This document shows, piece after piece, positions 1 through 64,000 of a DNA stretch of 64,000 bases (the first letter of the stretch is position 1; each line of letters begins with the position of its first letter). The DNA comes from a virus. The position numbers and the translations under genes are program-made. Location: positions 62,001-126,000 of IMG/VR virus record IMGVR_UViG_3300032315_001401; one strand, 5' to 3'. The notes below the pieces were generated by a model. That model made no database searches. It was not told the DNA's origin and saw only the letters and a program-made list of their open reading frames with translations.

Positions 1-142
1 TGAGTTGCCCCTTACCATACTCTTGATAGGCATATTCGATAACTTTCCCCACCTCAAAATACTCTGTTGGATCAGTATTTCCAGAAAGAGTGGAAAGGAA
101 TTTTGAAAGTTTGTTCAATTCAATGGTAGAAAAATCAATCAT
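1..142 (-). CDS. Hypothetical protein, 5' part only
   Basis: An ATG at 142 opens a frame that stays open to the window edge, giving 47 residues beginning MIDFSTIELNKLSKFL. It overlaps the stop of the upstream 70-residue gene by 8 bases, the usual spacing in this operon. The gene continues beyond the window, so its length and family cannot be judged. In T4-like phages the clamp-loader small subunit gp62 usually follows gp44, but the visible residues do not resemble gp62 as I know it, so I do not assign it. Confidence 0.55.
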   Translation of the reverse strand, partial: MIDFSTIELNKLSKFLSTLSGNTDPTEYFEVGKVIEYAYQEYGKGQL

Positions 143-347
143 TGGTTTCATAATCAATAGGGTGATACTTCAAATACTCTCTAAAAGTGAGTTTCATTTC
201 TTTCTGCGTCATACCACAGTGCCTGGCAGCATCGGGAAGATTCATTATAGCGCGAAAGAGACCTTCATTTGCCTCTTGGACATTTTCGGGAGTTGTTTTA
301 ACTGGCAATTCATACAATTCCCACTTATTGATTTTAAATGGATTCAT
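135..347 (-). CDS. Conserved cyanophage-type hypothetical protein, 70 aa
   Basis: This 70-residue soluble protein starts with an ATG that overlaps the gp44 stop in an ATGA arrangement, so it is probably translationally coupled to the clamp loader. It has no membrane segment, signal peptide or catalytic motif. The C-terminal part (TFREYLKYHPIDYE) is polar and looks well-formed. Its position directly after gp44 suggests an early or replication-phase role, but that is inference from neighbourhood only. It is too short for gp62 (about 187 residues in T4) and does not look like it. Confidence 0.7.
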   Translation of the reverse strand: MNPFKINKWELYELPVKTTPENVQEANEGLFRAIMNLPDAARHCGMTQKEMKLTFREYLKYHPIDYETND

Positions 348-1288
348 CGAAACTCACACTCCACCATTATTTCTGTAAGAGCGGCAAGAAGGTTGATTTC
401 CTGATCGGCAACAAACGACCCCTGATACATATACTTTGCAATGATAAGAATTGCTGCAGGAATTGTAGAAGGTGTGAGAGATTCATAGCAAGAGTCATAA
501 AGACGACGCAAAATGAGATTTGCATCATTATCAAGATTTGCTACTACCCATTTACGAACTTCAGCAAAATTCTTATCTTTCATATTTTTGATAAGACCAT
601 TTACTGCAATGTCTGTGAAGGATGCAAGAATTGCTGCGTCAATTTTTCCTCCTGTTGCATACCTTTGACATTCGTTGAGGACTCTTCGAAAATCTGGGAA
701 GTGCTTGGAGATAATTTCAACAAGAACTTTTTGATCATACTCGATCCTTTCCTCATCCAAAATGTTTTGTAGGCGCTTGAAAAAGGATCCTGCCAACTGC
801 GCCTTTTGTTTGCCCTTGATGGTGAAATCAATGACGGCACATCGGGAATGAAGAGGTTCGATGATTTTGTTTTTGTAGTTGCAGGTGAAAATGAATCTGC
901 AGTTGTTATAAAATGTCTCAATATTTGCCCGTAGAAGGAGTTGTACATCTGCGGTCGTGTTGTCACTTTCATCCACAATGATGACTTTGTGTTTAGAAGA
1001 TCCCGTAAGTGAGACGGTCGAAGCGAAGTTCTTTGCTTGGTTCCGTACAGTATCCAAGAAACGCCCTTCGTCGGATCCATTGATGACATAATAGTCTGCC
1101 CCTAACTCATTACACAGTGCTTTTGCAATCGTGGTTTTACCAATACCAGGAGGTCCAGAAAGAAGAAGATTTGGAATCTCCCCTTTTTCCACAAACTCCT
1201 TAAATGTTTTTTTAATTTCATCAGGAAGAATACAGTCCTCAATCACTTGAGGACGATATTTTTCCGTTAGAAGGAATTCACTTGTCAT
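344..1288 (-). CDS. 44: gp44 clamp-loader large subunit (AAA+ ATPase)
   Basis: The 314-residue protein is the ATPase subunit of the phage sliding-clamp loader, which opens the gp45 ring and loads it at primer-template junctions for the replicative polymerase. The clamp-loader AAA+ motifs are all visible: an N-terminal EKYRPQ segment (residues 9-14), Walker A GPPGIGKT (45-52), Walker B IIVDESD (103-109), the sensor-1 region FTCN ending at N137, and the SRC arginine-finger motif (148-150). Length matches T4 gp44 (319). It lies downstream of gp45, from which it is separated by three inserted genes. Its start region lies in a short direct repeat with the 5' end of the preceding homing endonuclease gene, described as a finding. 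Confidence 0.95.
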   Translation of the reverse strand: MTSEFLLTEKYRPQVIEDCILPDEIKKTFKEFVEKGEIPNLLLSGPPGIGKTTIAKALCNELGADYYVINGSDEGRFLDTVRNQAKNFASTVSLTGSSKHKVIIVDESDNTTADVQLLLRANIETFYNNCRFIFTCNYKNKIIEPLHSRCAVIDFTIKGKQKAQLAGSFFKRLQNILDEERIEYDQKVLVEIISKHFPDFRRVLNECQRYATGGKIDAAILASFTDIAVNGLIKNMKDKNFAEVRKWVVANLDNDANLILRRLYDSCYESLTPSTIPAAILIIAKYMYQGSFVADQEINLLAALTEIMVECEFR

Positions 1289-1304
1289 AATTTAATTTAC
1301 ACCC
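1285..1304 (-). repeat. Short direct repeat, copy at gp44 start
   Basis: The plus-strand sequence tcataatttaatttacaccc spans the end of the GIY-YIG gene and the gp44 start codon. It matches 1912-1929 except for a 2-base insertion. The two copies bracket the endonuclease gene. Confidence 0.7.
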
Positions 1305-1915
1305 TTAACTTTCCTTAACTTTTGTTTTGAAACAATGCCAGTAATTTCTTCTTTTGTTTTACCTTTAGATTTAAGATAATCCTCGTAAGTATATCCAGAT
1401 TTAATAAAATTGGATAACTCATCAAGTTTTAATTTATCTTCATTACTCACATAAAAGTATTTTCCTTGCCTAAATCTATTAATTTCGGCAATTATACACC
1501 AATTGGAAAGTGTTGTTGGACTTGTATATCCATAAATCTGCTTTAAATCGGTTGTCTTAAAAATTTTACTATTTAACTTATTATTGCCACAAACTCTTGG
1601 GGACGAATTTATATTAATACAATTTAAGTGTAATTTAAATTTTTGAATTAAATTTGTCTCATAAAAAATCATTTCATTTTCATTAGAAAAAATTTTTAAA
1701 ATGACCTTCTTACCATCACCATTAGTTTTATCTGTATAAGAACCAGTGTATTTTTTATCTTCATCTGGTTTGCAGTCACACTGACGAGACCCTATGTAAA
1801 AATTACCATTTGGAAAGAAAATTACATAAACATAATAATACATTATTTGCTTATATTCTTCCTGAATGTTGTTAATTTCAGTTAAAATTTCATTCAAAAT
1901 TTCAATCTCTTTCAT
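1292..1915 (-). CDS. Free-standing GIY-YIG homing endonuclease
   Basis: A 207-residue GIY-YIG family protein. The diagnostic half-motifs YYVYVI (about residues 27-32) and FYIGSR (39-44) are present, followed by a YTGSY segment and a conserved glutamate in the FYETNLI helix (about residues 85-91). The C-terminal half has no Walker or nuclease motif and probably binds DNA. This class cuts DNA at a specific site and spreads its own gene during mixed infection, like the T4 seg genes. It sits between the glycosylase-like gene and gp44 with 3-base gaps on both sides, so it is not inside a reading frame. It has many AAT and AAA codons and is more AT-rich than gp44. Met25 is an alternative start; I kept the longer form because it begins just after the upstream stop. 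Confidence 0.85.
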   Translation of the reverse strand: MKEIEILNEILTEINNIQEEYKQIMYYYVYVIFFPNGNFYIGSRQCDCKPDEDKKYTGSYTDKTNGDGKKVILKIFSNENEMIFYETNLIQKFKLHLNCININSSPRVCGNNKLNSKIFKTTDLKQIYGYTSPTTLSNWCIIAEINRFRQGKYFYVSNEDKLKLDELSNFIKSGYTYEDYLKSKGKTKEEITGIVSKQKLRKVKGVN

Positions 1916-1929
1916 AATTTAATTCACCC
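1912..1929 (-). repeat. Short direct repeat, copy at endonuclease start
   Basis: The plus-strand sequence tcataatttaattcaccc carries the end of the glycosylase-like gene and the endonuclease start codon. It repeats 1285-1304. Confidence 0.7.
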
Positions 1930-2431
1930 ATTCTGGTTTTCTTTCTGGCATACGAAGATAATTAGATGCAACCCAAGGTTTGGATGCGATATACATCTTG
2001 TAAGCAGTAAAAGTATCAATGCTTGTGTCAAGTTTATACTCATCTGGCATTGCCCGTGCGAATGAAGTTACATTAGTTAATTTACCTTTTGGAAAAAGAT
2101 AGTATGCTTCAATTAGAGTATTCTGGCACGAATGAGTTTTATTATATCTCAATGTGTATTCATCACAAAGATTCAATCCCCACTTAATCAACCAATAAGC
2201 ATTATCAACTGTTTTTGCTGCCCATTGGGTGCAAGGATGATTTCTAAAAGCACCCTTTTCTGTGGCATAAGGATTTCCATCTTTCTTATGAAGTAAACCA
2301 TAATTATGATACCACTTTGATGCCACGATTGATAGCATTTGGCAGCACTCAAGGGGCATTTTCACTACTAATTTGTCTGGAAGTACAATTGCAGATTCTG
2401 CAGGAAATTGATTAGTGACGAATATATTCAT
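1919..2431 (-). CDS. Pyrimidine dimer DNA glycosylase-like protein
   Basis: The 170-residue protein opens with MNIFVTNQFP, followed by a DKLVVKM segment and then CCQMLS. This pattern resembles the Pyr_excise / endonuclease V-related family common in cyanophages and bacteria, which would excise UV-induced pyrimidine dimers. I start it at the ATG at 2431, which overlaps the stop of the preceding gene (TGATG); the longer ATG frame at 2440 adds only three residues and lacks that coupling. Family assignment is from recalled sequence pattern and catalytic residues cannot be confirmed by eye. It is one of three genes separating gp45 from gp44. UV repair would suit a phage of sunlit water. Confidence 0.55.
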   Translation of the reverse strand: MNIFVTNQFPAESAIVLPDKLVVKMPLECCQMLSIVASKWYHNYGLLHKKDGNPYATEKGAFRNHPCTQWAAKTVDNAYWLIKWGLNLCDEYTLRYNKTHSCQNTLIEAYYLFPKGKLTNVTSFARAMPDEYKLDTSIDTFTAYKMYIASKPWVASNYLRMPERKPEWVN

Positions 2432-2841
2432 CAGAAGCAATACTTGTTTACGTAGTATAGCACCCTTTCCGGTTTATCTTCCAGATAGTATGCTTCAGTT
2501 TCATAAACTGGATAAGAATTTTTACTTACCTTAACAGAGCGAACAACATCGTTAAGTTTATATTGATTTAATGTTGCATCAGCAATTTTAAGGGGACCTT
2601 TCTTACACGCTTGGGCAACGTGAACTGCTTCGTGATAAACAGTTTCATTTACATAATGATTTACGGGACTGATACTATTCTTGATGTTATTTGTACAAAC
2701 TACGAATCGAGGACCATCTATCCCACCGAAAATTTCTTTATTCCTACAATATGCAGAGTTTTCTAGAACTCTATAATTTTTCATCATAATTTTACTCACT
2801 AGTTCCTGACTGATGGGCGTCAAATAAAGTAGAAATTCCAT
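2431..2841 (-). CDS. Small zincin-like protein with HEAVH motif
   Basis: A 136-residue protein with the motif YHEAVHVAQ near residue 69, the HExxH zinc-binding signature of zincin metallopeptidases. A downstream YETEAYYLED segment (about residue 112) offers a possible third ligand glutamate. There is no signal peptide or transmembrane helix, so it should act in the host cytoplasm or inside the virion. It starts at an ATG overlapping the gp45 stop (TAATG). The overall family is not known to me, and peptidase activity is an inference from the motif alone. Its place between gp45 and gp44 points to early expression. Confidence 0.7.
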   Translation of the reverse strand: MEFLLYLTPISQELVSKIMMKNYRVLENSAYCRNKEIFGGIDGPRFVVCTNNIKNSISPVNHYVNETVYHEAVHVAQACKKGPLKIADATLNQYKLNDVVRSVKVSKNSYPVYETEAYYLEDKPERVLYYVNKYCF

Positions 2842-3527
2842 TATGCAAAAGTTGAATCGGGTTCCAGAGCAATATAATAGCAGAGATTATACTTGGGATT
2901 CGTGAACTGTGACAAAAGTTTTTGCGACACAACTACGTCATAGGCACCAGGAATAATCTTGATGTTTTCCACCTTGAAGTTGAAAGTAAATTCCTTATCA
3001 GTCTCACCAACCACGATGGAATACTCGTTAGAGGTATCGTTTTTCTTATCACGAACCACCAGACGAATTACACCTGCATCACCCACTGCCGACAGGTCAG
3101 GTAGTTGATAAACTGCCGCTGCCTTTAGAAGTTTTTCCAGAGTTACACTTTCAAGTTGGAAACAAACATCTTTAGAAGGAAGTTGAATTTCTTTTTCTGG
3201 AGGAGAAATAATGACATTCGGGTCGGCAAAGAAATACTTCACACGACGCTTACCTTCACGAATAGTAATATGCGAATCTTCGGCAAAATCAAGGTCTGGG
3301 TCCTGATGAAGACTCAAACCATTCAGAAACTGGTTGAGGTCATAAATCGCAAAGTCACGGGGAAACTCTTCAGTAATATCTGCTTCAGCAAGAATATTTT
3401 TTGCAACGGAAATTGTGCGAAGACGATTACCCTGCTTTACAAGAATGGAGTTGTTAATGCCAGCAAAGTTTTTGAGAAGAGCAAGAGTGTTGTCAGAAAG
3501 TTTCATAGTTTGGGGTTTGAGTTTCAC
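2841..3527 (-). CDS. 45: gp45 sliding clamp (DNA polymerase processivity factor)
   Basis: The 228-residue protein equals T4 gp45 in length (228) and is the trimeric ring that tethers the replicative polymerase; in T4 it also activates late transcription with gp33 and gp55. The N-terminal LKPQTMKLSDNTLALLKNFA segment and the later DAGVIRLVVRDK segment fit the clamp fold. It overlaps the upstream DUF3310 gene by 4 bases. The probable late sigma factor gp55 is also in this window, so the clamp would serve both replication and late transcription here, by analogy with T4. Confidence 0.92.
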   Translation of the reverse strand: MKLKPQTMKLSDNTLALLKNFAGINNSILVKQGNRLRTISVAKNILAEADITEEFPRDFAIYDLNQFLNGLSLHQDPDLDFAEDSHITIREGKRRVKYFFADPNVIISPPEKEIQLPSKDVCFQLESVTLEKLLKAAAVYQLPDLSAVGDAGVIRLVVRDKKNDTSNEYSIVVGETDKEFTFNFKVENIKIIPGAYDVVVSQKLLSQFTNPKYNLCYYIALEPDSTFA

Positions 3528-3901
3528 TTGTTTTCAACTAGATTAAGATGATTAATCAAAAGAATAGTATAGTGCAATACTTTAAACAAGTCAGCACGAG
3601 GAGTTCCTTTTGTGTCATAACGATCAATATACTTGGTCACATTACCTGCACAAAATCCCTCACGGCGATTATGTTTAATTTTATCAAGAGTTTGTTCAGT
3701 TCCACCACCAGTCCTATCGACATAATGCTGACTATAAGTTCCGGAAATATATTCTTCAAGTTGCTTGAGAATTTTGTCTTCGTTATATTTCCAAAAATGA
3801 TTTGAGTTGTCGTTCATAATAGATTCTTTGTCAATTGAAATTTTACCGTCACTATTCAAATACATAGTGAATTCATTCATTGGATAAGGATGCTCGTCCA
3901 T
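3524..3901 (-). CDS. DUF3310-family protein
   Basis: The 125-residue protein carries the DUF3310 pattern in its C-terminal half: EQTLDKI, then GFCAGNVTKYIDRY, KGTPRADLFK and HYTILL. This family is widespread in phages and is often annotated, on weak grounds, as a nucleotide-metabolism or nucleotide-kinase-like protein. The 70 N-terminal residues are unique and acidic. It is the first gene after the sigma-70 promoter at 3937-3965 and so probably heads the early replication transcript with gp45 and gp44. The function is unproven. Confidence 0.75.
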   Translation of the reverse strand: MDEHPYPMNEFTMYLNSDGKISIDKESIMNDNSNHFWKYNEDKILKQLEEYISGTYSQHYVDRTGGGTEQTLDKIKHNRREGFCAGNVTKYIDRYDTKGTPRADLFKVLHYTILLINHLNLVENK

Positions 3902-3902
3902 A

Positions 3903-3933
3903 ATAAAAGAGGGAGGTCATAGTTTTACCTCCC
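3903..3933 (-). terminator. Intrinsic terminator after cobS-like gene
   Basis: In the minus-strand transcript GGGAGGT (3933-3927) pairs with ACCTCCC (3917-3911) around a 9-base loop, followed by CTCTTTTATT. It ends the cobS-like transcript just before the DUF3310 start codon. It lies immediately downstream of the promoter at 3937-3965. Confidence 0.75.
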
Positions 3934-3936
3934 CCA

Positions 3937-3965
3937 ATTATATCAGGATTGGGGAGGATAGTCAA
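3937..3965 (-). promoter_or_regulatory. Sigma-70-type promoter for DUF3310-gp45-gp44 cluster
   Basis: On the minus strand TTGACT (3965-3960) and TATAAT (3942-3937) are 17 bases apart, close to consensus for host sigma-70. The -35 lies inside the 3' end of the cobS-like gene. The expected start near 3930 falls inside the 5' arm of the terminator stem, so transcripts from this promoter would lack part of the hairpin and escape termination. Confidence 0.7.
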
Positions 3966-5073
3966 TGTATTCTGCGGTCAATTCAGGTTGAGAAGGCATT
4001 TTGAAATCAGCATCCACTTTGTCATAAAGTTCCAAGAAAGATTGCTTGGTCTCATCGTCAAAGCGATTCACACACACCTGAATTGCCTTTGCCTTATCTT
4101 GGAAGATACTATAGGCACGGATGATGTGGACCAGACGACGGGTGCTGATGATTTCCTCAATACCACCATCATAGAACGTTTTCCTAATGATATCGGCCCA
4201 ATCAACCAATCGCTTGCAGAAGTCACGGTCTTCCACACCCAAGTCCAGAGCGATGCCTTCCAGAATCTTCTGTTCGGTTGCAGGAGCAGGATATGCTTGC
4301 TCAAAGGTCACAGGGAAACGCTCAAGAAATGCTTCATTAAGAACATTAGTGCCAATGAAACGACCATCATCACTACCCTTACCTTTGGTGTTGGCAGTAG
4401 CAACAACATTAAAACCATCGGCAGGTTTCACGAAACGACCAATCTTCTTCAGGAAGACACCTTTACCTTCCAAAACAGATTGCAGACACAGAATCTTGTT
4501 GGAAGCAAGGTCAATCTCATCCAGAAGCAAAATCGCACCACGCTCCAGTGCCTCAATCACAGGACCATTGTGCCAAGCAGTTTCACCATTCACAAGACGG
4601 AAACCACCAATCAGGTCATCCTCATCAGTCTCAATGGTGATATTAACACGAATCAATTCACGCTTCAGTTGAGCACAAACTTGCTCCACACTGAACGTTT
4701 TACCATTACCCGAAAGACCCGTAATGAACGTAGGATAAAAAAGACGGGACTGAATAATTTTCTTAATATCGTTAAAGTTACCAAACTTGACGAAGGTATC
4801 ATCTTTATCAGGAATAAGGTTTTGTTCAGCGGCAGGAAGCACAGCAGGGGCACTGAAAGAACGCTCAATCTCTTCCACACGCTCTTGAGTCACTTCCAGA
4901 TTCCAACGACCACGAGCAGTCTTGTAATTCTCAAGACGACGAGTCACAGTTTGATAGTTAAGACCACGAGAAGCACAAAAACCTTTCAGGTCACCAGAAG
5001 TGATTTCAGAACCATACAGTTCTTGAATGCTTGCGATAAGTGCTTGATCGTTCACAGAAGACTTGCGAGACAT
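3943..5073 (-). CDS. cobS: CobS-like AAA+ ATPase
   Basis: The 376-residue MoxR/CobS-type ATPase has an N-terminal helix-turn-helix-like region (about residues 20-55), Walker A GLSGNGKT (119-126), Walker B ILLLDEID (181-188) and a sensor segment VVATANT. CobS is the AAA+ motor subunit of aerobic cobaltochelatase (vitamin B12 synthesis), and this gene is a recurrent cyanophage accessory gene. It directly follows a CobT-like gene, but no CobN-like catalytic subunit is in the window, so if it acts in B12 synthesis it must use host CobN. A general MoxR-VWA chaperone role is the alternative. It has its own upstream terminator and a downstream terminator. Confidence 0.85.
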   Translation of the reverse strand: MSRKSSVNDQALIASIQELYGSEITSGDLKGFCASRGLNYQTVTRRLENYKTARGRWNLEVTQERVEEIERSFSAPAVLPAAEQNLIPDKDDTFVKFGNFNDIKKIIQSRLFYPTFITGLSGNGKTFSVEQVCAQLKRELIRVNITIETDEDDLIGGFRLVNGETAWHNGPVIEALERGAILLLDEIDLASNKILCLQSVLEGKGVFLKKIGRFVKPADGFNVVATANTKGKGSDDGRFIGTNVLNEAFLERFPVTFEQAYPAPATEQKILEGIALDLGVEDRDFCKRLVDWADIIRKTFYDGGIEEIISTRRLVHIIRAYSIFQDKAKAIQVCVNRFDDETKQSFLELYDKVDADFKMPSQPELTAEYIDYPPQS

Positions 5074-5116
5074 AATGTAGTTAGGTGGTTTTGTTTAACT
5101 GAAGTTATTATATAAG

Positions 5117-5142
5117 AAAAAAGGGGGCAGTGGAGTGCCCCC
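5117..5142 (-). terminator. Intrinsic terminator between CobT-like and CobS-like genes
   Basis: GGGGGCA pairs with TGCCCCC around a 6-base loop, with six Ts following in the minus-strand transcript. A TATAAT box (plus strand attata at 5107-5112) follows, but I see no matching -35. Confidence 0.85.
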
Positions 5143-5163
5143 TGTGACAGTTTGGAAATTGGT

Positions 5164-7305
5164 TCAAGCAATGAGTTCCACAAACTCTCCAAGAATACGC
5201 TTGTTCATTTTTTTGGATTTCAAACTCTTGACAAAAGCGTTTTTAATCTGCGATTTAGAAGCATCTTCAGAAACAGCAAATTCCGAATCTTGCGAAAGTG
5301 CATTTGCAGAAAGTCCAAAGTAAGTATGATACCCAGACTTTTTAATCGAAAATACTTTTTCTTTCCTCCAAGAACCCATCACCTTATCATAATCCGGACC
5401 ATAATAACCACAGTAACGACGAATGAAAGCACCTGCATCGTGAGATTCGAGCACACGAATACCAATAAAGTTAATATCGGCAAACTTGTCCCTCAAATTA
5501 CGAAGGAAAACATCAGTCATTTGATGCCATTCACATTCCAAAGAATAAGTGTTTCCAGTTTTACGGTCACGCAAGAATGAATTAGTGCCAATATGAGAAG
5601 TGCCCAAATAAGGACCATCTTCCCAATGACGATGCACTTCACGATGATACTTAATGCCACACGATTCACCATCGGTCAAAATCACACACTGAACTTTTTG
5701 AAGTTTGTTTTCCTTTTGAAATTTGGGAAGAATCTGATGAAGGGCAATCATTGATTCATTGAGAGGAGTTCCGGAAAGACTCATACCGAGAGGAGTGGGA
5801 TATGACTGATAGAAATGCCGACCAAAAGAAGTTGCAATACGGAAAATATTCTTCATTTGATTTTCTAGAGTCTTACCATTCACTTTACTGGTGAGAAGAT
5901 TCATCATAGAAAACCACTCACCAACTTGAATCAGTCCATCTTTCTTTTGATAGGCAAGTTCGCGCATATTTGCCCTACCATTTTGGTCATAAGTCACCAA
6001 AGGATAATCGGTTGTGAAAGCATAAACATCAAAAGGAATTGCAACTTTCTTACAGAACCAAACAAGGTTAAAGAGTTGCTTGACCGTATCCAACATCACA
6101 TCACCCATCGAACCAGACCAGTCCAGAACGAATACCAGACCGTGATTCTTACCGGTAGCAAGAGTAGTGACCTTTTTGAAGAGGTCCTCATTGTATTTGT
6201 AAGTATGAAGTTTGGAGCAATCCAAAACACCAGTGCGAGCAGTTGTGGCACGGGCATAGGAATCTGCTGCCTTACGACACTCAAACTCTTTCACAAGATA
6301 ATTGACTTCCTTTTGTGCAGAACGCTTGAATTCTACAAACTGCTTATCAACTTCACCAAAAACATCTTCGTGCTTATAATCACGATCTTGAATAAAAGCA
6401 TCCCAATTTTCTTTACATTTATCATGAATCTCTGCGTTGGAAACAATAATCTTTTTCAGGTCAAGTTGAGGAATTTCCAAATACACATTCTCATATCCAT
6501 CGTTATTGACAAGATCTTTAAGTGCCTCTTCCAGAGACTCCATCGTTTTCACTTCAGGGTCTTCATTCTTTTCACCACCCAATTTTTGAGTGGAATCACC
6601 CATTTCTGGGGTGGTTTCACCAGAAGCAGAACCACCAGATTCGGGTTGGTCATTTTCACCCTGCTGCTGGTCACTGAAATCTGAAGCAGGTTGATTATCT
6701 GCACCACTGTCCTGCGATTCCAGATTATCAAGATTAATTTTAACTTCTTCTTGTTGCTTTTGCTTACAATACTTATAAAGTGCTTCTGATGCAATCAACA
6801 CATCAGCAAAAGTTTCAACATCGGCAATCAGGTTGATAATATCAGTCTCTTCACCACGCTCAATCGGCACATCAACAAAGTTTCCAATCTTAAACCAAAT
6901 GTTTGCACGGTCGGCAAGATTATAAGTTTCCAGATTATCATCTTTGATTTGGAAAAAGTCATCATCGGCAAGTTCCTTATAACCATTGAAGAAGGTCTTT
7001 GCCAGACCAGCATAACGACGCTTCATCAATTTCTCAATGCGAGCATCCTCTACCACATTCACAAACTGTGGAGGAACTTTTACATTTTTAGTCCAGTCCT
7101 CATCAGGGGTATAGAGAGCGTGACCCACCTCGTGACCCACCAGAAGGTCATAGACTGTGTTGCTTGCCTTCTCCCACATCGGCAGAGTCAGCACACGAGT
7201 ATGGACGTTAAAGCAGGCAGTCTCTACCTTCTTGTGCTCAACCACAAGGTCTTCGGTGGCAAGAAGTTTAGCAAGTTGGGACTTGATTTCGTGACGGACA
7301 GACAT
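5164..7305 (-). CDS. cobT: CobT-like protein: HExxH plus von Willebrand A domain
   Basis: A 713-residue protein that pairs with the CobS-like ATPase. Counting from the ATG at 7305, an N-terminal HEVGH (58-62) with a following VVEDARIE segment (about 84-91) forms a zincin-like signature. An acidic low-complexity linker follows (about 195-255). The C-terminal von Willebrand A domain has the metal-ion MIDAS motif DWSGSM (395-400). CobT, the chelatase partner of CobS, has this acidic linker plus VWA layout. A longer frame can be read from a TTG at 7335, but that start falls in the terminator T-tract, so I prefer the ATG. The HEVGH motif suggests either a relic or a real metallopeptidase function. 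No CobN gene is seen. Confidence 0.75.
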   Translation of the reverse strand: MSVRHEIKSQLAKLLATEDLVVEHKKVETACFNVHTRVLTLPMWEKASNTVYDLLVGHEVGHALYTPDEDWTKNVKVPPQFVNVVEDARIEKLMKRRYAGLAKTFFNGYKELADDDFFQIKDDNLETYNLADRANIWFKIGNFVDVPIERGEETDIINLIADVETFADVLIASEALYKYCKQKQQEEVKINLDNLESQDSGADNQPASDFSDQQQGENDQPESGGSASGETTPEMGDSTQKLGGEKNEDPEVKTMESLEEALKDLVNNDGYENVYLEIPQLDLKKIIVSNAEIHDKCKENWDAFIQDRDYKHEDVFGEVDKQFVEFKRSAQKEVNYLVKEFECRKAADSYARATTARTGVLDCSKLHTYKYNEDLFKKVTTLATGKNHGLVFVLDWSGSMGDVMLDTVKQLFNLVWFCKKVAIPFDVYAFTTDYPLVTYDQNGRANMRELAYQKKDGLIQVGEWFSMMNLLTSKVNGKTLENQMKNIFRIATSFGRHFYQSYPTPLGMSLSGTPLNESMIALHQILPKFQKENKLQKVQCVILTDGESCGIKYHREVHRHWEDGPYLGTSHIGTNSFLRDRKTGNTYSLECEWHQMTDVFLRNLRDKFADINFIGIRVLESHDAGAFIRRYCGYYGPDYDKVMGSWRKEKVFSIKKSGYHTYFGLSANALSQDSEFAVSEDASKSQIKNAFVKSLKSKKMNKRILGEFVELIA

Positions 7306-7333
7306 AGGTTTGATTCGTATGGACCTATCATAC

Positions 7334-7360
7334 AAAAAAAGAGGGTGGTGAGACCCTCTT
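7334..7360 (-). terminator. Intrinsic terminator upstream of CobT-like gene
   Basis: AAGAGGGT pairs with ACCCTCTT around a 6-base loop and is followed by seven Ts in the minus-strand transcript. The hairpin is identical to the one at 8308-8334. Confidence 0.85.
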
Positions 7361-7383
7361 GTGTGCCAGTTTGAAAAGTGGTC

Positions 7384-8280
7384 TCAACCTCTAGTTTTCC
7401 CACCATGCTTTGCAGCAACCGAACGCATTCTGTCTGCTCTGCCATAATCTCTGGTTTCTTTAGTACGATTACCAGAGTCACCAGCAGTTTCTCCAGAGTC
7501 CATAGCATCATAAACTTGTCTATCGACTTTTTTATGAGGGAATTCTTTTTTTCCTTCACCAACAAACTCTTCATTTTTTTGTCCCAGTTTAGCATATGAA
7601 AGACTTCCATGATGTTGGAGGTTTCTATTAAGTTTTTCCCCCTTATCTTCATATTTTTTTTCTGTAGGTTTATCACCTGCTTTCATTGCACTAAATTCTT
7701 TTTTAGAGAATCTTCTAACTTGTTTGGTTACTTTTTCGTATGGGAATGGTTGTTTTGCTTCAACAATACTCTCTCTCCATTCTTCACTCATATTCACCAT
7801 AATGACTTCTGCTTGTTCTTGTGTTTTAGCATATCCTTCATCAAGAAGATGTGAAAGGATGATGTCGTAAATATCTACTTCTTCCTTTGCAGTTGCTACT
7901 GAAGAAGGATAAGAACTTTTCTTATCTTTAGGAACAGATGTTCCTAAAATTGTTCTTCTTACTTGACCAACATCTTTTTTCCAAAATGGATTCTTCTTAA
8001 ATTCGTGCTTCTTACCTTTGGGTTGTTGCCCTCTCTTACTCATTTTTTCTTGAGTAGAAGAAAGATTTGCGTGTCTTGCATATTCGTTTTCACCAGGACC
8101 ACCCTTCTCAAATGATTGAGTATCTGGATTATCTACGCCTAATTGTTTTCTTTTTGCTTCTGATTTTTCTTTGGGAGTATATCCAGAAGGATTGGGATTC
8201 TTTGGGTCATTCCAAGAAACTTTACCCTCAACAACTTCTAGATATGCTTCATGAAGATTGCGAAGTTCTTGTGCGTCCAT
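7384..8280 (-). CDS. Cyanophage virion/internal protein candidate with EEW motif
   Basis: The 298-residue protein is Lys/Glu-rich and apparently mostly disordered, with one well-formed helical motif at residues 136-174 (IYDIILSHLLDEGYA, then IMVNMSEEWRESIVE). The same motif occurs twice in the neighbouring 368-residue protein, and both begin with an (L/Y)HEAY or LYEAY segment near residue 9. A late promoter lies 21 bases upstream and a terminator follows, so it is probably a late, single-gene transcript. Late timing and high charge would fit an internal head or DNA-associated protein, but no function is established. Confidence 0.75.
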   Translation of the reverse strand: MDAQELRNLHEAYLEVVEGKVSWNDPKNPNPSGYTPKEKSEAKRKQLGVDNPDTQSFEKGGPGENEYARHANLSSTQEKMSKRGQQPKGKKHEFKKNPFWKKDVGQVRRTILGTSVPKDKKSSYPSSVATAKEEVDIYDIILSHLLDEGYAKTQEQAEVIMVNMSEEWRESIVEAKQPFPYEKVTKQVRRFSKKEFSAMKAGDKPTEKKYEDKGEKLNRNLQHHGSLSYAKLGQKNEEFVGEGKKEFPHKKVDRQVYDAMDSGETAGDSGNRTKETRDYGRADRMRSVAAKHGGKTRG

Positions 8281-8300
8281 TTTTATGAATACTTTTTAGT

Positions 8301-8308
8301 TATTTATA
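8301..8308 (-). promoter_or_regulatory. T4-type late promoter TATAAATA
   Basis: A perfect TATAAATA lies on the minus strand, 20 bases before the ATG at 8280. It abuts the T-tract of the terminator at 8308-8334. Confidence 0.8.
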
Positions 8309-8334
8309 AAAAAAGAGGGTGGTGAGACCCTCTT
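8308..8334 (-). terminator. Intrinsic terminator after 368-residue gene
   Basis: AAGAGGGT/ACCCTCTT stem, 6-base loop, T-tract running into the late promoter. It is the same hairpin as at 7334-7360. Confidence 0.85.
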
Positions 8335-8359
8335 GTGTGCCAGTTTGGAAAGTGCCCTA

Positions 8360-9466
8360 TTAGTTTTCCTCAGCACTCTTAGCAAGTCTTTTACGTCTCT
8401 GCTTTTCTTTTTGCTTAGCATTTAAGACAGCACCCCTTCCACGATTAGCGGATTGATCCCAATCTCTAGGGGGGGTATAGTTAGAACCAAATGCCATTTG
8501 GTTTCTCCTTACACGGTCATCAGTTACACTTGCTTCATCAAGAACTTCTTCAACAATACTCTGCTTCCACTCTTCACTCATATTTGCCATAATAGCAATT
8601 GCTGCCTCATTCGTATCAGCATAACCTTCAGCAACTAAATGCTCAAGGATGTAGTCAAAGAGGTCAAAACTTTCAGCACTTACACCAGTTTTCTTCTGTC
8701 TCTCAAGTTTCTTACCTTTTGGTTTTGATCCAGGAGCACTTGGACCTCCATCAAAATCTCGGTCATAACCAGTATGCCCGTATTCATCTCTTCCTCTTGC
8801 AGTATCTCTAGCTTCCTGGTCCATGTTACGTCTGTCACTACCAACAGGGCTAGGTTCAGAAGATCTTCTACCTCTATTTCCAACATTACGATTAAGAGTT
8901 CTGTAGAAGTTTTTTTCTGCAGATTTTACTTTTTGAGTTTTTTCACCTCTTTTTGAAAATTCACTTGCAGGTGTTTCTCTTCTCTTGTTAGCAAGTTTTC
9001 CATATGCAGCAGTTGCTTTTGGAGTTTGACCATAAGAACCTTCTGCTTCATCAAGAATTTCTTCAACAATACTTTGCGCCCACTCTTCATCCATATTTGC
9101 CATAATAGCGATTGCTGCTTCTAGTGTTTCAGCATAACCTTCGGCAACTAGGTGCTCTAAAATATGCTCAAACATATCTTTTCCACCCTTTTGTGGAACT
9201 TTCCCCCTATCTCTAAGTCTCTCACGACCACCTTCCGCTCTCTCCTCTTTAGAAGCTCCTGGACGGAATTTGCCTAACATCAATCTACCGTGTTTTTCAG
9301 ACTCAGTTTCTGGTCTTCCTCTTTCCTTATCCTCTTTACGCTTTTGTGATTCACGAGAAAGAGCACTCAAACTAGTGTTTCTACCCTCATCAAGTTGCTC
9401 TACTTCTTCTTGAGCATAAATTGAAGCATAAGCCTCATAAAGACCGATAATTTCTTGATCTCTCAT
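8360..9466 (-). CDS. Cyanophage protein with two copies of the EEW helical motif
   Basis: A 368-residue, highly charged protein (many Arg, Lys, Glu, Gly) with two copies of a ~39-residue motif at about 98-136 and 267-306 (ILEHLVAEGYA, then IAIMANM, EEW, QSIVEE). The rest looks disordered. The shared N-terminal EAY segment and motif make it a paralogue-like neighbour of the 298-residue protein. A perfect late promoter precedes it and a terminator follows it. Similar proteins occur in marine cyanophages as uncharacterised or structural proteins. A virion-internal role is inference from timing and composition. Confidence 0.75.
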   Translation of the reverse strand: MRDQEIIGLYEAYASIYAQEEVEQLDEGRNTSLSALSRESQKRKEDKERGRPETESEKHGRLMLGKFRPGASKEERAEGGRERLRDRGKVPQKGGKDMFEHILEHLVAEGYAETLEAAIAIMANMDEEWAQSIVEEILDEAEGSYGQTPKATAAYGKLANKRRETPASEFSKRGEKTQKVKSAEKNFYRTLNRNVGNRGRRSSEPSPVGSDRRNMDQEARDTARGRDEYGHTGYDRDFDGGPSAPGSKPKGKKLERQKKTGVSAESFDLFDYILEHLVAEGYADTNEAAIAIMANMSEEWKQSIVEEVLDEASVTDDRVRRNQMAFGSNYTPPRDWDQSANRGRGAVLNAKQKEKQRRKRLAKSAEEN

Positions 9467-9488
9467 TTTTCTAAAAAGACTTTTTAGT

Positions 9489-9496
9489 TATTTATA
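9489..9496 (-). promoter_or_regulatory. T4-type late promoter TATAAATA
   Basis: A perfect TATAAATA lies on the minus strand, 22 bases before the ATG at 9466. It overlaps the stop codon of the 46-residue gene and follows that gene's terminator. Confidence 0.8.
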
Positions 9497-9632
9497 AAAA
9501 AGAAGAAGCGTCCCCGTGTTGGAGACGCTTCTTGAGTGCTTGGCGACGTGCCTTTGCTTGTCGCAGTGCTTGAGGTTTAAGTTTTCGTTTCTGGGGTTTG
9601 CCAGAGTTGTGTTGCCAGTTTGGGGTGCTCAT
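9492..9632 (-). CDS. Small basic protein, 46 aa
   Basis: The ATG overlaps the gp46 stop (TGATG). The frame encodes 46 residues, strongly basic in the middle (QKRKLKPQALRQAKARRQAL), and runs through the terminator hairpin to a TAA inside the late promoter. The start overlap and length without stops support a real gene. Its charge would suit nucleic-acid binding, which is inference. The last residues (GDASSFL) are encoded by the hairpin itself. Confidence 0.6.
   Translation of the reverse strand: MSTPNWQHNSGKPQKRKLKPQALRQAKARRQALKKRLQHGDASSFL
9503..9533 (-). terminator. Intrinsic terminator of the gp47-gp46 unit
   Basis: AAGAAGCGTC pairs with GACGCTTCTT (10 bp) around an 11-base loop, followed by CTTTTTTA in the minus-strand transcript. 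It lies inside the 3' end of the 46-residue reading frame. Confidence 0.8.
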
Positions 9633-11359
9633 CAGTCTTGTGCTTGTGAGGACATCATACGGGAAAAACCCTTGACCTTTTCGAACCTTATGACACTTTC
9701 GAATTTGTCATGAAGGTCTGCCTTATGAGAAATCACGAAAATATTAGCATCCTTAATGACATAACGAATAATCTTAAGAAACTCATCAGTTCCAAATCCA
9801 TCAAGTGAAGAATCAAATACCTCATCCATAATCAGCAGATTAGTATTGACGGAATTTTTGACTCGTGCCACTTCCCTCCAAGTGAAGAGAAGGGCAAGGT
9901 CGATTCTCATTTTTTCACCCTCACTGAAGGAACTATAAGAAAAGTCTTCGTGAATGGGTGACTTTACAGTTTCGTTAAACTCTTCATCAAGATGGAAGTT
10001 AATATAAAAATCCATCATCTGAAGATAACGATTCACCTGCTGATTGATGAAAGGAAGATACTTTTTGATAATCTTCGTCTTTACACCATCATCCTTAAGT
10101 AAGGAATAGGCAAAATCGTAATAAACGATTTCTTCTTTTTTCTTTGAAAGGTCTTCGAATGTTTTTTGGAGATTGGTTTGAAATTCTTCTAACTTCTCAT
10201 GTTCAGTATTTCTGTTTGCAAGGTTTTGGGTAATAGTTTGAATTTCAGATTCAAGGTCTCGAATTTGTCTCTGGTTGAGTGAAATCCGAGTATTGTTTTG
10301 AGAAATCTCATGGTTGAGTTTCGTAATCTCCTTTGATAGAACTGTGAATTGACGCTCTCTGTCTTGTTCTAACTTTATAGTCTCCTCAAGTTCCTGAAAA
10401 CCTTTCTGGAGTTCTTTTGCTTTATTTTGAGCGTCTGCAATTCTATTTAATCGAAACTCTTCCTCAATTGTTTGTGTGCAAGTAGGGCATACCGTATTCT
10501 CTGTAAAAAACTTATGCTCTTGAGTAATTGTAGATACTTTTTGTGAGAGTTTGCCCTTAAGATTATTCAATTTTAATAATTTATCTCCAGCACCAATCAA
10601 TTCTTCTTGCAATTTAGTTTTGTCAACAAGTGAAGATTCTACGGTAGAAATATGAGTCATATAATCACCAATTTCAGAATCTAAACTGGCAATCTTTTCT
10701 TTGTTGGAGTTTATATTGGCATTACCACGATTCTCAAGTTCTTCGATGAAACTTTGTTGCATTTTCATCTTGTCCTTAAGAGTTTCTTTCTTAAGTTCAA
10801 GAGATTTAATCTGGTCCTTCTTTTCGCGAATTTTATCTTTAATGAGAGAGTTCATCGCAGAAAAAATACGAATATCTAGAAGGTCTTCAATTACTTCACG
10901 ACGATGTGATGTTGCCAATTGCATAAAAGGCACAAAAGTGCTGCTACCCAAAATTACAATTTGAGTGAAACTCCGGTAATTTAATTTAAGAATATTTTCT
11001 TCTAGAATTCTTTGATTTGCACGGTCATCCGCTTCCTTATGAAGAGAAACGCCATTCACTTCAATATCAAAAATATTTGGTTTGATTCCACGACGAACCA
11101 AATAATCACGATTATTAATTGAAAACTCAATTTCAACTAAACAATCCTTTTCATTGGTTGTATTAACCAGTTGAGGTTTATTAATCCGTCGAAATGGTTT
11201 ATTAAAAAGAACAAATGTAAGTGCGTCCAACACAGTGGATTTGCCTGCACCATTCGTTCCAACAATTAAATTTGTATTGTTTTTCTCAAAGTCAATTTCT
11301 GAAAACTGATTGCCAGTTGAAAGAAAATTGCGCCATCTAATCTTGTGAAATACTAACAT
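9632..11359 (-). CDS. 46: gp46 recombination endonuclease subunit (Rad50-like)
   Basis: The 575-residue protein is the SMC/Rad50-type ATPase of the gp46-gp47 complex, which resects DNA ends for recombination-dependent replication and host DNA breakdown. Walker A GTNGAGKS is at 34-41. A long coiled coil is interrupted by the zinc hook CPTC (residues 291-294). The C-terminal half has the ABC signature FSEGEKM and Walker B LLIMDEVFD. Length is close to T4 gp46 (560). It overlaps the small DUF3110-like gene, which itself overlaps gp47, so the three are coupled. Confidence 0.95.
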   Translation of the reverse strand: MLVFHKIRWRNFLSTGNQFSEIDFEKNNTNLIVGTNGAGKSTVLDALTFVLFNKPFRRINKPQLVNTTNEKDCLVEIEFSINNRDYLVRRGIKPNIFDIEVNGVSLHKEADDRANQRILEENILKLNYRSFTQIVILGSSTFVPFMQLATSHRREVIEDLLDIRIFSAMNSLIKDKIREKKDQIKSLELKKETLKDKMKMQQSFIEELENRGNANINSNKEKIASLDSEIGDYMTHISTVESSLVDKTKLQEELIGAGDKLLKLNNLKGKLSQKVSTITQEHKFFTENTVCPTCTQTIEEEFRLNRIADAQNKAKELQKGFQELEETIKLEQDRERQFTVLSKEITKLNHEISQNNTRISLNQRQIRDLESEIQTITQNLANRNTEHEKLEEFQTNLQKTFEDLSKKKEEIVYYDFAYSLLKDDGVKTKIIKKYLPFINQQVNRYLQMMDFYINFHLDEEFNETVKSPIHEDFSYSSFSEGEKMRIDLALLFTWREVARVKNSVNTNLLIMDEVFDSSLDGFGTDEFLKIIRYVIKDANIFVISHKADLHDKFESVIRFEKVKGFSRMMSSQAQD

Positions 11360-11612
11360 TTTTGGGGGGGATTACAATATCGTCAGGAGTGACTACGGCA
11401 TACTTGTAATTATAGCGTTTGCAGGTCATTATGGCAAGGTCGTCATCAACCTCTACAACATCCATTACAGTCTTTTCTTGGTCTTCTAACATCATTGCAT
11501 AACGAGTAGCATCGTCCTCTTCCTCAAAGAGAAATAAGACTTTTTCACCATATCGATTTTGAACCGCATATGCTCCGTCGTCTTTTCTGTTTTTGAGTGT
11601 AAGAAGAAACAT
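11337..11612 (-). CDS. DUF3110-like small protein between gp47 and gp46
   Basis: A 91-residue protein whose middle (LFLFEEEDDATRYAMMLEDQ) resembles the cyanobacterial DUF3110 domain as I recall it. I start it at the ATG at 11612, which overlaps the gp47 stop (TAATG); a 96-residue frame beginning at 11627 lies inside gp47 and is less likely. It overlaps the gp46 start by 23 bases. Being encoded between the two nuclease subunits suggests a role with them, or simple co-expression. A family found mainly in cyanobacteria would suggest capture from a host. Confidence 0.7.
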   Translation of the reverse strand: MFLLTLKNRKDDGAYAVQNRYGEKVLFLFEEEDDATRYAMMLEDQEKTVMDVVEVDDDLAIMTCKRYNYKYAVVTPDDIVIPPKNVSISQD

Positions 11613-12652
11613 TATTCTACTTCGCAAGCTTGCTGATAAAGATCTTGAAAAATACCTTTAATAATAGTCTTATCGAACTCAAACTCCGATTCTTCAATGT
11701 AACGATTTAGAATTGTCAGAGTATTTTCATCTTCACTGATTTCAAACTCTTCATTCTCTTGAATCTCAAAGTTTTCAATAATCTTAAGTTCTTGAATACC
11801 GACTGTATAAAGTTTATCAATAAACTTCTCAAAATCTTTTGGTTTAGATTTTTTACGAACAATTACTTTCACAATTTTATTCATATACTCTGTAGCATCA
11901 AACATTTGATATGGAGTATCCTCATAATAAATGTTATAGAATAATTTATAAGGATTATTGATTGGAGTATGCTCTAGAGTTTCTGTATCAAAAATGTGAA
12001 ACCCGCGAGTGTCATTCACATCATTCCAATACATCTCATAAGTATTACCCAGATAAAAGATTTTTCCATTGTCAGAGCGAGTATGGTAATGTCCAGAAAA
12101 TACTTTCTGAAACTTATCAAAAATCTTTGGATCAGTTCCATGGTCTTCCATTACAAGATTTCGATTCACACTAAAACCTTGAAGTTCCAAATGACCCATC
12201 GCAATCTTTGCTTTGGACTTTTTGATTTGCATTAGTGTCTCATCATAGTTTTCACTACAAATCCAAGGCACCATCATAATGTCTAAACCACCAACTTTTA
12301 CTGTCTGTGGCGAACTATAGGTTTTAATATTGGAGTAATCCTTAAGTAGTAATTCCGGAGCATTAATTTCTGTGGAATTACGAAGGAATATATCATGATT
12401 ACCCACAATCATATGAGTTTCATATTTTGAAAGTGGGTCTAGCACCACTCTACGAGTCCAATCAAGTCCCCAAAAATCAATACTCTTACGATTATCAAAA
12501 GCATCGCCCATATGAATCACTGTTGTAATTCCTTCTTTTTCTAAAGTAGGAAAAAACACATTCCTATAAAAGAGTTCAAAATAATCATGAAGATATCTGG
12601 ACGATTTTCTTGCCGACCAGTGAGTGTCCGTTAAAACTGCGATACGAGTCAT
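11612..12652 (-). CDS. 47: gp47 recombination nuclease subunit (Mre11-like)
   Basis: The 346-residue calcineurin-like phosphoesterase is the nuclease partner of gp46. Metal-binding motifs are in order: DTHW (8-11), GDAFDNR (about 49-55), GNHD (about 83-86), GHLE and GHYH (about 190-193). Length agrees with T4 gp47 (339). It overlaps gp55 upstream by 4 bases (ATGA), so it is read from the gp55 promoter. Coupling late sigma factor and recombination nuclease in one transcript is usual for cyanophages. Confidence 0.95.
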   Translation of the reverse strand: MTRIAVLTDTHWSARKSSRYLHDYFELFYRNVFFPTLEKEGITTVIHMGDAFDNRKSIDFWGLDWTRRVVLDPLSKYETHMIVGNHDIFLRNSTEINAPELLLKDYSNIKTYSSPQTVKVGGLDIMMVPWICSENYDETLMQIKKSKAKIAMGHLELQGFSVNRNLVMEDHGTDPKIFDKFQKVFSGHYHTRSDNGKIFYLGNTYEMYWNDVNDTRGFHIFDTETLEHTPINNPYKLFYNIYYEDTPYQMFDATEYMNKIVKVIVRKKSKPKDFEKFIDKLYTVGIQELKIIENFEIQENEEFEISEDENTLTILNRYIEESEFEFDKTIIKGIFQDLYQQACEVE

Positions 12653-13125
12653 CGATTGCTACGATACTGGATGTTGTCTTTCATACTATTATAGTCGGAA
12701 TTGTTCCCAGAAAGCAAGTTGTCATCAATCATCATAACCTCATCATAACCAGTGCGTTCGATAATTTTGGTTTTGATTTCTAATTGTTTCTTTTCTTTTT
12801 GAATTCTTCTCAAAAAAGCATAGTGAATGATTTGAGTAAAATATGCGAAAGGATTTTGAGATTTTTCTGGATTAAAATTATGAATATATTGAACACAATT
12901 TTCTATGCCATCAGAAATCATATCATCCCGAAACATATAATTCACAAAATTTGGTTTGTATGAGAGGTGTGTTGCAATCTTAAGAAAACACTCTCCCAAA
13001 TAATTAGAGATACGGGGTTTGGGAAGACCTTGTTCCTTTGCTGCAGCAACCTTTGTCCTATAAACAATCAATGCTTCAAGTAACTCTTTGTTATTCACAT
13101 AATGTTCTGATTTCTTTTTTGGCAT
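12649..13125 (-). CDS. 55: gp55 late-transcription sigma factor
   Basis: The 158-residue protein matches the small T4-type sigma factor that binds host RNA polymerase and recognises the TATAAATA late promoter. The central segment (FRDDMISDGIENCVQYIHNF, then NPFAYFTQIIHYAFLRRI) corresponds to sigma region 2. Length is a little shorter than T4 gp55 (185). It is the first gene after the sigma-70 promoter at 13164-13193, so it can be made early by host polymerase. Its presence agrees with the many late-promoter matches in the window. Confidence 0.9.
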   Translation of the reverse strand: MPKKKSEHYVNNKELLEALIVYRTKVAAAKEQGLPKPRISNYLGECFLKIATHLSYKPNFVNYMFRDDMISDGIENCVQYIHNFNPEKSQNPFAYFTQIIHYAFLRRIQKEKKQLEIKTKIIERTGYDEVMMIDDNLLSGNNSDYNSMKDNIQYRSNR

Positions 13126-13163
13126 AATTTAAAACCATTTCCGTTTCGGTATAAGTTGAATTA

Positions 13164-13193
13164 ATTATACCACATAAAGCAAGGGCTTGACAA
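13164..13193 (-). promoter_or_regulatory. Sigma-70-type promoter for gp55-gp47-gp46
   Basis: On the minus strand TTGTCA (13193-13188) and a perfect TATAAT (13169-13164) are 18 bases apart. It sits in a 116-base gap, one of the largest in the window, and drives the sigma factor gene. Confidence 0.75.
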
Positions 13194-13241
13194 GTATCAA
13201 AAATGTGTGTAGACTAGGTTTGTCTCCATTGAAGATAAGTT

Positions 13242-13658
13242 TTAGCTTTCTTTATTATCTTTAAGGTCTTTGAGAAAAATATCTTCGAGTGACTTACGAG
13301 AATCCTCTACTGACCCCAGATATCCCATTTTATCTGATATTGAAACTTTACCGTTAGATTCAATTTCAATATCACTATCATCTTCAAGATATCGATGATA
13401 AAAATCAATCGTAGATTGATTTTTGATTTCAGTCATTGTAACGACTTTATCAAACTTAATCAAAAATAAATCATCATCTGGTATTTCCATCCAAGGTTTT
13501 ATCTTCATATAAGTGCCATCATTATTTGTGAAGACTTTCATAATCACAGGGTTTTGAAGAATAACGATAGGATCTCCATCATTCTCATCAACGGAAATGA
13601 GAGAGAAGATTTCTTCACCAGTGATTAATTTGATTGCTGCGTAAAACTCTTCTCCCAT
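13242..13658 (-). CDS. Conserved cyanophage hypothetical protein, 138 aa
   Basis: An acidic 138-residue protein opening MGEEFYAAIKLITGEEIFSL, which looks like a small beta-barrel (LSm/Sm-like) N-terminus. The C-terminal third is charged and probably helical. It overlaps the stop of uvsW by one base and ends just before the gp55 promoter region. Similar proteins are found near uvsW in cyanophages. The Sm-like idea is inference from pattern (ITGEEIFSLISVDE) and would imply RNA or protein binding. Confidence 0.7.
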   Translation of the reverse strand: MGEEFYAAIKLITGEEIFSLISVDENDGDPIVILQNPVIMKVFTNNDGTYMKIKPWMEIPDDDLFLIKFDKVVTMTEIKNQSTIDFYHRYLEDDSDIEIESNGKVSISDKMGYLGSVEDSRKSLEDIFLKDLKDNKES

Positions 13659-15121
13659 CAGTTTTTAAAAGGTATATTTACAATATCGTAATTGAAGTTT
13701 TCTTCATTATAAATTTTAATACGTTCAATAAGATGATTTAAAGTATAATTTTTTCTAGACTTGTAACTAATATCGTCAGCAATATCGTATAAAGTTGCTT
13801 TTGTTTTATTGTTTCCTTTTCTTAAGACTCTTCCGATTGATTGGAGGTTTCTGATTCTTGATTTACTAGGGGAAGCAAAGATAACATTATGTAGATTTCT
13901 GATGTTAACACCAGTAGAAAAAGTCCCGTAAGAAGCAACGATGATTGCATTATTTTCCTTTTCAGTAATTTCTCTTACCTTTTCACGATTTTCAGTATCC
14001 ACTCCACCATGAACGAAAAATACATGACGATTGTCAGTGGTGCTATTATTTATGAGATCGTATAAAGGTTGCCCATGACCTTCTACTCTGGAAAAAAGTA
14101 TCAAAGTATTTCCCTTAAGGTCAAGGGCAAGGTTTTTGATAAACTTATTTCTCTTTTCGTGATTGATAATATACTGAACTTCTTCTTCGAAGTTTTCAAA
14201 TTTATTTGGTGAATGTTTCAAGAGAAGAATATTAATATCAAGTGTTGCTACATGACCCTTCTTCATTAATTCATCTGTTTTGATGATTTTATATGAAGGA
14301 CCAAAGAGTCCTTCTAATACCCACTTATGAGTTTGTGAACCATCAAGTGTGCCCGTAAATCCAAAACGATATTTTGCATCGAAAAGTTTTGTCATTATAG
14401 ATACTAATGACTTGGATTTAAAATTATGTGCTTCATCACCAACTACCACATTAAATCTTGAAAAATATTGTTTGGGTAGTTTGTAAATTGATTGCCAAGT
14501 TGTAATAATTACTTGAGAGTCTGTCTCTCTTTCCTTTCCGGCGTAGATTTTGTGGCAAAATGACCCCACATCCCATCCATAATCTGCAAAATCTTTATAC
14601 ATCTGCTCTACAAGGGATGTCGTTGGAACGACTATCAGAATATTTTGTTCTTTCTCAACGTAATATCTCACAATCGAATATATCATCAACGACTTTCCAG
14701 AAGCAGTTGGAGATATCAGCAATTTTCGATTATGTCTTAAAGCGTCGTATACTCCCTCAACTTGATAATCGCGGGGAGCATACTTGCAAATAGAAGTCAT
14801 ATAATCCTTTACACCTTCTTTCGAAATCATCTCATTGACTTCAAAAGGAAGACCATAATACTTATTATCTCTAAACTCATAAGTATAACTGTGCTGCTCA
14901 CAAAATCTTATAAGTTTATCTAATAGACCTACGTAAATTTCTTGAGTATTGATATTAAACAGATAGATATGACCATCCCACCACTTATTCTTATAAGCGG
15001 GCGCAAACTTTGCATTTGGCACTTCAAACTGAAATGCATCTTTTAATTCATAATAGATATGAGGTTCTGCTTCTACATGCAGATAAACCTCATTCTTTTT
15101 TGAAATAATCAAATTTGACAT
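13658..15121 (-). CDS. uvsW: UvsW RNA-DNA/DNA helicase
   Basis: The 487-residue superfamily 2 helicase processes recombination intermediates and R-loops and, in T4, shuts off origin-dependent replication late in infection. Walker A SPTASGKS is at 137-144 and the DEAH box at 229-232. Motif III-like TGTLDG and motif VI SIGRVLRKG follow. Length is close to T4 UvsW (503). A 9-bp inverted repeat covers the start codon, and a near-consensus late promoter overlaps it, suggesting late-only translation as in some T4 genes. Confidence 0.93.
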   Translation of the reverse strand: MSNLIISKKNEVYLHVEAEPHIYYELKDAFQFEVPNAKFAPAYKNKWWDGHIYLFNINTQEIYVGLLDKLIRFCEQHSYTYEFRDNKYYGLPFEVNEMISKEGVKDYMTSICKYAPRDYQVEGVYDALRHNRKLLISPTASGKSLMIYSIVRYYVEKEQNILIVVPTTSLVEQMYKDFADYGWDVGSFCHKIYAGKERETDSQVIITTWQSIYKLPKQYFSRFNVVVGDEAHNFKSKSLVSIMTKLFDAKYRFGFTGTLDGSQTHKWVLEGLFGPSYKIIKTDELMKKGHVATLDINILLLKHSPNKFENFEEEVQYIINHEKRNKFIKNLALDLKGNTLILFSRVEGHGQPLYDLINNSTTDNRHVFFVHGGVDTENREKVREITEKENNAIIVASYGTFSTGVNIRNLHNVIFASPSKSRIRNLQSIGRVLRKGNNKTKATLYDIADDISYKSRKNYTLNHLIERIKIYNEENFNYDIVNIPFKN

Positions 15122-15143
15122 TCATAACATATCAGTTATGAAT
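15120..15143 (-). promoter_or_regulatory. Inverted repeat masking the uvsW start
   Basis: ATTCATAAC (15143-15135) pairs perfectly with GTTATGAAT (15128-15120) around a 6-base loop in the minus-strand transcript. The 3' arm ends inside the uvsW ATG (15121-15119). No Shine-Dalgarno sequence lies outside it. Confidence 0.6.
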
Positions 15144-15150
15144 ATTTATT
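15143..15150 (-). promoter_or_regulatory. Late promoter variant AATAAATA for uvsW
   Basis: The minus strand reads AATAAATA. With T4 geometry, transcription would start near 15137, inside the 5' arm of the inverted repeat. Confidence 0.6.
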
Positions 15151-15153
15151 TGG

Positions 15154-15585
15154 TTAGTTAAACCCCGATTGGAATCGATGCCATTCGATGCTATTCTTGA
15201 TTTGATACGTGCGATTAGAAACTGTTTTAATAATCTCTTCCAAGAACTTTAACATAATGTCATAGTATCTGATTTTAAGTTCTACTTTATTCAGTCTCTC
15301 ATCAGCGTCCATATGCCTCTGTAACGCTTCTTTGTCTCTAACTTTATACGGAAATGGTTCTTCTATATAAACCTCTGCAGGTGCCTTTCCCGTGTAATAG
15401 TTGTATCGTTCAAGTTTAACTCTATTAAAAGTTTCTCTTGCTTTCTCGCGAAGGAGAGTAATTGTATTGTAGATGGTATAATATTTGGAATGGAGTTGGG
15501 GAATTTTTAAAGATTCATCGTGCAAATTATCAGGATCAATGACAGCATCTCTCTGCCACATTTCCTGAATTTCATCAAGTGTCAT
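15154..15585 (-). CDS. uvsY: UvsY recombination mediator
   Basis: The 143-residue helical protein loads the UvsX recombinase onto gp32-covered single-stranded DNA. The start MTLDEIQEMWQRDAVID, the PQLHSKYY segment and the basic helical C-terminus fit the family, and the length is close to T4 UvsY (137). It overlaps the upstream tail gene by 4 bases (ATGA) and precedes uvsW, the usual cyanophage order. UvsX itself is not in the window. Confidence 0.9.
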   Translation of the reverse strand: MTLDEIQEMWQRDAVIDPDNLHDESLKIPQLHSKYYTIYNTITLLREKARETFNRVKLERYNYYTGKAPAEVYIEEPFPYKVRDKEALQRHMDADERLNKVELKIRYYDIMLKFLEEIIKTVSNRTYQIKNSIEWHRFQSGFN

Positions 15586-16127
15586 AGAGGTTGTCCAGTT
15601 TCGCTCAAGATATTGTAGATAGTATACTTGAAAGATACCTCTGCTGTAAAGTACTGGATGTCGGTTTGTGTGGAGTCAAATTCCAACGATGTCAAAGAGA
15701 CTGGAAATAAATCTTTAAATTTTACGATTGAGTTTGTATTATAATTGCTATCTAAAATATAGAGACTTCCATCACTAAATGCTCTTTTAGAATCTTGCAA
15801 TCCATCATCACTTGTAATTAATTCTTTATATTGCCCTGTGGTTTCCGGAAATCCCAATCCAGTTAACCAATTGTGGACAACCATATAATTCATCATATCT
15901 TCATCGACTAAAAACCTTAAAGATAAGTCGCCGTATTGAAGTTTACCACCTGGAACATCAATATCTTTAAGATATGATGGTTGCTGAACTAATGAAAGTG
16001 TAATTTCTGGTATTCTTGCCGAATTGCAAAAGAAACTTACCTTTGGTTCTTTTGCAAGAGTAAAATTAAAACCAACTGGTGAAAGAAAGTTTCGGTTTTG
16101 TATCTGATTTTGATAAGCAGACGCCAT
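15582..16127 (-). CDS. 3: Tail tube-type protein at the gp3 position
   Basis: The 181-residue protein lies between the major capsid gene and uvsY, where cyanophages encode gp3, the protein capping the head-proximal end of the tail tube. Length agrees with T4 gp3 (176). Its centre (DVPGGKLQYGDLSLRFLVDE, then NWLTGLGFPE) has the beta-strand pattern of the tail-tube fold, so it could also be called a gp19-like tube protein. I favour gp3 on gene order. A CTAAATA late promoter precedes it. Confidence 0.65.
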   Translation of the reverse strand: MASAYQNQIQNRNFLSPVGFNFTLAKEPKVSFFCNSARIPEITLSLVQQPSYLKDIDVPGGKLQYGDLSLRFLVDEDMMNYMVVHNWLTGLGFPETTGQYKELITSDDGLQDSKRAFSDGSLYILDSNYNTNSIVKFKDLFPVSLTSLEFDSTQTDIQYFTAEVSFKYTIYNILSETGQPL

Positions 16128-16140
16128 AATGTTTTATTGA

Positions 16141-16147
16141 TATTTAG
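16141..16147 (-). promoter_or_regulatory. Late promoter variant CTAAATA
   Basis: CTAAATA on the minus strand, 13 bases before the ATG at 16127 and directly after the gp23 terminator. The implied leader is short. Confidence 0.55.
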
Positions 16148-16154
16148 ATAAAAA

Positions 16155-16178
16155 AAGAGGGTCCCGAAGGACCCTCTT
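16155..16178 (-). terminator. Strong terminator after the major capsid gene
   Basis: AAGAGGGTCC pairs with GGACCCTCTT around a UUCG tetraloop, followed by a run of Ts. A 10-bp stem closed by a UUCG loop is a textbook intrinsic terminator. Confidence 0.92.
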
Positions 16179-16197
16179 GGAAGAGTTGTGAAATGAA

Positions 16198-17610
16198 TCA
16201 CATAAGGTTAGCAACCTTAACTCTTCTGTAGTAGGTGTTTGCATTGGTGGTAAGAGCACCAGCGCCAGCGGCGAGACCCTCTGCGAATGGGTTTGCAACC
16301 ATTCCGTAACGGGTCTTAAAGCCGATTTTAGGCTGGAAGGTATTCTCGCCAACTGCACGAACCATCTGGAGAGGAACGTATGGGCAATAGAAGAGACCAG
16401 CGTCATATGGGCTAGAACCCTTATAACCGACAACGTAGAACTGGTTAGCAGAAACGTTTGCCGAATATGGGTCAATGTAGACGCGATACTTACCTTGAAG
16501 AACTCCAGCAAAAGTATTGCCGGTGTCATCAACGTTGAGGTTTGCGTTGAGTGCAGGGGTGTAATCGAGAACACCTGCCATTGCAAGTGCTGAAGCAACG
16601 TCAGCGGAGCAAAGGATGGTGTTACCCTTTCCTCTACGAGTTTGCTGTGCGATTGCGTTAGCATCACGCTCGATCTGGAAGATCAGACCCTTGAACTTCT
16701 CAACCGACCAACGACCGTTTGAGTCAACGTCAAGGTCAAAAGTACCAGCAGTAGCGGTATTGACTTGAGCACCAGGCTTTGCAATCTTGTAGATGGTTCT
16801 GATAACTTCGCGGTTGATTTCAGCAAGAATCTCAGTTGAGAGAATGTTTGCTAATTCCGCTTCAGCATTCAGACCGTGGATTGCCTTAAGGTCTTGAGCA
16901 AGCTCAAGTGAGTACTCAGCTTTCAGAGCGCGTGACTTTGCAGTTACGGTGACTTTCTCGATTGAGAATGCCATCTGGTTGAACTGATCAGATTCGCCAA
17001 GCGATTCTGCATAATCAGTTCTCATTCCCTGACCAACGTTATATTGGTTGGCACCAACACCAGCATTTGCCTGTTGGGCAGTTGATGAATTGGTTGGATC
17101 GAGAAGTGAAGGGTTGCGATTGGTATCCTGGGCAGTAGTACCCATACCAACGGTGCCGTCAGACCATCCGAGGGTATTGTTGAATCCGCTGTCCTGACCA
17201 GAGAATGCTGAATCGACTTCGTTGTAGAAAGTCTCATTACCAGTCTGGCTGGTATAACGTGAGCGCATTGCGAAGATAAGTCCAGTAGGACCATTCATTG
17301 GTTGAACGCCACAGAGATCGTAAGCGATCAGGTTAGGCATTGAACGTCTGATGAGTGAAATCAGAACTGGGTCAAAACCTTGCATGGCGCCAGTTGTTGC
17401 GCCACCCAAGCCAGGATTTGTGCCAGAAGCAGTGCTATTGGTTGGTGCTTCGTAAAGAAACTCACGCTCTTCGCGAATTGTTCTTTCTTGATTTTCGAGC
17501 AGGATTGCGGTTACAGCTCTACGATGTGAATCTTTGATAGGATCAAGACCTTCGTAGTCTAACAGTGGGGACCACTTCTCCTGCAATTGCTCCGTATTGA
17601 ACATTTGCAT
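16198..17610 (-). CDS. 23: gp23 major capsid protein
   Basis: The 470-residue protein forms the hexamers of the T4-like head. The N-terminal part (FNTEQLQEKWSPLL) is the propeptide normally removed by the gp21 protease. The following segment (RRAVTAILLENQERTIREE, then PVLISLIRRSMPNLIAYDLC) and the central PMNGPTGLIFAMRSRY are hallmark gp23 sequences. Length is in the cyanophage range, shorter than T4 (521). A purine-rich AAGAGG sits 9 bases before the ATG at 17610, supporting that start over Met3. Codon use is richer in GC-ending codons than the neighbours, fitting high expression. Confidence 0.97.
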   Translation of the reverse strand: MQMFNTEQLQEKWSPLLDYEGLDPIKDSHRRAVTAILLENQERTIREEREFLYEAPTNSTASGTNPGLGGATTGAMQGFDPVLISLIRRSMPNLIAYDLCGVQPMNGPTGLIFAMRSRYTSQTGNETFYNEVDSAFSGQDSGFNNTLGWSDGTVGMGTTAQDTNRNPSLLDPTNSSTAQQANAGVGANQYNVGQGMRTDYAESLGESDQFNQMAFSIEKVTVTAKSRALKAEYSLELAQDLKAIHGLNAEAELANILSTEILAEINREVIRTIYKIAKPGAQVNTATAGTFDLDVDSNGRWSVEKFKGLIFQIERDANAIAQQTRRGKGNTILCSADVASALAMAGVLDYTPALNANLNVDDTGNTFAGVLQGKYRVYIDPYSANVSANQFYVVGYKGSSPYDAGLFYCPYVPLQMVRAVGENTFQPKIGFKTRYGMVANPFAEGLAAGAGALTTNANTYYRRVKVANLM

Positions 17611-17648
17611 TTGTTTTTACCTCTTAAAGTTTTAGTTTGATTGTTTAT

Positions 17649-17656
17649 TATTTAAA
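17649..17656 (-). promoter_or_regulatory. Possible late promoter TTTAAATA for gp23
   Basis: TTTAAATA on the minus strand lies 39 bases before the gp23 ATG. It departs from the TATAAATA consensus at the second base. Confidence 0.4.
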
Positions 17657-17658
17657 AA

Positions 17659-18858
17659 TCACTTTTTAGAAACTCTTTGAAGAGTCTGAAGATATGCACT
17701 CATAGTACCACTTACTGATTGGATATTCATATCAGTTTCTTCAGACAAGTTTTCACTAGTGTTTCTCTGAGTACCAGCATTAGATGGGAAATATGATTCC
17801 CTTAAAGTTACCAGTTTCTCACGATAGTTGTCTTCACTATCAAACTCAACATTTTCGGCAAGAGAAGCGAGTTTGTCCTTCTGAGAAAGTGCAAGACCCT
17901 CAGCGACATCTGCAAAGATTACATCAGCAACCGACTCTGCTAATCTTCTATTAAGAGCAATATTTCTTTCAATTTGCTCGTTGAGTTTTCCTTCCATTTC
18001 ATCAAGTTTATCTACCATGCTCTCGATGACATCATATCTATCTTCAGGGATTGTTACATAATGATCTTCAAAAAGACTCTTCATTCCTTGAATGAATGAT
18101 TCAGTCATTTCGGTCTTAAGACCGTGCTCAACTGCGAGTGCATTTTCTTGAATCCACTCGTCAGCAACATATTCAAGGTAAGCATCAACACGGTCAGTAA
18201 GACCTTCTTTGATTGCTTCGATTTCTTCTACGAGTGCTTGCTCATAGGAAACTTGAAGCGATTCTTTAATTTCATCAACTTTAGTCTTAATTGCTGCCTC
18301 AAAGATGATTCTTGCCTTCTCTTGGAATTCCTCAGAAAGATCCTCACCAGCAAGGAGAGCATTGACATCTTCTTCAATGTCAAACTCCTCTTTCATTTCT
18401 TCTTCCTCTTCGTCTTCGTCTTCTTCTTCATCTTCTTCTTTAGTTTTCTTAGAGGATTTTTTCTTACCGCCTTCCTCTTCCTCTTCTTCTTTAGCAGCCT
18501 CAGCGACTACTTCCTCTTCATCAACTTCGTCTTCATCGACAAGATCCTCATCCTCTTCCGTCTCTTCCTTCATACCTTGTCCAGGTGCAGCAACAGATGT
18601 TGCTGAGGAATGAGGTGCTTCTGCAGCAGCAGCCTTAGCATTTACTACATTCTTTACCTGAGCAAGTGTTTTGCCGGGAGTATTGAGTTTTGCTGAATCG
18701 TCATCTGAGCGATAATTTTCGGGAGTAGGACCACCTAAGTCTTCCCAACTTCCAGTTTGGCCAGGAGTTACTGCATCAATATTGTGCATTGGTTCGGCAG
18801 GTGCAGCCCCTTTGGTTACTACGTTTTCCATTTCTTGTAAATTTCTACCAACGGACAT
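17659..18858 (-). CDS. 22: gp22 prohead core scaffold protein
   Basis: The 399-residue protein is the main scaffold of the prohead core, digested by gp21 during maturation. It lies between gp21 and gp23 as in T4. A very acidic tract (about residues 105-165, mostly Glu/Asp with one KKK-containing stretch) is followed by a long helical region (about 170-330). The acidic stretch is longer than in T4 gp22 (269 residues total), a common cyanophage feature. A perfect late promoter precedes it. Confidence 0.88.
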   Translation of the reverse strand: MSVGRNLQEMENVVTKGAAPAEPMHNIDAVTPGQTGSWEDLGGPTPENYRSDDDSAKLNTPGKTLAQVKNVVNAKAAAAEAPHSSATSVAAPGQGMKEETEEDEDLVDEDEVDEEEVVAEAAKEEEEEEGGKKKSSKKTKEEDEEEDEDEEEEEMKEEFDIEEDVNALLAGEDLSEEFQEKARIIFEAAIKTKVDEIKESLQVSYEQALVEEIEAIKEGLTDRVDAYLEYVADEWIQENALAVEHGLKTEMTESFIQGMKSLFEDHYVTIPEDRYDVIESMVDKLDEMEGKLNEQIERNIALNRRLAESVADVIFADVAEGLALSQKDKLASLAENVEFDSEDNYREKLVTLRESYFPSNAGTQRNTSENLSEETDMNIQSVSGTMSAYLQTLQRVSKK

Positions 18859-18886
18859 TTTGTTTGATTGTGTTATAATCTATATT

Positions 18887-18894
18887 TATTTATA
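18887..18894 (-). promoter_or_regulatory. T4-type late promoter TATAAATA (gp22)
   Basis: A perfect TATAAATA on the minus strand lies 28 bases before the gp22 ATG, just past the gp21 stop codon. Confidence 0.8.
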
Positions 18895-18896
18895 AT

Positions 18897-19547
18897 TTAA
18901 AGATTTGAAAGAAATTCGTTAAACAGGTTTAACTTATGTTCTTCCAATACTCTTTGATCAACTAAAGTATTAATTCTGCGGTTTGTTTTTTCAACTAGTT
19001 GTTCTGTAAGCTCACCATTAACAAAAACCCACTCTTTACCTTCCATAATTCCCTGAACAAAAGCATCAGGTGCAGAAGGATCGGCAACGATATCAGCCGC
19101 AGTTGCAAGCATAAAATCTTCGCCAACAATTTTATGACCCTCATTGGTCATCTTTAATGAACCAACACCACGAGAAGAAACACCGAGACAAACACCTTCA
19201 CCAATAAGAGATTTTGCAATCTTACCCATTGGAGTTTCTAGGAGTTGTGCTTTACCAATAAAATTGCTTCCCTTTTGTTCAAGAGAAATAATTTTATGAG
19301 AAACTCGATCAAGGTTGACAGTTGGACCATCGGGGTGACCAAGTTCTCCAAGAGCACGACCTTTACAAATAAATGCTTCATTATAACGATTAACCTCTTT
19401 CATCAAAGTTTGCATGGGATACATTCTCCCATTGCGATTACAAATGTCTCCTTGAAGGAAAATACCTTCAATAAACATTTTTTTATTGGCACCTTTACCT
19501 TCGGTGATAAATTCTACTTTTTGAATTTCTTCTGTGATGAGTTTCAT
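18897..19547 (-). CDS. 21: gp21 prohead core protease
   Basis: The 216-residue serine protease cleaves scaffold and capsid propeptides in the prohead. The probable catalytic histidine is H71 in ELGHPDGP, and the serine lies in GVSSRG (122-127), the conserved pattern of the T4 gp21/herpes-type assemblin clan. Length matches T4 gp21 (212). It lies between a 175-residue structural protein and gp22. Confidence 0.95.
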   Translation of the reverse strand: MKLITEEIQKVEFITEGKGANKKMFIEGIFLQGDICNRNGRMYPMQTLMKEVNRYNEAFICKGRALGELGHPDGPTVNLDRVSHKIISLEQKGSNFIGKAQLLETPMGKIAKSLIGEGVCLGVSSRGVGSLKMTNEGHKIVGEDFMLATAADIVADPSAPDAFVQGIMEGKEWVFVNGELTEQLVEKTNRRINTLVDQRVLEEHKLNLFNEFLSNL

Positions 19548-19551
19548 GGTT

Positions 19552-20079
19552 TTATTCGGAAACTAATTGAACTACTTCTGTGATGGTTACATTTGTGGCA
19601 TTATCAACAGCAAGAGCTGAAACTTTTACGCTTCTGGACAAAGTAGATCCAGTTGCAGTAATTACTCCAACAATTGATGATGTATTTGCTGCAATAGTAA
19701 CTGTTGAATCAGTTGTAGCAGTTACTAGTCTATGGACTGTATTGATTCCTGTAGGTTGTGCATTTTCAATTGTCACATAATCACCAATTAAAAATGGATT
19801 TCCCGCATTATTATCAAAAGTAAGTACAGTTGATGTTCCCGTAGTAATACCTACTATTTGTTGCTTTGCAAGTCTTTCCTTCAAAACTTCATTTCCAAAA
19901 GGAGAAATCAGGAAAGAATTAACAGTAGCTACGGGATCTCCACCAGTTTCTACATATACTGCTGTTGATGCGCAAGCAACACGAATATATCCGCTTTTAA
20001 GTGCAATTGGATTGCTAGTAGCGGCTACAGAAACTGTAGGGGAAATTCTATTTACATTTTGGACAATTTTTATTGCCAT
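19552..20079 (-). CDS. Probable head-associated structural protein, 175 aa
   Basis: A 175-residue protein rich in Thr, Val, Ala and Ser with alternating beta-strand pattern throughout and no catalytic motif. It overlaps the upstream gp67-like gene by one base (TAATG) and lies 4 bases before gp21, inside the head module. That position and composition suggest a head decoration or core protein. A protein of this type is often found here in cyanophages, but I cannot name a T4 counterpart; T4 gp68 occupies the corresponding slot but does not look similar. Confidence 0.75.
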   Translation of the reverse strand: MAIKIVQNVNRISPTVSVAATSNPIALKSGYIRVACASTAVYVETGGDPVATVNSFLISPFGNEVLKERLAKQQIVGITTGTSTVLTFDNNAGNPFLIGDYVTIENAQPTGINTVHRLVTATTDSTVTIAANTSSIVGVITATGSTLSRSVKVSALAVDNATNVTITEVVQLVSE

Positions 20080-20246
20080 TATTCGTTATCTCCAGTAGAA
20101 TCATCTTCACCAAACATCACTGCAGCAACTTCTGGGCGAGCATTATCTACTCTATCAGCGGCTTTTGCATACAATAATTGTTTAATTCTGTCTGAAACAT
20201 CTGTTGCAGATCCATCAGACGCAATCAAATCGATAAGTTCTTCCAT
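20079..20246 (-). CDS. 67: gp67-like prohead core protein, 55 aa
   Basis: The 55-residue frame starts MEELIDLIASDG and ends with an acidic tail (GEDDSTGDNE). Position directly after the portal gene gp20, the MEELIxxI start and the acidic C-terminus fit T4 gp67 (about 80 residues), a small prohead core component processed by gp21. It starts 25 bases after a perfect late promoter and overlaps the next gene by one base. The short length makes the name tentative. Confidence 0.65.
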   Translation of the reverse strand: MEELIDLIASDGSATDVSDRIKQLLYAKAADRVDNARPEVAAVMFGEDDSTGDNE

Positions 20247-20270
20247 AAATTTATTTTATTACTATAGGAC

Positions 20271-20278
20271 TATTTATA
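20271..20278 (-). promoter_or_regulatory. T4-type late promoter TATAAATA (gp67-like, gp21)
   Basis: A perfect TATAAATA on the minus strand, 24 bases before the 55-residue gene, overlapping the end of gp20. Confidence 0.8.
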
Positions 20279-21974
20279 TTTTGCCACCTTTCGGTTCTTG
20301 AAATTCAACTTGCGAAACATCTACTGTTGGTTCTACGGGGACTTCTCCACCAGCACCTTGCTCAATCGCTTGACCAGCACCTTCCTCACCAGCTGGTGGT
20401 AATGGATTTCCCATCTCATCGACCGGTGCATTTGGATCTGGAAGAATACCTTTTTCAATTTCATCATCAATTTGTAAATCAAGTTCAATAATTTCAGAGT
20501 CCGTTTGGCGAAGAATTTTCTTACGCACATACTCTGTCGAATAGTATTTTCCGATATAAGGTTCTACCGTAGTTAAAAGTGTCAAACGATTTGTGAGAAG
20601 TTCTGCCTCTTTCAATTCAGAAAAATGATTATCATAAAGGAAGTCATATTGGATATGATCTTCCATCTTTTCCCAATCTTCTGGAGAAACTATGTTCTTC
20701 AAAAGAAGTTGAGTACGAAGCATATCGTTGAACATTTGAGCAAATCTTTTTCTCAAACGACCGACAAATTTGGAAAACTTTAATTCATCTCTTAAAATTT
20801 CAGAAGAACGACCCATATTAAATCCTTCCCCACCTCCAGCAATTCTAGTTTCTGGTACATTCAAAGATCTATAAAGTTTCTTTTGGAAATATTCAATATC
20901 GGATAATTCTCCAAGATTTTGACCACCGGGAAGAGTAGTAATTTCAGTTCCTCTACCACCTTCACGGCGAGGAAGCCAGAAATCTTCAAGCATACTCATA
21001 AACTTGCGATCATCGCGAACTTCCCCAGTATTCGCATCATAAACCAATTTGTTTCTATAACGAGACATAACCTCTTTGAGGTATTGCTCTGCTTTTACTT
21101 TTGGGAGATTACCAACATCGATGTAAAAAATACGACGCTCTGGTGCCCTTGACAATCTATAAATGACAAGAGAATCCTCAATCATTCGCAGTTGATTGAG
21201 TGCCTTAATTGCTTTATGGAGATATGAAAGAACAGTTCCTTTATTTCTATCAACTAAACCCGAAGTGCAATATGTGATAGAATCTTTGGCAATTTTAAGA
21301 GAACCTTTAGAAGCACCACTTAAATTGCCCATTGGGTAATTTGGAGTTGGAGAGTAGATAAAGTATTCTTCCATTTCGGAATACATTGTATCTAAATTAT
21401 TTGCCGAATTTCCATTATAACTTAATCTATCTACAATGTCTGATCCATTTTTTCCTTTTGTCCTTTTTTCTTGGCGGACGTGTTTCATCTTCATCGGATC
21501 TATATACCTCAATTCTTGAATGCCATCTTGAGGTTTTTTCATATCAATGACTTTTAGATAATATAATCTTCCGTCTACATACCAGTTTCTAAAAATTTCG
21601 TGCGATTTTCTGTCAAAATCCATCATTTCTTTGATGGATTTAAACTCTTTTCTAATTATATCTTTTAATTTATCACTTGCACTTAAATTTGTTAATTCAA
21701 TCTCAACTGGAGAGTCATAAAGATCGCTTACAATTGCTTCATTTACAATATCCTCAATAGCACTATCACATTCTGGGTGCAGCGCCATTTCTCTATAACG
21801 ACGCATTAAATCAAATTCAGTCCTATATACACCTTCAATGTCGACATACTGACCATAAAATCCAGATTGAATATAATAATCAACCCCGTCCTCATCAGTT
21901 TGAGGTACGGGGGAAACTATTGATTTGGATTTTTTTTCATTATCCTCAATCGAAAAACCAAAAAGTTTCGCCAT
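20274..21974 (-). CDS. 20: gp20 portal protein
   Basis: The 566-residue protein forms the dodecameric portal at the special head vertex, through which gp17 pumps DNA and to which the neck binds. Recognisable gp20 stretches include DEDGVDYYIQSGFYGQYVDI near the N-terminus, YRNKLVYDANTGEVRDDRKF in the centre and LPGGQNLGELSDIEYFQKKL before the conserved VPETRI. Length is close to T4 gp20 (524). The C-terminal tail is a Gly/Pro/Glu-rich extension. A CTAAATA late promoter precedes it. Confidence 0.96.
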   Translation of the reverse strand: MAKLFGFSIEDNEKKSKSIVSPVPQTDEDGVDYYIQSGFYGQYVDIEGVYRTEFDLMRRYREMALHPECDSAIEDIVNEAIVSDLYDSPVEIELTNLSASDKLKDIIRKEFKSIKEMMDFDRKSHEIFRNWYVDGRLYYLKVIDMKKPQDGIQELRYIDPMKMKHVRQEKRTKGKNGSDIVDRLSYNGNSANNLDTMYSEMEEYFIYSPTPNYPMGNLSGASKGSLKIAKDSITYCTSGLVDRNKGTVLSYLHKAIKALNQLRMIEDSLVIYRLSRAPERRIFYIDVGNLPKVKAEQYLKEVMSRYRNKLVYDANTGEVRDDRKFMSMLEDFWLPRREGGRGTEITTLPGGQNLGELSDIEYFQKKLYRSLNVPETRIAGGGEGFNMGRSSEILRDELKFSKFVGRLRKRFAQMFNDMLRTQLLLKNIVSPEDWEKMEDHIQYDFLYDNHFSELKEAELLTNRLTLLTTVEPYIGKYYSTEYVRKKILRQTDSEIIELDLQIDDEIEKGILPDPNAPVDEMGNPLPPAGEEGAGQAIEQGAGGEVPVEPTVDVSQVEFQEPKGGKI

Positions 21975-22002
21975 TTTATAAGTTAAACGTTATATGATAC
22001 TC

Positions 22003-22009
22003 TATTTAG
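22003..22009 (-). promoter_or_regulatory. Late promoter variant CTAAATA (gp20)
   Basis: CTAAATA on the minus strand, 28 bases before the gp20 ATG and overlapping the gp19 stop codon. Confidence 0.55.
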
Positions 22010-22596
22010 TTAATATCTTCACCGCCTGCTGCAGGTGAAGATCCTTTAATTGCTTCCCACCAATGTACTTGCATTTCAACAGTAAACTCTTGAATTGCTT
22101 CAGTCTCGTATGCCAGGTTAATTGCACTTACGCTGGTTGGGAATAAATCATAGAAGTGATAAGCTCTCAAGATGCTTCCATCACGATTAAGTTGATAGAC
22201 AAATGCATCTGCTTGATAAAGAGCTGGATCTGTAGTGCCAGTTGCATCAGAAAGACGATTCATATAGTTGGTCCACTTTTCGAATGCGGAACGAATTGCA
22301 AAGTCAGTATCGTTAATAACTGTAATCGTCCAGCTTTCGAATGTGCGATCCCCAGCAAGTCTTAAAGTTCTTCCTCTAAATGCTACTTCAACGGGAGTGA
22401 CATTTGATGCAGGAAGATTTGCTGCTTTGACAAGAAATCTACTCTTGTCTAGTGTATTTGAATCAATGCCAAGTGCTGCTGGGAAAGCAAGCTCAACTTC
22501 GAAGAGGTTACTTCTGGTGCCACCACCCGACAGCTTACTCTTGAAGTCTGTAATTTTTCTTAATGGAATTGTGTTAAGTTGGGTTCTGGTTGCCAT
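22006..22596 (-). CDS. 19: gp19 tail tube protein
   Basis: The 196-residue protein polymerises into the inner tail tube. The segment RTLRLAGDRTFESWTITVIN matches the T4 gp19 core (NVAGDRTFDDWTVTVMN as I recall it), and the C-terminus AIQEFTVEMQVHWWE matches the T4 end pattern. Length is slightly above T4 (163). It lies between sheath and portal genes, the standard order, with only 19 bases to gp18. Confidence 0.95.
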   Translation of the reverse strand: MATRTQLNTIPLRKITDFKSKLSGGGTRSNLFEVELAFPAALGIDSNTLDKSRFLVKAANLPASNVTPVEVAFRGRTLRLAGDRTFESWTITVINDTDFAIRSAFEKWTNYMNRLSDATGTTDPALYQADAFVYQLNRDGSILRAYHFYDLFPTSVSAINLAYETEAIQEFTVEMQVHWWEAIKGSSPAAGGEDIN

Positions 22597-22615
22597 TTTT
22601 TGTTAAACCTCTAGA

Positions 22616-24799
22616 TTAAAAGTTTCCGATTACTTCTTCAAAATTAACACCAGTTTTGGTGGCAATAAAGTTGAGTCCAATGAAGTTGATGGACCTTGCT
22701 GGTTTGATGTAAATATCGGCAATAAACTCATTATTATCTATCACAGCAGCAGTGTTATTTGTCTCATCACAAATAACAACATAATCAAAGATTCCTCTCT
22801 TGGCTTGGACATCGCGCAAGAATGGTTCGATTGTATTTACAAAGTTTGTTCTGGTGATCTCATCATTGAATTCAAAGAGAGCATCCTTTGCTGCTTGAGA
22901 AATTGCATCCTCAAGATAGATAAACAGGCGGCGAACATTGATTCTATCAAATGCCGATGCTTTAGCAAAACCAGTTTTATCACCAAATAGGATAATTCCG
23001 GCACCTGGTGAGAATATTACTGGATTAATTCTATTCGAATAAAGTTTATCTCTTTGAGTTTTTGATGGATTGTATGCAAGTTTAACTGCATTTAGAATTG
23101 CACCTCTAGAAGTTCCGGCAGGTGAATACCAAGCAAAGTTGTTAATATCATTACGAGCACATAAACCAGCAATGTCACCATTTAGAGGCACATATCTAAA
23201 TGTATTTGAAAACCTATCATACATATACTTATATCCACTATCAAAGATTGCATAAGTGGATGATGTTACAGGTGAATAAAATTCAACTACATTGGTGGTA
23301 ATATCTGCAGCAGATTTTACTGTTACTTCAGTTTGTACTGAAGTATCTGATAGTGCTGCACCTCTATATGGTGAAATGAATGCAATTGCATCTTTTCTTA
23401 ATTCTGCAACGGAAATCAATTTGTTTGCAAGCGCTCGTGCATTGTTAATATCATATGCCGCAGATCCCATCAGAAGAAAATCTACTTTAAAGTTTTCTGT
23501 ATTTTCAAATAAATCATATCCGTCAGACAACTCTCCAAGAGTTGCCGTTAAAGCACCGGTTGAACCAATTCCTGCCTGCCCATTATAATCCTTACCACCA
23601 TCTAAGGTATTTGTAGATGCTCCAGCAGCAGCAAAGGTAATTCCCTCTGCTTCCTGATCCCAAGCAACATCCGACTCTAAAGTAAATCCGCTACTATATC
23701 CTGTAGTAACAATTCCAGTAGGAGCTCCTAGACCGAAGATATACTGTGAATTATTTTCAAGGTACTTTCTCCAATAAGATGGATTACCAACAGAAAACTG
23801 AGCATCTTTTGCTTTAGAAATACTCAAATGCTTTTCAAGAATTGTTCCAGCATTTCCGGTCACTGTACCTAAAGAATCAATCACAACTACATGCACTTCG
23901 TCAAATCTTGAATCTCTTGCTGCAGCATATGCAGAAGTTCCTGGTCTTGGAGCAATATTGTTCCAATAAATTGAAGATGTGCAAGTTGTGGAAGTTCCTG
24001 CTAAGCATATTGTTTGTTGGTCAAACCAATCTAGTCTTCCAGTGTATGCAGTTGTTCCTGCCGCAACTGTTTGCCCATTTGTGTGAATCGCAACACTTCC
24101 ACTTGAAGAAAAAGCATACACTCCAGATGGTTGATAATCTCGCTGAGTTTCGGTGTTTGCCGCAGAGACGTGTGAAAGTACTTTTACTGAAATTTGTGAA
24201 TTTCCAATTTCGGTGATAATCCCTTTTAAATATCCATCAAGTACTGAAGTTGTTCCAGCACCTGGATCAATTCTGCCTACTACCGATTGAGTAATACCAT
24301 ATCCAACTGCAATATTTGGAAATCCTGTAGTAGTAATTCCAACTAAAATTTGATCTGCTTCAGAATCGATGATAGCGACTTTAATACCATTTGACCAAGA
24401 TCCTGGATTTCTGGCAGCAACTACAACACCGGCAAGAGTATTTTCGTCATATCCCAATTCATTATAATGATCCAAACTATCAATTTTAACACTTGACGCA
24501 GTTCCTACAAATCCATTTCTCAAATCAATATCATTTGCTCTCACAACTCTGAGAGATCCGCCATATGATAAGTATGAAGATGCTGATAACCAATGCTCAT
24601 AATGTTTATCTGTTGAGTATGGCTCTCCAAAATTGGTAAGTAAATCATTCTCATTTTCAACTAAAGTTGGTGAATCTACCGGACCCTTTGCAAAGGGGGC
24701 AACAATCGCACCAACTTTATCTGATGAGGGTGTAACTCTCCCCTGCGTTAAATCAAATTCTCTTACTACAATACCAGGAGATGCTAAATTAAGCGGCAT
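22616..24799 (-). CDS. 18: gp18 contractile tail sheath protein
   Basis: The 727-residue protein builds the contractile sheath. The start MPLNLASPGIVVREFDLT is the conserved sheath N-terminus. The C-terminal third holds the conserved sheath core (NPVIFSPGAGIILFGDKTGF, then INVRRLFIYLEDAISQAAKD and FVVICDE-like YVVICDETNN). The middle is a variable, surface-exposed region. Length is close to T4 gp18 (659). A perfect late promoter lies upstream. Confidence 0.97.
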   Translation of the reverse strand: MPLNLASPGIVVREFDLTQGRVTPSSDKVGAIVAPFAKGPVDSPTLVENENDLLTNFGEPYSTDKHYEHWLSASSYLSYGGSLRVVRANDIDLRNGFVGTASSVKIDSLDHYNELGYDENTLAGVVVAARNPGSWSNGIKVAIIDSEADQILVGITTTGFPNIAVGYGITQSVVGRIDPGAGTTSVLDGYLKGIITEIGNSQISVKVLSHVSAANTETQRDYQPSGVYAFSSSGSVAIHTNGQTVAAGTTAYTGRLDWFDQQTICLAGTSTTCTSSIYWNNIAPRPGTSAYAAARDSRFDEVHVVVIDSLGTVTGNAGTILEKHLSISKAKDAQFSVGNPSYWRKYLENNSQYIFGLGAPTGIVTTGYSSGFTLESDVAWDQEAEGITFAAAGASTNTLDGGKDYNGQAGIGSTGALTATLGELSDGYDLFENTENFKVDFLLMGSAAYDINNARALANKLISVAELRKDAIAFISPYRGAALSDTSVQTEVTVKSAADITTNVVEFYSPVTSSTYAIFDSGYKYMYDRFSNTFRYVPLNGDIAGLCARNDINNFAWYSPAGTSRGAILNAVKLAYNPSKTQRDKLYSNRINPVIFSPGAGIILFGDKTGFAKASAFDRINVRRLFIYLEDAISQAAKDALFEFNDEITRTNFVNTIEPFLRDVQAKRGIFDYVVICDETNNTAAVIDNNEFIADIYIKPARSINFIGLNFIATKTGVNFEEVIGNF

Positions 24800-24833
24800 C
24801 TTTATTCTCCGTATTACCAGAATATTCTAAAAG

Positions 24834-24841
24834 TATTTATA
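24834..24841 (-). promoter_or_regulatory. T4-type late promoter TATAAATA (gp18)
   Basis: A perfect TATAAATA on the minus strand, 34 bases before the gp18 ATG, in the short gap after the terminase C-part gene. Confidence 0.8.
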
Positions 24842-24859
24842 ATTTCCTGCTTCTTAAAG

Positions 24860-26074
24860 TCACCTATAATCCCACATATAAGATCTGTCTCCATATTCAT
24901 CCACATTCCAGACTTCCATAGATTCTAGAGGGGCATTATTTGCTCCTACTAACCACCTGTCCCCAGTTTCTTGCTCTACAAATACATCCATATCCTCCAA
25001 TCCATCAGAAATAAATCCAAAAGGAGACATATCTTGCTCTATTTGATTTTTTTGCTCTTCATATATTCTCTTACGAACATCATTATCCGTCATTTCTTTA
25101 AAATAATCTTGAGCAACCAACCAAGAAAAAATAACTAGACACATCGCAAGGTCATCGTTACAACCTTCTTCTGCCTCAAAGGAGTTGTGTTTTTGAGAAA
25201 ATGTTGTAAGTTCGCTAATAATATCATAATCTACTGTTAGAAGTTTATCATCTTCAAGTAGAGTCTTGAGGTTGGAGCATCCTAATTTTTTAACAGCAGC
25301 AGTCATTCTCACACCAAGTTGTGATTTCTTTCCACTAAAACCAGAACCAACAATCTGACCTGCACGACCTCTCATTGCACACATCAAAACATTATCATAT
25401 TCAAGATCAAAGTGTAAGATACTTGCAACTTGATCTCCAATATCATTGACCTCAATCAGTAACCAAGCATCATTGTATCCTTTTGCCACTTCGTGAATAA
25501 TGCTGGGAAACAGCATTGGTTTAATTTCATTGTTTTTATATTTTCCTACAATTTTATACGGGAAATTAGTAATATCAAAAACAACAAATGCTGAATAATC
25601 ATTACCTAATCCACGAGCAACATCAACGGTAATTAAATAATTATGCTCTTCTTTTGGATGCTCATAAATGTCTAAACCAGCATTTCTCTTGATAGGGTCA
25701 TCATATGCAAGATTGCGAAGTTTTGTTGCGTTAATAAGAGTATTGACCGAACCTAAAAATTCGCAATTGTGTGATATTATATTATTTGAATAATATAGAT
25801 TATCCTCACCAACATCAAGTAAGTCATAAAGATATATTCCTTCCTCTACTATTTCATTATATACTACTTTTTTTCCCTGCAATAAATCATCAACCCTAAT
25901 TGTTGACGCTTTAATTTTTTCTTTTCCGAAAGAATGATTATCGGAGCACTTTATTTCCGACCCATCATCAAATATTATCCAATGATAGAAAGGTTTATAA
26001 ACTTTTTGAATTCCTGAAAAAGATTTAAATCCATAAGGAGTTTTTACTTCAATATTTTTATTAAGTTTAAACAT
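24860..26074 (-). CDS. 17: Split intein C-half fused to gp17 nuclease domain
   Basis: This 404-residue gene encodes two fused parts. Residues 1-103 are the C-half of a split intein, and residues 104-404 are the second part of the terminase large subunit. The terminase part starts CEFLGSVNTLI, the direct continuation of the sequence that ends the first gene. It contains the nuclease domain, with likely metal-binding acids D151 (TVDVARG), E208 (LLIEVND) and D307/D308 (GCNDDLAM), matching the T4 gp17 acidic triad by order. The gene starts with an ATG overlapping the endonuclease stop by 8 bases. Without splicing it would yield a nuclease domain with an intein leader and no ATPase. Confidence 0.93.
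   Translation of the reverse strand: MFKLNKNIEVKTPYGFKSFSGIQKVYKPFYHWIIFDDGSEIKCSDNHSFGKEKIKASTIRVDDLLQGKKVVYNEIVEEGIYLYDLLDVGEDNLYYSNNIISHNCEFLGSVNTLINATKLRNLAYDDPIKRNAGLDIYEHPKEEHNYLITVDVARGLGNDYSAFVVFDITNFPYKIVGKYKNNEIKPMLFPSIIHEVAKGYNDAWLLIEVNDIGDQVASILHFDLEYDNVLMCAMRGRAGQIVGSGFSGKKSQLGVRMTAAVKKLGCSNLKTLLEDDKLLTVDYDIISELTTFSQKHNSFEAEEGCNDDLAMCLVIFSWLVAQDYFKEMTDNDVRKRIYEEQKNQIEQDMSPFGFISDGLEDMDVFVEQETGDRWLVGANNAPLESMEVWNVDEYGDRSYMWDYR
25766..26074 (-). other. Intein C-half (IntC), 103 residues
   Basis: Residues 1-103 of the downstream gene. Block B appears as IKCSDNHSFG with S44 and H47 in place of the usual TxxH. Block F appears as YLYDLLDVGED near residue 81, and block G as NNIISHN with penultimate H102 and terminal N103, followed by Cys+1 (codon 25763-25765). 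The pattern strongly resembles AceL-TerL IntC as I recall it (GIQKV, IIFDD, SHN). There is no embedded endonuclease domain. Confidence 0.92.
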
Positions 26075-26636
26075 TTTTCCAACACTCGTTTAAAACAATC
26101 CTTTTTAATCCTTGAGGTGTTAAATTATATTTTTTGGCGTATTCTTTACAAAATGCCTGAACATATGACATTTTTTTACCATTTTTCATAATCATTCCAA
26201 CATTTTGTAAATTTGGTTTTTCATTATATAGTTTTCTTATTGCTCTTATCTCATCATCATTAATTTTTCTACTAAAAACTCTACCTTTTCTAGAGTTACT
26301 CATTTTCTCTACAGTTTCTTCCGAAAAACAATTTTGCATACCTTTATTCCAAGGAATATTACCTTTCTTAACCCCTCCAATTCCTTTTCTTTCATAATTA
26401 TCAAAACCTTCCCCACCAGTAGACTTGTTCCATCCATTTTTGAAAGTATCAAATTTTTCTATATAAAAAATTTCTTTTTCTTTTGCTTTTTCTGCAACAT
26501 CTATTTGTTCACTTATTTCAAAAGTATGTGGTGGTTTATTTCTTTTATGTTCTCTTTTTCTAGAATCTAAATTTTGGGTTTGTCCAACGTATTTAACTTT
26601 ACCGTCAGAATTTTTAAGAAAGTAAATATAATACAT
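26067..26636 (-). CDS. GIY-YIG homing endonuclease inside the fractured gp17 locus
   Basis: A 189-residue GIY-YIG protein: MYYIYFLKNS (1-10) and VKYVGQTQNL (14-23) are the two half-motifs, followed by R26 and an EKEIFYIEKF helix with the expected glutamate. A segment GVKKGNIPWNKGMQ plus EETVEKMSNSRKG matches the NUMOD3 DNA-binding repeat, and the last 50 residues (YVQAFCKEYAKKYNLTPQGL) look helix-turn-helix-like. It is a separate frame with its own start between the two halves of the split intein gene. It probably cuts intein-free gp17 alleles and spreads the whole cassette, replacing the endonuclease domain missing from the intein. It overlaps the IntC gene by 8 bases. Confidence 0.92.
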   Translation of the reverse strand: MYYIYFLKNSDGKVKYVGQTQNLDSRKREHKRNKPPHTFEISEQIDVAEKAKEKEIFYIEKFDTFKNGWNKSTGGEGFDNYERKGIGGVKKGNIPWNKGMQNCFSEETVEKMSNSRKGRVFSRKINDDEIRAIRKLYNEKPNLQNVGMIMKNGKKMSYVQAFCKEYAKKYNLTPQGLKRIVLNECWKNV

Positions 26637-26645
26637 TTTTATTAT

Positions 26646-26653
26646 TATTTATA
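26646..26653 (-). promoter_or_regulatory. Late promoter match TATAAATA inside the gp17 break
   Basis: A perfect TATAAATA on the minus strand, 9 bases before the endonuclease ATG. With T4 spacing the transcript would start about 4 bases before that ATG, so it may serve the downstream IntC-nuclease gene more than the endonuclease. The surroundings are very AT-rich, so chance is possible. Confidence 0.5.
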
Positions 26654-26664
26654 ATCCAAAAAAC

Positions 26665-27546
26665 TCACAATCGTTTATATAAGTCTTTCATAGAAATTTT
26701 TTGAGTATTTCCATCACTATCTTGAATTTCAACTAAAGTATCCCCACTTAAACATTCAAACTCAACCTTAAACTGCTGCTCACTCGTGTTTGCAATCGTC
26801 TGTGCCTTCCACGCTTCGTCTCTACCGGGCACTTCAGACCAATGAACATCTGTAGGAACATATTCATTTTTGCCCCTTTCAGCGTCGTGCCACATACGGT
26901 AGAAGTGATTCATACCGCGAGGAGTGGAAACAATAATTACCTTTGTGCTTTGACCAGAAGAAATAGTAGGATAAACAGACGCAAAGAAGTCGTCAGCAAT
27001 GTGATTTGGAATAAACGCAAATTCGTCCAAAAAGATGACATTATATGACCCTCCTCGAACAGCAGATGAAGAAGTAGAGTTTGATGAAATTTTTGATCCA
27101 TTTTCTAACTCTAGAGAACCTTTGTTCCAAGATATAATACCCTGTTGCATCCACTTGGGCAAATTCTCATAAGCAAGTTGCAATCTTCCGAGAAGGTCTC
27201 TGGCAGTGGATGCTTTGTTTGCTAGAATTGCTATATTCACATTATCGTTAAATACCGCATAATGTAATAAGTATGAGACGCAAGTTGTAGATTTACCCGT
27301 CTGGCGGGGCATCTTGCAGATATTAAATCTATTCTCGTGGAAGTTCTTTACAAGTTTCTCCTGAAACGGATACATCTTAAATGGAACAAGACCGTGGTCC
27401 AAAGAAACAATCTTAATATAATTCTTTGCAAAATATACAGGGTCTTCCTTACACTTTAAGAACTCAATAATTTGTTCTTCAGTGAATTGAATTTGTGTAT
27501 TCGCTTTTTTTAGGTTGGGATTACCAAGATAAATGTTATCACTCAT
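26665..27546 (-). CDS. 17: gp17 ATPase domain fused to split intein N-half
   Basis: The 293-residue gene encodes the packaging ATPase half of the terminase large subunit (1-264) and then a 29-residue intein N-half before a stop. Walker A is MPRQTGKST (79-87), Walker B VIFLDEFAF (170-178, with D174 and E175), and a TPRGMN coupling segment follows. The extein ends with SEQQFKVEFE, after which the intein begins with Cys1 (CLSGDTLVEI). Joined to the second gene, the mature product would be 565 residues, normal for cyanophage gp17 (T4: 610). The break lies between the ATPase and nuclease domains. Confidence 0.95.
   Translation of the reverse strand: MSDNIYLGNPNLKKANTQIQFTEEQIIEFLKCKEDPVYFAKNYIKIVSLDHGLVPFKMYPFQEKLVKNFHENRFNICKMPRQTGKSTTCVSYLLHYAVFNDNVNIAILANKASTARDLLGRLQLAYENLPKWMQQGIISWNKGSLELENGSKISSNSTSSSAVRGGSYNVIFLDEFAFIPNHIADDFFASVYPTISSGQSTKVIIVSTPRGMNHFYRMWHDAERGKNEYVPTDVHWSEVPGRDEAWKAQTIANTSEQQFKVEFECLSGDTLVEIQDSDGNTQKISMKDLYKRL
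26668..26754 (-). other. Intein N-half (IntN), 29 residues
   Basis: The last 29 codons of the ATPase gene: Cys1, block A CLSGDTLVEI, an 8-residue turn and then SMKDLYKRL before the stop. The DLYKRL ending matches the AceL-TerL IntN as I recall it (25 residues). This is far shorter than the ~90-100 residues of canonical split-intein N-halves. Confidence 0.92.
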
Positions 27547-27555
27547 GACTTTTAA

Positions 27556-30500
27556 TCAAACCCCACCATATGCAAATATCCAAACACCACCAACAGCAGT
27601 TGAAGTTGAGAATAGTTCAATCATCATACTTGCTTGAGCAGCACCACCACCTCCAAGTTGATAAACATTACTACCATTACTACACTGACTTGCAGTTACT
27701 CCAGTAAATGTAAAAGTATTTGCACCAGTATGAGGAGTAATAAAAATCCTAATTCCTCTATTTGCTGTAAAATTAGTTAGTGTAACTGTTCTATTTCCAT
27801 TAGCACTTGGTTGCCAGAATATTACATCAGGACCAGTAAAATCTACTGTAAGTGTGCTTGCCTGTGTAGTAGAAGTAGAGATGAAATATGATGGTATTGC
27901 ATTAACTGTAACTTGCCCTGTGGAATTGGAAATAGTAACACCAGTACCAGCAACAATAGAAGTTACAATACCAGTTAGATTTGTTCCAGAACCACTATAA
28001 GAAGTTGCAGTAACTACACCAGAGAATGTTCCACCATCAGTACATACAAGTTTTGTCGTAGTTACAACTCCAACACTCATTCCAAGTGATGAAGTATTTC
28101 CATAACCTAATACTGAATTTAGGTTTTGTGCTCCTGTAATTGTAACAATACCAATTCCATTCACAGGTGCAATTGTAATTCCACTTCCAGCAATGATTTG
28201 ATTAACAATCGTTGGTTTGTTGAGAATAGATGCAACACCAACTGTTGAAGTCCAATCACTATTGACTTGAGCAGTTCCATTAATCGTAACTCTTCCTGTT
28301 GAACCTGATACTGTAATTCCACCAGTACCAGCAACAATAGAAGTTACAATACCAGTTAGATTTGCACCATTTCCAGTATAAGAAGTTGCGGATACAACTC
28401 CAACATTAATTCCAAGTGCCGAAGTATTTCCGTTAGTTAATACCGAATTGAGGTTCTGTGTTCCAGTTGCATTAATTGTGACTGTACCAATTCCATTCAC
28501 AGGAGATAGTGATACACCAGTTCCTCCAATAATTTGATTAACAATATTTGGTTTGTTTAGAATTGCAGTAACACCAACAGTGGCATTCCAATCAGAATTA
28601 AGTTGTGTTCTTGGTCCTGGAATTTGGTCGTAATGAGTTCCATTGTGAATTAATAAGTCCCCATCTTGAAGTGATAAAGGTCCATTTCCAAAATTAGTTG
28701 TACCAACTCCAACTACTGTATATTGCCAACCTGCTTCTCCAGTTGCATCTGTGATTGGTGGAATATTGGTAACAACATTATATGCTCCTTTGTAGATAAC
28801 AGCACCAGTAACAGTTGGAGGGGTCTCCCAAGACATTACATAATTACCAGCAACATTAGTAACCTTCAGGAACTTATCTGCAGTTCCTGCGGTTTGTGGT
28901 GGGAAATATGTTAATCTTGAATTATCATAGAAAGTAATACCAGTAGTGCTACCTGTGCCAGTAAATGATAACCCATTATTATTAATACTTGCAGATAATG
29001 TTTTAGTTGCTGTACCAAGAGGTGCAGTATAGAAATTTATTTGTGACCCATAAGCAGTATTTGTATAATTTTCCCTAGCAACAAACTCAATGGCAGTTGG
29101 AGCGGCAGTTTGAGGAATAGTAGTTGTACCCCAACCTACTGCAGTAATTCTAAACATACTATCTCCAGACTGCAGAGCAGTAGGAATTCCAGCAGTTCCT
29201 CTACCAGAACGACCTGTTAATTGTGCGTGAGCACCAACACCAAATCCATCAATCGTAACTCTTGCGGGAGCATCTTGATTGCTAGTGAGGTGTAATAATC
29301 CTCCAGAAAATAAAATTGGTTGATAATCACCGTTTGGAGAACCAATAATACTCACTCCACCAATATCTCCCGCAGGAATAGTTGGGGGATAATATTGAGT
29401 GCGTCCTGTGCGGTCTGTATAAAATGCTGTTCTATTTACAGCATTTTCAACTCTAACAGAACGATTGAAAATAACATCCGCAGTTGCACCAAGAGAACCA
29501 ATATAAACATCACGAGTACTATCTTTAATCTGCAAGGTATTATCTCTCAATACCCATTCACCAACTTCTAAACCAGCACCACCTTTGATGTAGAAATTAC
29601 CTGCTTTTGCTCCAAGTGCTTGGTCGTTTCCTAATGTTTCGTCCTGTACATAAATCGTTCCAGTTCCAAACCAGACTTCTTTAAATCTTCTGGATGGAGA
29701 ACCCAAAGACCATTCATTAGTCGTGTATGGGAGAATGTCCGAGTGATTAACAATATTACCACCAGGACCTGCATTCAAAGTAATATCAACATTATTTCCA
29801 GTAAGTATTGACATCCCCGCATTGACGGTTGCACGAGCAAAAGTAATTATCTCATCTGTTATTGGAAGAGGTGCTCCTACTGGAAAATTAATATCAGTAA
29901 TAATAACCTTATTATATGCACCAGTACCAATACCAATAATTTTACTTCCAACTGGAATTGCTGCACCAGCAATCACATCATCTATCTGAAGTGTTGGTGT
30001 GGGAACTGCTTGAAGTTCATAAACTGCATATGGAACACCAGTAATACCATAGGTTAAACCATAACTTCCAATACCTAAATTTGCATAATTTCCGTGTTCA
30101 AGAACTACATTTAGATTTTCATTACCAATGTTAGCAACAATTGAAGAAATACCAGAAATAACAGAACCAACTGGAATGTTTACTGCAGCAACACTAATTT
30201 CATTTGTGGTTGTATTTCCACGGTCGGTGACTGTATCCAAAGTATCTGCATCCAAATCACCAACTAATACAAATTCTGCTTTGTTTGTTGTTGAATTCCA
30301 GGACAGAACTTTACCATCATAAGCAGCAGAATTCGTTGCAAGTCCAACAACATCATCCAGGTATCTAAATTTTGTTTCACCACCACCACCTAATGTGGAG
30401 AGTTGTTGTTGGATGCGAGAAAGAAAGAGTTTATAATGCTTTTCTAAATCTTCAAGTGTTGCGAACTTTTGGTCTAATGGAGTTAATGTGTCTTTTTGAA

Positions 30501-30837
30501 CTTTAACATCTGATGGTTCGGAAAGAAGTCCTAATGACCTTTCAATCAGTTCATTTTTTGGTTCTTCAAGTTCTTCTTGAAGTTCTTCTACTACCTCAAC
30601 AATTTCCTCAATTACTTCTTCATTAATTGGTTCTATTTCATTAGAAGATAAGAAGTCCTCAAATACTTTGAGTGCTTTATGTCCTTTTTTATTTTTTATT
30701 TTACTCTTTGTTTTAAGAATAGAAACTTCTTCAAAAACAGAATCTAGTCCTAAGTCACCAACTAAAGATTCATATTCTTCCTTTTTTTGTTTCTTTTCTT
30801 GTGCTACTAATTTAAAAAGTTCTGACAGTTCATCCAT
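27556..30837 (-). CDS. Large tail-fibre-like structural protein, 1093 aa
   Basis: Residues 1-150 are Glu/Lys-rich and helical (coiled coil candidate starting MDELSELFKLVAQEKKQ), ending in a GGGG hinge near residue 151. The remaining ~940 residues are Gly/Thr/Asn/Val-rich beta repeats with GTGTIYVQD-like strands, as in phage fibres. A SDW..TVG..ILNKP module occurs twice, and a TSIVAGTG module at least twice, near the C-terminus. Such proteins with a coiled-coil N-terminus and repetitive C-terminus are known among cyanophage virion proteins. The position between gp16 and gp17 is not a T4 tail-fibre position. A role in host attachment is inference. Confidence 0.8.
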   Translation of the reverse strand: MDELSELFKLVAQEKKQKKEEYESLVGDLGLDSVFEEVSILKTKSKIKNKKGHKALKVFEDFLSSNEIEPINEEVIEEIVEVVEELQEELEEPKNELIERSLGLLSEPSDVKVQKDTLTPLDQKFATLEDLEKHYKLFLSRIQQQLSTLGGGGETKFRYLDDVVGLATNSAAYDGKVLSWNSTTNKAEFVLVGDLDADTLDTVTDRGNTTTNEISVAAVNIPVGSVISGISSIVANIGNENLNVVLEHGNYANLGIGSYGLTYGITGVPYAVYELQAVPTPTLQIDDVIAGAAIPVGSKIIGIGTGAYNKVIITDINFPVGAPLPITDEIITFARATVNAGMSILTGNNVDITLNAGPGGNIVNHSDILPYTTNEWSLGSPSRRFKEVWFGTGTIYVQDETLGNDQALGAKAGNFYIKGGAGLEVGEWVLRDNTLQIKDSTRDVYIGSLGATADVIFNRSVRVENAVNRTAFYTDRTGRTQYYPPTIPAGDIGGVSIIGSPNGDYQPILFSGGLLHLTSNQDAPARVTIDGFGVGAHAQLTGRSGRGTAGIPTALQSGDSMFRITAVGWGTTTIPQTAAPTAIEFVARENYTNTAYGSQINFYTAPLGTATKTLSASINNNGLSFTGTGSTTGITFYDNSRLTYFPPQTAGTADKFLKVTNVAGNYVMSWETPPTVTGAVIYKGAYNVVTNIPPITDATGEAGWQYTVVGVGTTNFGNGPLSLQDGDLLIHNGTHYDQIPGPRTQLNSDWNATVGVTAILNKPNIVNQIIGGTGVSLSPVNGIGTVTINATGTQNLNSVLTNGNTSALGINVGVVSATSYTGNGANLTGIVTSIVAGTGGITVSGSTGRVTINGTAQVNSDWTSTVGVASILNKPTIVNQIIAGSGITIAPVNGIGIVTITGAQNLNSVLGYGNTSSLGMSVGVVTTTKLVCTDGGTFSGVVTATSYSGSGTNLTGIVTSIVAGTGVTISNSTGQVTVNAIPSYFISTSTTQASTLTVDFTGPDVIFWQPSANGNRTVTLTNFTANRGIRIFITPHTGANTFTFTGVTASQCSNGSNVYQLGGGGAAQASMMIELFSTSTAVGGVWIFAYGGV
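27895..28605 (-). repeat. Imperfect tandem repeats in the fibre-like gene
   Basis: Two anchors recur: a ccaatcMSWattRasttg-type segment (about 28250 and 28587) encoding NSDW..TVGV, and the segment beginning ccagtaccagcaacaatag (27941 and 28322) encoding TSIVAGTG. The spacings are about 336 and 381 bases, so the repeat is imperfect with indels. Confidence 0.65.
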
Positions 30838-30838
30838 A

Positions 30839-32482
30839 CTAACAATTCCAATTTCTTAATGACCTATTTATTCTTGAATCTGGGTCTCTTGCAGTTTTTG
30901 CCGAAGTGAGTTTGTCCTTCATTCCTTTCATTCTACGGCAAAAGGACTTACGGCGTTTAGCCCTTTTGCCTGTAGGCTTTTTTTCGGTTACTGCGGTTTG
31001 TAACTTTGAACCTGGATTCTCACGACGATAAGCATTCACTGCTTTCTGACTTAATCCATCAGTTTTATCTTTACGATTGACTGATTGCCAATCTTCAGAT
31101 AATCCAAAATCTAATCTCCAGTTTGAATATTCGTATGAATCTGCAAGTGGAAGTGATGGTCCGGAGAGTTTTCCTAAAGCAACCTTTTTTTCATTAGGAT
31201 TGCTGGTTCCTGTAGCAAGATTTCTAATTTTTGCTTGTTTCTGTGCTGCTTTATGTCCCCCACCAATTTCAAAACTAATTTGCTCTTTTTGCATCTCACC
31301 ACTATCAACATAATCTGCAGCAGCATCAAGATAATCTGCTGCTTTAGTAATTTTTGATTGAACCCACGCTTCAATATTACCCTCTCCTTTTACTTTCTTC
31401 TTGAGTCTCTTTGCGGCAGAAATAATGGTGGAAATTTCAGATCTTGCCATTGAATGCTCGTGGTCATATGACTCTGGAAAATTGCCAGGATGCACTGTAG
31501 CAATATTATATTTTAATTGATTGGTTGTTAATGCTGATGGGGTGGAAAACATATCCCAATATTTTGGTCCATATTTACACTCATTACGAGTCTCATCTTT
31601 TTTGCATTTGGGGCAATATCTAATCATTGTTTTCTCTTCCTTTACTGGCACACAATTTGGAACCATTTTCTTACCTTTCTTTTTCATACCCTCTTGCTTA
31701 TACCCATCCCAACAATCTTCTGATTTTGTTCCCCACTTATCAGCACCAACTTTACGACATTTGACAAGTGCTCCAGATGCATATGCACTTGGCCAAACAT
31801 CATATCTTGATTTTACTTTATTATAGCAAGCATCTTTTGTACCACTACCCTTGCCTTTTACATCTGATTCTTCGTTCATTTTCTTTGGTTTGTCTGTTGA
31901 AACATAAGTTGGTTTTGCAGCACCAGATTTTGCTTGCTGACCTGGATCTGCTGCTTTTTTTCTTCTTGCTGCAGAGCGTCTTTCTGCAGAAGTCATCGAT
32001 GCTCTTTTTGTGGAAGAAACACATTTTGGAGTTCCTTCACCCGCTTCGTCACTTGCACAAGTTCCTCCAGTTACAACATTTACCCATCCAGGTTTTCCAC
32101 CTTTTGATTTCGAACCCTTAAACCACTGATGTAAAGACTCTTCAGTAACATCCTTAAATTTTTTATGATGCTTTTTGGCATCTGCTTCCATCTTTTTCAA
32201 ACGAGTATAATAATCTGGAATTTCATCTAAATGTTGAAGGGCAATTTCTTTAGCAAGTTCGTGATTTTTAGTATGCTCATGCTCAATAGGTTCGCCCATA
32301 TCCAATTGCTTTTGAATGAAAGAAACATCCATACGATGCTTCTTCGCAATTTGCGCAACAGTTTTAAATGGTTTCAATTGCTCTTTCAATTTCTTTTTAC
32401 GACCCTGACAATGAGCTCTTTGTGAAAATCCTTTTGGATTGTCGCAGTCAATAGATTTTTTATATTTGTCTGACCAACCCAT
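30839..32482 (-). CDS. Modular basic structural/cargo protein, 547 aa
   Basis: The 547-residue protein is a chain of short modules: MGWSDKYKKSIDCDNPKGFS (1-20), an HEHTKNHELAKEIALQHLDE segment (about 68-87), HQWFKGSKSKGGKPGW with GGTCASDEAGEGTPKC (about 119-153), the DUF5872-like YDVWPSAYASGALVKCRKVG block (about 229-248), a CPKCKKDETRNECKYGPKYW zinc-ribbon-like block (about 290-310), a HEHSMARSEIS helical block, and a Lys/Arg-rich CRRMKGMKDKLTSAKT tail. These modules recur separately in large phages and cyanophages, usually in virion proteins. It lies just downstream of gp16. Enzymatic function is not evident. Confidence 0.75.
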   Translation of the reverse strand: MGWSDKYKKSIDCDNPKGFSQRAHCQGRKKKLKEQLKPFKTVAQIAKKHRMDVSFIQKQLDMGEPIEHEHTKNHELAKEIALQHLDEIPDYYTRLKKMEADAKKHHKKFKDVTEESLHQWFKGSKSKGGKPGWVNVVTGGTCASDEAGEGTPKCVSSTKRASMTSAERRSAARRKKAADPGQQAKSGAAKPTYVSTDKPKKMNEESDVKGKGSGTKDACYNKVKSRYDVWPSAYASGALVKCRKVGADKWGTKSEDCWDGYKQEGMKKKGKKMVPNCVPVKEEKTMIRYCPKCKKDETRNECKYGPKYWDMFSTPSALTTNQLKYNIATVHPGNFPESYDHEHSMARSEISTIISAAKRLKKKVKGEGNIEAWVQSKITKAADYLDAAADYVDSGEMQKEQISFEIGGGHKAAQKQAKIRNLATGTSNPNEKKVALGKLSGPSLPLADSYEYSNWRLDFGLSEDWQSVNRKDKTDGLSQKAVNAYRRENPGSKLQTAVTEKKPTGKRAKRRKSFCRRMKGMKDKLTSAKTARDPDSRINRSLRNWNC

Positions 32483-32495
32483 TAGGAAATTAAAA

Positions 32496-32918
32496 TTACT
32501 CTTTATTATTTAGAAAACCTTGCTTGAGTAATTTTGATAACTCTGAAGTTGATCCTACAAATACCGCATTGTTTGTCACATTATTGGTTGTCTTTACAGA
32601 TTCATCTTCAACATCTTTAAGTTTTTTCTGTAAATCTATAAGCTTATCTGTCACATCTCCAACATTCTTAATTAACTGTCCAGCAACTTCATACGCTCTT
32701 GGACTTCCACCTTCACCAGCAAGTTCCATTATTCCATTAATTGCTTCTTGCCCCTTTTCAATTAAAGAATAAAGATTTGCTCGGGTATATTCATAATCTT
32801 TGTGGATATCATCTACCTTTAAGGGGGATATTTTTAATTCCTCCTTTACTTTTTCTACTTCAACAATATTACTTTCAATATTAAGAGCAGAATCTAAACT
32901 GTCAAATGTATTACTCAT
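32496..32918 (-). CDS. 16: gp16 terminase small subunit
   Basis: The 140-residue protein regulates DNA recognition and gp17 activity at packaging start. The central segment (DYEYTRANLYSLIEKGQEAI, then GGSPRAYEVAGQLIKNVGDV) matches the conserved helical core of T4 gp16 (164 residues). It directly follows gp15, as in T4. In T4 it precedes gp17; here two large genes (547 and 1093 residues) intervene. Confidence 0.9.
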   Translation of the reverse strand: MSNTFDSLDSALNIESNIVEVEKVKEELKISPLKVDDIHKDYEYTRANLYSLIEKGQEAINGIMELAGEGGSPRAYEVAGQLIKNVGDVTDKLIDLQKKLKDVEDESVKTTNNVTNNAVFVGSTSELSKLLKQGFLNNKE

Positions 32919-32924
32919 ACTATG

Positions 32925-33722
32925 TTAAATATCCCTCTGTTGTGTTGGACTATAAGTTTTGGAGTCCTCAAAACTTTGCCAAGTTTCATTAAATCCAAAA
33001 TCATCATCCGGTTGCGCATCAATTGGATCTGGAGTAAGTGTATATCTCATCTCCCTCTTTGCAGTTGCTACATCAGTTGAATTATAGTAATCAACCTGAA
33101 CCTTACGAATAAGACCATCCGTAGAATCCGCGATAGGACCAAACAGATATGTTTTTACTGTAAAATTAAAAGTGTAAATTAATACTCTTCTTGTTGAAAA
33201 ATCTCCTTCATAATCATCCGTAAATGATACATTATCTAGAACGATGGGAATATCTCTCTTTTCCCCAATTGAATCAATTAAATCTACGGTTAGATTGAAT
33301 GATGGTTGGAAATAAGGTAGTATTTGCTCAACTACCTGCAAGGCATCATCCTGTAATTTTGTCATTACATTCAATTGAAATCCAATATTATATGGAACCG
33401 GCAAATAAACTTTCTTCAAATTTGTTCCATCAGAAGCTTTAAATGTTTGGGCAATATTTGCCTTCCTAGTTGCATCATATTGAATGGATGTCATCTCAAA
33501 TGACATTCTGGGTAGTGTAATAGCAATTGGTTTATTTAATTCTGGTTGCTGCTGAATTCTGGCCAGAAATTTTTGAATAGGTCCATAAGCCAATGGAACT
33601 TTCATTTCACTGATGCTATTTCCAGAAGAATCTTTATGTCTTATGTAAATTTCATTGAAAACTGTGCCAAATGCAATGACAGTTCTTCGGATGATCTCGT
33701 GATAATAGTATGTTCCAAGCAT
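32925..33722 (-). CDS. 15: gp15 tail completion/sheath terminator protein
   Basis: The 265-residue protein caps the completed sheath and joins tail to neck. The start MLGTYYYHEIIRRTVIAFGT and the IALPRMSFEM-like ITLPRMSFEM segment (about 84-93) are typical of gp15. Length matches T4 gp15 (272). It overlaps the gp14 stop by one base and lies in the standard 13-14-15-16 order. Confidence 0.95.
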   Translation of the reverse strand: MLGTYYYHEIIRRTVIAFGTVFNEIYIRHKDSSGNSISEMKVPLAYGPIQKFLARIQQQPELNKPIAITLPRMSFEMTSIQYDATRKANIAQTFKASDGTNLKKVYLPVPYNIGFQLNVMTKLQDDALQVVEQILPYFQPSFNLTVDLIDSIGEKRDIPIVLDNVSFTDDYEGDFSTRRVLIYTFNFTVKTYLFGPIADSTDGLIRKVQVDYYNSTDVATAKREMRYTLTPDPIDAQPDDDFGFNETWQSFEDSKTYSPTQQRDI

Positions 33723-35113
33723 TAGAATGTACCAAATGGATTTGATGCGGAAAAATCTACAATGCCTTCAGCTGCATTTTCAATTTCTATATTTTCACTA
33801 TATTTATCATATTGATCCCAAGTATCGTATGATTGGACTGAATAAATGGCACTTGAGGCAGCTCCGACAAGTAATTCTCCGGGATAAAACTCTTTTGTTG
33901 CTGCGTTATCTACAAAAGAGACCTTGAGAATTTTTGTATCGAAGTCCCAAGATTTAACACGACCACGAGTTCCTGATATGGATCCAAATACTTCTTCATT
34001 GAAGATATAAGTTCCAATTCCAGAAAGAACTGGTGGTGGCGCAATTGTTACAGTTGGTGCAACTGTATATCCCGCTCCTGGATTTATAATTCTTAAAGAA
34101 TTAACTGTTTGTCCAGTTCCCACAACTGCTACAGAAGTAGCAGTTTCTCCAACTCCGGTTGGTCCACTTATTGTTACCAGTGGGGGAGTAACGTACCCAA
34201 CTCCAAAATTAATCATTGTAATGGTAGAAATTCCACTTTGTATAGTTTCAATCGAGCACGTAGCTGCAGCACCAATCCCCCCTCCTCCAGAAATTGCAAT
34301 AGATGGTGTAACTGTATACCCCGCTCCTGCGGAAATTAAAATAATGGATTCTACAGATTTAACTCCACCTTTACTTGTGGTAATAGCTACTGCACCTGCA
34401 GTTATTCCACCTGGAGGAGCAGATGTAAATTCAACGATAGGTGTAGAAGTGTAACCATACCCATCATTATTTAAAAATATTTTACGCACATATCCTGTTC
34501 CTAAAGTAGCAGTAGCAGAAGCTGTCGATCCTGCTCCAATAAGTTGTAAAGTAGTAATATATCCCTCATCTTTAATTTGACTATCAATTTCTTCAATAGA
34601 TGTATCAATAACCTCATCTTCATATTCAAATAATTCACATTTTAATTCATACATATAAAGTTTTCCAAGTTGATAAAAATTAACTTCGTGTTCGACGAAC
34701 TTAACTTCAAATAATCTTTGCCCTAAAGGAAAATAAACTAAATCACCTTCTCTTGGTCTGGATGTAAGAGGAATTTCATCATTATCAGGTATTTCTAAAA
34801 ATGGAGATATAAAATCTTCAAACCTTTCTTTTGAAATTACTAGACTTAATTCATCTTTTAAATTGACACCAAATTTCGAAAGAATATCTCCCTGACCACT
34901 ATATCCATCATAATTGTTAATATATGCTTCAATTGCGTAGTTATCATCAAATTTAGAGGATTGAATTTCTCTAATAATAGTTTGTTTCCTTACAAACTTT
35001 CTAGGAATGTAAATTACATCAACTCCATAAATTTTCAATTGCTCGTTAATTAAGTCTTGTACAAGTCTTTGTTCTCCTGGAGAACCTTGTAAAAAGAAAG
35101 GATTAAGTGCCAT
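33722..35113 (-). CDS. 14: gp14 neck protein with Gly-Tyr repeat insertion
   Basis: The 463-residue neck protein forms the ring that joins head and tail. The N-terminus (NPFFLQGSPGEQRLVQDLIN, then GVDVIYIPRKFV) and the final ~100 residues fit cyanophage gp14. Between about residues 190 and 370 there is an insertion of at least four units such as GYGYTSTPIVEF, GAGYTVTPSIAI, GVGYVTPPLVTI and GAGYTVAPTVTI. That insertion explains the excess over T4 gp14 (256). The same unit recurs in other tail genes here. Confidence 0.93.
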   Translation of the reverse strand: MALNPFFLQGSPGEQRLVQDLINEQLKIYGVDVIYIPRKFVRKQTIIREIQSSKFDDNYAIEAYINNYDGYSGQGDILSKFGVNLKDELSLVISKERFEDFISPFLEIPDNDEIPLTSRPREGDLVYFPLGQRLFEVKFVEHEVNFYQLGKLYMYELKCELFEYEDEVIDTSIEEIDSQIKDEGYITTLQLIGAGSTASATATLGTGYVRKIFLNNDGYGYTSTPIVEFTSAPPGGITAGAVAITTSKGGVKSVESIILISAGAGYTVTPSIAISGGGGIGAAATCSIETIQSGISTITMINFGVGYVTPPLVTISGPTGVGETATSVAVVGTGQTVNSLRIINPGAGYTVAPTVTIAPPPVLSGIGTYIFNEEVFGSISGTRGRVKSWDFDTKILKVSFVDNAATKEFYPGELLVGAASSAIYSVQSYDTWDQYDKYSENIEIENAAEGIVDFSASNPFGTF

Positions 35114-35115
35114 TA

Positions 35116-35958
35116 TTATCCAATAAAATCGTAAGGTGGAAGTTCATAATCCATAGACATTCTTTGCATTATGTCTGCTAGTTCCTTTTCAGCATCTTCG
35201 TATATTTCTCTACCATTCAATTCAATTCCACCAGGAAGTTTGACTCCTCTGAATTTAATTAGATTCTGACCCCATTGTCTTTTTATTAGTGCAGTTAAGT
35301 ATCTCTTCAAAAAACTATCATTATAAACTTTAGTAAACTCATTAGGATCTAAAATTCTATAACAATCAATTATAATATAACTATCTTTTGTTTTTGCAGT
35401 CCAATCTATATCTAAATATAATCTATTCTGCCGCTTATTGTAACGTATTTGTTTGTCTGGAGTAAGTAAAAAGTCAATATCCTCTAGGTAGGTTTTAACC
35501 ATCGCATATTGTAGAAGTTCAACAGAATTGAAATAATATAAATCGTTTAAAAATAATTGATACTTAATACTAAACATTCCAGCAGAAATAGAGCTAGTAT
35601 CAAATTTAAAAACTTTTTCAATTCCTATCACAGAGTCTGGAACTTGTATGAAATTCGAGTTCTCATAAAAACTAAAAGTAGTGGTGCCAATGCCACTAAT
35701 ATTGGATGTTCCTGTTGTAGTAACAATCCCCACACCAACTTTAGGGTCTGCTTGCCCCCTATTTAAATCTTGATCTGTTATCTTATATTTAAGATACATT
35801 CTTTCAACACCATCAAAATGCCTTTCATTAAAATATTGTAAAGCGTCATCAACTAAATCATCTATTTGATCATCATCAACATTAATTTCTAAAACTGGTG
35901 CTCCTAATCTTCTTAGACAATAATCAATTAATTGTTGTCTACTTGCTGGTTTTGCCAT
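35116..35958 (-). CDS. 13: gp13 neck protein
   Basis: The 280-residue neck protein begins MAKPASRQQLIDYCLRRLG, a hallmark of gp13, and continues APVLEINVDDDQIDDLVDDA. I start it at the ATG at 35958, which overlaps the upstream stop (TAATG); the 11-codon extension to 35991 lies in the upstream coding sequence and is not supported. Length is close to T4 gp13 (309). It precedes gp14 by 2 bases. Confidence 0.95.
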   Translation of the reverse strand: MAKPASRQQLIDYCLRRLGAPVLEINVDDDQIDDLVDDALQYFNERHFDGVERMYLKYKITDQDLNRGQADPKVGVGIVTTTGTSNISGIGTTTFSFYENSNFIQVPDSVIGIEKVFKFDTSSISAGMFSIKYQLFLNDLYYFNSVELLQYAMVKTYLEDIDFLLTPDKQIRYNKRQNRLYLDIDWTAKTKDSYIIIDCYRILDPNEFTKVYNDSFLKRYLTALIKRQWGQNLIKFRGVKLPGGIELNGREIYEDAEKELADIMQRMSMDYELPPYDFIG

Positions 35959-36572
35959 TAGTAATTGCCTCCATCTATTACATTTGACCAAATTGGAACA
36001 TTACTATTATTTGTTGTTAATATATAATTAGTTGTAGTAGTGTTACCAACTCCAGGAGAATTTGTAGCAGTAAGAATACCAGATGGTCCAAAAAATGGAA
36101 TTGCATAAATTGGATATGGTCCAGTGTAGTAAATATTACCACCCAGATTTAAATCTCCTGTAATAGTTGCGTTTCTTGCTGTAAATTCATCTAACCTTAA
36201 ATCGTCACTAATATATAAGTCACCATCAATATAAACATCATTTTTAAATGTAGATAATCCTACAAATGTTGATACTCCAGTTACATTTAAATTAACTACT
36301 GTTGCAATTCCAGTAATATTTGCGTTTCTTGCTGTAAATTCATCAAATTTTAAATCATCACCAACTATTAAATCACCATCAATATAGACATCATTTTTGA
36401 ATGTAGATACTCCTACAAATGTTGATACGCCACTTACAGACAACTCTCGTATGGAACCAATTCCACCTATTACATTTTCTGCAACTACAGCTTTACCACC
36501 TGCAGCTCCAGAAACACTTGAAACAATTTTTACTGCATTTTGTTGCCCAACTCTAACTTTAATATCTGACAT
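35958..36572 (-). CDS. Repeat-containing virion structural protein, 204 aa
   Basis: The 204-residue protein has two copies of a ~51-residue unit (STFKNDVYIDGDL, DEFTARNATITG) flanked by Gly/Ser/Thr-rich strands. The short beta repeats with IDGDL turns look like tail-fibre or whisker shafts. It overlaps the upstream gene and gp13 by one base at each end. Position before gp13 corresponds to T4 wac (fibritin) or short-fibre genes, so a fibre-like or whisker-like role is plausible, but no T4 homology is visible. Confidence 0.75.
   Translation of the reverse strand: MSDIKVRVGQQNAVKIVSSVSGAAGGKAVVAENVIGGIGSIRELSVSGVSTFVGVSTFKNDVYIDGDLIVGDDLKFDEFTARNANITGIATVVNLNVTGVSTFVGLSTFKNDVYIDGDLYISDDLRLDEFTARNATITGDLNLGGNIYYTGPYPIYAIPFFGPSGILTATNSPGVGNTTTTNYILTTNNSNVPIWSNVIDGGNY
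36171..36443 (-). repeat. Two-copy 153-base tandem repeat
   Basis: The segment beginning gtttcttgctgtaaattcat occurs at 36171 and again at 36324, in frame, 153 bases (51 residues) apart. Similarity continues for about 120 bases. Confidence 0.75.
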
Positions 36573-36916
36573 TATCGAGTAACTCCTTCTGTTACAAGAA
36601 CCATTCCTTCAATTACTCTATTTCTTATATTAAACCTATCTATTATAACAACATCATAAACATATCTTCCGGGTTTTAAATTTGTTGTTTGGACAGAGGT
36701 TAATGAAATTAAGATTCTTCCGGAAGTTGATGGAATTTCAATACTAGTCGTAAAAGTTGTTGCACTGGAACTACCTGCCCATTTTCGCATTTGTGCTTCT
36801 ACCGTATATCCAGTCAAATTAAAAGCAGAATTTGTATCAGTTCCCTCTAAAGTAAACGATTGACTGAAGTCTGCCCCAGAATTTATGACTAGGTTATTTA
36901 CATATACTGCAGCCAT
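36572..36916 (-). CDS. Small beta-rich virion protein, 114 aa
   Basis: A 114-residue protein with Ig-like beta pattern (NLVINSGADFSQSFTLEG, then KPGRYVYDVVIID and MVLVTEGVTR). It has no signal peptide. A CATAAATA late promoter lies 23 bases upstream and it overlaps the next gene by one base. The late timing and neighbourhood support a structural role at the baseplate-neck side; no specific function is known to me. Confidence 0.75.
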   Translation of the reverse strand: MAAVYVNNLVINSGADFSQSFTLEGTDTNSAFNLTGYTVEAQMRKWAGSSSATTFTTSIEIPSTSGRILISLTSVQTTNLKPGRYVYDVVIIDRFNIRNRVIEGMVLVTEGVTR

Positions 36917-36939
36917 TTATTCCTTTAAGATCTACTTGT

Positions 36940-36947
36940 TATTTATG
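36940..36947 (-). promoter_or_regulatory. Late promoter variant CATAAATA
   Basis: CATAAATA on the minus strand, 23 bases before the ATG at 36916, overlapping the stop of the 58-residue gene. Confidence 0.7.
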
Positions 36948-37119
36948 TTTCAAGTGCTCCTAAAGATTTTATAACCTCTTGCTGTTTTAAATACAATTTG
37001 CAATATAATTTTGAAAAGTTTTTAAGTTGATTAAAATCCATTTCGTCAATAAATCTCGAATGCTTTTCATATTCAAATAATTTATCGATAGTATCGAGAG
37101 TAATTTCATTTGGATCCAT
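36943..37119 (-). CDS. Conserved cyanophage small protein, 58 aa
   Basis: A 58-residue helical protein (MDPNEITLDTIDKLFEYEKH, then NQLKNFSKLYCKLYLKQQE). It overlaps the 67-residue gene upstream by 14 bases and ends in the late promoter for the next gene. The helical, amphipathic look fits a small chaperone or assembly factor, which is inference. Similar small ORFs occur in this position in other cyanophages. Confidence 0.65.
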   Translation of the reverse strand: MDPNEITLDTIDKLFEYEKHSRFIDEMDFNQLKNFSKLYCKLYLKQQEVIKSLGALET

Positions 37120-37309
37120 TAATTATCTCCTTTAATAAAGTTTTAATTTCATCTATATCTTGTTTAATTTTATTCAATTCATTTTTTTGCGACTCTCTAT
37201 TACTCAAACTATTTACATATTGATTATAAGCATTATTGTCGCAGTTTATAATTGCTCCAGAATTTTCATCTCTGTATAAATTTGGGTGCCCTTTTACTGG
37301 TATCATCAT
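37106..37309 (-). CDS. Conserved cyanophage small protein, 67 aa
   Basis: A 67-residue protein: N-terminal MMIPVKGHPNLYRDENSGAI, which looks like a short beta hairpin, then a coiled-coil C-terminus (ELNKIKQDIDEIKTLLKEI). Such an arrangement resembles small virion or assembly proteins that trimerise through the coil. It overlaps the large upstream gene by 4 bases. Confidence 0.75.
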   Translation of the reverse strand: MMIPVKGHPNLYRDENSGAIINCDNNAYNQYVNSLSNRESQKNELNKIKQDIDEIKTLLKEIINGSK

Positions 37310-40300
37310 CTAATTGCAATGGTTCTTAAATCTTTAAACCTAGGTGGATATGCTTGATTTGTGGATGACATAGCAATTTTAATTGTAAATCCACTAAATT
37401 GCCCTAGATTGTTAGCAGAAAATTCATATTCTAAAAATTGATTTCTACTGCTTGCTGGCACAAAAGTATCTGGCAACCCACTATTATTGGCAGGATCTAT
37501 AACATCGGGATATCCATCATTATTATTATCAATCGTCAAATTATCATAACCTGGGAATAGTTCGAATGATTGCTCAATCTCACTAGAGTCTGGTCTTATT
37601 AAACTATAAAGAACTCTGAAATCTGCAGAAAAATGCCTATATGCGGAAAGAATTACTTTTAATGAAGTTGCTGGTTGTGTCAATGTTACAGTATTTGAAA
37701 CATAAATCGCAGAATGTGGATCGTCAAGAATTGAATTTACTCTACCATCTTGTTGATAATTTGATATTGGTGAATTAATTCTGTTGCTATGAAAATCTGT
37801 AAATGATGTATCTAAGAATATTTGGGGGGATACATATTTATTGCTAGACAGTAAAGTAATCGCTGTAGTGAATGATTTATTTCTAGGTAAAGCGGTTAAA
37901 AATGTATCTTCATTTACTTTTGATGCAACTATTCTTGACGAGGGGAGGGTGTTTAAAGAATTCAATTGAATTTCTTCATATCCCAAATCTTGGAATGAAA
38001 TTTCATTACCGCCGATACTAGTTCCACTAACTGATCTAATTTTTGCGGACAGTGAAGTTGCTGAAGTTGGAGTTGCTGCGTCATAGAATGGAATTATTGT
38101 ATCATATTGAATATTTTCAGATGCAAATACTTTAGATCCTCCGGAAGTAAGTTCTGAAGAGAATGATAATTGTGGATACCCAGCAGGAGTATTATCTGCA
38201 CTTCTATTCACACCATTAGAAGTTCTATCAATTTCAATATAATAATTATCAATATCCAATCCAGTGTCGCTAATATCGTGAGTCGTATTGATTCTTGCAA
38301 GAGATATTCCATTAAATTCATACTTATATACTGGAATATTAGTTGAATGTGGGATTGGAATCGTAAAAAATTGCCCCCTTGTTACAGTTTCTAACGAATT
38401 AGATCCGACGCTTTCGTATTTAATAATTTCATTTTCTATAATTGCATATCCTGGATTAGTTCCATTTACAGATTTGCTCTCAAACGTTGCAAAGTTCGAA
38501 GTACTTGCGACCGAAATTGATGTAGAGGATGCTGTTATTGATTGAGATAAAGTTGTTGGTCCTGTGTTGGGAGAAACACCACTAATTAAAACTTTATTAT
38601 TTGCAGCATACATTCCATGATTGAAATGATTTACTTTAACATAATTTCCATTATAAATTGATCCAACTGGAGTAGATGATCTAATATATGTTGTTGCTAG
38701 AGAAACAGAATTATTTGATGAATCAAAATAAACTAGATTTGCAGTTCCATCTGAAGTGAATGAATCACCTTGAACATTATTTAAGTATAGAGTATCAATC
38801 CCATTATTATTTCCAGTAATTGTAATTCTAGCATCTCTACCACTATTACTTGAAACTGAAGAAGTTACAATACCAACAACATCTCCAATTGCATAACCAT
38901 TTCCTGAGGTTACGATAGAAGCAGTAGTAATTCCTCCGCCAGAAGCAGTTATATTCAAAACAAGACCAGATCCATTTCCAATAATATTATAAGTTGAGAC
39001 ATTGGTATCTGATACATAGTTTGATCCTGCTGTTGTGACTCCAACAGAAGAAACTGAACAACCAGTACCTACAATATAACCATAATTATAAGTTTTAGTA
39101 GATTCACTAATTTTTCTGCCAGTAGTTAAAATACCAATCATATTGGAATTTGTTACTGTCGTAATTCCAATTTTTAATTTTCTTGGGAAAACTGTAAGTG
39201 GATTATTTTGTAAGTTTTTAACGTAACCATTACTTTCATTTAATGTTGGGTTGTAAAAATATGCAGTAGATGGAGTGTCAGTAACAAAATTTGCTCTATA
39301 TAAAGTAAATTTCATGTCCTGATATTGATCAGCAGTCCAAACAGATCCATTTTGTGATTTGAATAGACTTCCCATTGCAAATTGTTGAGTGTATAAAACT
39401 GCCTCAGAATCTGGAAGATTTTTAGACTGAATTGTTTTTTTACCCATTTCTCCAATAAAAACTTCATACTCAGTGCTTTCCGGCGCTAAAAGCACAAGAG
39501 CATACTCTAAACCTGGAGATAAGTAAATTGGATAGTCAAATTTAACTTTTGTTGCAATAGAAGCATCATCCGAAGTTTGAATTTGATCTGGTCTAAGAGT
39601 GACAGAATTTCCAACCACTACTGTTGTTGGAGTTCCTAATGCAACAGTTCTTATTTCAACTGTTAATGGATTATTTCCACTATCCTTCTTATAAAAATAT
39701 AAATCAACTTCAGTTAGGAAACCACCGTCTTGATCAACTGTAAATGTTTGTGCAAGAGGGTCCTTTCCTCCACCTCTATCCTGTTGAGGAAACTGTGTTT
39801 GCTCAAAGTTTGTTGTTACTCTAGTTATATTTGTAGTTGTTAGTCTAGTATTAGTTACAGTTGTTGTATCTGTAATTGTAGTTTCATATAATTCTAAAGT
39901 ACCATCTGAGATATAATTCGTCTCAGCAGCAGAAACGGTAGTACTTCCAGAAACTGCCACGTCATTTGTTGAACTTGATGAAACTTTGAATGTCTTGGTT
40001 CCGGTATTAATTCTTACATTTGGTGGTGGAGATGTATTGGGATCTCTAATGAAGAAGGAACCTATTAAATCTCCATAATTGTCAGATATTAATCTGAGAT
40101 CTTTTACATATGCTATAGCACCACTTGTTTGCCCTACAAGTTTTGCTCCCTTTACCAAATACCCAGAATAAAGACCTTGTGCTTCTTCCGATATTGAATA
40201 AGTATCAACGTTTAAAATCTTTGATGAAGCACTATATGCATCTGGTATTGACTCTGATCTAAAATATGGATTTGTTGTAAACTTAGTAGTTGGTGCATTA

Positions 40301-43300
40301 TAAGATCCTATTTTGTGAGATGGCATTGCCACTCTAAAGGTTATTACTTTGTTACTTTGATTATCATATCCAATTACAGTTTCTCCAATTGTAAATGCCC
40401 CAGAAGAACCATAGTTTTCTAATGATTCGCTATTTGCAATTTCAATAAGTTTTGGTATAAAATCTACAGATCCGTTTCCATCCAAAAATTGATAATATCT
40501 AGTGTATGGTTTCAGACTAGTAATTGAAAATTCAGTATTTCTAGATCTCATGTATTCTTCTGCACGAGACTCTACTAGTCTTGTAGAACTTGTGCTTCTG
40601 GCAGAAGAACTACTAGTTTCTGTTACAGTTTGAGAAAATTCGGTTGAAAGTTCAGTTCTACTTGCTTCAGCTCCATTATCAACTGTGACCGTTCTATCTC
40701 CTAAAACAGTATTATCTCTTTCAACCAGAACAAAATCAGTAACAGATATAGTTTTATTTGGCAATTGTATAGTTCTTACCCAATTATCTCTGTCTGGTGA
40801 TAATTTTATAGATCCTTTGTAAGAAATTACATGGAATGGATTAACATTTTCTACCTGAGTTGCCAAAGGTTGTTCAATCCATTTTTCAGAATCATACTTA
40901 AGAGTAACAGTATTTCCTGTTTTTTGTACATTGGAATCTATCAATGTATAATTAGTTGAAAGATCAACTTCTTCATTTGTAGTATTAAGTGCAGGGGCAA
41001 GATAATTTTTAAGACTATTTCTAGAGATAATAGGTCTCATTTCTTGCAATTGAGAATCTATCTCAAGAAGGGAAAGATTTAAATTTATTCTCCCATAATC
41101 TTTAAAATCATCCACAAAAAATCCAGTTTTAAATCTACTGAATCCTTGCGAATCTTGCACTTGTAAAGTTTGAGTGCTCAATTCTAAGAGTGATAATGAA
41201 GTTATCCTTTCGAGATTCTTAACTCTATTTTCAATGAGACCAATGTCTCTCATTGTGTATCTTCTATTATCAACCAGAGATAATGTTGCATTATTTGGAC
41301 TATACAAGTAAGGTGGCAAATTGATTGTTGCAATCTCCATCACATCATCAATTTTAATAGGAGATTTTGGATTTGATGATGATGTACCTTGAATATAGAC
41401 AAATTCTCCACTCTTATCAAGATAAATTTTATCTATCCTTCCAATATAGTAATCATACCCAATAATTGCACTTTCATCTGGAGTTAAATTTAACTTAATA
41501 GAAGAACTGAAGTTTCTATTTGAAAAATCAAATGGAGAAGAATTAGATGCAGTAAATATAGATACTCTAGGTCTAAAATCAAGAGTATCTGATGCTCTCA
41601 AATTTTTAGCACCAATTAATGGGACATCATTTAAAAATTGTTCTTTATCGTAACTTAATACAGTAAATACATCCCCATTATCAGTAGATGGAACGCTATA
41701 ATAATCAAAAACTACTAAAAGTCTTCTAGAAGGCTCAGTCTCCCCTTCGTTTCTTACAATTCTAGAATAATCGTAATATTGTTCTTTCTGACCCTTATCT
41801 AATTTAAATCTATTTGTTATATCATTATAACTTCCTAAAGTAGTAAAATCTATTTCTCCAATTATATTGGATTCTTCAAATGTAACGCTTTCATTATTTA
41901 AAAATCTATTTGAATTTAAAAAGACAACACCAACACTATTTGTAGATCTTGTTACGACTCTAGCTATACAACCACTTTCAGAACCTATTATATTTTCACC
42001 AATAATTGCATTTCCACCAATATTTAAAACACTGCTAAATGATAAAGTGTCCAATGAAGGATTTGATGTATTTAAGGATTCATAAACTGCTAAAACTTTT
42101 GAAACATCTGGATAATTAAGAGAAACCTCTTGATCTTGTACTCTCAAACCATAATATGGATTATATTCGAGACCATCATTAATGGAAGTACTAATTCCAG
42201 TTCCAGATTCTAAATATTTTGAATAAGTTACATTTATTGTTTGACTTCTATTATATTGCTTTTCTTTACTTTGCACTCCATTTTTAATGAAAGTTGCATT
42301 AATTGAGGATGTTGTTTTTCCTGAAGTAAGATTTGATAAAGTAATTTGATTATTGGATAATGAGAATTGATCTGGTGTTAATGATTGTGTAGTTCCGTCA
42401 GTGTAATGTACAGAATAACGCTCTTCATCAAATGCTTGGAACAAAGCAGTTGTTAATCCCGTTGGAAGTGAAAAATCGGAAACAGATAATACAATTGGAC
42501 TACTCGATGATTTGGCAGAAGTTGATTGGGCACTAAAAGTCAGAACCGAATCATTTAAATCTATTGATGATAAATTAGAATTGGGAACTTCTGCATATAA
42601 AAATCCCTTTTCAATATTTTTAATTGAAGGAGATCCAATACTAAATGATACATTTGTGGAAACTCCAACAGCACCATTGCAGACTCCAGTAACAGATGGA
42701 ATAGCAACAACTGTCATAGAGTCGCCAGTTGAACTGACGCTACTTACTCTATTGAAGTTTTCTGAAGATCCAGTTGATGTTTGATATCTAATTATACTTC
42801 CAGGTTTAATTGAATTGAAAAATTTTCCTGGCGAAGTTACAACTCCACCTGCACTAATATTAACTGTATCGGCAGCATTAAATCCGATGGGTAGTTCTTT
42901 AGTTAAAACAGAATCCCCCATAAACGCAGTAGTAAAACCAGATACTGCAGTAGATTGATAGACTTGTTTAATATCACTACTGCCATATACTGCAATGTTA
43001 GCAATTAATCTTGGATATAATTCCAGACCATTAATAATTATTTGCTCACCAGTTATAAAAGATCCCGAAGTCTGCCTTAAATTAACTATAGTTGTACCAT
43101 CTCCAGCAGAAACTGCAAATCCACTTGCACCACTACTTTTTCCTTTAATAAATGAAGTAGATGGTAATTGAGAATTAGATAATCCCTGATTTAAAGTTAA
43201 TGTTGTATATGTTTGAATATCATAAAGATATAAGTCCCAATTTGTGGACGATGATGAGTAAGCAGCATCCGTCAGTCTAAAATTATAAACTCTAGCGTCT

Positions 43301-44601
43301 CCAATTTTTGTTATAGAACTTGGATTTCCTGATGTGCTTCTTCTGATCCCATGCAATTCTAATGATTCATTTTGTTTTGGAGATCCTGTTATATTATTAA
43401 TTCTCAGTAAATTTCCCATCTCAAATGGGATGCTTACATTTCCGACATTTTGAGTTTCTCTAGGTTTTGAAACATCTAAAATAGTAGTAGAAATTTTTTC
43501 AATATCATATCCCCTAACATATGCTTTGCCAGGTGACAATTTAATACACATTAAATCGTCAGATGGGGCATTACCACTATCGGTTTTTTGATCTTTAAAA
43601 TATAAACCATTATTTCCAAGTCTATCGTTCAAAGAATCATGTAAAGAAATTTTAAAAGGAGTTATTGAATAATTTCCAGATTCATCAAAAGTTCTTTGAG
43701 CCAAATAATCTTTGATTAAAGAATATTCGGTGTTTGTATTTAATTTTTTAACCTGGCCAGCATCTATTCTAAGAAGTTCAATAAAATCTACATCAGTATC
43801 AACACTATCAATTGGTTTTTTGGTTAAAGATAATCCTATTTTAAATCTATCAGCACCTGGCGCAGCATAATTAGTAAATCCTTTTGCATTATCATAAAGA
43901 GAATCATCCTCTTTTGCTGTTACAATTTCTTCAGATACTTTAAGACCCACTCTGTAGGAAGGTATATTTGTATAATAGTCTAAAATAATGGTTTGCTTAG
44001 AAACTTTTGTAAATGTACCCCTAACAAAGTAAATTCCAGTATCAATAGAAACTGCAGATCCAATGGATGTTGCTTCAGTGGAAATCAAAGATGCAAAAGG
44101 ATTTCCAGATACGATAGTTGTATTTCCATAAACTACATTTTCATCTGACGATAAAGATTCACCATCTTGAAAGGGTGTAATTATAAAATTTTCTCCAGAA
44201 TCAATATACTTTACATATAAAGTGATATATTTTATATTATTAATAGAATCTGGAATCTCAATTTTTTGAACAACTCCAGTTACACCGGAAATTTGTCCTG
44301 TAATTTTTTTACCCAAAAATTGATTAATATATAATGAAATATTTACACCAAAATTAGTTGCATTTAACTTAACTGCATTGAATTGTGGATCATAAGTTAA
44401 ATTTCCGGGAATTACAACCGAACCTTCTTTAAATATATGACTACCAAATGATTCAATCTGATTTTGTAAAATTGATTGAATATTATTTAATTCTCTTGCT
44501 TGTACAGGTTTTCCTGGATTAAAAAGAACTTTATAAAAATTCTTTTCGGCGTCAAAATCGTCAAAATAAGGACTTACATTTAAATTTGTTTTTTGTGCCA
44601 T
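37306..44601 (-). CDS. Giant DUF4815-type baseplate/tail protein, 2431 aa
   Basis: The N-terminus (AQKTNLNVSPYFDDFDAEKN, then PGKPVQARELNNIQSILQNQ) matches the DUF4815-type domain found in many cyanophage and large-phage tail proteins. A long beta-rich body follows, rich in Ser/Thr/Asn/Gly. It includes a QTFTVDQDGGFLTEVDLYFY segment (about residue 1600) typical of such proteins and GSNYVSDTNV / GNGYAIGDVV repeat units near 1850-1900. It follows gp8 with a 3-base gap, the place of T4 gp9-gp12, so it may replace several T4 baseplate and fibre-attachment proteins. No catalytic motif is seen. Confidence 0.85.
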   Translation of the reverse strand: MAQKTNLNVSPYFDDFDAEKNFYKVLFNPGKPVQARELNNIQSILQNQIESFGSHIFKEGSVVIPGNLTYDPQFNAVKLNATNFGVNISLYINQFLGKKITGQISGVTGVVQKIEIPDSINNIKYITLYVKYIDSGENFIITPFQDGESLSSDENVVYGNTTIVSGNPFASLISTEATSIGSAVSIDTGIYFVRGTFTKVSKQTIILDYYTNIPSYRVGLKVSEEIVTAKEDDSLYDNAKGFTNYAAPGADRFKIGLSLTKKPIDSVDTDVDFIELLRIDAGQVKKLNTNTEYSLIKDYLAQRTFDESGNYSITPFKISLHDSLNDRLGNNGLYFKDQKTDSGNAPSDDLMCIKLSPGKAYVRGYDIEKISTTILDVSKPRETQNVGNVSIPFEMGNLLRINNITGSPKQNESLELHGIRRSTSGNPSSITKIGDARVYNFRLTDAAYSSSSTNWDLYLYDIQTYTTLTLNQGLSNSQLPSTSFIKGKSSGASGFAVSAGDGTTIVNLRQTSGSFITGEQIIINGLELYPRLIANIAVYGSSDIKQVYQSTAVSGFTTAFMGDSVLTKELPIGFNAADTVNISAGGVVTSPGKFFNSIKPGSIIRYQTSTGSSENFNRVSSVSSTGDSMTVVAIPSVTGVCNGAVGVSTNVSFSIGSPSIKNIEKGFLYAEVPNSNLSSIDLNDSVLTFSAQSTSAKSSSSPIVLSVSDFSLPTGLTTALFQAFDEERYSVHYTDGTTQSLTPDQFSLSNNQITLSNLTSGKTTSSINATFIKNGVQSKEKQYNRSQTINVTYSKYLESGTGISTSINDGLEYNPYYGLRVQDQEVSLNYPDVSKVLAVYESLNTSNPSLDTLSFSSVLNIGGNAIIGENIIGSESGCIARVVTRSTNSVGVVFLNSNRFLNNESVTFEESNIIGEIDFTTLGSYNDITNRFKLDKGQKEQYYDYSRIVRNEGETEPSRRLLVVFDYYSVPSTDNGDVFTVLSYDKEQFLNDVPLIGAKNLRASDTLDFRPRVSIFTASNSSPFDFSNRNFSSSIKLNLTPDESAIIGYDYYIGRIDKIYLDKSGEFVYIQGTSSSNPKSPIKIDDVMEIATINLPPYLYSPNNATLSLVDNRRYTMRDIGLIENRVKNLERITSLSLLELSTQTLQVQDSQGFSRFKTGFFVDDFKDYGRINLNLSLLEIDSQLQEMRPIISRNSLKNYLAPALNTTNEEVDLSTNYTLIDSNVQKTGNTVTLKYDSEKWIEQPLATQVENVNPFHVISYKGSIKLSPDRDNWVRTIQLPNKTISVTDFVLVERDNTVLGDRTVTVDNGAEASRTELSTEFSQTVTETSSSSARSTSSTRLVESRAEEYMRSRNTEFSITSLKPYTRYYQFLDGNGSVDFIPKLIEIANSESLENYGSSGAFTIGETVIGYDNQSNKVITFRVAMPSHKIGSYNAPTTKFTTNPYFRSESIPDAYSASSKILNVDTYSISEEAQGLYSGYLVKGAKLVGQTSGAIAYVKDLRLISDNYGDLIGSFFIRDPNTSPPPNVRINTGTKTFKVSSSSTNDVAVSGSTTVSAAETNYISDGTLELYETTITDTTTVTNTRLTTTNITRVTTNFEQTQFPQQDRGGGKDPLAQTFTVDQDGGFLTEVDLYFYKKDSGNNPLTVEIRTVALGTPTTVVVGNSVTLRPDQIQTSDDASIATKVKFDYPIYLSPGLEYALVLLAPESTEYEVFIGEMGKKTIQSKNLPDSEAVLYTQQFAMGSLFKSQNGSVWTADQYQDMKFTLYRANFVTDTPSTAYFYNPTLNESNGYVKNLQNNPLTVFPRKLKIGITTVTNSNMIGILTTGRKISESTKTYNYGYIVGTGCSVSSVGVTTAGSNYVSDTNVSTYNIIGNGSGLVLNITASGGGITTASIVTSGNGYAIGDVVGIVTSSVSSNSGRDARITITGNNNGIDTLYLNNVQGDSFTSDGTANLVYFDSSNNSVSLATTYIRSSTPVGSIYNGNYVKVNHFNHGMYAANNKVLISGVSPNTGPTTLSQSITASSTSISVASTSNFATFESKSVNGTNPGYAIIENEIIKYESVGSNSLETVTRGQFFTIPIPHSTNIPVYKYEFNGISLARINTTHDISDTGLDIDNYYIEIDRTSNGVNRSADNTPAGYPQLSFSSELTSGGSKVFASENIQYDTIIPFYDAATPTSATSLSAKIRSVSGTSIGGNEISFQDLGYEEIQLNSLNTLPSSRIVASKVNEDTFLTALPRNKSFTTAITLLSSNKYVSPQIFLDTSFTDFHSNRINSPISNYQQDGRVNSILDDPHSAIYVSNTVTLTQPATSLKVILSAYRHFSADFRVLYSLIRPDSSEIEQSFELFPGYDNLTIDNNNDGYPDVIDPANNSGLPDTFVPASSRNQFLEYEFSANNLGQFSGFTIKIAMSSTNQAYPPRFKDLRTIAIR

Positions 44602-44604
44602 TGG

Positions 44605-46173
44605 TTAGAATTCCAGGATAATTTTAATGTCTTCTTTTTGTCTAATATTACGAGATACAAGAGGTCTGTTATCAATGTAAATAATATCTCCTGTTTTTTT
44701 ATTTATTTCGGGATTTGCAAGACCATTTGTGAAATTTACGCCAAGATTGATAATTGAATTATTTACTGTAGTTGTAATTCCGGAGAAAGAAGATATTTGA
44801 CCGGAAAAACCACTTGTTCCACCAACCACATTTCCCCCAGAAGCACTAAAATCAATATTTGCTTTTGCTTCTGTTGAAACTCCAACATAATCAGTTTGAT
44901 CGTGTGTGGAACCGTAATATAAAGATCTATCTCTGAAGTATTTTAAAACTTTCGTATCTGAATCATATGATGCAACATATCCAACAGCAATGCCGGTGGA
45001 TACTGTCTGATTGATTTTTTCTCCAACTTCAGGTAAGAAGGCATTTACAGAATTAAACTGCATAGCATACAAACCTGAAAACTCTCCTCCACTAAAAGTT
45101 TCTGTAGATATAAAAGTTGTTGGATTCTTTAAAATTCCAATCTGACAAAATTTTGTATTAATGGGGAAATCTCTAGTAGAATCATCAAATCTCGCATAGA
45201 TCATTACCCTATCAGCACCAAGTTCTTTATATAAATCAAACCCATGACCTCTAGAAGGCGGTATAATGGGTATTAATTTTGCGGGGTTGCTAATAGTACT
45301 TCCTGGTTGTAGAGAACCCAAATCGACGATTCCATACGTGTATCCGGTGCCTCCAGAAGTTACTGTAGTGTCTGTAATTTCTCCATTGGCGTTTGTTTGG
45401 ACAAATACTCTTCCTCCAGTTCCATTCCCTAAAATATCCACTTCACCTGAAGTGTAATTGGATCCTGCATTTGCAATATAGACTGTTTTAATTTGATTAT
45501 TATTTAATGTCGAATCTCCATTTTCTCTTACTGCAACAATTTGAGAGTCAGTAGATGTTTCCCAATTATTTGGCAATGTTATGTATTCTGTTGAATCAAA
45601 TTTTATAATGTCTGCAGGGGAAACTGTAAACAAATACTTCCACACATATCCGTCTTCTCCAGTTCCAGCTACAGTAGGTTCTAAATCTATAGTTGTTGGT
45701 TCATATTGTGATTGGTTTCCTGTGGTATTAATGCCAGTGGAACCATTTTCTATGCAAATATAAACATTGTAATCGCTATTTAAAACATAGTACTCACAAT
45801 CATAAAGTCTTGCCCGTCTTGAAATAGGAGAAAGATTTTCTATACTATAGTCATGCCTATACATATCATATTTTTTTCCACTAACCCAATCAACTCTTTT
45901 AATAACCCTTCTCATATTTGAAGATGTTACCCTTTTCCCAAAAAGAAGAGTGTCTTCATATTGAGTTAAATAATCTAAATTATCAGTTGGATTTGGAACC
46001 ACACCATTTGTTATTCCCAGACCATCCCAATTAGTATTTCTACCAAACCCAGTATAACGATTTGGATTTGTAAGACCAACCCAAATATAATATGAATTTG
46101 AAGAATTATCTACCGATTCTATAAAATTACTAGCGCTTAAAATTCTAAATTGATCTGTTACAAGTGCAGACAT
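44605..46173 (-). CDS. 8: gp8 baseplate wedge protein
   Basis: The 522-residue protein is a homologue of T4 gp8 (334), a wedge component. The N-terminus (VTDQFRILSASNFIES), the central GYVWKYLFTVSP (T4: GYVWEYLFEIPP) and the C-terminal RPLVSRNIRQKEDIKIILEF (T4 end: RPPI...EEINILFTF) align well. The extra length comes from an insertion with GSNYTSGEVDI and GTGYTYGIVDL units (about residues 235-285) and another near 400-450. A perfect late promoter precedes it. Confidence 0.93.
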   Translation of the reverse strand: MSALVTDQFRILSASNFIESVDNSSNSYYIWVGLTNPNRYTGFGRNTNWDGLGITNGVVPNPTDNLDYLTQYEDTLLFGKRVTSSNMRRVIKRVDWVSGKKYDMYRHDYSIENLSPISRRARLYDCEYYVLNSDYNVYICIENGSTGINTTGNQSQYEPTTIDLEPTVAGTGEDGYVWKYLFTVSPADIIKFDSTEYITLPNNWETSTDSQIVAVRENGDSTLNNNQIKTVYIANAGSNYTSGEVDILGNGTGGRVFVQTNANGEITDTTVTSGGTGYTYGIVDLGSLQPGSTISNPAKLIPIIPPSRGHGFDLYKELGADRVMIYARFDDSTRDFPINTKFCQIGILKNPTTFISTETFSGGEFSGLYAMQFNSVNAFLPEVGEKINQTVSTGIAVGYVASYDSDTKVLKYFRDRSLYYGSTHDQTDYVGVSTEAKANIDFSASGGNVVGGTSGFSGQISSFSGITTTVNNSIINLGVNFTNGLANPEINKKTGDIIYIDNRPLVSRNIRQKEDIKIILEF

Positions 46174-46194
46174 TTATATAAGTGTTTTTTTTTA

Positions 46195-46202
46195 TATTTA
46201 TA
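46195..46202 (-). promoter_or_regulatory. T4-type late promoter TATAAATA (gp8)
   Basis: A perfect TATAAATA on the minus strand, 21 bases before the gp8 ATG, just after the giant gene's stop and beside a T9 run. Confidence 0.8.
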
Positions 46203-46207
46203 TCATA

Positions 46208-49200
46208 TTACAGGTTCTTTTTGAGAGACCCATTGTTTCTTAATCCATAACCTCTTCTTTGAATTATTGGATAAGTTGATAATCCTGTATTATATGAGAG
46301 TGAAGTAATTCCTACACTTGATGTGTATCCACTCACCCCTATTGAAATTGGATTAATAGATCTAGTAAATCCTGATAATCTTCCCCAAGATAATCTACCT
46401 ACAGGATATTTAAGTGTGCCAGTAGTTGCAATGCCAACAATGGATGTGTTGGATGCAATATTGCAAGTTATGATACCTAATGTAGAATTAATTGCGTGAA
46501 TTTGATAAATGTTATTCGAGAAAGATGTGCTAATGGAAATAATATCAGTATTGCTCGTATTAATGGATGTTACTCCTTGTCCAACAGTAGTTTCAGAAAT
46601 ATAAACGGGATATCCAACCTGTAAATCTGGGAACAAGAATGGATCTCTATCTAAAGTAAATTTAAGTGCTAAAGGAGATCCAATTCCAGTTGTGGTTGCA
46701 ATTCCCACAATGGAAACATCATATCCCTCTACATCGATTATATTAGAAATATTCTCGTATATTGGATCTGGTGATGGAATTAACACCTGTGGAATTATAC
46801 TTTGACTATATCCAAATCCAGGATTTGTGATTGATACTGTTGATAACGAACCATCTACAATACTTATATTTGCTGTTGCCCTAATTCCAACTCCAATTGA
46901 TGGTGGTGATGAAATGCTTGCAGTTACTGATGATCCAATGTATCCACTACCGGGATTATTAATTATTAATGAAGAAATTGTTCCGGATGTAGAAACAACA
47001 GCAGTTACATCAGCAGGTACTAAATCAGATACTTTAGATATTATAGTTGCACTAAAATTAATTGGAGACTCATTTTCATAATTGAATATTGATGAATCAT
47101 CAACAAAGATTTGATTATCTGAATTACTAAAGTTCCTAATAATATTTGCAGTTGGATAAACTTGAGATTCTAAAGAATCTCTAGTCTTATAAACGTTTTC
47201 TCCATTAAGTATTAAATCTGTTTTTTGTTTAGTCCAATAGAGAGGTTTGTTATTAGATTCATCAATTCCCTGACCAGTATATAGATTTGTTTCAATTTTG
47301 TCAGAAGCAGAAACATCATAAATGATTCTCGCATCTTGAGTGATTGTATTTTGAATATTTGCGTTATTACTAAAGATTTGTACAGTATCTCCAATTTTGA
47401 CAGTTTCTGTTACATTAATTTGAATAGTATCCTGATTTCTTGTTCCTCTGTAGAAAAATACTGATATGTTATCTTCAGGGTCTGGTGCTACGGAGAAAGT
47501 AAAGGATGTTCCTCCGCTGAACTGATAAGAACTTCCAGGTTCTTGTAAAACTCCATTAATAAAGATAATAAGCACAGAATCCAAATCTATCAATTGTGAA
47601 TCTGGATCATTTTCATCAAGTTCAAAACTTAAAATTTCTGAATTGTAATAAAGAGGAAATCTTGTTCTTATTCCATCTTGATAATTTTTTATGGAATCTA
47701 TATAATCCAACTCACCAAACTGCCAAGCTGCAAAGGAATCTGTAAATACATCAAGAACAGTTAATTCAAATTCAGATATTGGTGAAGAAAGACCGGAAGC
47801 AGTTACTAAACCAACTGGCTTAAACACGTCACCAATTTTAAATGAATATCCATTTCTCACAATCTTAAATGATTTTACTTCAAATAATGTAGATCCAATT
47901 CCTGTTGCAGTAGAACTTGCACCAACTTCTATATTCAATAAAAGTCCAACCCCAGTATCTGTTGTATTTCCTATTCCAAGACGAGAGACCCCGATTACTG
48001 GCAAGTTTTCATATGATGGTGATGATACATTGACAGTTGGGTTGGTATATCCTGTTCCAGGATTAATAACATTAAATGATAATTTTCCTCCAGCGCCAAC
48101 ATTTGCTGTTATAACAGCACCTGTCCCTATATGACCTGTTTCAGTAATTGCAACGGAAACTGGAGAACGATATCCGGATCCAAGAATATCCATTGTACCA
48201 AGTCCAACGGATACAATAGTTCCGCCAGCACCAACAATGGCAGTTACAGAAGCGCCAACAAGAGGTGCTATACCCAAACCTCCGGTGGAACCGAAAGATA
48301 CAATTATACCGCCACGGGGTAATTGATTTTGGTTAATGTCATATTCTGATTTGAATAATGTGTTATTCGAGGATGTTATTCCGGTAAAAGTAATACTTGT
48401 TGCGCCTGCATTTTCCGATATCAAATAATTATTTGATGAATTATTAAGTGTTGTAGGAGACTGGAAAATATTATTGATAAATACAATTCCATTTCCTCCC
48501 GAAGTTCCTAGTCCTACTGTGTTTATTCCTTGAGAAGTTAAAATAAAAGTTTGTCCAATTCCTGTAAACTGGTCAGAAATATCATCATATATTTGATTGG
48601 ATGTATAATCTTGACGTAAAAACACTCTTCCGTTAAAAGATGCTCTTTCTCTTGGCAAATTAAATTCATTTGGTCCAAGTAAATCTAAAGAATTTCCTCT
48701 AGGCGGTTCAGTAAAGAAAATTTTATTTTTAGAAATATTATATGATCCTCTGTAAATTCTACCAATACTGGTATCCGTATGTACGCCTGCTATAGATCCT
48801 AAAAATCCTCTAGTCACCCCTACAAGAGAAATATTTCCATTAAAAGTAATAGGACCTAAATTTGTAGTGCCTAACCCAACATTGTTTATTTTCATGTATT
48901 CATTATCAATTTTTAATATATCCGTTGGGGTAATTGAACTTATTCCACTTAAAGCAAATATAGTAGATGCTGTTCCTATTTGTCCTCCATTTCCAGATAA
49001 TGTATGTGTTATGTAAGAATAAGAAATAGGACTTTGTACAATATCATTAATCGTAATGATAGATTTCTCATTCTTTTTATACATTTCTAACTGATGAGCA
49101 TTTCCCAAACCAAGGGAAGTAAATGTCACAGCAATTCCTAGATTTGCATATTCTTTTCTTGTAGAAATCCTGAAAGAATCATTAGTATCCTTAATAGCAT

Positions 49201-52200
49201 ACACTACAGATGGGAGTATTGTTGTTACTACACCGACATAATTTGAAGTTGCACCAATTCCCATTGAAGATGTTCCAATTCCTATAAACGTAGAATTTGG
49301 AGTATAGATTAATTGCTCTCCTGTACTAAAGAAATGATTAGGAATTGTAAATACTCCCGTTACTGGATTTAAAATGTCAGTATTTGTTGGGTCAAATGTT
49401 TTCATGAAAATTGGATTCCCTTCATATTCAGCATCAAAATCATATTTGTTAATATTTGAAGAATTTGCTCCAAAATATCTTGCAATTTTAACTGATTGCT
49501 GTACTGGACTATAATTTAAATCTGGTGGAATATTAATAGCATCTAATTCAGTATAAAAAGATTCACTAAATGAAAGTATTTCTAAATTGCCAGAAACTGA
49601 AGGATCTGCATAAAATTTAATTATAAAATTATTTCCAGAAATTTCTGCACCAAATGTTCCTATTCCGGAAGTGCTTCCAATGGATAAAAATGGATATTGA
49701 ATTGAATATGCATCATTGCCATCATTAATTGCCATTATTTGATGTAATGCACTTGTTTGTCCTAATCCAACTTTAACTACAGATTTTGCTGATGTAAATA
49801 AAAACTTATCTAAAACTAAAATACTTGTAGATCCAGATGAAATATTATTAAAGTTGGAGTTGAATACAACAGTTCTTTCATTACCTGCAGATTGTCCGGG
49901 AAGTTTAAATCTATAATTTCCGGCACCAATTGCAGTGGTTCCAAACCCTACATTTTTAGTTCTAATTGTAATTGTTTCTGAAGATGTATTGGTGTAATTT
50001 AGTGATAAAATTCCTCCACTCACTGATGCACCAAATGATCCTATAAATCCATAACTTGTTTCAGATATTTCATCATCAAAATAATATTCGCTAATATAGG
50101 TATTGGTTCCATCATGATTTAGATAAATTTCAACATAATTCATATCAGAACTATCACCATTTGAAATTTGAATATTAGAATAAACCGAAGAATATTTTGA
50201 AGAATTTAAATTAAAGACTGATGTTGTTATGCCGCTAGAAACAATTTTATTTGCAGATATTAAATCTATAAATCCAACATTTTGTGTTGTTCCAACCCCA
50301 GTTTTAGACGTAAATGTATCTTGTAGAATTTTTATATCAAAATCTGAGTTATTGACATCTTGTGGTTCAAATTTGAGATAAAAATTAGAATCACTATCTG
50401 CATATCCTTCAATATCTGCCAATAATGATTGATCTGATAAAGAAGTTAATGATGCCTTTGAAAGAGTAAATATATCCTGGTCATTATTAATTGTTACAAT
50501 TTCACTAAATTGAGCTTCATTGGTGTAAATATTTTGTATTTGTACTAAAAATCTATTGTAATTGTTTCCAGAATTAATTTGGACAATATTGGAAACACTA
50601 GATGTTTCATCATTTTCGCTGGAAAATTCAGAACTTATATCATCTATTTTTAAAACTCTATTCGTTTTGCATAAAATATAATCGGCAAGACGTATATTCC
50701 TAAACTTAATAAATTTTGACCTACTATCCAAAATATCAACATCAACAACCAAATCTAAATTATTAATCCTATCAACTCTAGTATCACTTTCAAATACGTT
50801 TAAAAGTGATAAAGTTGATTCAGTTGTACCTATTCCAGATTGAACATTGTTAATTATTTGAGTATCAGAGAAATTTTTCATTCCACTAATATGTAACAAA
50901 TTATTGACGGGTGTTACAATTTCTTCCCACGTTTTACTACTCTTTACTGAATATGATAAATTTTGATAATAATCATTATCAGAAGTTACTTGAAAATTTT
51001 CATTAAGTTTTCCAGTTTCTGACTTCCAACCAAACTTTTGCAAATTAAAATAGTTAACATTATAAACACCATCAATAAATTTAACAGAATCAATGGTTGC
51101 TTCATTTGAAGACTCTAGTCCTCTTATTCTTTCCCCACTAGAAAGATCATAATTTCCGGAGACTCTAACAAAATTTTCATCACAACTAATAACTGTTAAA
51201 TCTCTAACTATAAAACCGTTTCCACTATCTGATGATAATTTTTCCCCAATTGAAAATGGTGAAAACTTTTGAATAACTTTAAATTGTGGGTAGTAATTAT
51301 AATTAATTATTGTAGCATATGATTCTTGTATTGTTTTTGCTATTCCAGGGTTTGTAGTTAAACCAGATAAACTAAATTCTAATTTTGCGGGATTTAAATT
51401 TTGAAAATTGGTGACTGTAAAGAATTGGTATCCATAATCCGAAGAATTAAAACCATCCCCAGAAGAACCACTTTTTTGAATTCCTTCGGCAAATATTTTA
51501 TCTCCGATTGAAAATGGTGCAGATGTAAACCCTGCTATAGGAGTAGTTAAGAAGCAAGTAACTATTCCTGAAGAAGATTGAATAGTATCTATTGAAATTC
51601 CATTAGAGTTATTAATTGCCCTAATTGTAACCGGATTAATTGGAAGACCCTTTGGTTCATTTTCAATAATAACAGATGTAATTGAAGAACCTGATAAATT
51701 TGCACGTAAAAGTCCAGAGTTGATTATCTCGCCAGTATTGGAATCTATGCAAATCAAATTTGGTGCTGATGTATAATTTTGCCCTCCATTTAAAATATTA
51801 ATATTATCAATTGTATTAGATGAAGATATATACACAAATTTTGGTATTGATGCAGTTGGTCTTAGGGTTTTATCAGATGAATATTCAAAACCTTCGTTTA
51901 CAATTCTCGTTTGGTTTATTTTGCCAATTTGGGATGAAATTGGAACAATAAATGCTCCACTTCCAGTTTCAGTTTCTACTCCACCGAATATTGGCATAGA
52001 TCTATAAGAATACCCTCCAGATAAAAGTTTTACTTTAGAAATTCCACCAATAGATGATGATGAAGTAGTCGAATATTTAAGAATGTCACAATCTTCTCTC
52101 CCATATCTCAAACTCTCTGGAATTTTCTTAAGAGATATCGTAAAAGTAGTGCTTCCAACACTTACAATATTATAATCTCCAGAATATGAACTATTTTCAA

Positions 52201-55200
52201 AAACTATTTCAGAATAATTTACAACATCTTTATCAGTGGTGCTAATATAACCTGCCTTTTCTAAATTATAGTAAAGTTTTTCTGGAATACCATCAGAATA
52301 ATTTAAAGTAAGAGTAGATATTGTGGATACCCCAATAGTTCCAACACCAATAGTAGAAAGAGAATCTGTAGTTGCTATTGAAACAAATTCCTTTTCAAAA
52401 TTTTGATCATAATAGATCTTAAAATCATATCCAAATAATGATGGGTCTGAAAGGTTGAATACTAAATTATTATTTTTAATAACTTTAATTTGTGGATTAA
52501 CTTTACTAATTTTTTGATATCCAGATCCTGTACTACCTATCGAAACAATGATAGGTGGGGAAATAAAGGAATCATACGAAGTTTCACATAGACTTATTGT
52601 ATTTTCATCAACTTTATAAACAAAATAATTTCCGGTTGTCAAACCTATAGGTAAAGTGCCAAGAGACTCGTATAATATTTTGTCTCCTGTATTTAAATTA
52701 TGAGAATTTAGTAAAATTGAATTTGTTGCGGTATTAATACCAGAAGAATTAAAGGATAATGGATTTATAATTATTTTTTTAGTATTGCTATCTAATTTAA
52801 CATTAATAGATGTTGAAGTTCCAATTCCAACTGATAAATCTGGACTAATTTCTAATGATATTTGATCTCCAACTCTTAATTGATGTGAAGTAGATACTGA
52901 AACAACTGAAGATATTTTATTTACTTTTGCTTTAACTTGTGTTAAATTAGATTCTATTGAATAATGATAGTCATCTGTACCGGATGATAAGAAAAATAGA
53001 CCTCCAGTTGTAGTAAGTCCTACATTCGTCGCTATACCAACATAATCTTTTGATTTATTGATAATATAAAATACTTGAGAATTTGCTCTTAAAATATTAA
53101 ATGATGCTCCTCCAGAAGTATTGGAAACTGATATGGCACTGGCAGAAGATGGTTTTCTTAAAATAACCTGTTGATTAGTTTTAAATGGGTGGTTTGGTAA
53201 AAATATACTTTGTGTTGGAATAAAAGTATTGTATGTTGTAATGCCAATATTATAATTTACAGATATTCCTGATCCTGAGGTTGTACCCACACCAACAGAT
53301 TTTGTTGGGTTGAAATAAATTTTTGAGTTAACTTTAGAATCAAACTGATCTAATGTTTTATTTACTATAAATGAATCTGGAAGAAAATATACTGGAGTTG
53401 TTTGCGTATGAGCAACGCCACTACTAGATCTATCTACTTTTATAATTCCAAAATTTTCATAAACATTCAAGACAGAAAATATTTCATTTTCAATTTGAAT
53501 ACTACTTCCGATTGAAATATTTTTAGGAATAGATGTTAAGTAAATATCGGTAACTATTCCTGTTGATGCATAATTAGGAATATTTTTATCAAGAAATGTG
53601 GTATAGGTTGTAAAACCTACCTTATATGATCCATTTAAATTGGAAACCTGCGTTGATAATCCAGATATATTGATATTATCCCCATTCGTAAAGACGTGAT
53701 ATGGGGAAATATATACTTTTATTGCACTCCCATTTTGCCATTCTACGATAGAATCATTATATGAATCTATGGTTGTATTAATATTGATAATTTCTAATCC
53801 ACTTATTTCAGATACTTCTGCACTAATTCCACCACCGCCACTTCTACTGTCATCAAAAATTAATGCCTCACCGACCGAATAATTACTTCCCGACTTAATA
53901 ATATCAAGTCCAGTTACACTTCCGGCAGATACTGATTCTACTATTGTTTTTTGATTTACTATTTCATTTGATTCGATAATAAAATCATTGTCTGCATATT
54001 GATCATTTACTTTATATGGTAAAGTATTTCTAAGCAACTTAGAGTTATTGAAATCAAAATATTGATTCAAATCAATATTTTCTTCTAAATATGGCGATCT
54101 ATATTCATTTCCAATAAAATATGGAAATTTACCTATAAGTTCTCCATCGCGATTAATTTCTGTTGTCGCAAAGTATGCATAAACACCCTCTGGAAAATCT
54201 TTAGTTTTTCCAAATCTTCCATTATATTGATCTAAATCACCATTTCCAGTATAACGATAATCTTCAATAAAATATCCATATGGAAAATCTATTGTAGATG
54301 GTCTATTCTCAATGGTAGTTAAAGAATATCCAGGTTCTAATTTTTTTATTAATGAGTTTTCATTGTTAGGATCAGAATATCCAAATGATCCATAGATTGG
54401 GTTTCCATCATATGCCCATCCAATTATATCAGAATGCTGCCCTAATGTATCTTTATTGTCTCCTATGTTTGTTTTTACATTTTGAGAATATCCAATGACT
54501 GCATATTCCAAATTATTGTTAGTTTCGATTAATACTTCACTAGATGGATTTCTATAAAATTGATTTTGAATTCCATACTTATATGAATTATTAACTGACA
54601 ATTCCCTTACATTTACTTGAATTACTTCATCTTTTCCTGAAGGAATTGCTTTAACAAATGTATTTGTAAAAGTATATCCATATCCAGGATTAATGACTAC
54701 AACATCTACGATCTTATTATCTAAAATTACAGGTCTAGCAATTGCTCCAATACCATCCCCAGTAATAACTAAATCTGGTGTTGAATAATATTCGGACCCA
54801 CCATATAAAACTTGTATATCTGTTATTTTTCCATTAAAAATTGATGGTCTAAATTGAGCACCTTTACCATTTTTAACAACTACTTGTGGTCTTTTATGGA
54901 CGTTTAATATTGCAGAACCATAATCATATCCTTTATCATAAACATACACATCCGAGATACTTCCCTTAATAATTGGAGTCGCATTAATAGCACCCTTAAC
55001 TTGTGTGCTACCAATTCCAACAGATGTATATTCTACACTTATTTCAATATCTGGATATTTAAATATCTGATATCCACTTCCAGTTGATGAAAAATTTACG
55101 TAGTTTTTTCTTTGATAGTTTGAATTATCAGTTCCACCCACACCAGCATTACAAAGTCTAAACGTATCAGAATTTAATTTTAAAATTTTATACTTGGTAG

Positions 55201-58150
55201 ATGTAGAAAGTCCGGAAATATTAGAAGTTTCATATTCATATTCTACTATATCGCCATCAGAAAACCCATGATTTTTAAATGTAACTGCGTTATCATAAAT
55301 TGATATACCTGCTTGGGATACATTTAATTTTCTATTAGTATAACCTTCACCACCATTGATAACTGAAATGCCAGTTAATCTATTTTTTAGTTCAGTTTTA
55401 AACTTCTGAATTCCGGAATTTCCAATTGTGGTAAAACCTACAGTATTAATTCCCACACTATAATCTGAGTATGATTGATATATTTCAATAGTTTTATCAT
55501 TAATAATTTTTGGATAATATATTGCACCATCTATTAAAGTTTTTGATTGATCTAAGTTAGATCCATTAAATGTTCCTATCCCAATGGCAGAATTGTAGTT
55601 TTTGTCATATATGATAGGTTGCCCATTAATGAGATTGTGTGGCGATATAAAATATATTCTTTCATTACTAGTATCTAATCCACCTCCATTAGAAATTGAT
55701 CTTGCATCAAATTCCAATTCCCTCGCATACTTTTCAATAATTGGTTGAAAACTTGCTCCAGATCCATTTCCACCGGTGATAGCAATGGAAACAATAACAT
55801 CAATATCGAACTCTTGAGGATCTACGAATATTTTCTTTACTGTTCCGACCACTACCGGTTGAATTGATGCAGAACCATAAGATAATTGTAAAAGAGGGGG
55901 ATTGATTACATCAAAATTGCTGCCACCATTAAGAACATTTACATTATCAATTGGTCCATAATAAATTCTATCATTTGTTTTAAAACTGTGTATTTCAACT
56001 CCATTTTTTAGCATCCCAATGGAACCTGGAATTGTTTGATAAGTTTCTTTATCTCCCAATTTGGGATTTAATTTAAATTTCTTAAGTATTTTTTGACCAG
56101 AAATTTTATTTGATCTTTGAGAATATAGTATAAAATTATGCGTACCTGATAAAATACTCGATCCACTTGTTCCAAAACGGACAAAATCACTTGTACCAAC
56201 TACCGGACCACTTAAATATAGTTTAACTTGCCTTTTGTTAGTTAAAACTTCCACATAATAACTTCCTTCTTCCAATCCTGCTATAGGATTGCCATTGTTA
56301 GTGGAATAAAAAATTCTATCTCCAGTTATGAAAGAAACTTCAGTATTAAAATCAATTATTGTATATGAATCAGTTTCATTATCATAACCAGTCAGTTGAA
56401 AAGCATCATATTCAAAAGTATTAACTTGTATTTGATAAGATGGTAAAGAATTAGATGCAACATATAAATTGTCAGGTCTATCAATGTATACATTCTGAAC
56501 ATCTGAAATTAATTTATTATTTCCAAAATCAATAGGAACTATTGAAGATGAACATTTTTTAATTTTTCTTCTAATATCATACTTATCCAATGAATTTAGA
56601 AGAGATGTGTTAACACTGATGGTAACTGTATTGTTAATAATTGAATTAACATTTGCATTTTCAAATCCAGGAACTACTATTTCAGTATTTCTTTTTAATA
56701 CTTCAATTGTATCTCCAGAAGATAAACTAGTTGAATTTATATTAGATTTTGTTGTTAGTGTATTTCCTACAAAAGAATCTATTTCGTACCTAGAACTGGT
56801 ATTATAAATCCATATATTTGCAAATATTTCCTTAACCGTATTGCCGGAATCTATAACTTCTCCAAGATTTTTTGGATAAATTACATCATTATATGATAAC
56901 TCATAATTTTCAGTTTCAATATCAACGTCCGACAATACCCCAGTAATTCTAAATTCTACTTTTTTAGTCGTGTCTCCATTCTCATATCCATAATATGTTT
57001 CATTGGATATTAGTGATGCTGTTTTTGATATTGTTACTGGTGTAGATTTTGTATAGCATCCCAAAAATTGATTTACACTTTTATCAGAATAAACAATTTC
57101 ATTAGATCCAAAGAAAATACTTCCCGTTCTTGCAAAACCAACTGTCGAATCAACACTAATTACAGCAACTCCACTTTGTAAAGGAGTTACATTTACTTCC
57201 TCAACAACTTTAGTATTTGGTGTTATAGTAAATGTGCCGGTAACATTTGGATAAGTATCATCATATCCGACAAAAAAGTTTAATTTATAATATGTTACTC
57301 CGTTTCTAGTAATAGTTTCTACTTCAGAAACCGCAGCACTTGTATAATCATCAGTTGACTTTTTAATTGTTTGACCTACTAACTTGGTAGGATCTCCAGA
57401 AATTTTACTTATTACTGCAACATTTCTTCTAATATAACCAGCATCCGATGGTTTGATTAAGAATTTCTCAAGATTAATTACACTCGGGGTTTCCCCATAC
57501 AATACATTGAATAGTATTCTGAAAGATTCGGGAGTTCCTTTAGATTCATATAAAGTTCTTGCTTCTTTTATAAAATTTCCCACATCAAGATTTTCAGTAA
57601 AATCTAGTCCTTCTAATCCAGGAGTTAGACTAAACTTTATTTTCTTATAAAATTCTTGTAAAAATAAGGAACTTAAATTTTGTACCGAAGATCCTGATGT
57701 GTGTGAAGAAGCAGAAGATTGATTAAAAACTAATTCACCATATTGTAAGTCTTTATGATAATTTGTAACCCCACTGAATCCTCTTACACATCCAGTGAAA
57801 GTATTTCTAGATATAGCAGTGTATGTTATAATCTCATCATCAATTTTTAGAAGTCCATACTTTGCAGGAAAACCTCTAGTGCTAGATACGGAAATATTGG
57901 TAGAAGTTGTTGCAATATTACCTTCAAGAGTCGTATAACCAACAACTACTTCTGGAGTAAGATTATCAAGATTGATGTATTGATCTAAATTTTCAGCAAT
58001 ATCTATAGGACCGCCCTGATACTCTTGAGAGATATAATATTGCTTTAGAAATTCAGCAGCCTTTGGACTTTCATCTAAGATAAACTCCGGAATCTGACTA
58101 TCAATTATTTGTTGTACTTTTACTCTAGATTCAAAACCCGTTTGTATCAT
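46208..58150 (-). CDS. Giant baseplate protein at the gp7 position, 3980 aa
   Basis: This 3980-residue protein lies between gp6 and gp8, where T4 has gp7 (1032). The first ~240 residues (FLKQYYISQEYQGGPIDIAE, then SLFLQEFYKKIKFSLTPGL and YESKGTPESFRILFNVLYGE) look like the conserved baseplate-anchoring part. The long body is beta-rich, with many GxGY units (GGEGYTNRKL, GYGYTFTNTF, GSGYIGSSVT, GFGYSQSIIP). Near residues 1235-1340 lies a YHYH-type domain (GWAYDGNPIYGSFGYSD, then RYTGNGDLDQYNGRF). The protein has grown by insertion of repeat and domain modules. It overlaps nothing: gap of 1 base to gp6. Confidence 0.85.
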   Translation of the reverse strand: MIQTGFESRVKVQQIIDSQIPEFILDESPKAAEFLKQYYISQEYQGGPIDIAENLDQYINLDNLTPEVVVGYTTLEGNIATTSTNISVSSTRGFPAKYGLLKIDDEIITYTAISRNTFTGCVRGFSGVTNYHKDLQYGELVFNQSSASSHTSGSSVQNLSSLFLQEFYKKIKFSLTPGLEGLDFTENLDVGNFIKEARTLYESKGTPESFRILFNVLYGETPSVINLEKFLIKPSDAGYIRRNVAVISKISGDPTKLVGQTIKKSTDDYTSAAVSEVETITRNGVTYYKLNFFVGYDDTYPNVTGTFTITPNTKVVEEVNVTPLQSGVAVISVDSTVGFARTGSIFFGSNEIVYSDKSVNQFLGCYTKSTPVTISKTASLISNETYYGYENGDTTKKVEFRITGVLSDVDIETENYELSYNDVIYPKNLGEVIDSGNTVKEIFANIWIYNTSSRYEIDSFVGNTLTTKSNINSTSLSSGDTIEVLKRNTEIVVPGFENANVNSIINNTVTISVNTSLLNSLDKYDIRRKIKKCSSSIVPIDFGNNKLISDVQNVYIDRPDNLYVASNSLPSYQIQVNTFEYDAFQLTGYDNETDSYTIIDFNTEVSFITGDRIFYSTNNGNPIAGLEEGSYYVEVLTNKRQVKLYLSGPVVGTSDFVRFGTSGSSILSGTHNFILYSQRSNKISGQKILKKFKLNPKLGDKETYQTIPGSIGMLKNGVEIHSFKTNDRIYYGPIDNVNVLNGGSNFDVINPPLLQLSYGSASIQPVVVGTVKKIFVDPQEFDIDVIVSIAITGGNGSGASFQPIIEKYARELEFDARSISNGGGLDTSNERIYFISPHNLINGQPIIYDKNYNSAIGIGTFNGSNLDQSKTLIDGAIYYPKIINDKTIEIYQSYSDYSVGINTVGFTTIGNSGIQKFKTELKNRLTGISVINGGEGYTNRKLNVSQAGISIYDNAVTFKNHGFSDGDIVEYEYETSNISGLSTSTKYKILKLNSDTFRLCNAGVGGTDNSNYQRKNYVNFSSTGSGYQIFKYPDIEISVEYTSVGIGSTQVKGAINATPIIKGSISDVYVYDKGYDYGSAILNVHKRPQVVVKNGKGAQFRPSIFNGKITDIQVLYGGSEYYSTPDLVITGDGIGAIARPVILDNKIVDVVVINPGYGYTFTNTFVKAIPSGKDEVIQVNVRELSVNNSYKYGIQNQFYRNPSSEVLIETNNNLEYAVIGYSQNVKTNIGDNKDTLGQHSDIIGWAYDGNPIYGSFGYSDPNNENSLIKKLEPGYSLTTIENRPSTIDFPYGYFIEDYRYTGNGDLDQYNGRFGKTKDFPEGVYAYFATTEINRDGELIGKFPYFIGNEYRSPYLEENIDLNQYFDFNNSKLLRNTLPYKVNDQYADNDFIIESNEIVNQKTIVESVSAGSVTGLDIIKSGSNYSVGEALIFDDSRSGGGGISAEVSEISGLEIININTTIDSYNDSIVEWQNGSAIKVYISPYHVFTNGDNINISGLSTQVSNLNGSYKVGFTTYTTFLDKNIPNYASTGIVTDIYLTSIPKNISIGSSIQIENEIFSVLNVYENFGIIKVDRSSSGVAHTQTTPVYFLPDSFIVNKTLDQFDSKVNSKIYFNPTKSVGVGTTSGSGISVNYNIGITTYNTFIPTQSIFLPNHPFKTNQQVILRKPSSASAISVSNTSGGASFNILRANSQVFYIINKSKDYVGIATNVGLTTTGGLFFLSSGTDDYHYSIESNLTQVKAKVNKISSVVSVSTSHQLRVGDQISLEISPDLSVGIGTSTSINVKLDSNTKKIIINPLSFNSSGINTATNSILLNSHNLNTGDKILYESLGTLPIGLTTGNYFVYKVDENTISLCETSYDSFISPPIIVSIGSTGSGYQKISKVNPQIKVIKNNNLVFNLSDPSLFGYDFKIYYDQNFEKEFVSIATTDSLSTIGVGTIGVSTISTLTLNYSDGIPEKLYYNLEKAGYISTTDKDVVNYSEIVFENSSYSGDYNIVSVGSTTFTISLKKIPESLRYGREDCDILKYSTTSSSSIGGISKVKLLSGGYSYRSMPIFGGVETETGSGAFIVPISSQIGKINQTRIVNEGFEYSSDKTLRPTASIPKFVYISSSNTIDNINILNGGQNYTSAPNLICIDSNTGEIINSGLLRANLSGSSITSVIIENEPKGLPINPVTIRAINNSNGISIDTIQSSSGIVTCFLTTPIAGFTSAPFSIGDKIFAEGIQKSGSSGDGFNSSDYGYQFFTVTNFQNLNPAKLEFSLSGLTTNPGIAKTIQESYATIINYNYYPQFKVIQKFSPFSIGEKLSSDSGNGFIVRDLTVISCDENFVRVSGNYDLSSGERIRGLESSNEATIDSVKFIDGVYNVNYFNLQKFGWKSETGKLNENFQVTSDNDYYQNLSYSVKSSKTWEEIVTPVNNLLHISGMKNFSDTQIINNVQSGIGTTESTLSLLNVFESDTRVDRINNLDLVVDVDILDSRSKFIKFRNIRLADYILCKTNRVLKIDDISSEFSSENDETSSVSNIVQINSGNNYNRFLVQIQNIYTNEAQFSEIVTINNDQDIFTLSKASLTSLSDQSLLADIEGYADSDSNFYLKFEPQDVNNSDFDIKILQDTFTSKTGVGTTQNVGFIDLISANKIVSSGITTSVFNLNSSKYSSVYSNIQISNGDSSDMNYVEIYLNHDGTNTYISEYYFDDEISETSYGFIGSFGASVSGGILSLNYTNTSSETITIRTKNVGFGTTAIGAGNYRFKLPGQSAGNERTVVFNSNFNNISSGSTSILVLDKFLFTSAKSVVKVGLGQTSALHQIMAINDGNDAYSIQYPFLSIGSTSGIGTFGAEISGNNFIIKFYADPSVSGNLEILSFSESFYTELDAINIPPDLNYSPVQQSVKIARYFGANSSNINKYDFDAEYEGNPIFMKTFDPTNTDILNPVTGVFTIPNHFFSTGEQLIYTPNSTFIGIGTSSMGIGATSNYVGVVTTILPSVVYAIKDTNDSFRISTRKEYANLGIAVTFTSLGLGNAHQLEMYKKNEKSIITINDIVQSPISYSYITHTLSGNGGQIGTASTIFALSGISSITPTDILKIDNEYMKINNVGLGTTNLGPITFNGNISLVGVTRGFLGSIAGVHTDTSIGRIYRGSYNISKNKIFFTEPPRGNSLDLLGPNEFNLPRERASFNGRVFLRQDYTSNQIYDDISDQFTGIGQTFILTSQGINTVGLGTSGGNGIVFINNIFQSPTTLNNSSNNYLISENAGATSITFTGITSSNNTLFKSEYDINQNQLPRGGIIVSFGSTGGLGIAPLVGASVTAIVGAGGTIVSVGLGTMDILGSGYRSPVSVAITETGHIGTGAVITANVGAGGKLSFNVINPGTGYTNPTVNVSSPSYENLPVIGVSRLGIGNTTDTGVGLLLNIEVGASSTATGIGSTLFEVKSFKIVRNGYSFKIGDVFKPVGLVTASGLSSPISEFELTVLDVFTDSFAAWQFGELDYIDSIKNYQDGIRTRFPLYYNSEILSFELDENDPDSQLIDLDSVLIIFINGVLQEPGSSYQFSGGTSFTFSVAPDPEDNISVFFYRGTRNQDTIQINVTETVKIGDTVQIFSNNANIQNTITQDARIIYDVSASDKIETNLYTGQGIDESNNKPLYWTKQKTDLILNGENVYKTRDSLESQVYPTANIIRNFSNSDNQIFVDDSSIFNYENESPINFSATIISKVSDLVPADVTAVVSTSGTISSLIINNPGSGYIGSSVTASISSPPSIGVGIRATANISIVDGSLSTVSITNPGFGYSQSIIPQVLIPSPDPIYENISNIIDVEGYDVSIVGIATTTGIGSPLALKFTLDRDPFLFPDLQVGYPVYISETTVGQGVTSINTSNTDIISISTSFSNNIYQIHAINSTLGIITCNIASNTSIVGIATTGTLKYPVGRLSWGRLSGFTRSINPISIGVSGYTSSVGITSLSYNTGLSTYPIIQRRGYGLRNNGSLKKNL

Positions 58151-58151
58151 A

Positions 58152-60104
58152 TTACGACCTCATTAATTTCCCGTTTGAGTAACTTGAACGATACGAATTT
58201 TTTGTAAAGACGACTCCGGAAATATCTTCCCCAGATGCAATTGTATCCTTTACCATATTTATTTGACTTTTTGAAACATCAAAAGATACATAAAGATCTT
58301 TAAGACCAATGACATCATTTGATTCTGGATATGCTTGTATTTCTATTAAATCATTTCCTAACTCTGTGGATGTAATTGTGATCGTATTTAGAGTTATTTC
58401 TCCATTTGTATAATTTACAACACCAGCAGATTGTACAACTACAAAAGGAGATAATGATGCAGTTGATACTCCTGCCGAGGTTTCAATAGGTTTTACAATT
58501 GAAACGACTCCTGTTACCCCATCTGCATTTGGAGTATCCGTAAGATATACAGTCTCAGATTCATTTAATATTTTAAACCCAGTTGATTTAATATTATAAC
58601 CGTATGAATTCATATGAAATTGATTACCAAAACATATTTCATACTGAGCTGGGCGACCTATAAGTGCTTTTAAATCTCTTCTAATTCTAACTCTGGTGAT
58701 GTTTGATGTAATTGCAGTATCGGTATTATCAATGACTTGAAGAAGTTTACTATATTTAAACCTACCTCCAAATTTATTTAAATCTACAGATTGTGAATAT
58801 TTGTTAAGTGAGTTATTTACTCTTGTTTTTAAATCAGAAACACTTCCAACCTGACTATAATTATAATAAACATAAGATTCAATTTCAACATATAGTATTT
58901 TAAGATCTACTATTTTTGGACGCATACCAGAAACACTATATTGAGATAATTTAGAAAGTATTTGCTCTTTATCAAAATCAGAAACAAATGTTCCATTTTT
59001 TGGTTTAATGCTAATTGAAACAGTCCCATATTCTGGAGGACTTAATTCTTCACCACCAACAACAGAAACAGACTCTGCGTTTCCATAAATTTTTGATTTA
59101 ATAATTGTTTCATAATCACTTGCAGTTACTGCTCTATACTGGGAAGAATATAGACGAGGTGCAAAGTAACGAATTGAATCTATTGTTTCTATATCAGACC
59201 CATTTTGGGCACTTTGATTTGTGGTAATGGTAATTGCATCATTTGTTGCGCGGACAATTCTATCATCTGCATCTCTAAAAGAACCTTCAAAAGTAAATGA
59301 ATTTGCCCCGTTTCCATTTTTACCACTTGTTACAATATAATTTGTAGTAATGACTGTGGAATTTTCAAGTTTTTTGCCAAATATTCCATCACCAAAAAGA
59401 AGTTGATATTTTTCGTCTTGCACTTCTTGGACTAAAAAGATTTCTGAGTTTGAATTAACATCAAAGATATTATCAACTAAAGAATATAAAGAACCAAGAC
59501 CACTATCACTAACACCCTTAATATAGACTCTGATCGTAGAAGTATCAATAAATGGATTTTCAAGAACAAACTTTTGATCTAGTGATGCATTAACAGTAAA
59601 CTTTTTAGTTAAGAAAGTTCCTTCTCTGATTGTAATATTGCTAAATGTTGCAATCCCATTTACAACAGGGACGGTAATATTTTCTGGAATTGAAAAGACA
59701 TAGGACGATCCTTTTACAAGACCGGTGCATACAAGTCCTGCTTGTAAAGTAACTGAAGATGTATATACAGGTGTGCCGTCCTGTAATATTTGATCTGGAT
59801 CTACTGATATGCTAAATGAAACTATTGCATTTGCAGCATTTCTGGAGTATGGAACATAACCAATATTTCTTGCCAGAGAGACAACGTTTTCTCTTACAGT
59901 TGCAGAATCCAAGAAGGATTCATTGACAACCATATTTGAATTGAATGCGGTGATATAAGTATTATATGCTAATGTGTCGATTAAAACAGAAAAATTCGAC
60001 CCTTCAAAATCAAAGTCCGTAAATGTGGAGTTAGCACGGAGATAATCTTTGATTGAAGTTTTTATCTGATCGAAATCTAGATTTGTAAATTGAGTAAAAG
60101 GCAT
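58152..60104 (-). CDS. 6: gp6 baseplate wedge protein
   Basis: The 650-residue protein matches T4 gp6 (660) in length and is the core wedge dimer of the baseplate. The N-terminal FTQFTNLDFDQIKTSIKDYL and the TYITAFNSNMVVNESFLDSA segment are typical, and DRIVRATNDAITITTNQ-like linkers precede the conserved ASDYETIIKSKIYGNAESV block (J-like/gp6 fold). It lies 1 base after gp25. Confidence 0.95.
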   Translation of the reverse strand: MPFTQFTNLDFDQIKTSIKDYLRANSTFTDFDFEGSNFSVLIDTLAYNTYITAFNSNMVVNESFLDSATVRENVVSLARNIGYVPYSRNAANAIVSFSISVDPDQILQDGTPVYTSSVTLQAGLVCTGLVKGSSYVFSIPENITVPVVNGIATFSNITIREGTFLTKKFTVNASLDQKFVLENPFIDTSTIRVYIKGVSDSGLGSLYSLVDNIFDVNSNSEIFLVQEVQDEKYQLLFGDGIFGKKLENSTVITTNYIVTSGKNGNGANSFTFEGSFRDADDRIVRATNDAITITTNQSAQNGSDIETIDSIRYFAPRLYSSQYRAVTASDYETIIKSKIYGNAESVSVVGGEELSPPEYGTVSISIKPKNGTFVSDFDKEQILSKLSQYSVSGMRPKIVDLKILYVEIESYVYYNYSQVGSVSDLKTRVNNSLNKYSQSVDLNKFGGRFKYSKLLQVIDNTDTAITSNITRVRIRRDLKALIGRPAQYEICFGNQFHMNSYGYNIKSTGFKILNESETVYLTDTPNADGVTGVVSIVKPIETSAGVSTASLSPFVVVQSAGVVNYTNGEITLNTITITSTELGNDLIEIQAYPESNDVIGLKDLYVSFDVSKSQINMVKDTIASGEDISGVVFTKNSYRSSYSNGKLMRS

Positions 60105-60105
60105 T

Positions 60106-60507
60106 TTATCTGGTTGCCTCTAATATAAATGAAAATTGTTGTGTTGGAACTTCTTGTCCGATAATATTAAAAATTACAGTCACTTCAAACTCATTTGTAT
60201 CCGGACTTGGATTGACTTCAACATCTACATTATCAACTCTAGGTTCATAGTTAGAAATTGTATTAATAATTTGCTCTCTGATTACAGATGCGGTTGCAAA
60301 ATCAACAAACTCAAACAAACTGGAGCGGACATCAGATCCCAAACTTGGATTGAAAAATCTTTCGTTTGGGATTGTTTCTACAAGATTACGAATTGATCGT
60401 ATAATTGCATTTTGATTTTTCAAAATTGGCAGATCTTTTGTCACAGGATGTGGATCAAAAGACAGGCTAATATCCTTAAATGATCTAGATATTCGTGTAA
60501 CTGCCAT
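60106..60507 (-). CDS. 25: gp25 baseplate wedge protein (lysozyme-like fold)
   Basis: The 133-residue protein equals T4 gp25 (132). It is the small wedge protein that nucleates sheath attachment and is related to the contractile-injection-system gp25 family. The RNLVETIPNERFFNPSLGSD segment followed by VRSSLFEF is the family hallmark, and a late-promoter CATAAATA precedes it. It starts the baseplate operon. Confidence 0.95.
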   Translation of the reverse strand: MAVTRISRSFKDISLSFDPHPVTKDLPILKNQNAIIRSIRNLVETIPNERFFNPSLGSDVRSSLFEFVDFATASVIREQIINTISNYEPRVDNVDVEVNPSPDTNEFEVTVIFNIIGQEVPTQQFSFILEATR

Positions 60508-60528
60508 TGGATATGAAATTTCTTGGAT

Positions 60529-60536
60529 TATTTATG
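60529..60536 (-). promoter_or_regulatory. Late promoter variant CATAAATA (gp25)
   Basis: CATAAATA on the minus strand, 21 bases before the gp25 ATG. It heads the baseplate module. Confidence 0.7.
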
Positions 60537-60537
60537 T

Positions 60538-60780
60538 TTATTTCCAAGAAGAACCATATCCAGGTTCAGTTCCATATTCCCAATCATCATAGTCCGCATC
60601 ATTACGAATTTTTTCGTGTAACTCTTGTTGCTTTTTTAAGTCATGCTTAGGTGCCAAATCGTGCATAACCTCTTGAATGACTCTTTTTGATGGTACATTT
60701 TCATAATCTGTAATCAGGTGAGTAGTTCCCCACATTTCTCTCATATAATTCGAATCTCTATCTACTGGTAAGTTTGACAT
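60538..60780 (-). CDS. Conserved cyanophage hypothetical protein, 80 aa
   Basis: A charged 80-residue protein with no membrane segment (SNYMREMWGTTHLITDYEN, then DLKKQQELHEKIRNDADYDD). A strong AGGAG ribosome-binding site lies 7 bases before the ATG, overlapping the 3' arm of a small hairpin at 60788-60809. It lies between speD and the baseplate operon. Function unknown. Confidence 0.75.
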   Translation of the reverse strand: MSNLPVDRDSNYMREMWGTTHLITDYENVPSKRVIQEVMHDLAPKHDLKKQQELHEKIRNDADYDDWEYGTEPGYGSSWK

Positions 60781-60787
60781 TTTGCTC

Positions 60788-60839
60788 CTGTTTTAAATGA
60801 ATAAAACAGAACTTTTATGAAGGAGGTTGCTATCTCCTT
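60788..60839 (-). promoter_or_regulatory. Two hairpins after speD and at the next gene's ribosome-binding site
   Basis: In the minus-strand transcript AAGGAG/CTCCTT (60839-60834 with 60825-60820) forms a weak stem after the speD stop, with no U-tract. CTGTTTTA/TAAAACAG (60809-60802 with 60795-60788) forms an 8-bp stem whose 3' end overlaps the AGGAG of the next gene. The first may protect the mRNA end; the second may modulate translation. This is inference. Confidence 0.4.
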
Positions 60840-60847
60840 ATTTCTAT

Positions 60848-61189
60848 TTAACGATCCACTTCTCTCAATGAATAATTATCCGAATCTAGGTATTTAAGCA
60901 TTTCTAAAGCAACTAATTTGGGATTTCCTTCACCGCAAGTATAAACATCAATTGCAATACACCCCTCTTCTGGCCAAGTATGGCAAGATACATGACTTTC
61001 CGCAAGGGCAATAACTATTGTGCAACCTTGAGGTAAAAAACAATGTGAAAATATATTCAGAATTGTCATTTTGGCACGTTCGATGCCCCTGATCATGACG
61101 TTCTGTAGAGATTCTACATCATTGATTAGGTGAAAATCGACATTATACACCTCTAAGAGTAGGTGTTTGCCCATCGAAAATCTTTCCAA
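60848..61189 (-). CDS. speD: S-adenosylmethionine decarboxylase proenzyme (SpeD)
   Basis: The 113-residue proenzyme decarboxylates S-adenosylmethionine to supply aminopropyl groups for polyamines. The self-cleavage and active-site block is intact: AESHVSCHTWPEEG, with cleavage expected before S65 (yielding the pyruvoyl group), H70, and C85 in DVYTCG. The N-terminal MGKHLLLEVYNVD fits the bacterial class 1B family; Met6 is an alternative start. It is a known cyanophage auxiliary metabolic gene, thought to support host polyamine supply and DNA packaging charge balance. It sits at the edge of the baseplate module. Confidence 0.95.
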   Translation of the reverse strand: MERFSMGKHLLLEVYNVDFHLINDVESLQNVMIRGIERAKMTILNIFSHCFLPQGCTIVIALAESHVSCHTWPEEGCIAIDVYTCGEGNPKLVALEMLKYLDSDNYSLREVDR

Positions 61190-61209
61190 TTCGGTTTGTG
61201 CAAAAAATA

Positions 61210-61217
61210 TATTTATT
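61210..61217 (-). promoter_or_regulatory. Possible late promoter AATAAATA (speD)
   Basis: AATAAATA on the minus strand, 20 bases before the speD ATG, overlapping the stop of the 199-residue gene. Confidence 0.45.
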
Positions 61218-61812
61218 TTATTAAAAATCCCTTTCTTTTATCACCAATATCAACAATAAATTCATAATCTTCATAAATTTCAGGTATATCTTCGTTCCAA
61301 ACTGGTATTGCAACAGTGTTATTATACCTAAAATTAGGATTTCTACGAAATTGAACCTCAATGAGATGCCCATCTATGAATTCACAATTAATCCACTCAT
61401 AATTTTTCTTTAAATTTTTTAAAATATCAGGAAATTCGACTTTTTTGTCAATTTTTTCCCATTTTGACCACTTATAAATGGGATTTTTTTCATCACGAGT
61501 GCCCAATATTACTAATTCTTGCTTCTCATGATGAAAATCGACACTTAAATGCTCACCTTTAAAAACTTCACACCAAAATTCTGATGGGTGAAAGTCATCT
61601 GTAGTTTTTTCTATCCATTCTATACGAGCAAAACGGCTCATTCCAAGTAAATTGAAGGATGGTCGAACAATATAAAAGTCGGGTTTAGGTACTGTAGTTC
61701 CAGAAGGACCACAAGTATAACCTAAACGCCGACTTATGAATAGTTTATTATAAACCCAAAGATCTTCCGAATGTATATGATTCCATTCATCATCACATTC
61801 TAGAAAATACAT
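61213..61812 (-). CDS. Conserved cyanophage hypothetical protein, 199 aa
   Basis: The 199-residue protein has recognisable conserved cyanophage segments (FYIVRPSFNLLGMSRFARIE, then PSEFWCEVFKGEHLSVDFHH) but no motif I can tie to a reaction. The pattern of IVRP followed by a WCEVFKGEHLSVDF strand is reminiscent of ATP-grasp-type folds, a weak guess. It has no membrane segments. Its ATG overlaps the upstream stop by one base (TAATG), and it precedes speD by 23 bases. Confidence 0.75.
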   Translation of the reverse strand: MYFLECDDEWNHIHSEDLWVYNKLFISRRLGYTCGPSGTTVPKPDFYIVRPSFNLLGMSRFARIEWIEKTTDDFHPSEFWCEVFKGEHLSVDFHHEKQELVILGTRDEKNPIYKWSKWEKIDKKVEFPDILKNLKKNYEWINCEFIDGHLIEVQFRRNPNFRYNNTVAIPVWNEDIPEIYEDYEFIVDIGDKRKGFLIK

Positions 61813-61958
61813 TACCTCTTTCCTTGCCCTCTATACTTTTTACGAGCGGAATTACGAGAAGACGCTGAGTATTTAGTATTAGACCCACATCCTTGCCGAG
61901 TATTCTTTGGATGAGACTCAACTTCTTTTCCACCACTTAAAGATTTTTTGATTGCCAT
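61812..61958 (-). CDS. Small basic conserved cyanophage protein, 48 aa
   Basis: A 48-residue frame, MAIKKSLSGGKEVESHPKNT then SASSRNSARKKYRGQGKR, very basic and Ser/Gly-rich, probably disordered. It overlaps the next gene by one base (TAATG) and follows the 53-residue gene by 3 bases. The compactness and similar small proteins in other cyanophages support it. Nucleic-acid binding is inference from charge. Confidence 0.7.
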   Translation of the reverse strand: MAIKKSLSGGKEVESHPKNTRQGCGSNTKYSASSRNSARKKYRGQGKR

Positions 61959-61961
61959 AAG

Positions 61962-62123
61962 TTATTCTCCAATAATTTCAGTTTCAAGTTCTTCAGGTCG
62001 TGGAGAACCTGTCTGATAGAATTCGATTGACAGGTCCTCCATAACTTCGAAATATTCTTCCTCTGTGAGTGAGGAATAAATTTTTCTTCCTTTACAAAGA
62101 ATATTGTAAGATTCGTTAGTCAT
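61962..62123 (-). CDS. Conserved cyanophage acidic protein, 53 aa
   Basis: A 53-residue acidic protein (YNILCKGRKIYSSLTEEEYF, then MEDLSIEFYQTGSPRPEELE). I start it at the ATG at 62123, one base after the glycosyltransferase-like stop; a longer 104-residue frame lies inside that gene and is not supported. The sequence resembles a small conserved cyanophage protein that I recall being present near such genes. Function unknown. Confidence 0.75.
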   Translation of the reverse strand: MTNESYNILCKGRKIYSSLTEEEYFEVMEDLSIEFYQTGSPRPEELETEIIGE

Positions 62124-62124
62124 C

Positions 62125-62883
62125 TCAAATGATTCTTGTTTTTTCGTGCCCAACGCGAATGCGAGGATCGCACCAAATTTCAAATCCCGATTCCTTTGCA
62201 TCCAAACAGAATGATACATCTTCTCCACACATGTCCTGAACCTCACCAGATTCAAATACTTGCATTTTGGGTGCAAACCATGGATACTTCATTTCGGAGT
62301 GCTCAAAGACACCATGCTTAATCAGCAACCAACCAAAACCTGCATAATCTACAGTGAATGGTTTACGACGCTTTGAGATGCTTTCAACGGTTTCGTGATT
62401 CATCACACCACCATTATTTCTGAAGTCATCTTCTTCCATCCAATGAGCAACCGAAGTCGTGTGCCCATCTTCTGTTGCATACCAACCAGAAGCAATGTCT
62501 CTGTCCATCAGAACCAATTGCCAAAACTTTTCAGTGTTGAAAACAATGTCAGAGTCAATCCAGAGTTGCCAATCATATTTCAGTTTACCATCCCAAGGAA
62601 TTTGGTCTGGTCCACGAAGAACATTTGCCCCAAGACACTTGCAACGTGCAAAGTTGACCATTGAGGAATAGTCTTGTGAGATTTGAATACTTGCGCCGCT
62701 TTGCACCAAATCAAAACAGAGTTGTACAAAGTTTTTCAGATAGGTATATGAAACACCTCTACCTGGAAGACAAAAGACAATCGACTTGCCTTTCACCATT
62801 TCTCTTGCAAGATTATAGTCCCATTCCTCTGTTGGTTTTTGAGTAGCGGGCGATTTTGCTTTTACCGTAAATCCTTTAGCCAT
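62125..62883 (-). CDS. Glycosyltransferase-like protein (GT-A type)
   Basis: The 252-residue protein has a Rossmann-like start (GKSIVFCLPGRGVSYTYLKN), an acidic pocket motif WIDSDIVF (DSD at 110-112) in the place of the GT-A DxD metal/nucleotide-sugar site, and a C-terminal GEDVSFCLDAKESGF plus RVGHEK segment as in glycosyltransferase family 2-like enzymes. It could modify host surface glycans or phage proteins or DNA; the target cannot be told. A sigma-70-type promoter lies just upstream, so it is probably early. There are no membrane anchors. Confidence 0.7.
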   Translation of the reverse strand: MAKGFTVKAKSPATQKPTEEWDYNLAREMVKGKSIVFCLPGRGVSYTYLKNFVQLCFDLVQSGASIQISQDYSSMVNFARCKCLGANVLRGPDQIPWDGKLKYDWQLWIDSDIVFNTEKFWQLVLMDRDIASGWYATEDGHTTSVAHWMEEDDFRNNGGVMNHETVESISKRRKPFTVDYAGFGWLLIKHGVFEHSEMKYPWFAPKMQVFESGEVQDMCGEDVSFCLDAKESGFEIWCDPRIRVGHEKTRII

Positions 62884-62905
62884 AATAGAAAGCAGTTACT
62901 TCAGT

Positions 62906-62934
62906 ATCATACAACATTATCTATAAGAAGTCAA
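62906..62934 (-). promoter_or_regulatory. Sigma-70-type promoter for the glycosyltransferase operon
   Basis: TTGACT (62934-62929) and TATGAT (62911-62906) are 17 bases apart on the minus strand. The TGA in the -35 is the stop codon of the preceding gene. The ATG follows at 62883. Confidence 0.65.
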
Positions 62935-63101
62935 TCTGCCTCTGAGAGAATGACTTCAGATCCATCCATAGTAAAGCATATCTTAGTATCTTCATACCAA
63001 GAAAGTTCATTCATAATTTGCTCTGGAATTTTGATGAAGTAGTCTCCACTAATTGGATCAACCTCTATGGGCTCAAAAATATTCCCGGAATTTTTTTTCA
63101 T
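62931..63101 (-). CDS. AbrB-like small protein, 56 aa
   Basis: A 56-residue protein: EPIEVDPISGDYFIKIPEQI, then DTKICFTMDGSEVILSE. The strand-turn pattern with IKIPEQI resembles AbrB/SpoVT-type swapped-hairpin DNA-binding domains, found as small proteins in cyanophages. I start it at the ATG at 63101; the longer frame from 63182 reads through the AT-rich leader and lacks conserved pattern. DNA binding is inference. Confidence 0.6.
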   Translation of the reverse strand: MKKNSGNIFEPIEVDPISGDYFIKIPEQIMNELSWYEDTKICFTMDGSEVILSEAD

Positions 63102-63322
63102 TTCTATAAAACCTTTTTTCGTTTTTATATAGGGAAAAAAATTTTTATAATGAGAGTAATAATTAGCTCGCTTCCGTAACACTTTGTAGGTTACAGGGAC
63201 CCATCGATTTTATATACGGGGGGGTTATCTTATAACGCGCCGCCGGCGGGGGCGGGCACAATACCCGGACCCCTGCCAAACACGAACGAATGGCACTGCC
63301 CCTCACGAACAACGCAAGGGGG
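63102..63322 (-). other. Composition boundary: AT-rich leader into GC-rich DNA
   Basis: About 220 bases without a supported gene. The first ~80 bases are strongly AT-rich and may hold an early promoter for the AbrB-like gene (CCCTATATAAAAACG is seen), though no clear -35/-10 pair is visible. A gtaac/gttac stem with a 9-base spacer lies at about 63175-63193. From about 63215 the sequence becomes GC-rich (runs of g and c such as ccgccggcgg), a sharp change. Confidence 0.6.
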
Positions 63323-63613
63323 TCAGGCACCCCGACGCTCCAGAGCAGCAGCGCGGCGATCGTTGCGGTACTGATCACGGGCACGGATCATCACTGCCTC
63401 AAGGTCAGCAACCATCACGCTGCCCAACCCTGTGACGCGGGTGATGGTCAGACCCTTACCCGAACCAACGGCGTGGGACGAACCACCGGCAGGCAGATCA
63501 GAATCACGAACGGAACCAATAGCAGCACCCCGCCCGTGTTGAGAGTTACGGCTGAGGGTCTCGCCCTTACGGGGACCGCGACGGGGCAGGCGGGTGACGG
63601 TGTAAACAGTCAT
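63323..63613 (-). CDS. Unrecognised basic protein in GC-rich segment, 96 aa
   Basis: A 96-residue frame from an ATG at 63613 (MTVYTVTRLPRRGPRKGETL, then DRRAAALERRGA), Arg/Gly-rich and probably partly disordered, with GC-ending codons. A TACAAT -10-like box (63645-63640) and a CAACCGACACCC leader element precede it. The same leader precedes the next gene upstream, which supports both as real. No family recognised. Confidence 0.5.
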   Translation of the reverse strand: MTVYTVTRLPRRGPRKGETLSRNSQHGRGAAIGSVRDSDLPAGGSSHAVGSGKGLTITRVTGLGSVMVADLEAVMIRARDQYRNDRRAAALERRGA

Positions 63614-63622
63614 CGGTTCAGG

Positions 63623-63634
63623 GGGTGTCGGTTG
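63623..63634 (-). promoter_or_regulatory. Leader element CAACCGACACCC, copy 1
   Basis: A 12-base element on the minus strand, 9 bases before the ATG at 63613 and downstream of the TACAAT box at 63645-63640. An identical 12-mer precedes the 70-residue gene. Confidence 0.5.
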
Positions 63635-63662
63635 AGAGTATTGTAGCAGGTCGGCGGAGGGG

Positions 63663-63875
63663 TCACCCCCATTGAGTGCTGCGCCACCCGCTGATGGGGC
63701 AGGGGGCAACGTCACCAGCAAGGGTCTCTGAATACTGGGCGGCGAGGGCAGCGGCAGGCACCCCCCAATGAATGTAGGCGGAGGGGCGGGAACCGTTCTT
63801 CAGTTGGTCAGCACGGGAGATCCACTTGACCTGACGGGTCGCGAGGTCAGAGCAGGCAGCAAGGGGGAAACGCAT
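63663..63875 (-). CDS. Unrecognised protein in GC-rich segment, 70 aa
   Basis: A 70-residue frame from an ATG at 63875 (MRFPLAACSDLATRQVKWIS, then ALAAQYSETLAG). It has a plausible amphipathic middle and GC-ending codons. A TTGACC/TAGAAT promoter with an 18-base spacer and the CAACCGACACCC leader precede it. No family recognised; it looks cyanobacterial rather than phage in codon use, which is inference. Confidence 0.5.
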   Translation of the reverse strand: MRFPLAACSDLATRQVKWISRADQLKNGSRPSAYIHWGVPAAALAAQYSETLAGDVAPCPISGWRSTQWG

Positions 63876-63876
63876 C

Positions 63877-63932
63877 GGGTGTCGGTTGCGGTTGACTTTG
63901 AAATTCTACAGGGTCAGGTGGGCAGGGGTCAA
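63877..63932 (-). promoter_or_regulatory. Promoter and leader of the 70-residue gene
   Basis: On the minus strand TTGACC (63932-63927), an 18-base spacer and TAGAAT (63908-63903) are followed by CAACCGACACCC (63888-63877), one base before the ATG. The TGA in the -35 is the stop codon of the upstream partial gene. Confidence 0.6.
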
Positions 63933-64000
63933 TACCCCAACCAGACCAAAAACTCACCGGCATCTACAGGTCCGAATTTGGCGGTCGTCCCGTAGTCGGT
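63929..64000 (-). CDS. Partial protein, C-terminal 23 aa only
   Basis: The frame is open from the window edge to TGA at 63929, ending TTAKFGPVDAGEFLVWLGY. Its stop codon lies in the -35 of the next promoter, the same arrangement as in the adjacent gene. Family cannot be judged. Confidence 0.4.
   Translation of the reverse strand, partial: TDYGTTAKFGPVDAGEFLVWLGY

What the first reader, a model, noticed from the sequence alone, without database searches (positions are those of the whole stretch)
26067..26653. Homing endonuclease nested in the intein break, with a late promoter
The GIY-YIG/NUMOD3 gene occupies the space between intein halves as its own frame, overlapping the IntC start by 8 bases. 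A perfect TATAAATA lies 9 bases before it. So the intein lost any internal endonuclease and a separate one does the homing. The promoter would leave only about 4 leader bases for the endonuclease, so it may mainly supply the nuclease half of gp17 in the late phase. Unequal dosage of the two halves is possible because the ATPase-IntN gene is upstream of this promoter.
Basis: partly seen in the sequence, partly recalled or inferred. Interest (0 to 1): 0.65.

Follow-up and report, generated by a model that had tools for sequence, protein, structure and literature searches.

The report
Split-intein endonuclease with homing-site operator
A cyanobacterial virus carries a DNA-cutting gene wedged between the two halves of its packaging-motor gene, and a conserved copy of the DNA site it probably recognises sits on its own promoter, which suggests that this mobile element switches itself off by binding there.

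Summary
On the minus strand a GIY-YIG endonuclease gene (26067-26636) lies between gp17-ATPase-IntN and IntC-gp17-nuclease, overlaps IntC by 8 bases, and has TATAAATA 9 bases upstream. The split intein belongs to the known AceL/GOS-TerL ("Cat") class.

About 65 distinct marine viral loci share this arrangement. IntN-HEG-IntC moves as one cassette (97% DNA identity between loci whose flanks are 71-73%).

New here: the 16 bases just before the late promoter, TGTGAGTTTTTTGGAT, copy the C-extein half of the intein insertion site (CEFLGS codons). They usually match intein-free gp17 at 11-15 of 16 positions. The copy is non-coding from position 6 on. There it varies only where CEFLG codons vary, while synonymous sites in the cassettes are saturated. 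All 65 HEG-bearing loci keep it; four HEG-less, still-split alleles lost copy and promoter. This matches I-TevI autorepression: best read as a late-expressed, self-repressing homing endonuclease.

Not supported: the promoter mainly supplying the gp17 nuclease half. Doubtful: "lost its internal endonuclease", since Vibrio phages carry a homologous HEG fused in frame to IntN. Binding, cleavage and repression are untested.

The parts
26755..27546 (-). gp17 (TerL) N-extein: ATPase half, ends ...QQFKVEFE
   Evidence: ORF 26665-27546; Pfam Terminase_6N E=7.7e-20
26668..26754 (-). IntN, 29 aa CLSGDTLVEIQDSDGNTQKISMKDLYKRL; last codon TTG, stop TGA 26665-26667
   Evidence: short IntN as in AceL/GOS-TerL (25-37 aa; PMC11766414, PMC13014065)
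26654..26669 (-). Proposed HEG operator: TGTGAGTTTTTTGGAT, a copy of the C-extein half of the homing site (CEFLGS codons); shares TG with the last IntN codon and TGA with the IntN stop
   Evidence: pattern occurs only twice in the 188-kb genome
26646..26653 (-). T4-type late promoter TATAAATA
   Evidence: cyanophage late promoter NATAAATA per PMC2984593
26637..26645 (-). Spacer from promoter to HEG ATG; predicted 5' RNA end about 26640 (inference from T4 geometry), no Shine-Dalgarno, unstructured
26067..26636 (-). Free-standing GIY-YIG homing endonuclease, 189 aa; invariant IYF/YVG, R26/R28/H30, E55, N70; C-terminal helical domain (about 125-182)
26067..26074 (-). 8-base overlap ATGTTTAA of HEG stop and IntC start
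25766..26074 (-). IntC, 103 aa, ends ...NNIISHN
   Evidence: engineered CatC intein, PDB 6dsl, E=2.2e-57
25750..25765 (-). C-extein half of the intein insertion (homing) site, TGCGAATTTTTAGGTT (C E F L G S)
24860..25765 (-). gp17 (TerL) C-extein: RNase H-like nuclease half
   Evidence: Terminase_6C E=2.3e-11

Best explanation
This is a mobile cassette made of an atypically split TerL intein and a free-standing GIY-YIG homing endonuclease. It inserts precisely between EFE and CEF of gp17. The endonuclease is expressed late from TATAAATA. It most likely recognises the C-extein half of the uninterrupted gp17 site (TGYGARTTYYTNGGNTC) and cuts on or near the N-extein side; repair then copies IntN-HEG-IntC into the break. 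The same half-site is duplicated right against the late promoter, without the N-extein half. The enzyme would therefore bind there without efficient cutting and repress its own transcription, as I-TevI does in phage T4. Gp17 is rebuilt by protein trans-splicing. Shown here: anatomy, mobility, and a conserved, constrained half-site copy on the promoter. Inferred: binding, cut position, repression, and trans-splicing in this phage.
For: Mobility: cassette DNA 97% identical between the window and L083, with flanks 71% and 73% and sharp edges at the insertion point; 99% vs 79% and 76% for L084/L098; cassette distances correlate with extein distances (r=0.31-0.42) less than the exteins do with each other (0.57). 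HEG intact in 55 of 56 distinct alleles. Half-site copy: in 57 intein-free gp17 genes the insertion point is a top-scoring match to the 16-mer in 55, uniquely so in 51, over both strands of the gene; S-SRM01 matches 15/16, next best 12/16. The degenerate pattern occurs twice in the 188-kb genome, at the two predicted places, control 0. Constraint: in columns 6-16, free of coding and octamer duty, exactly the columns variable in real gp17 genes vary (6, 9, 10, 12, 15), and 7, 8, 11, 13, 14, 16 are invariant in both sets; chance 1 in 462. Four-fold sites of the same HEGs are saturated (14/35, 15/32 identical). The motif stays with the promoter when shifted 6 nt from the IntN stop (L112, L126, L147). 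Leu-ending IntNs use TTG 24/24, against 12% of Leu codons nearby. Loci not used for discovery: half-site 7/7. Other late promoters of the window lack it. I-TevI precedent: operator overlapping the late promoter, 15/20 identical to the homing site, bound equally and cut about 100 times less (PMC2988022).
Against: No binding, cleavage or transcript data exist. The loci are related, so counts are not independent. Own-locus C-exteins match the copy no better than other loci's (p=0.15), so fine coevolution is not seen, though that also argues against gene conversion. HEG-less alleles may have lost copy, promoter and HEG in one deletion, which weakens that test. No I-TevI-like RNA hairpin is conserved (mean z=+0.5). 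The C-terminal, presumed DNA-binding domain has no confident structural match.
Confidence: 0.74

Rival explanations
1. The half-site copy is an inert scar: a duplicated piece of gp17 left when the HEG first invaded the intein, with no present function.
For: It starts exactly at the insertion point and reads CEFxGL in one frame, as a duplicated extein would.
Against: It is non-coding from position 6 on, yet invariant at the columns that are invariant in gp17, in cassettes whose HEGs are only 54-64% identical to the window's and saturated at four-fold sites. Terminal Leu codon TTG 24/24 also shows constraint. A scar may explain its origin but not its upkeep.
Confidence: 0.12
2. The late promoter exists mainly to supply the IntC-gp17 nuclease half late in infection.
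For: The promoter lies upstream of IntC-gp17; no NATAAATA within 150 nt upstream of gp17-ATPase-IntN.
Against: Four HEG-less split alleles (L012, L106, L140, L493) lack any TATAAATA before IntC. AATAAATA lies shortly upstream of the preceding gene, so the ATPase half can be late-transcribed too.
Confidence: 0.08
3. The copy is a DNA-processing site: HEG nicks or cuts its own cassette there to release donor ends or drive re-homing, rather than repressing transcription.
For: The same sequence evidence fits any HEG-binding role; low-rate self-cutting by some HEGs has been suggested (PMC10448857).
Against: Cutting between IntN and HEG would break gp17 and the cassette; the N-extein side, where the cut is expected, is missing; exact placement on the promoter is best explained by repression.
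Confidence: 0.08
4. Chance or compositional similarity in an AT-rich genome.
For: The 16-mer matches the window's own site at only 12/16, a score reached or passed elsewhere in the window.
Against: Degenerate pattern unique to the two places in 188 kb; a top-scoring match at the insertion point in 55 of 57 intein-free genes; matching pattern of variable columns.
Confidence: 0.02

Closest known systems
AceL-TerL / GOS-TerL atypically split inteins and the engineered consensus 'Cat' intein
   Same: Host gene TerL, short IntN split after the first helix, IntC about 103-104 aa; IntC matches CatC (PDB 6dsl) at E=2.2e-57
   Different: Those works concern the splicing parts; the late promoter and the half-site copy are not described in the papers I could read
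I-TevI of phage T4 (td intron) and its autorepressor operator
   Same: GIY-YIG enzyme; TATAAATA overlapped or abutted by a homing-site-like sequence lacking the cleavage part (PMC2988022)
   Different: Here the element is a split intein, not a group I intron; no SD-sequestering hairpin; binding and repression untested
'Fractured genes' of Dassa et al. 2009 (split inteins with a free-standing HEG)
   Same: Split host gene, split intein, HEG between the halves
   Different: From memory, the new HEG family of that paper is Vsr-like EDxHD, not GIY-YIG; paper not held here
Vibrio phages VP-1 and K469 TerL
   Same: Intein at the same EFE|C site and split point; homologous GIY-YIG enzyme (hhalign E=1.5e-6 for K469; tblastn 5e-8 for VP-1)
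   Different: HEG fused in frame behind IntN; no TATAAATA and no half-site copy
Aeh1 mobE in nrdA and ICP1 terL intron with adjacent T5orf172 HEG
   Same: HEG splitting, or next to, an essential phage gene, moving with it
   Different: mobE leaves nrdA in pieces without an intein (PMC2988022; absence of an intein from memory); ICP1 uses RNA splicing (PMC10448857)

Membership tests
Atypically split TerL intein (AceL/GOS/Cat) | Sequence homology of IntC | tested here: met
   CatC, PDB 6dsl, E=2.2e-57
Atypically split TerL intein (AceL/GOS/Cat) | Cys1, block-B His, terminal His-Asn and Cys+1 | tested here: met
   C1 in IntN; SDNH and SHN|C in the IntC ORF
Atypically split TerL intein (AceL/GOS/Cat) | Short IntN (25-37 aa) split after first helix | tested here: met
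   29 aa ending DLYKRL, then stop; range from PMC11766414, PMC13014065
Atypically split TerL intein (AceL/GOS/Cat) | Protein trans-splicing | not testable with these tools
   -
GIY-YIG homing endonuclease | GIY-YIG domain with catalytic residues | tested here: met
   PF01541 E=3.4e-8; Y5, Y16, G18, R26, R28, H30, E55, N70 invariant in 24 sequences; top Foldseek hits UvrC and I-TevI domains, weak E
   Pfam NUMOD3 E=0.18, below cut-off
GIY-YIG homing endonuclease | Mobility of the element between alleles | tested here: met
   Cassette 97% vs flanks 71/73%
GIY-YIG homing endonuclease | Site-specific cleavage of the intein-free allele | not testable with these tools
   -
I-TevI-type autorepressor | Homing-site-like sequence on the HEG's own late promoter | tested here: met
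I-TevI-type autorepressor | Cleavage-side part absent from the operator | tested here: inconclusive
   IntN codons, not N-extein, precede the copy; but where the enzyme cuts is only inferred
I-TevI-type autorepressor | Hairpin sequestering the RBS in read-through RNA (a companion control of I-TevI, not of autorepression itself) | tested here: not met
   mean z=+0.5 over 34 loci
I-TevI-type autorepressor | Equal binding to operator and homing site; repression | not testable with these tools
   -
Fractured gene (Dassa 2009) | Host gene and intein split with free-standing HEG between | tested here: met
T4-type late promoter | (N/T)ATAAATA upstream of genes on the coding strand | tested here: met
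   consensus from PMC2984593

The most novel reading that the evidence does not exclude
A split-intein-linked homing endonuclease autoregulates through a duplicated, codon-degenerate copy of its protein-coding homing half-site on a late promoter. The I-TevI autorepression design would thus have arisen again in an intein element, making the enzyme's DNA specificity readable from the non-coding copy (tolerant at wobble positions, strict elsewhere).
Probability: 0.68. Interest if true: 0.72.

Novelty: new variant of a known kind. Interest (0 to 1): 0.62.

Why it matters
Autorepression by a homing-site-like operator has been shown for I-TevI and only proposed for two other intron endonucleases (PMC2988022). 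Finding the same design in a split-intein cassette would suggest that it is a general solution to the problem of carrying a nuclease aimed at an essential gene. The non-coding copy, kept across about 65 natural cassettes, is also a natural selection experiment: it shows which bases the enzyme reads and which it ignores. HEG-less but still-split alleles suggest that the split intein, once fixed, outlives its nuclease.

Tried and rejected
RNA hairpin over the HEG start as in I-TevI/MobE: the window alone looked folded (z=-2.4), but no conserved structure exists over 34 loci. Programmed frameshift or readthrough from IntN into HEG: spacer lengths are not frame-conserved. Concerted gene conversion between copy and own C-extein: not seen (p=0.15). 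Late-promoter context as a general explanation for the upstream GGAT: the other six TATAAATA sites lack it. The same half-site trick in VP-1, K469 and coliphage CE1: no copy at their HEG starts. A weak second match of the cassette in the own genome (L299) is in unrelated genes, chance. CHASE9 hit (E=0.008) is below its cut-off and judged spurious.

Full report
WHAT IS THERE. The window is a 64-kb piece of a 188-kb virus record related to T4-like cyanophages; the closest named phage over this region is Synechococcus phage S-SRM01 at 82.6% DNA identity, whose gp17 is uninterrupted. On the minus strand gp17 (TerL) is in two genes. The first (26665-27546) is the ATPase half followed by a 29-aa IntN and a stop. 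The second (24860-26074) is a 103-aa IntC followed by the nuclease half. Between them is a separate 189-aa ORF (26067-26636) that overlaps IntC by 8 bases; TATAAATA sits 9 bases before its ATG. The ORF is a GIY-YIG enzyme (Pfam E=3.4e-8, phrog homing endonuclease E=2e-19). The NUMOD3 label is below its cut-off.

THE INTEIN IS A KNOWN KIND. IntC matches the engineered consensus intein CatC, PDB 6dsl, at E=2.2e-57. Cat was built from the naturally split GOS-TerL and AceL-TerL inteins, which have IntN of 25-37 residues (PMC11766414, PMC13014065). All splicing residues are present. The general arrangement, a gene broken by a split intein with a nuclease gene in the break, was named 'fractured genes' by Dassa et al. 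2009 (cited in several held papers; the paper itself is not held).

THE CASSETTE IS MOBILE AND WIDESPREAD. Scans of IMG/VR gave 61 distinct junctions, the window included (58 with the HEG, 3 without), and later 8 more (7 with, 1 without). The HEG reading frame is intact in 55 of 56 distinct alleles, with the catalytic residues invariant. IntN, HEG and IntC travel together: the window and L083 are 97% identical in the cassette but 71% and 73% in the gp17 flanks, with the change exactly at the insertion point; L084 and L098 show 99% against 79% and 76%. This is what homing into EFE|CEF predicts.

THE LATE PROMOTER IS REAL. The octamer count is at chance, but all seven copies are on the minus strand and six lie just before an ATG; NATAAATA is 18 to 1 in favour of that strand. 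NATAAATA is the published cyanophage late promoter (PMC2984593). At the HEG, TATAAATA is kept in 62 of 65 loci (exceptions: L129 CATAAATA, L155 TAAAAATA, L416 TATAGATA), while the spacer to the ATG varies in length and sequence.

A HOMING-SITE COPY SITS ON THE PROMOTER. The 16 bases directly before TATAAATA are TGTGAGTTTTTTGGAT. Real gp17 genes begin the C-extein with TGYGARTTYYTNGGNTC (Cys-Glu-Phe-Leu-Gly-Ser). In 57 intein-free gp17 genes the insertion point is a top-scoring match to the 16-mer in 55, uniquely so in 51, over both strands; matches are mostly 11 to 15 of 16, and S-SRM01 has 15. In the 188-kb genome the degenerate pattern occurs only at the insertion site and at this promoter. 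In IMG/VR every hit carrying the TGTRA start lies at this locus (60 directly, 3 at contig ends with gp17 and the HEG start or the IntN end; a capped scan).

THE COPY IS UNDER SELECTION. From position 6 to 16 it codes for nothing and is not part of the octamer. In 58 loci the only variable columns there are 6, 9, 10, 12 and 15, exactly the columns that vary in 117 real gp17 target sequences, and the six others are invariant in both sets (chance of the same partition 1 in 462). The HEGs of these cassettes are as little as 54% identical to the window's and their four-fold sites are saturated, so shared descent alone does not explain the constancy. Where the copy lies 6 nt further from the IntN stop (L112, L126, L147) it stays with the promoter. 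Where IntN ends in Leu the codon is TTG in 24 of 24, against 12% of Leu codons nearby, which fits the need for the first TG of the copy. In seven loci not used to find the motif it is present in all. The copy does not track each locus's own C-extein (p=0.15), so gene conversion is not the reason. Other late promoters in the window lack it.

HOW IT MOST LIKELY WORKS. In T4, I-TevI binds its homing site and, with equal affinity, an operator on its own late promoter that is 15/20 identical to that site but lacks the cleavage part; it is cut about 100-fold less and binding represses transcription (PMC2988022). The anatomy here is the same in kind: half of the homing site, without the N-extein half, abutting the late promoter of a GIY-YIG enzyme. 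I therefore propose late expression, binding to the C-extein half-site, cutting on the N-extein side of uninterrupted gp17, and self-repression through the copy. Binding, cutting and repression are inferred. Unlike I-TevI, no SD-sequestering hairpin is conserved.

WHAT THE PROMOTER IS NOT. Four alleles have lost the HEG while gp17 stays split (L012, L106, L140, L493). All lack the promoter and the intact copy. In L012 and L140 IntC starts right after the IntN stop behind an AGG; L106 keeps a remnant of the HEG tail; L493 uses a GTG start. So the nuclease half does not need this promoter. One deletion could remove HEG, promoter and copy together, so this shows dispensability rather than separate loss. 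AATAAATA lies shortly upstream of the gene before gp17, so the ATPase half can be transcribed late as well.

ORIGIN OF THE HEG. Vibrio phages VP-1 and K469 have an intein at the same gp17 site, split at the same point, with a homologous GIY-YIG enzyme fused in frame behind IntN and neither promoter nor copy. The same endonuclease family thus exists as an in-frame part of the intein half elsewhere, and the free-standing state with its own promoter may be derived. Direction is not established.

LIMITS. All evidence is comparative sequence analysis; loci are related and counts are not independent events; I could not read Dassa 2009 or the AceL-TerL paper, so whether a GIY-YIG gene at this spot has been mentioned there is unknown to me.

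Noticed in passing
L211 (Vibrio phage VP-1, MH363700.1) 837-4179: TerL appears to hold two inteins: a contiguous one in the Walker A motif (QSGK|C...SHN|TTV) and a second, split one at EFE|C with an in-frame GIY-YIG enzyme.
   Followed up: partly
L212 (Escherichia phage CE1, ON229909.1) 1507-4359: A Tequatrovirus gp17 is in three overlapping genes at a different site (DE|CAFI), with a probable Vsr-like (RSSWE) nuclease between the split-intein halves; similar records include HY03 and SG1.
   Followed up: partly
L213 (Campylobacter phage CP81) 2995-4323: IntC plus the C-terminal TerL half stand alone; no IntN half in the fetched neighbourhood, so the two halves seem to lie far apart in the genome.
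   Followed up: no
L214 (Nitratidesulfovibrio phage SRB7757) 2263-4338: TerL with a contiguous mini-intein without nuclease at the DE|CAFI site.
   Followed up: no
L217 (S-SRM01, MW015081.1) 2001-5962: Terminase and tail-sheath annotations appear swapped: gp17 protein matches fall in the gene labelled tail sheath.
   Followed up: yes
L119 HEG; L155 and L416 promoters: Possible decay stages: an in-frame stop in the HEG of L119; L155 (TAAAAATA) and L416 (TATAGATA) keep HEG and half-site copy but have a damaged late promoter.
   Followed up: no
window 27556-30837: A 1093-aa gene just upstream of gp17 with fibre-like repeats and AATAAATA shortly upstream of its start; that may be the late promoter for gp17-ATPase-IntN.
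   Followed up: no
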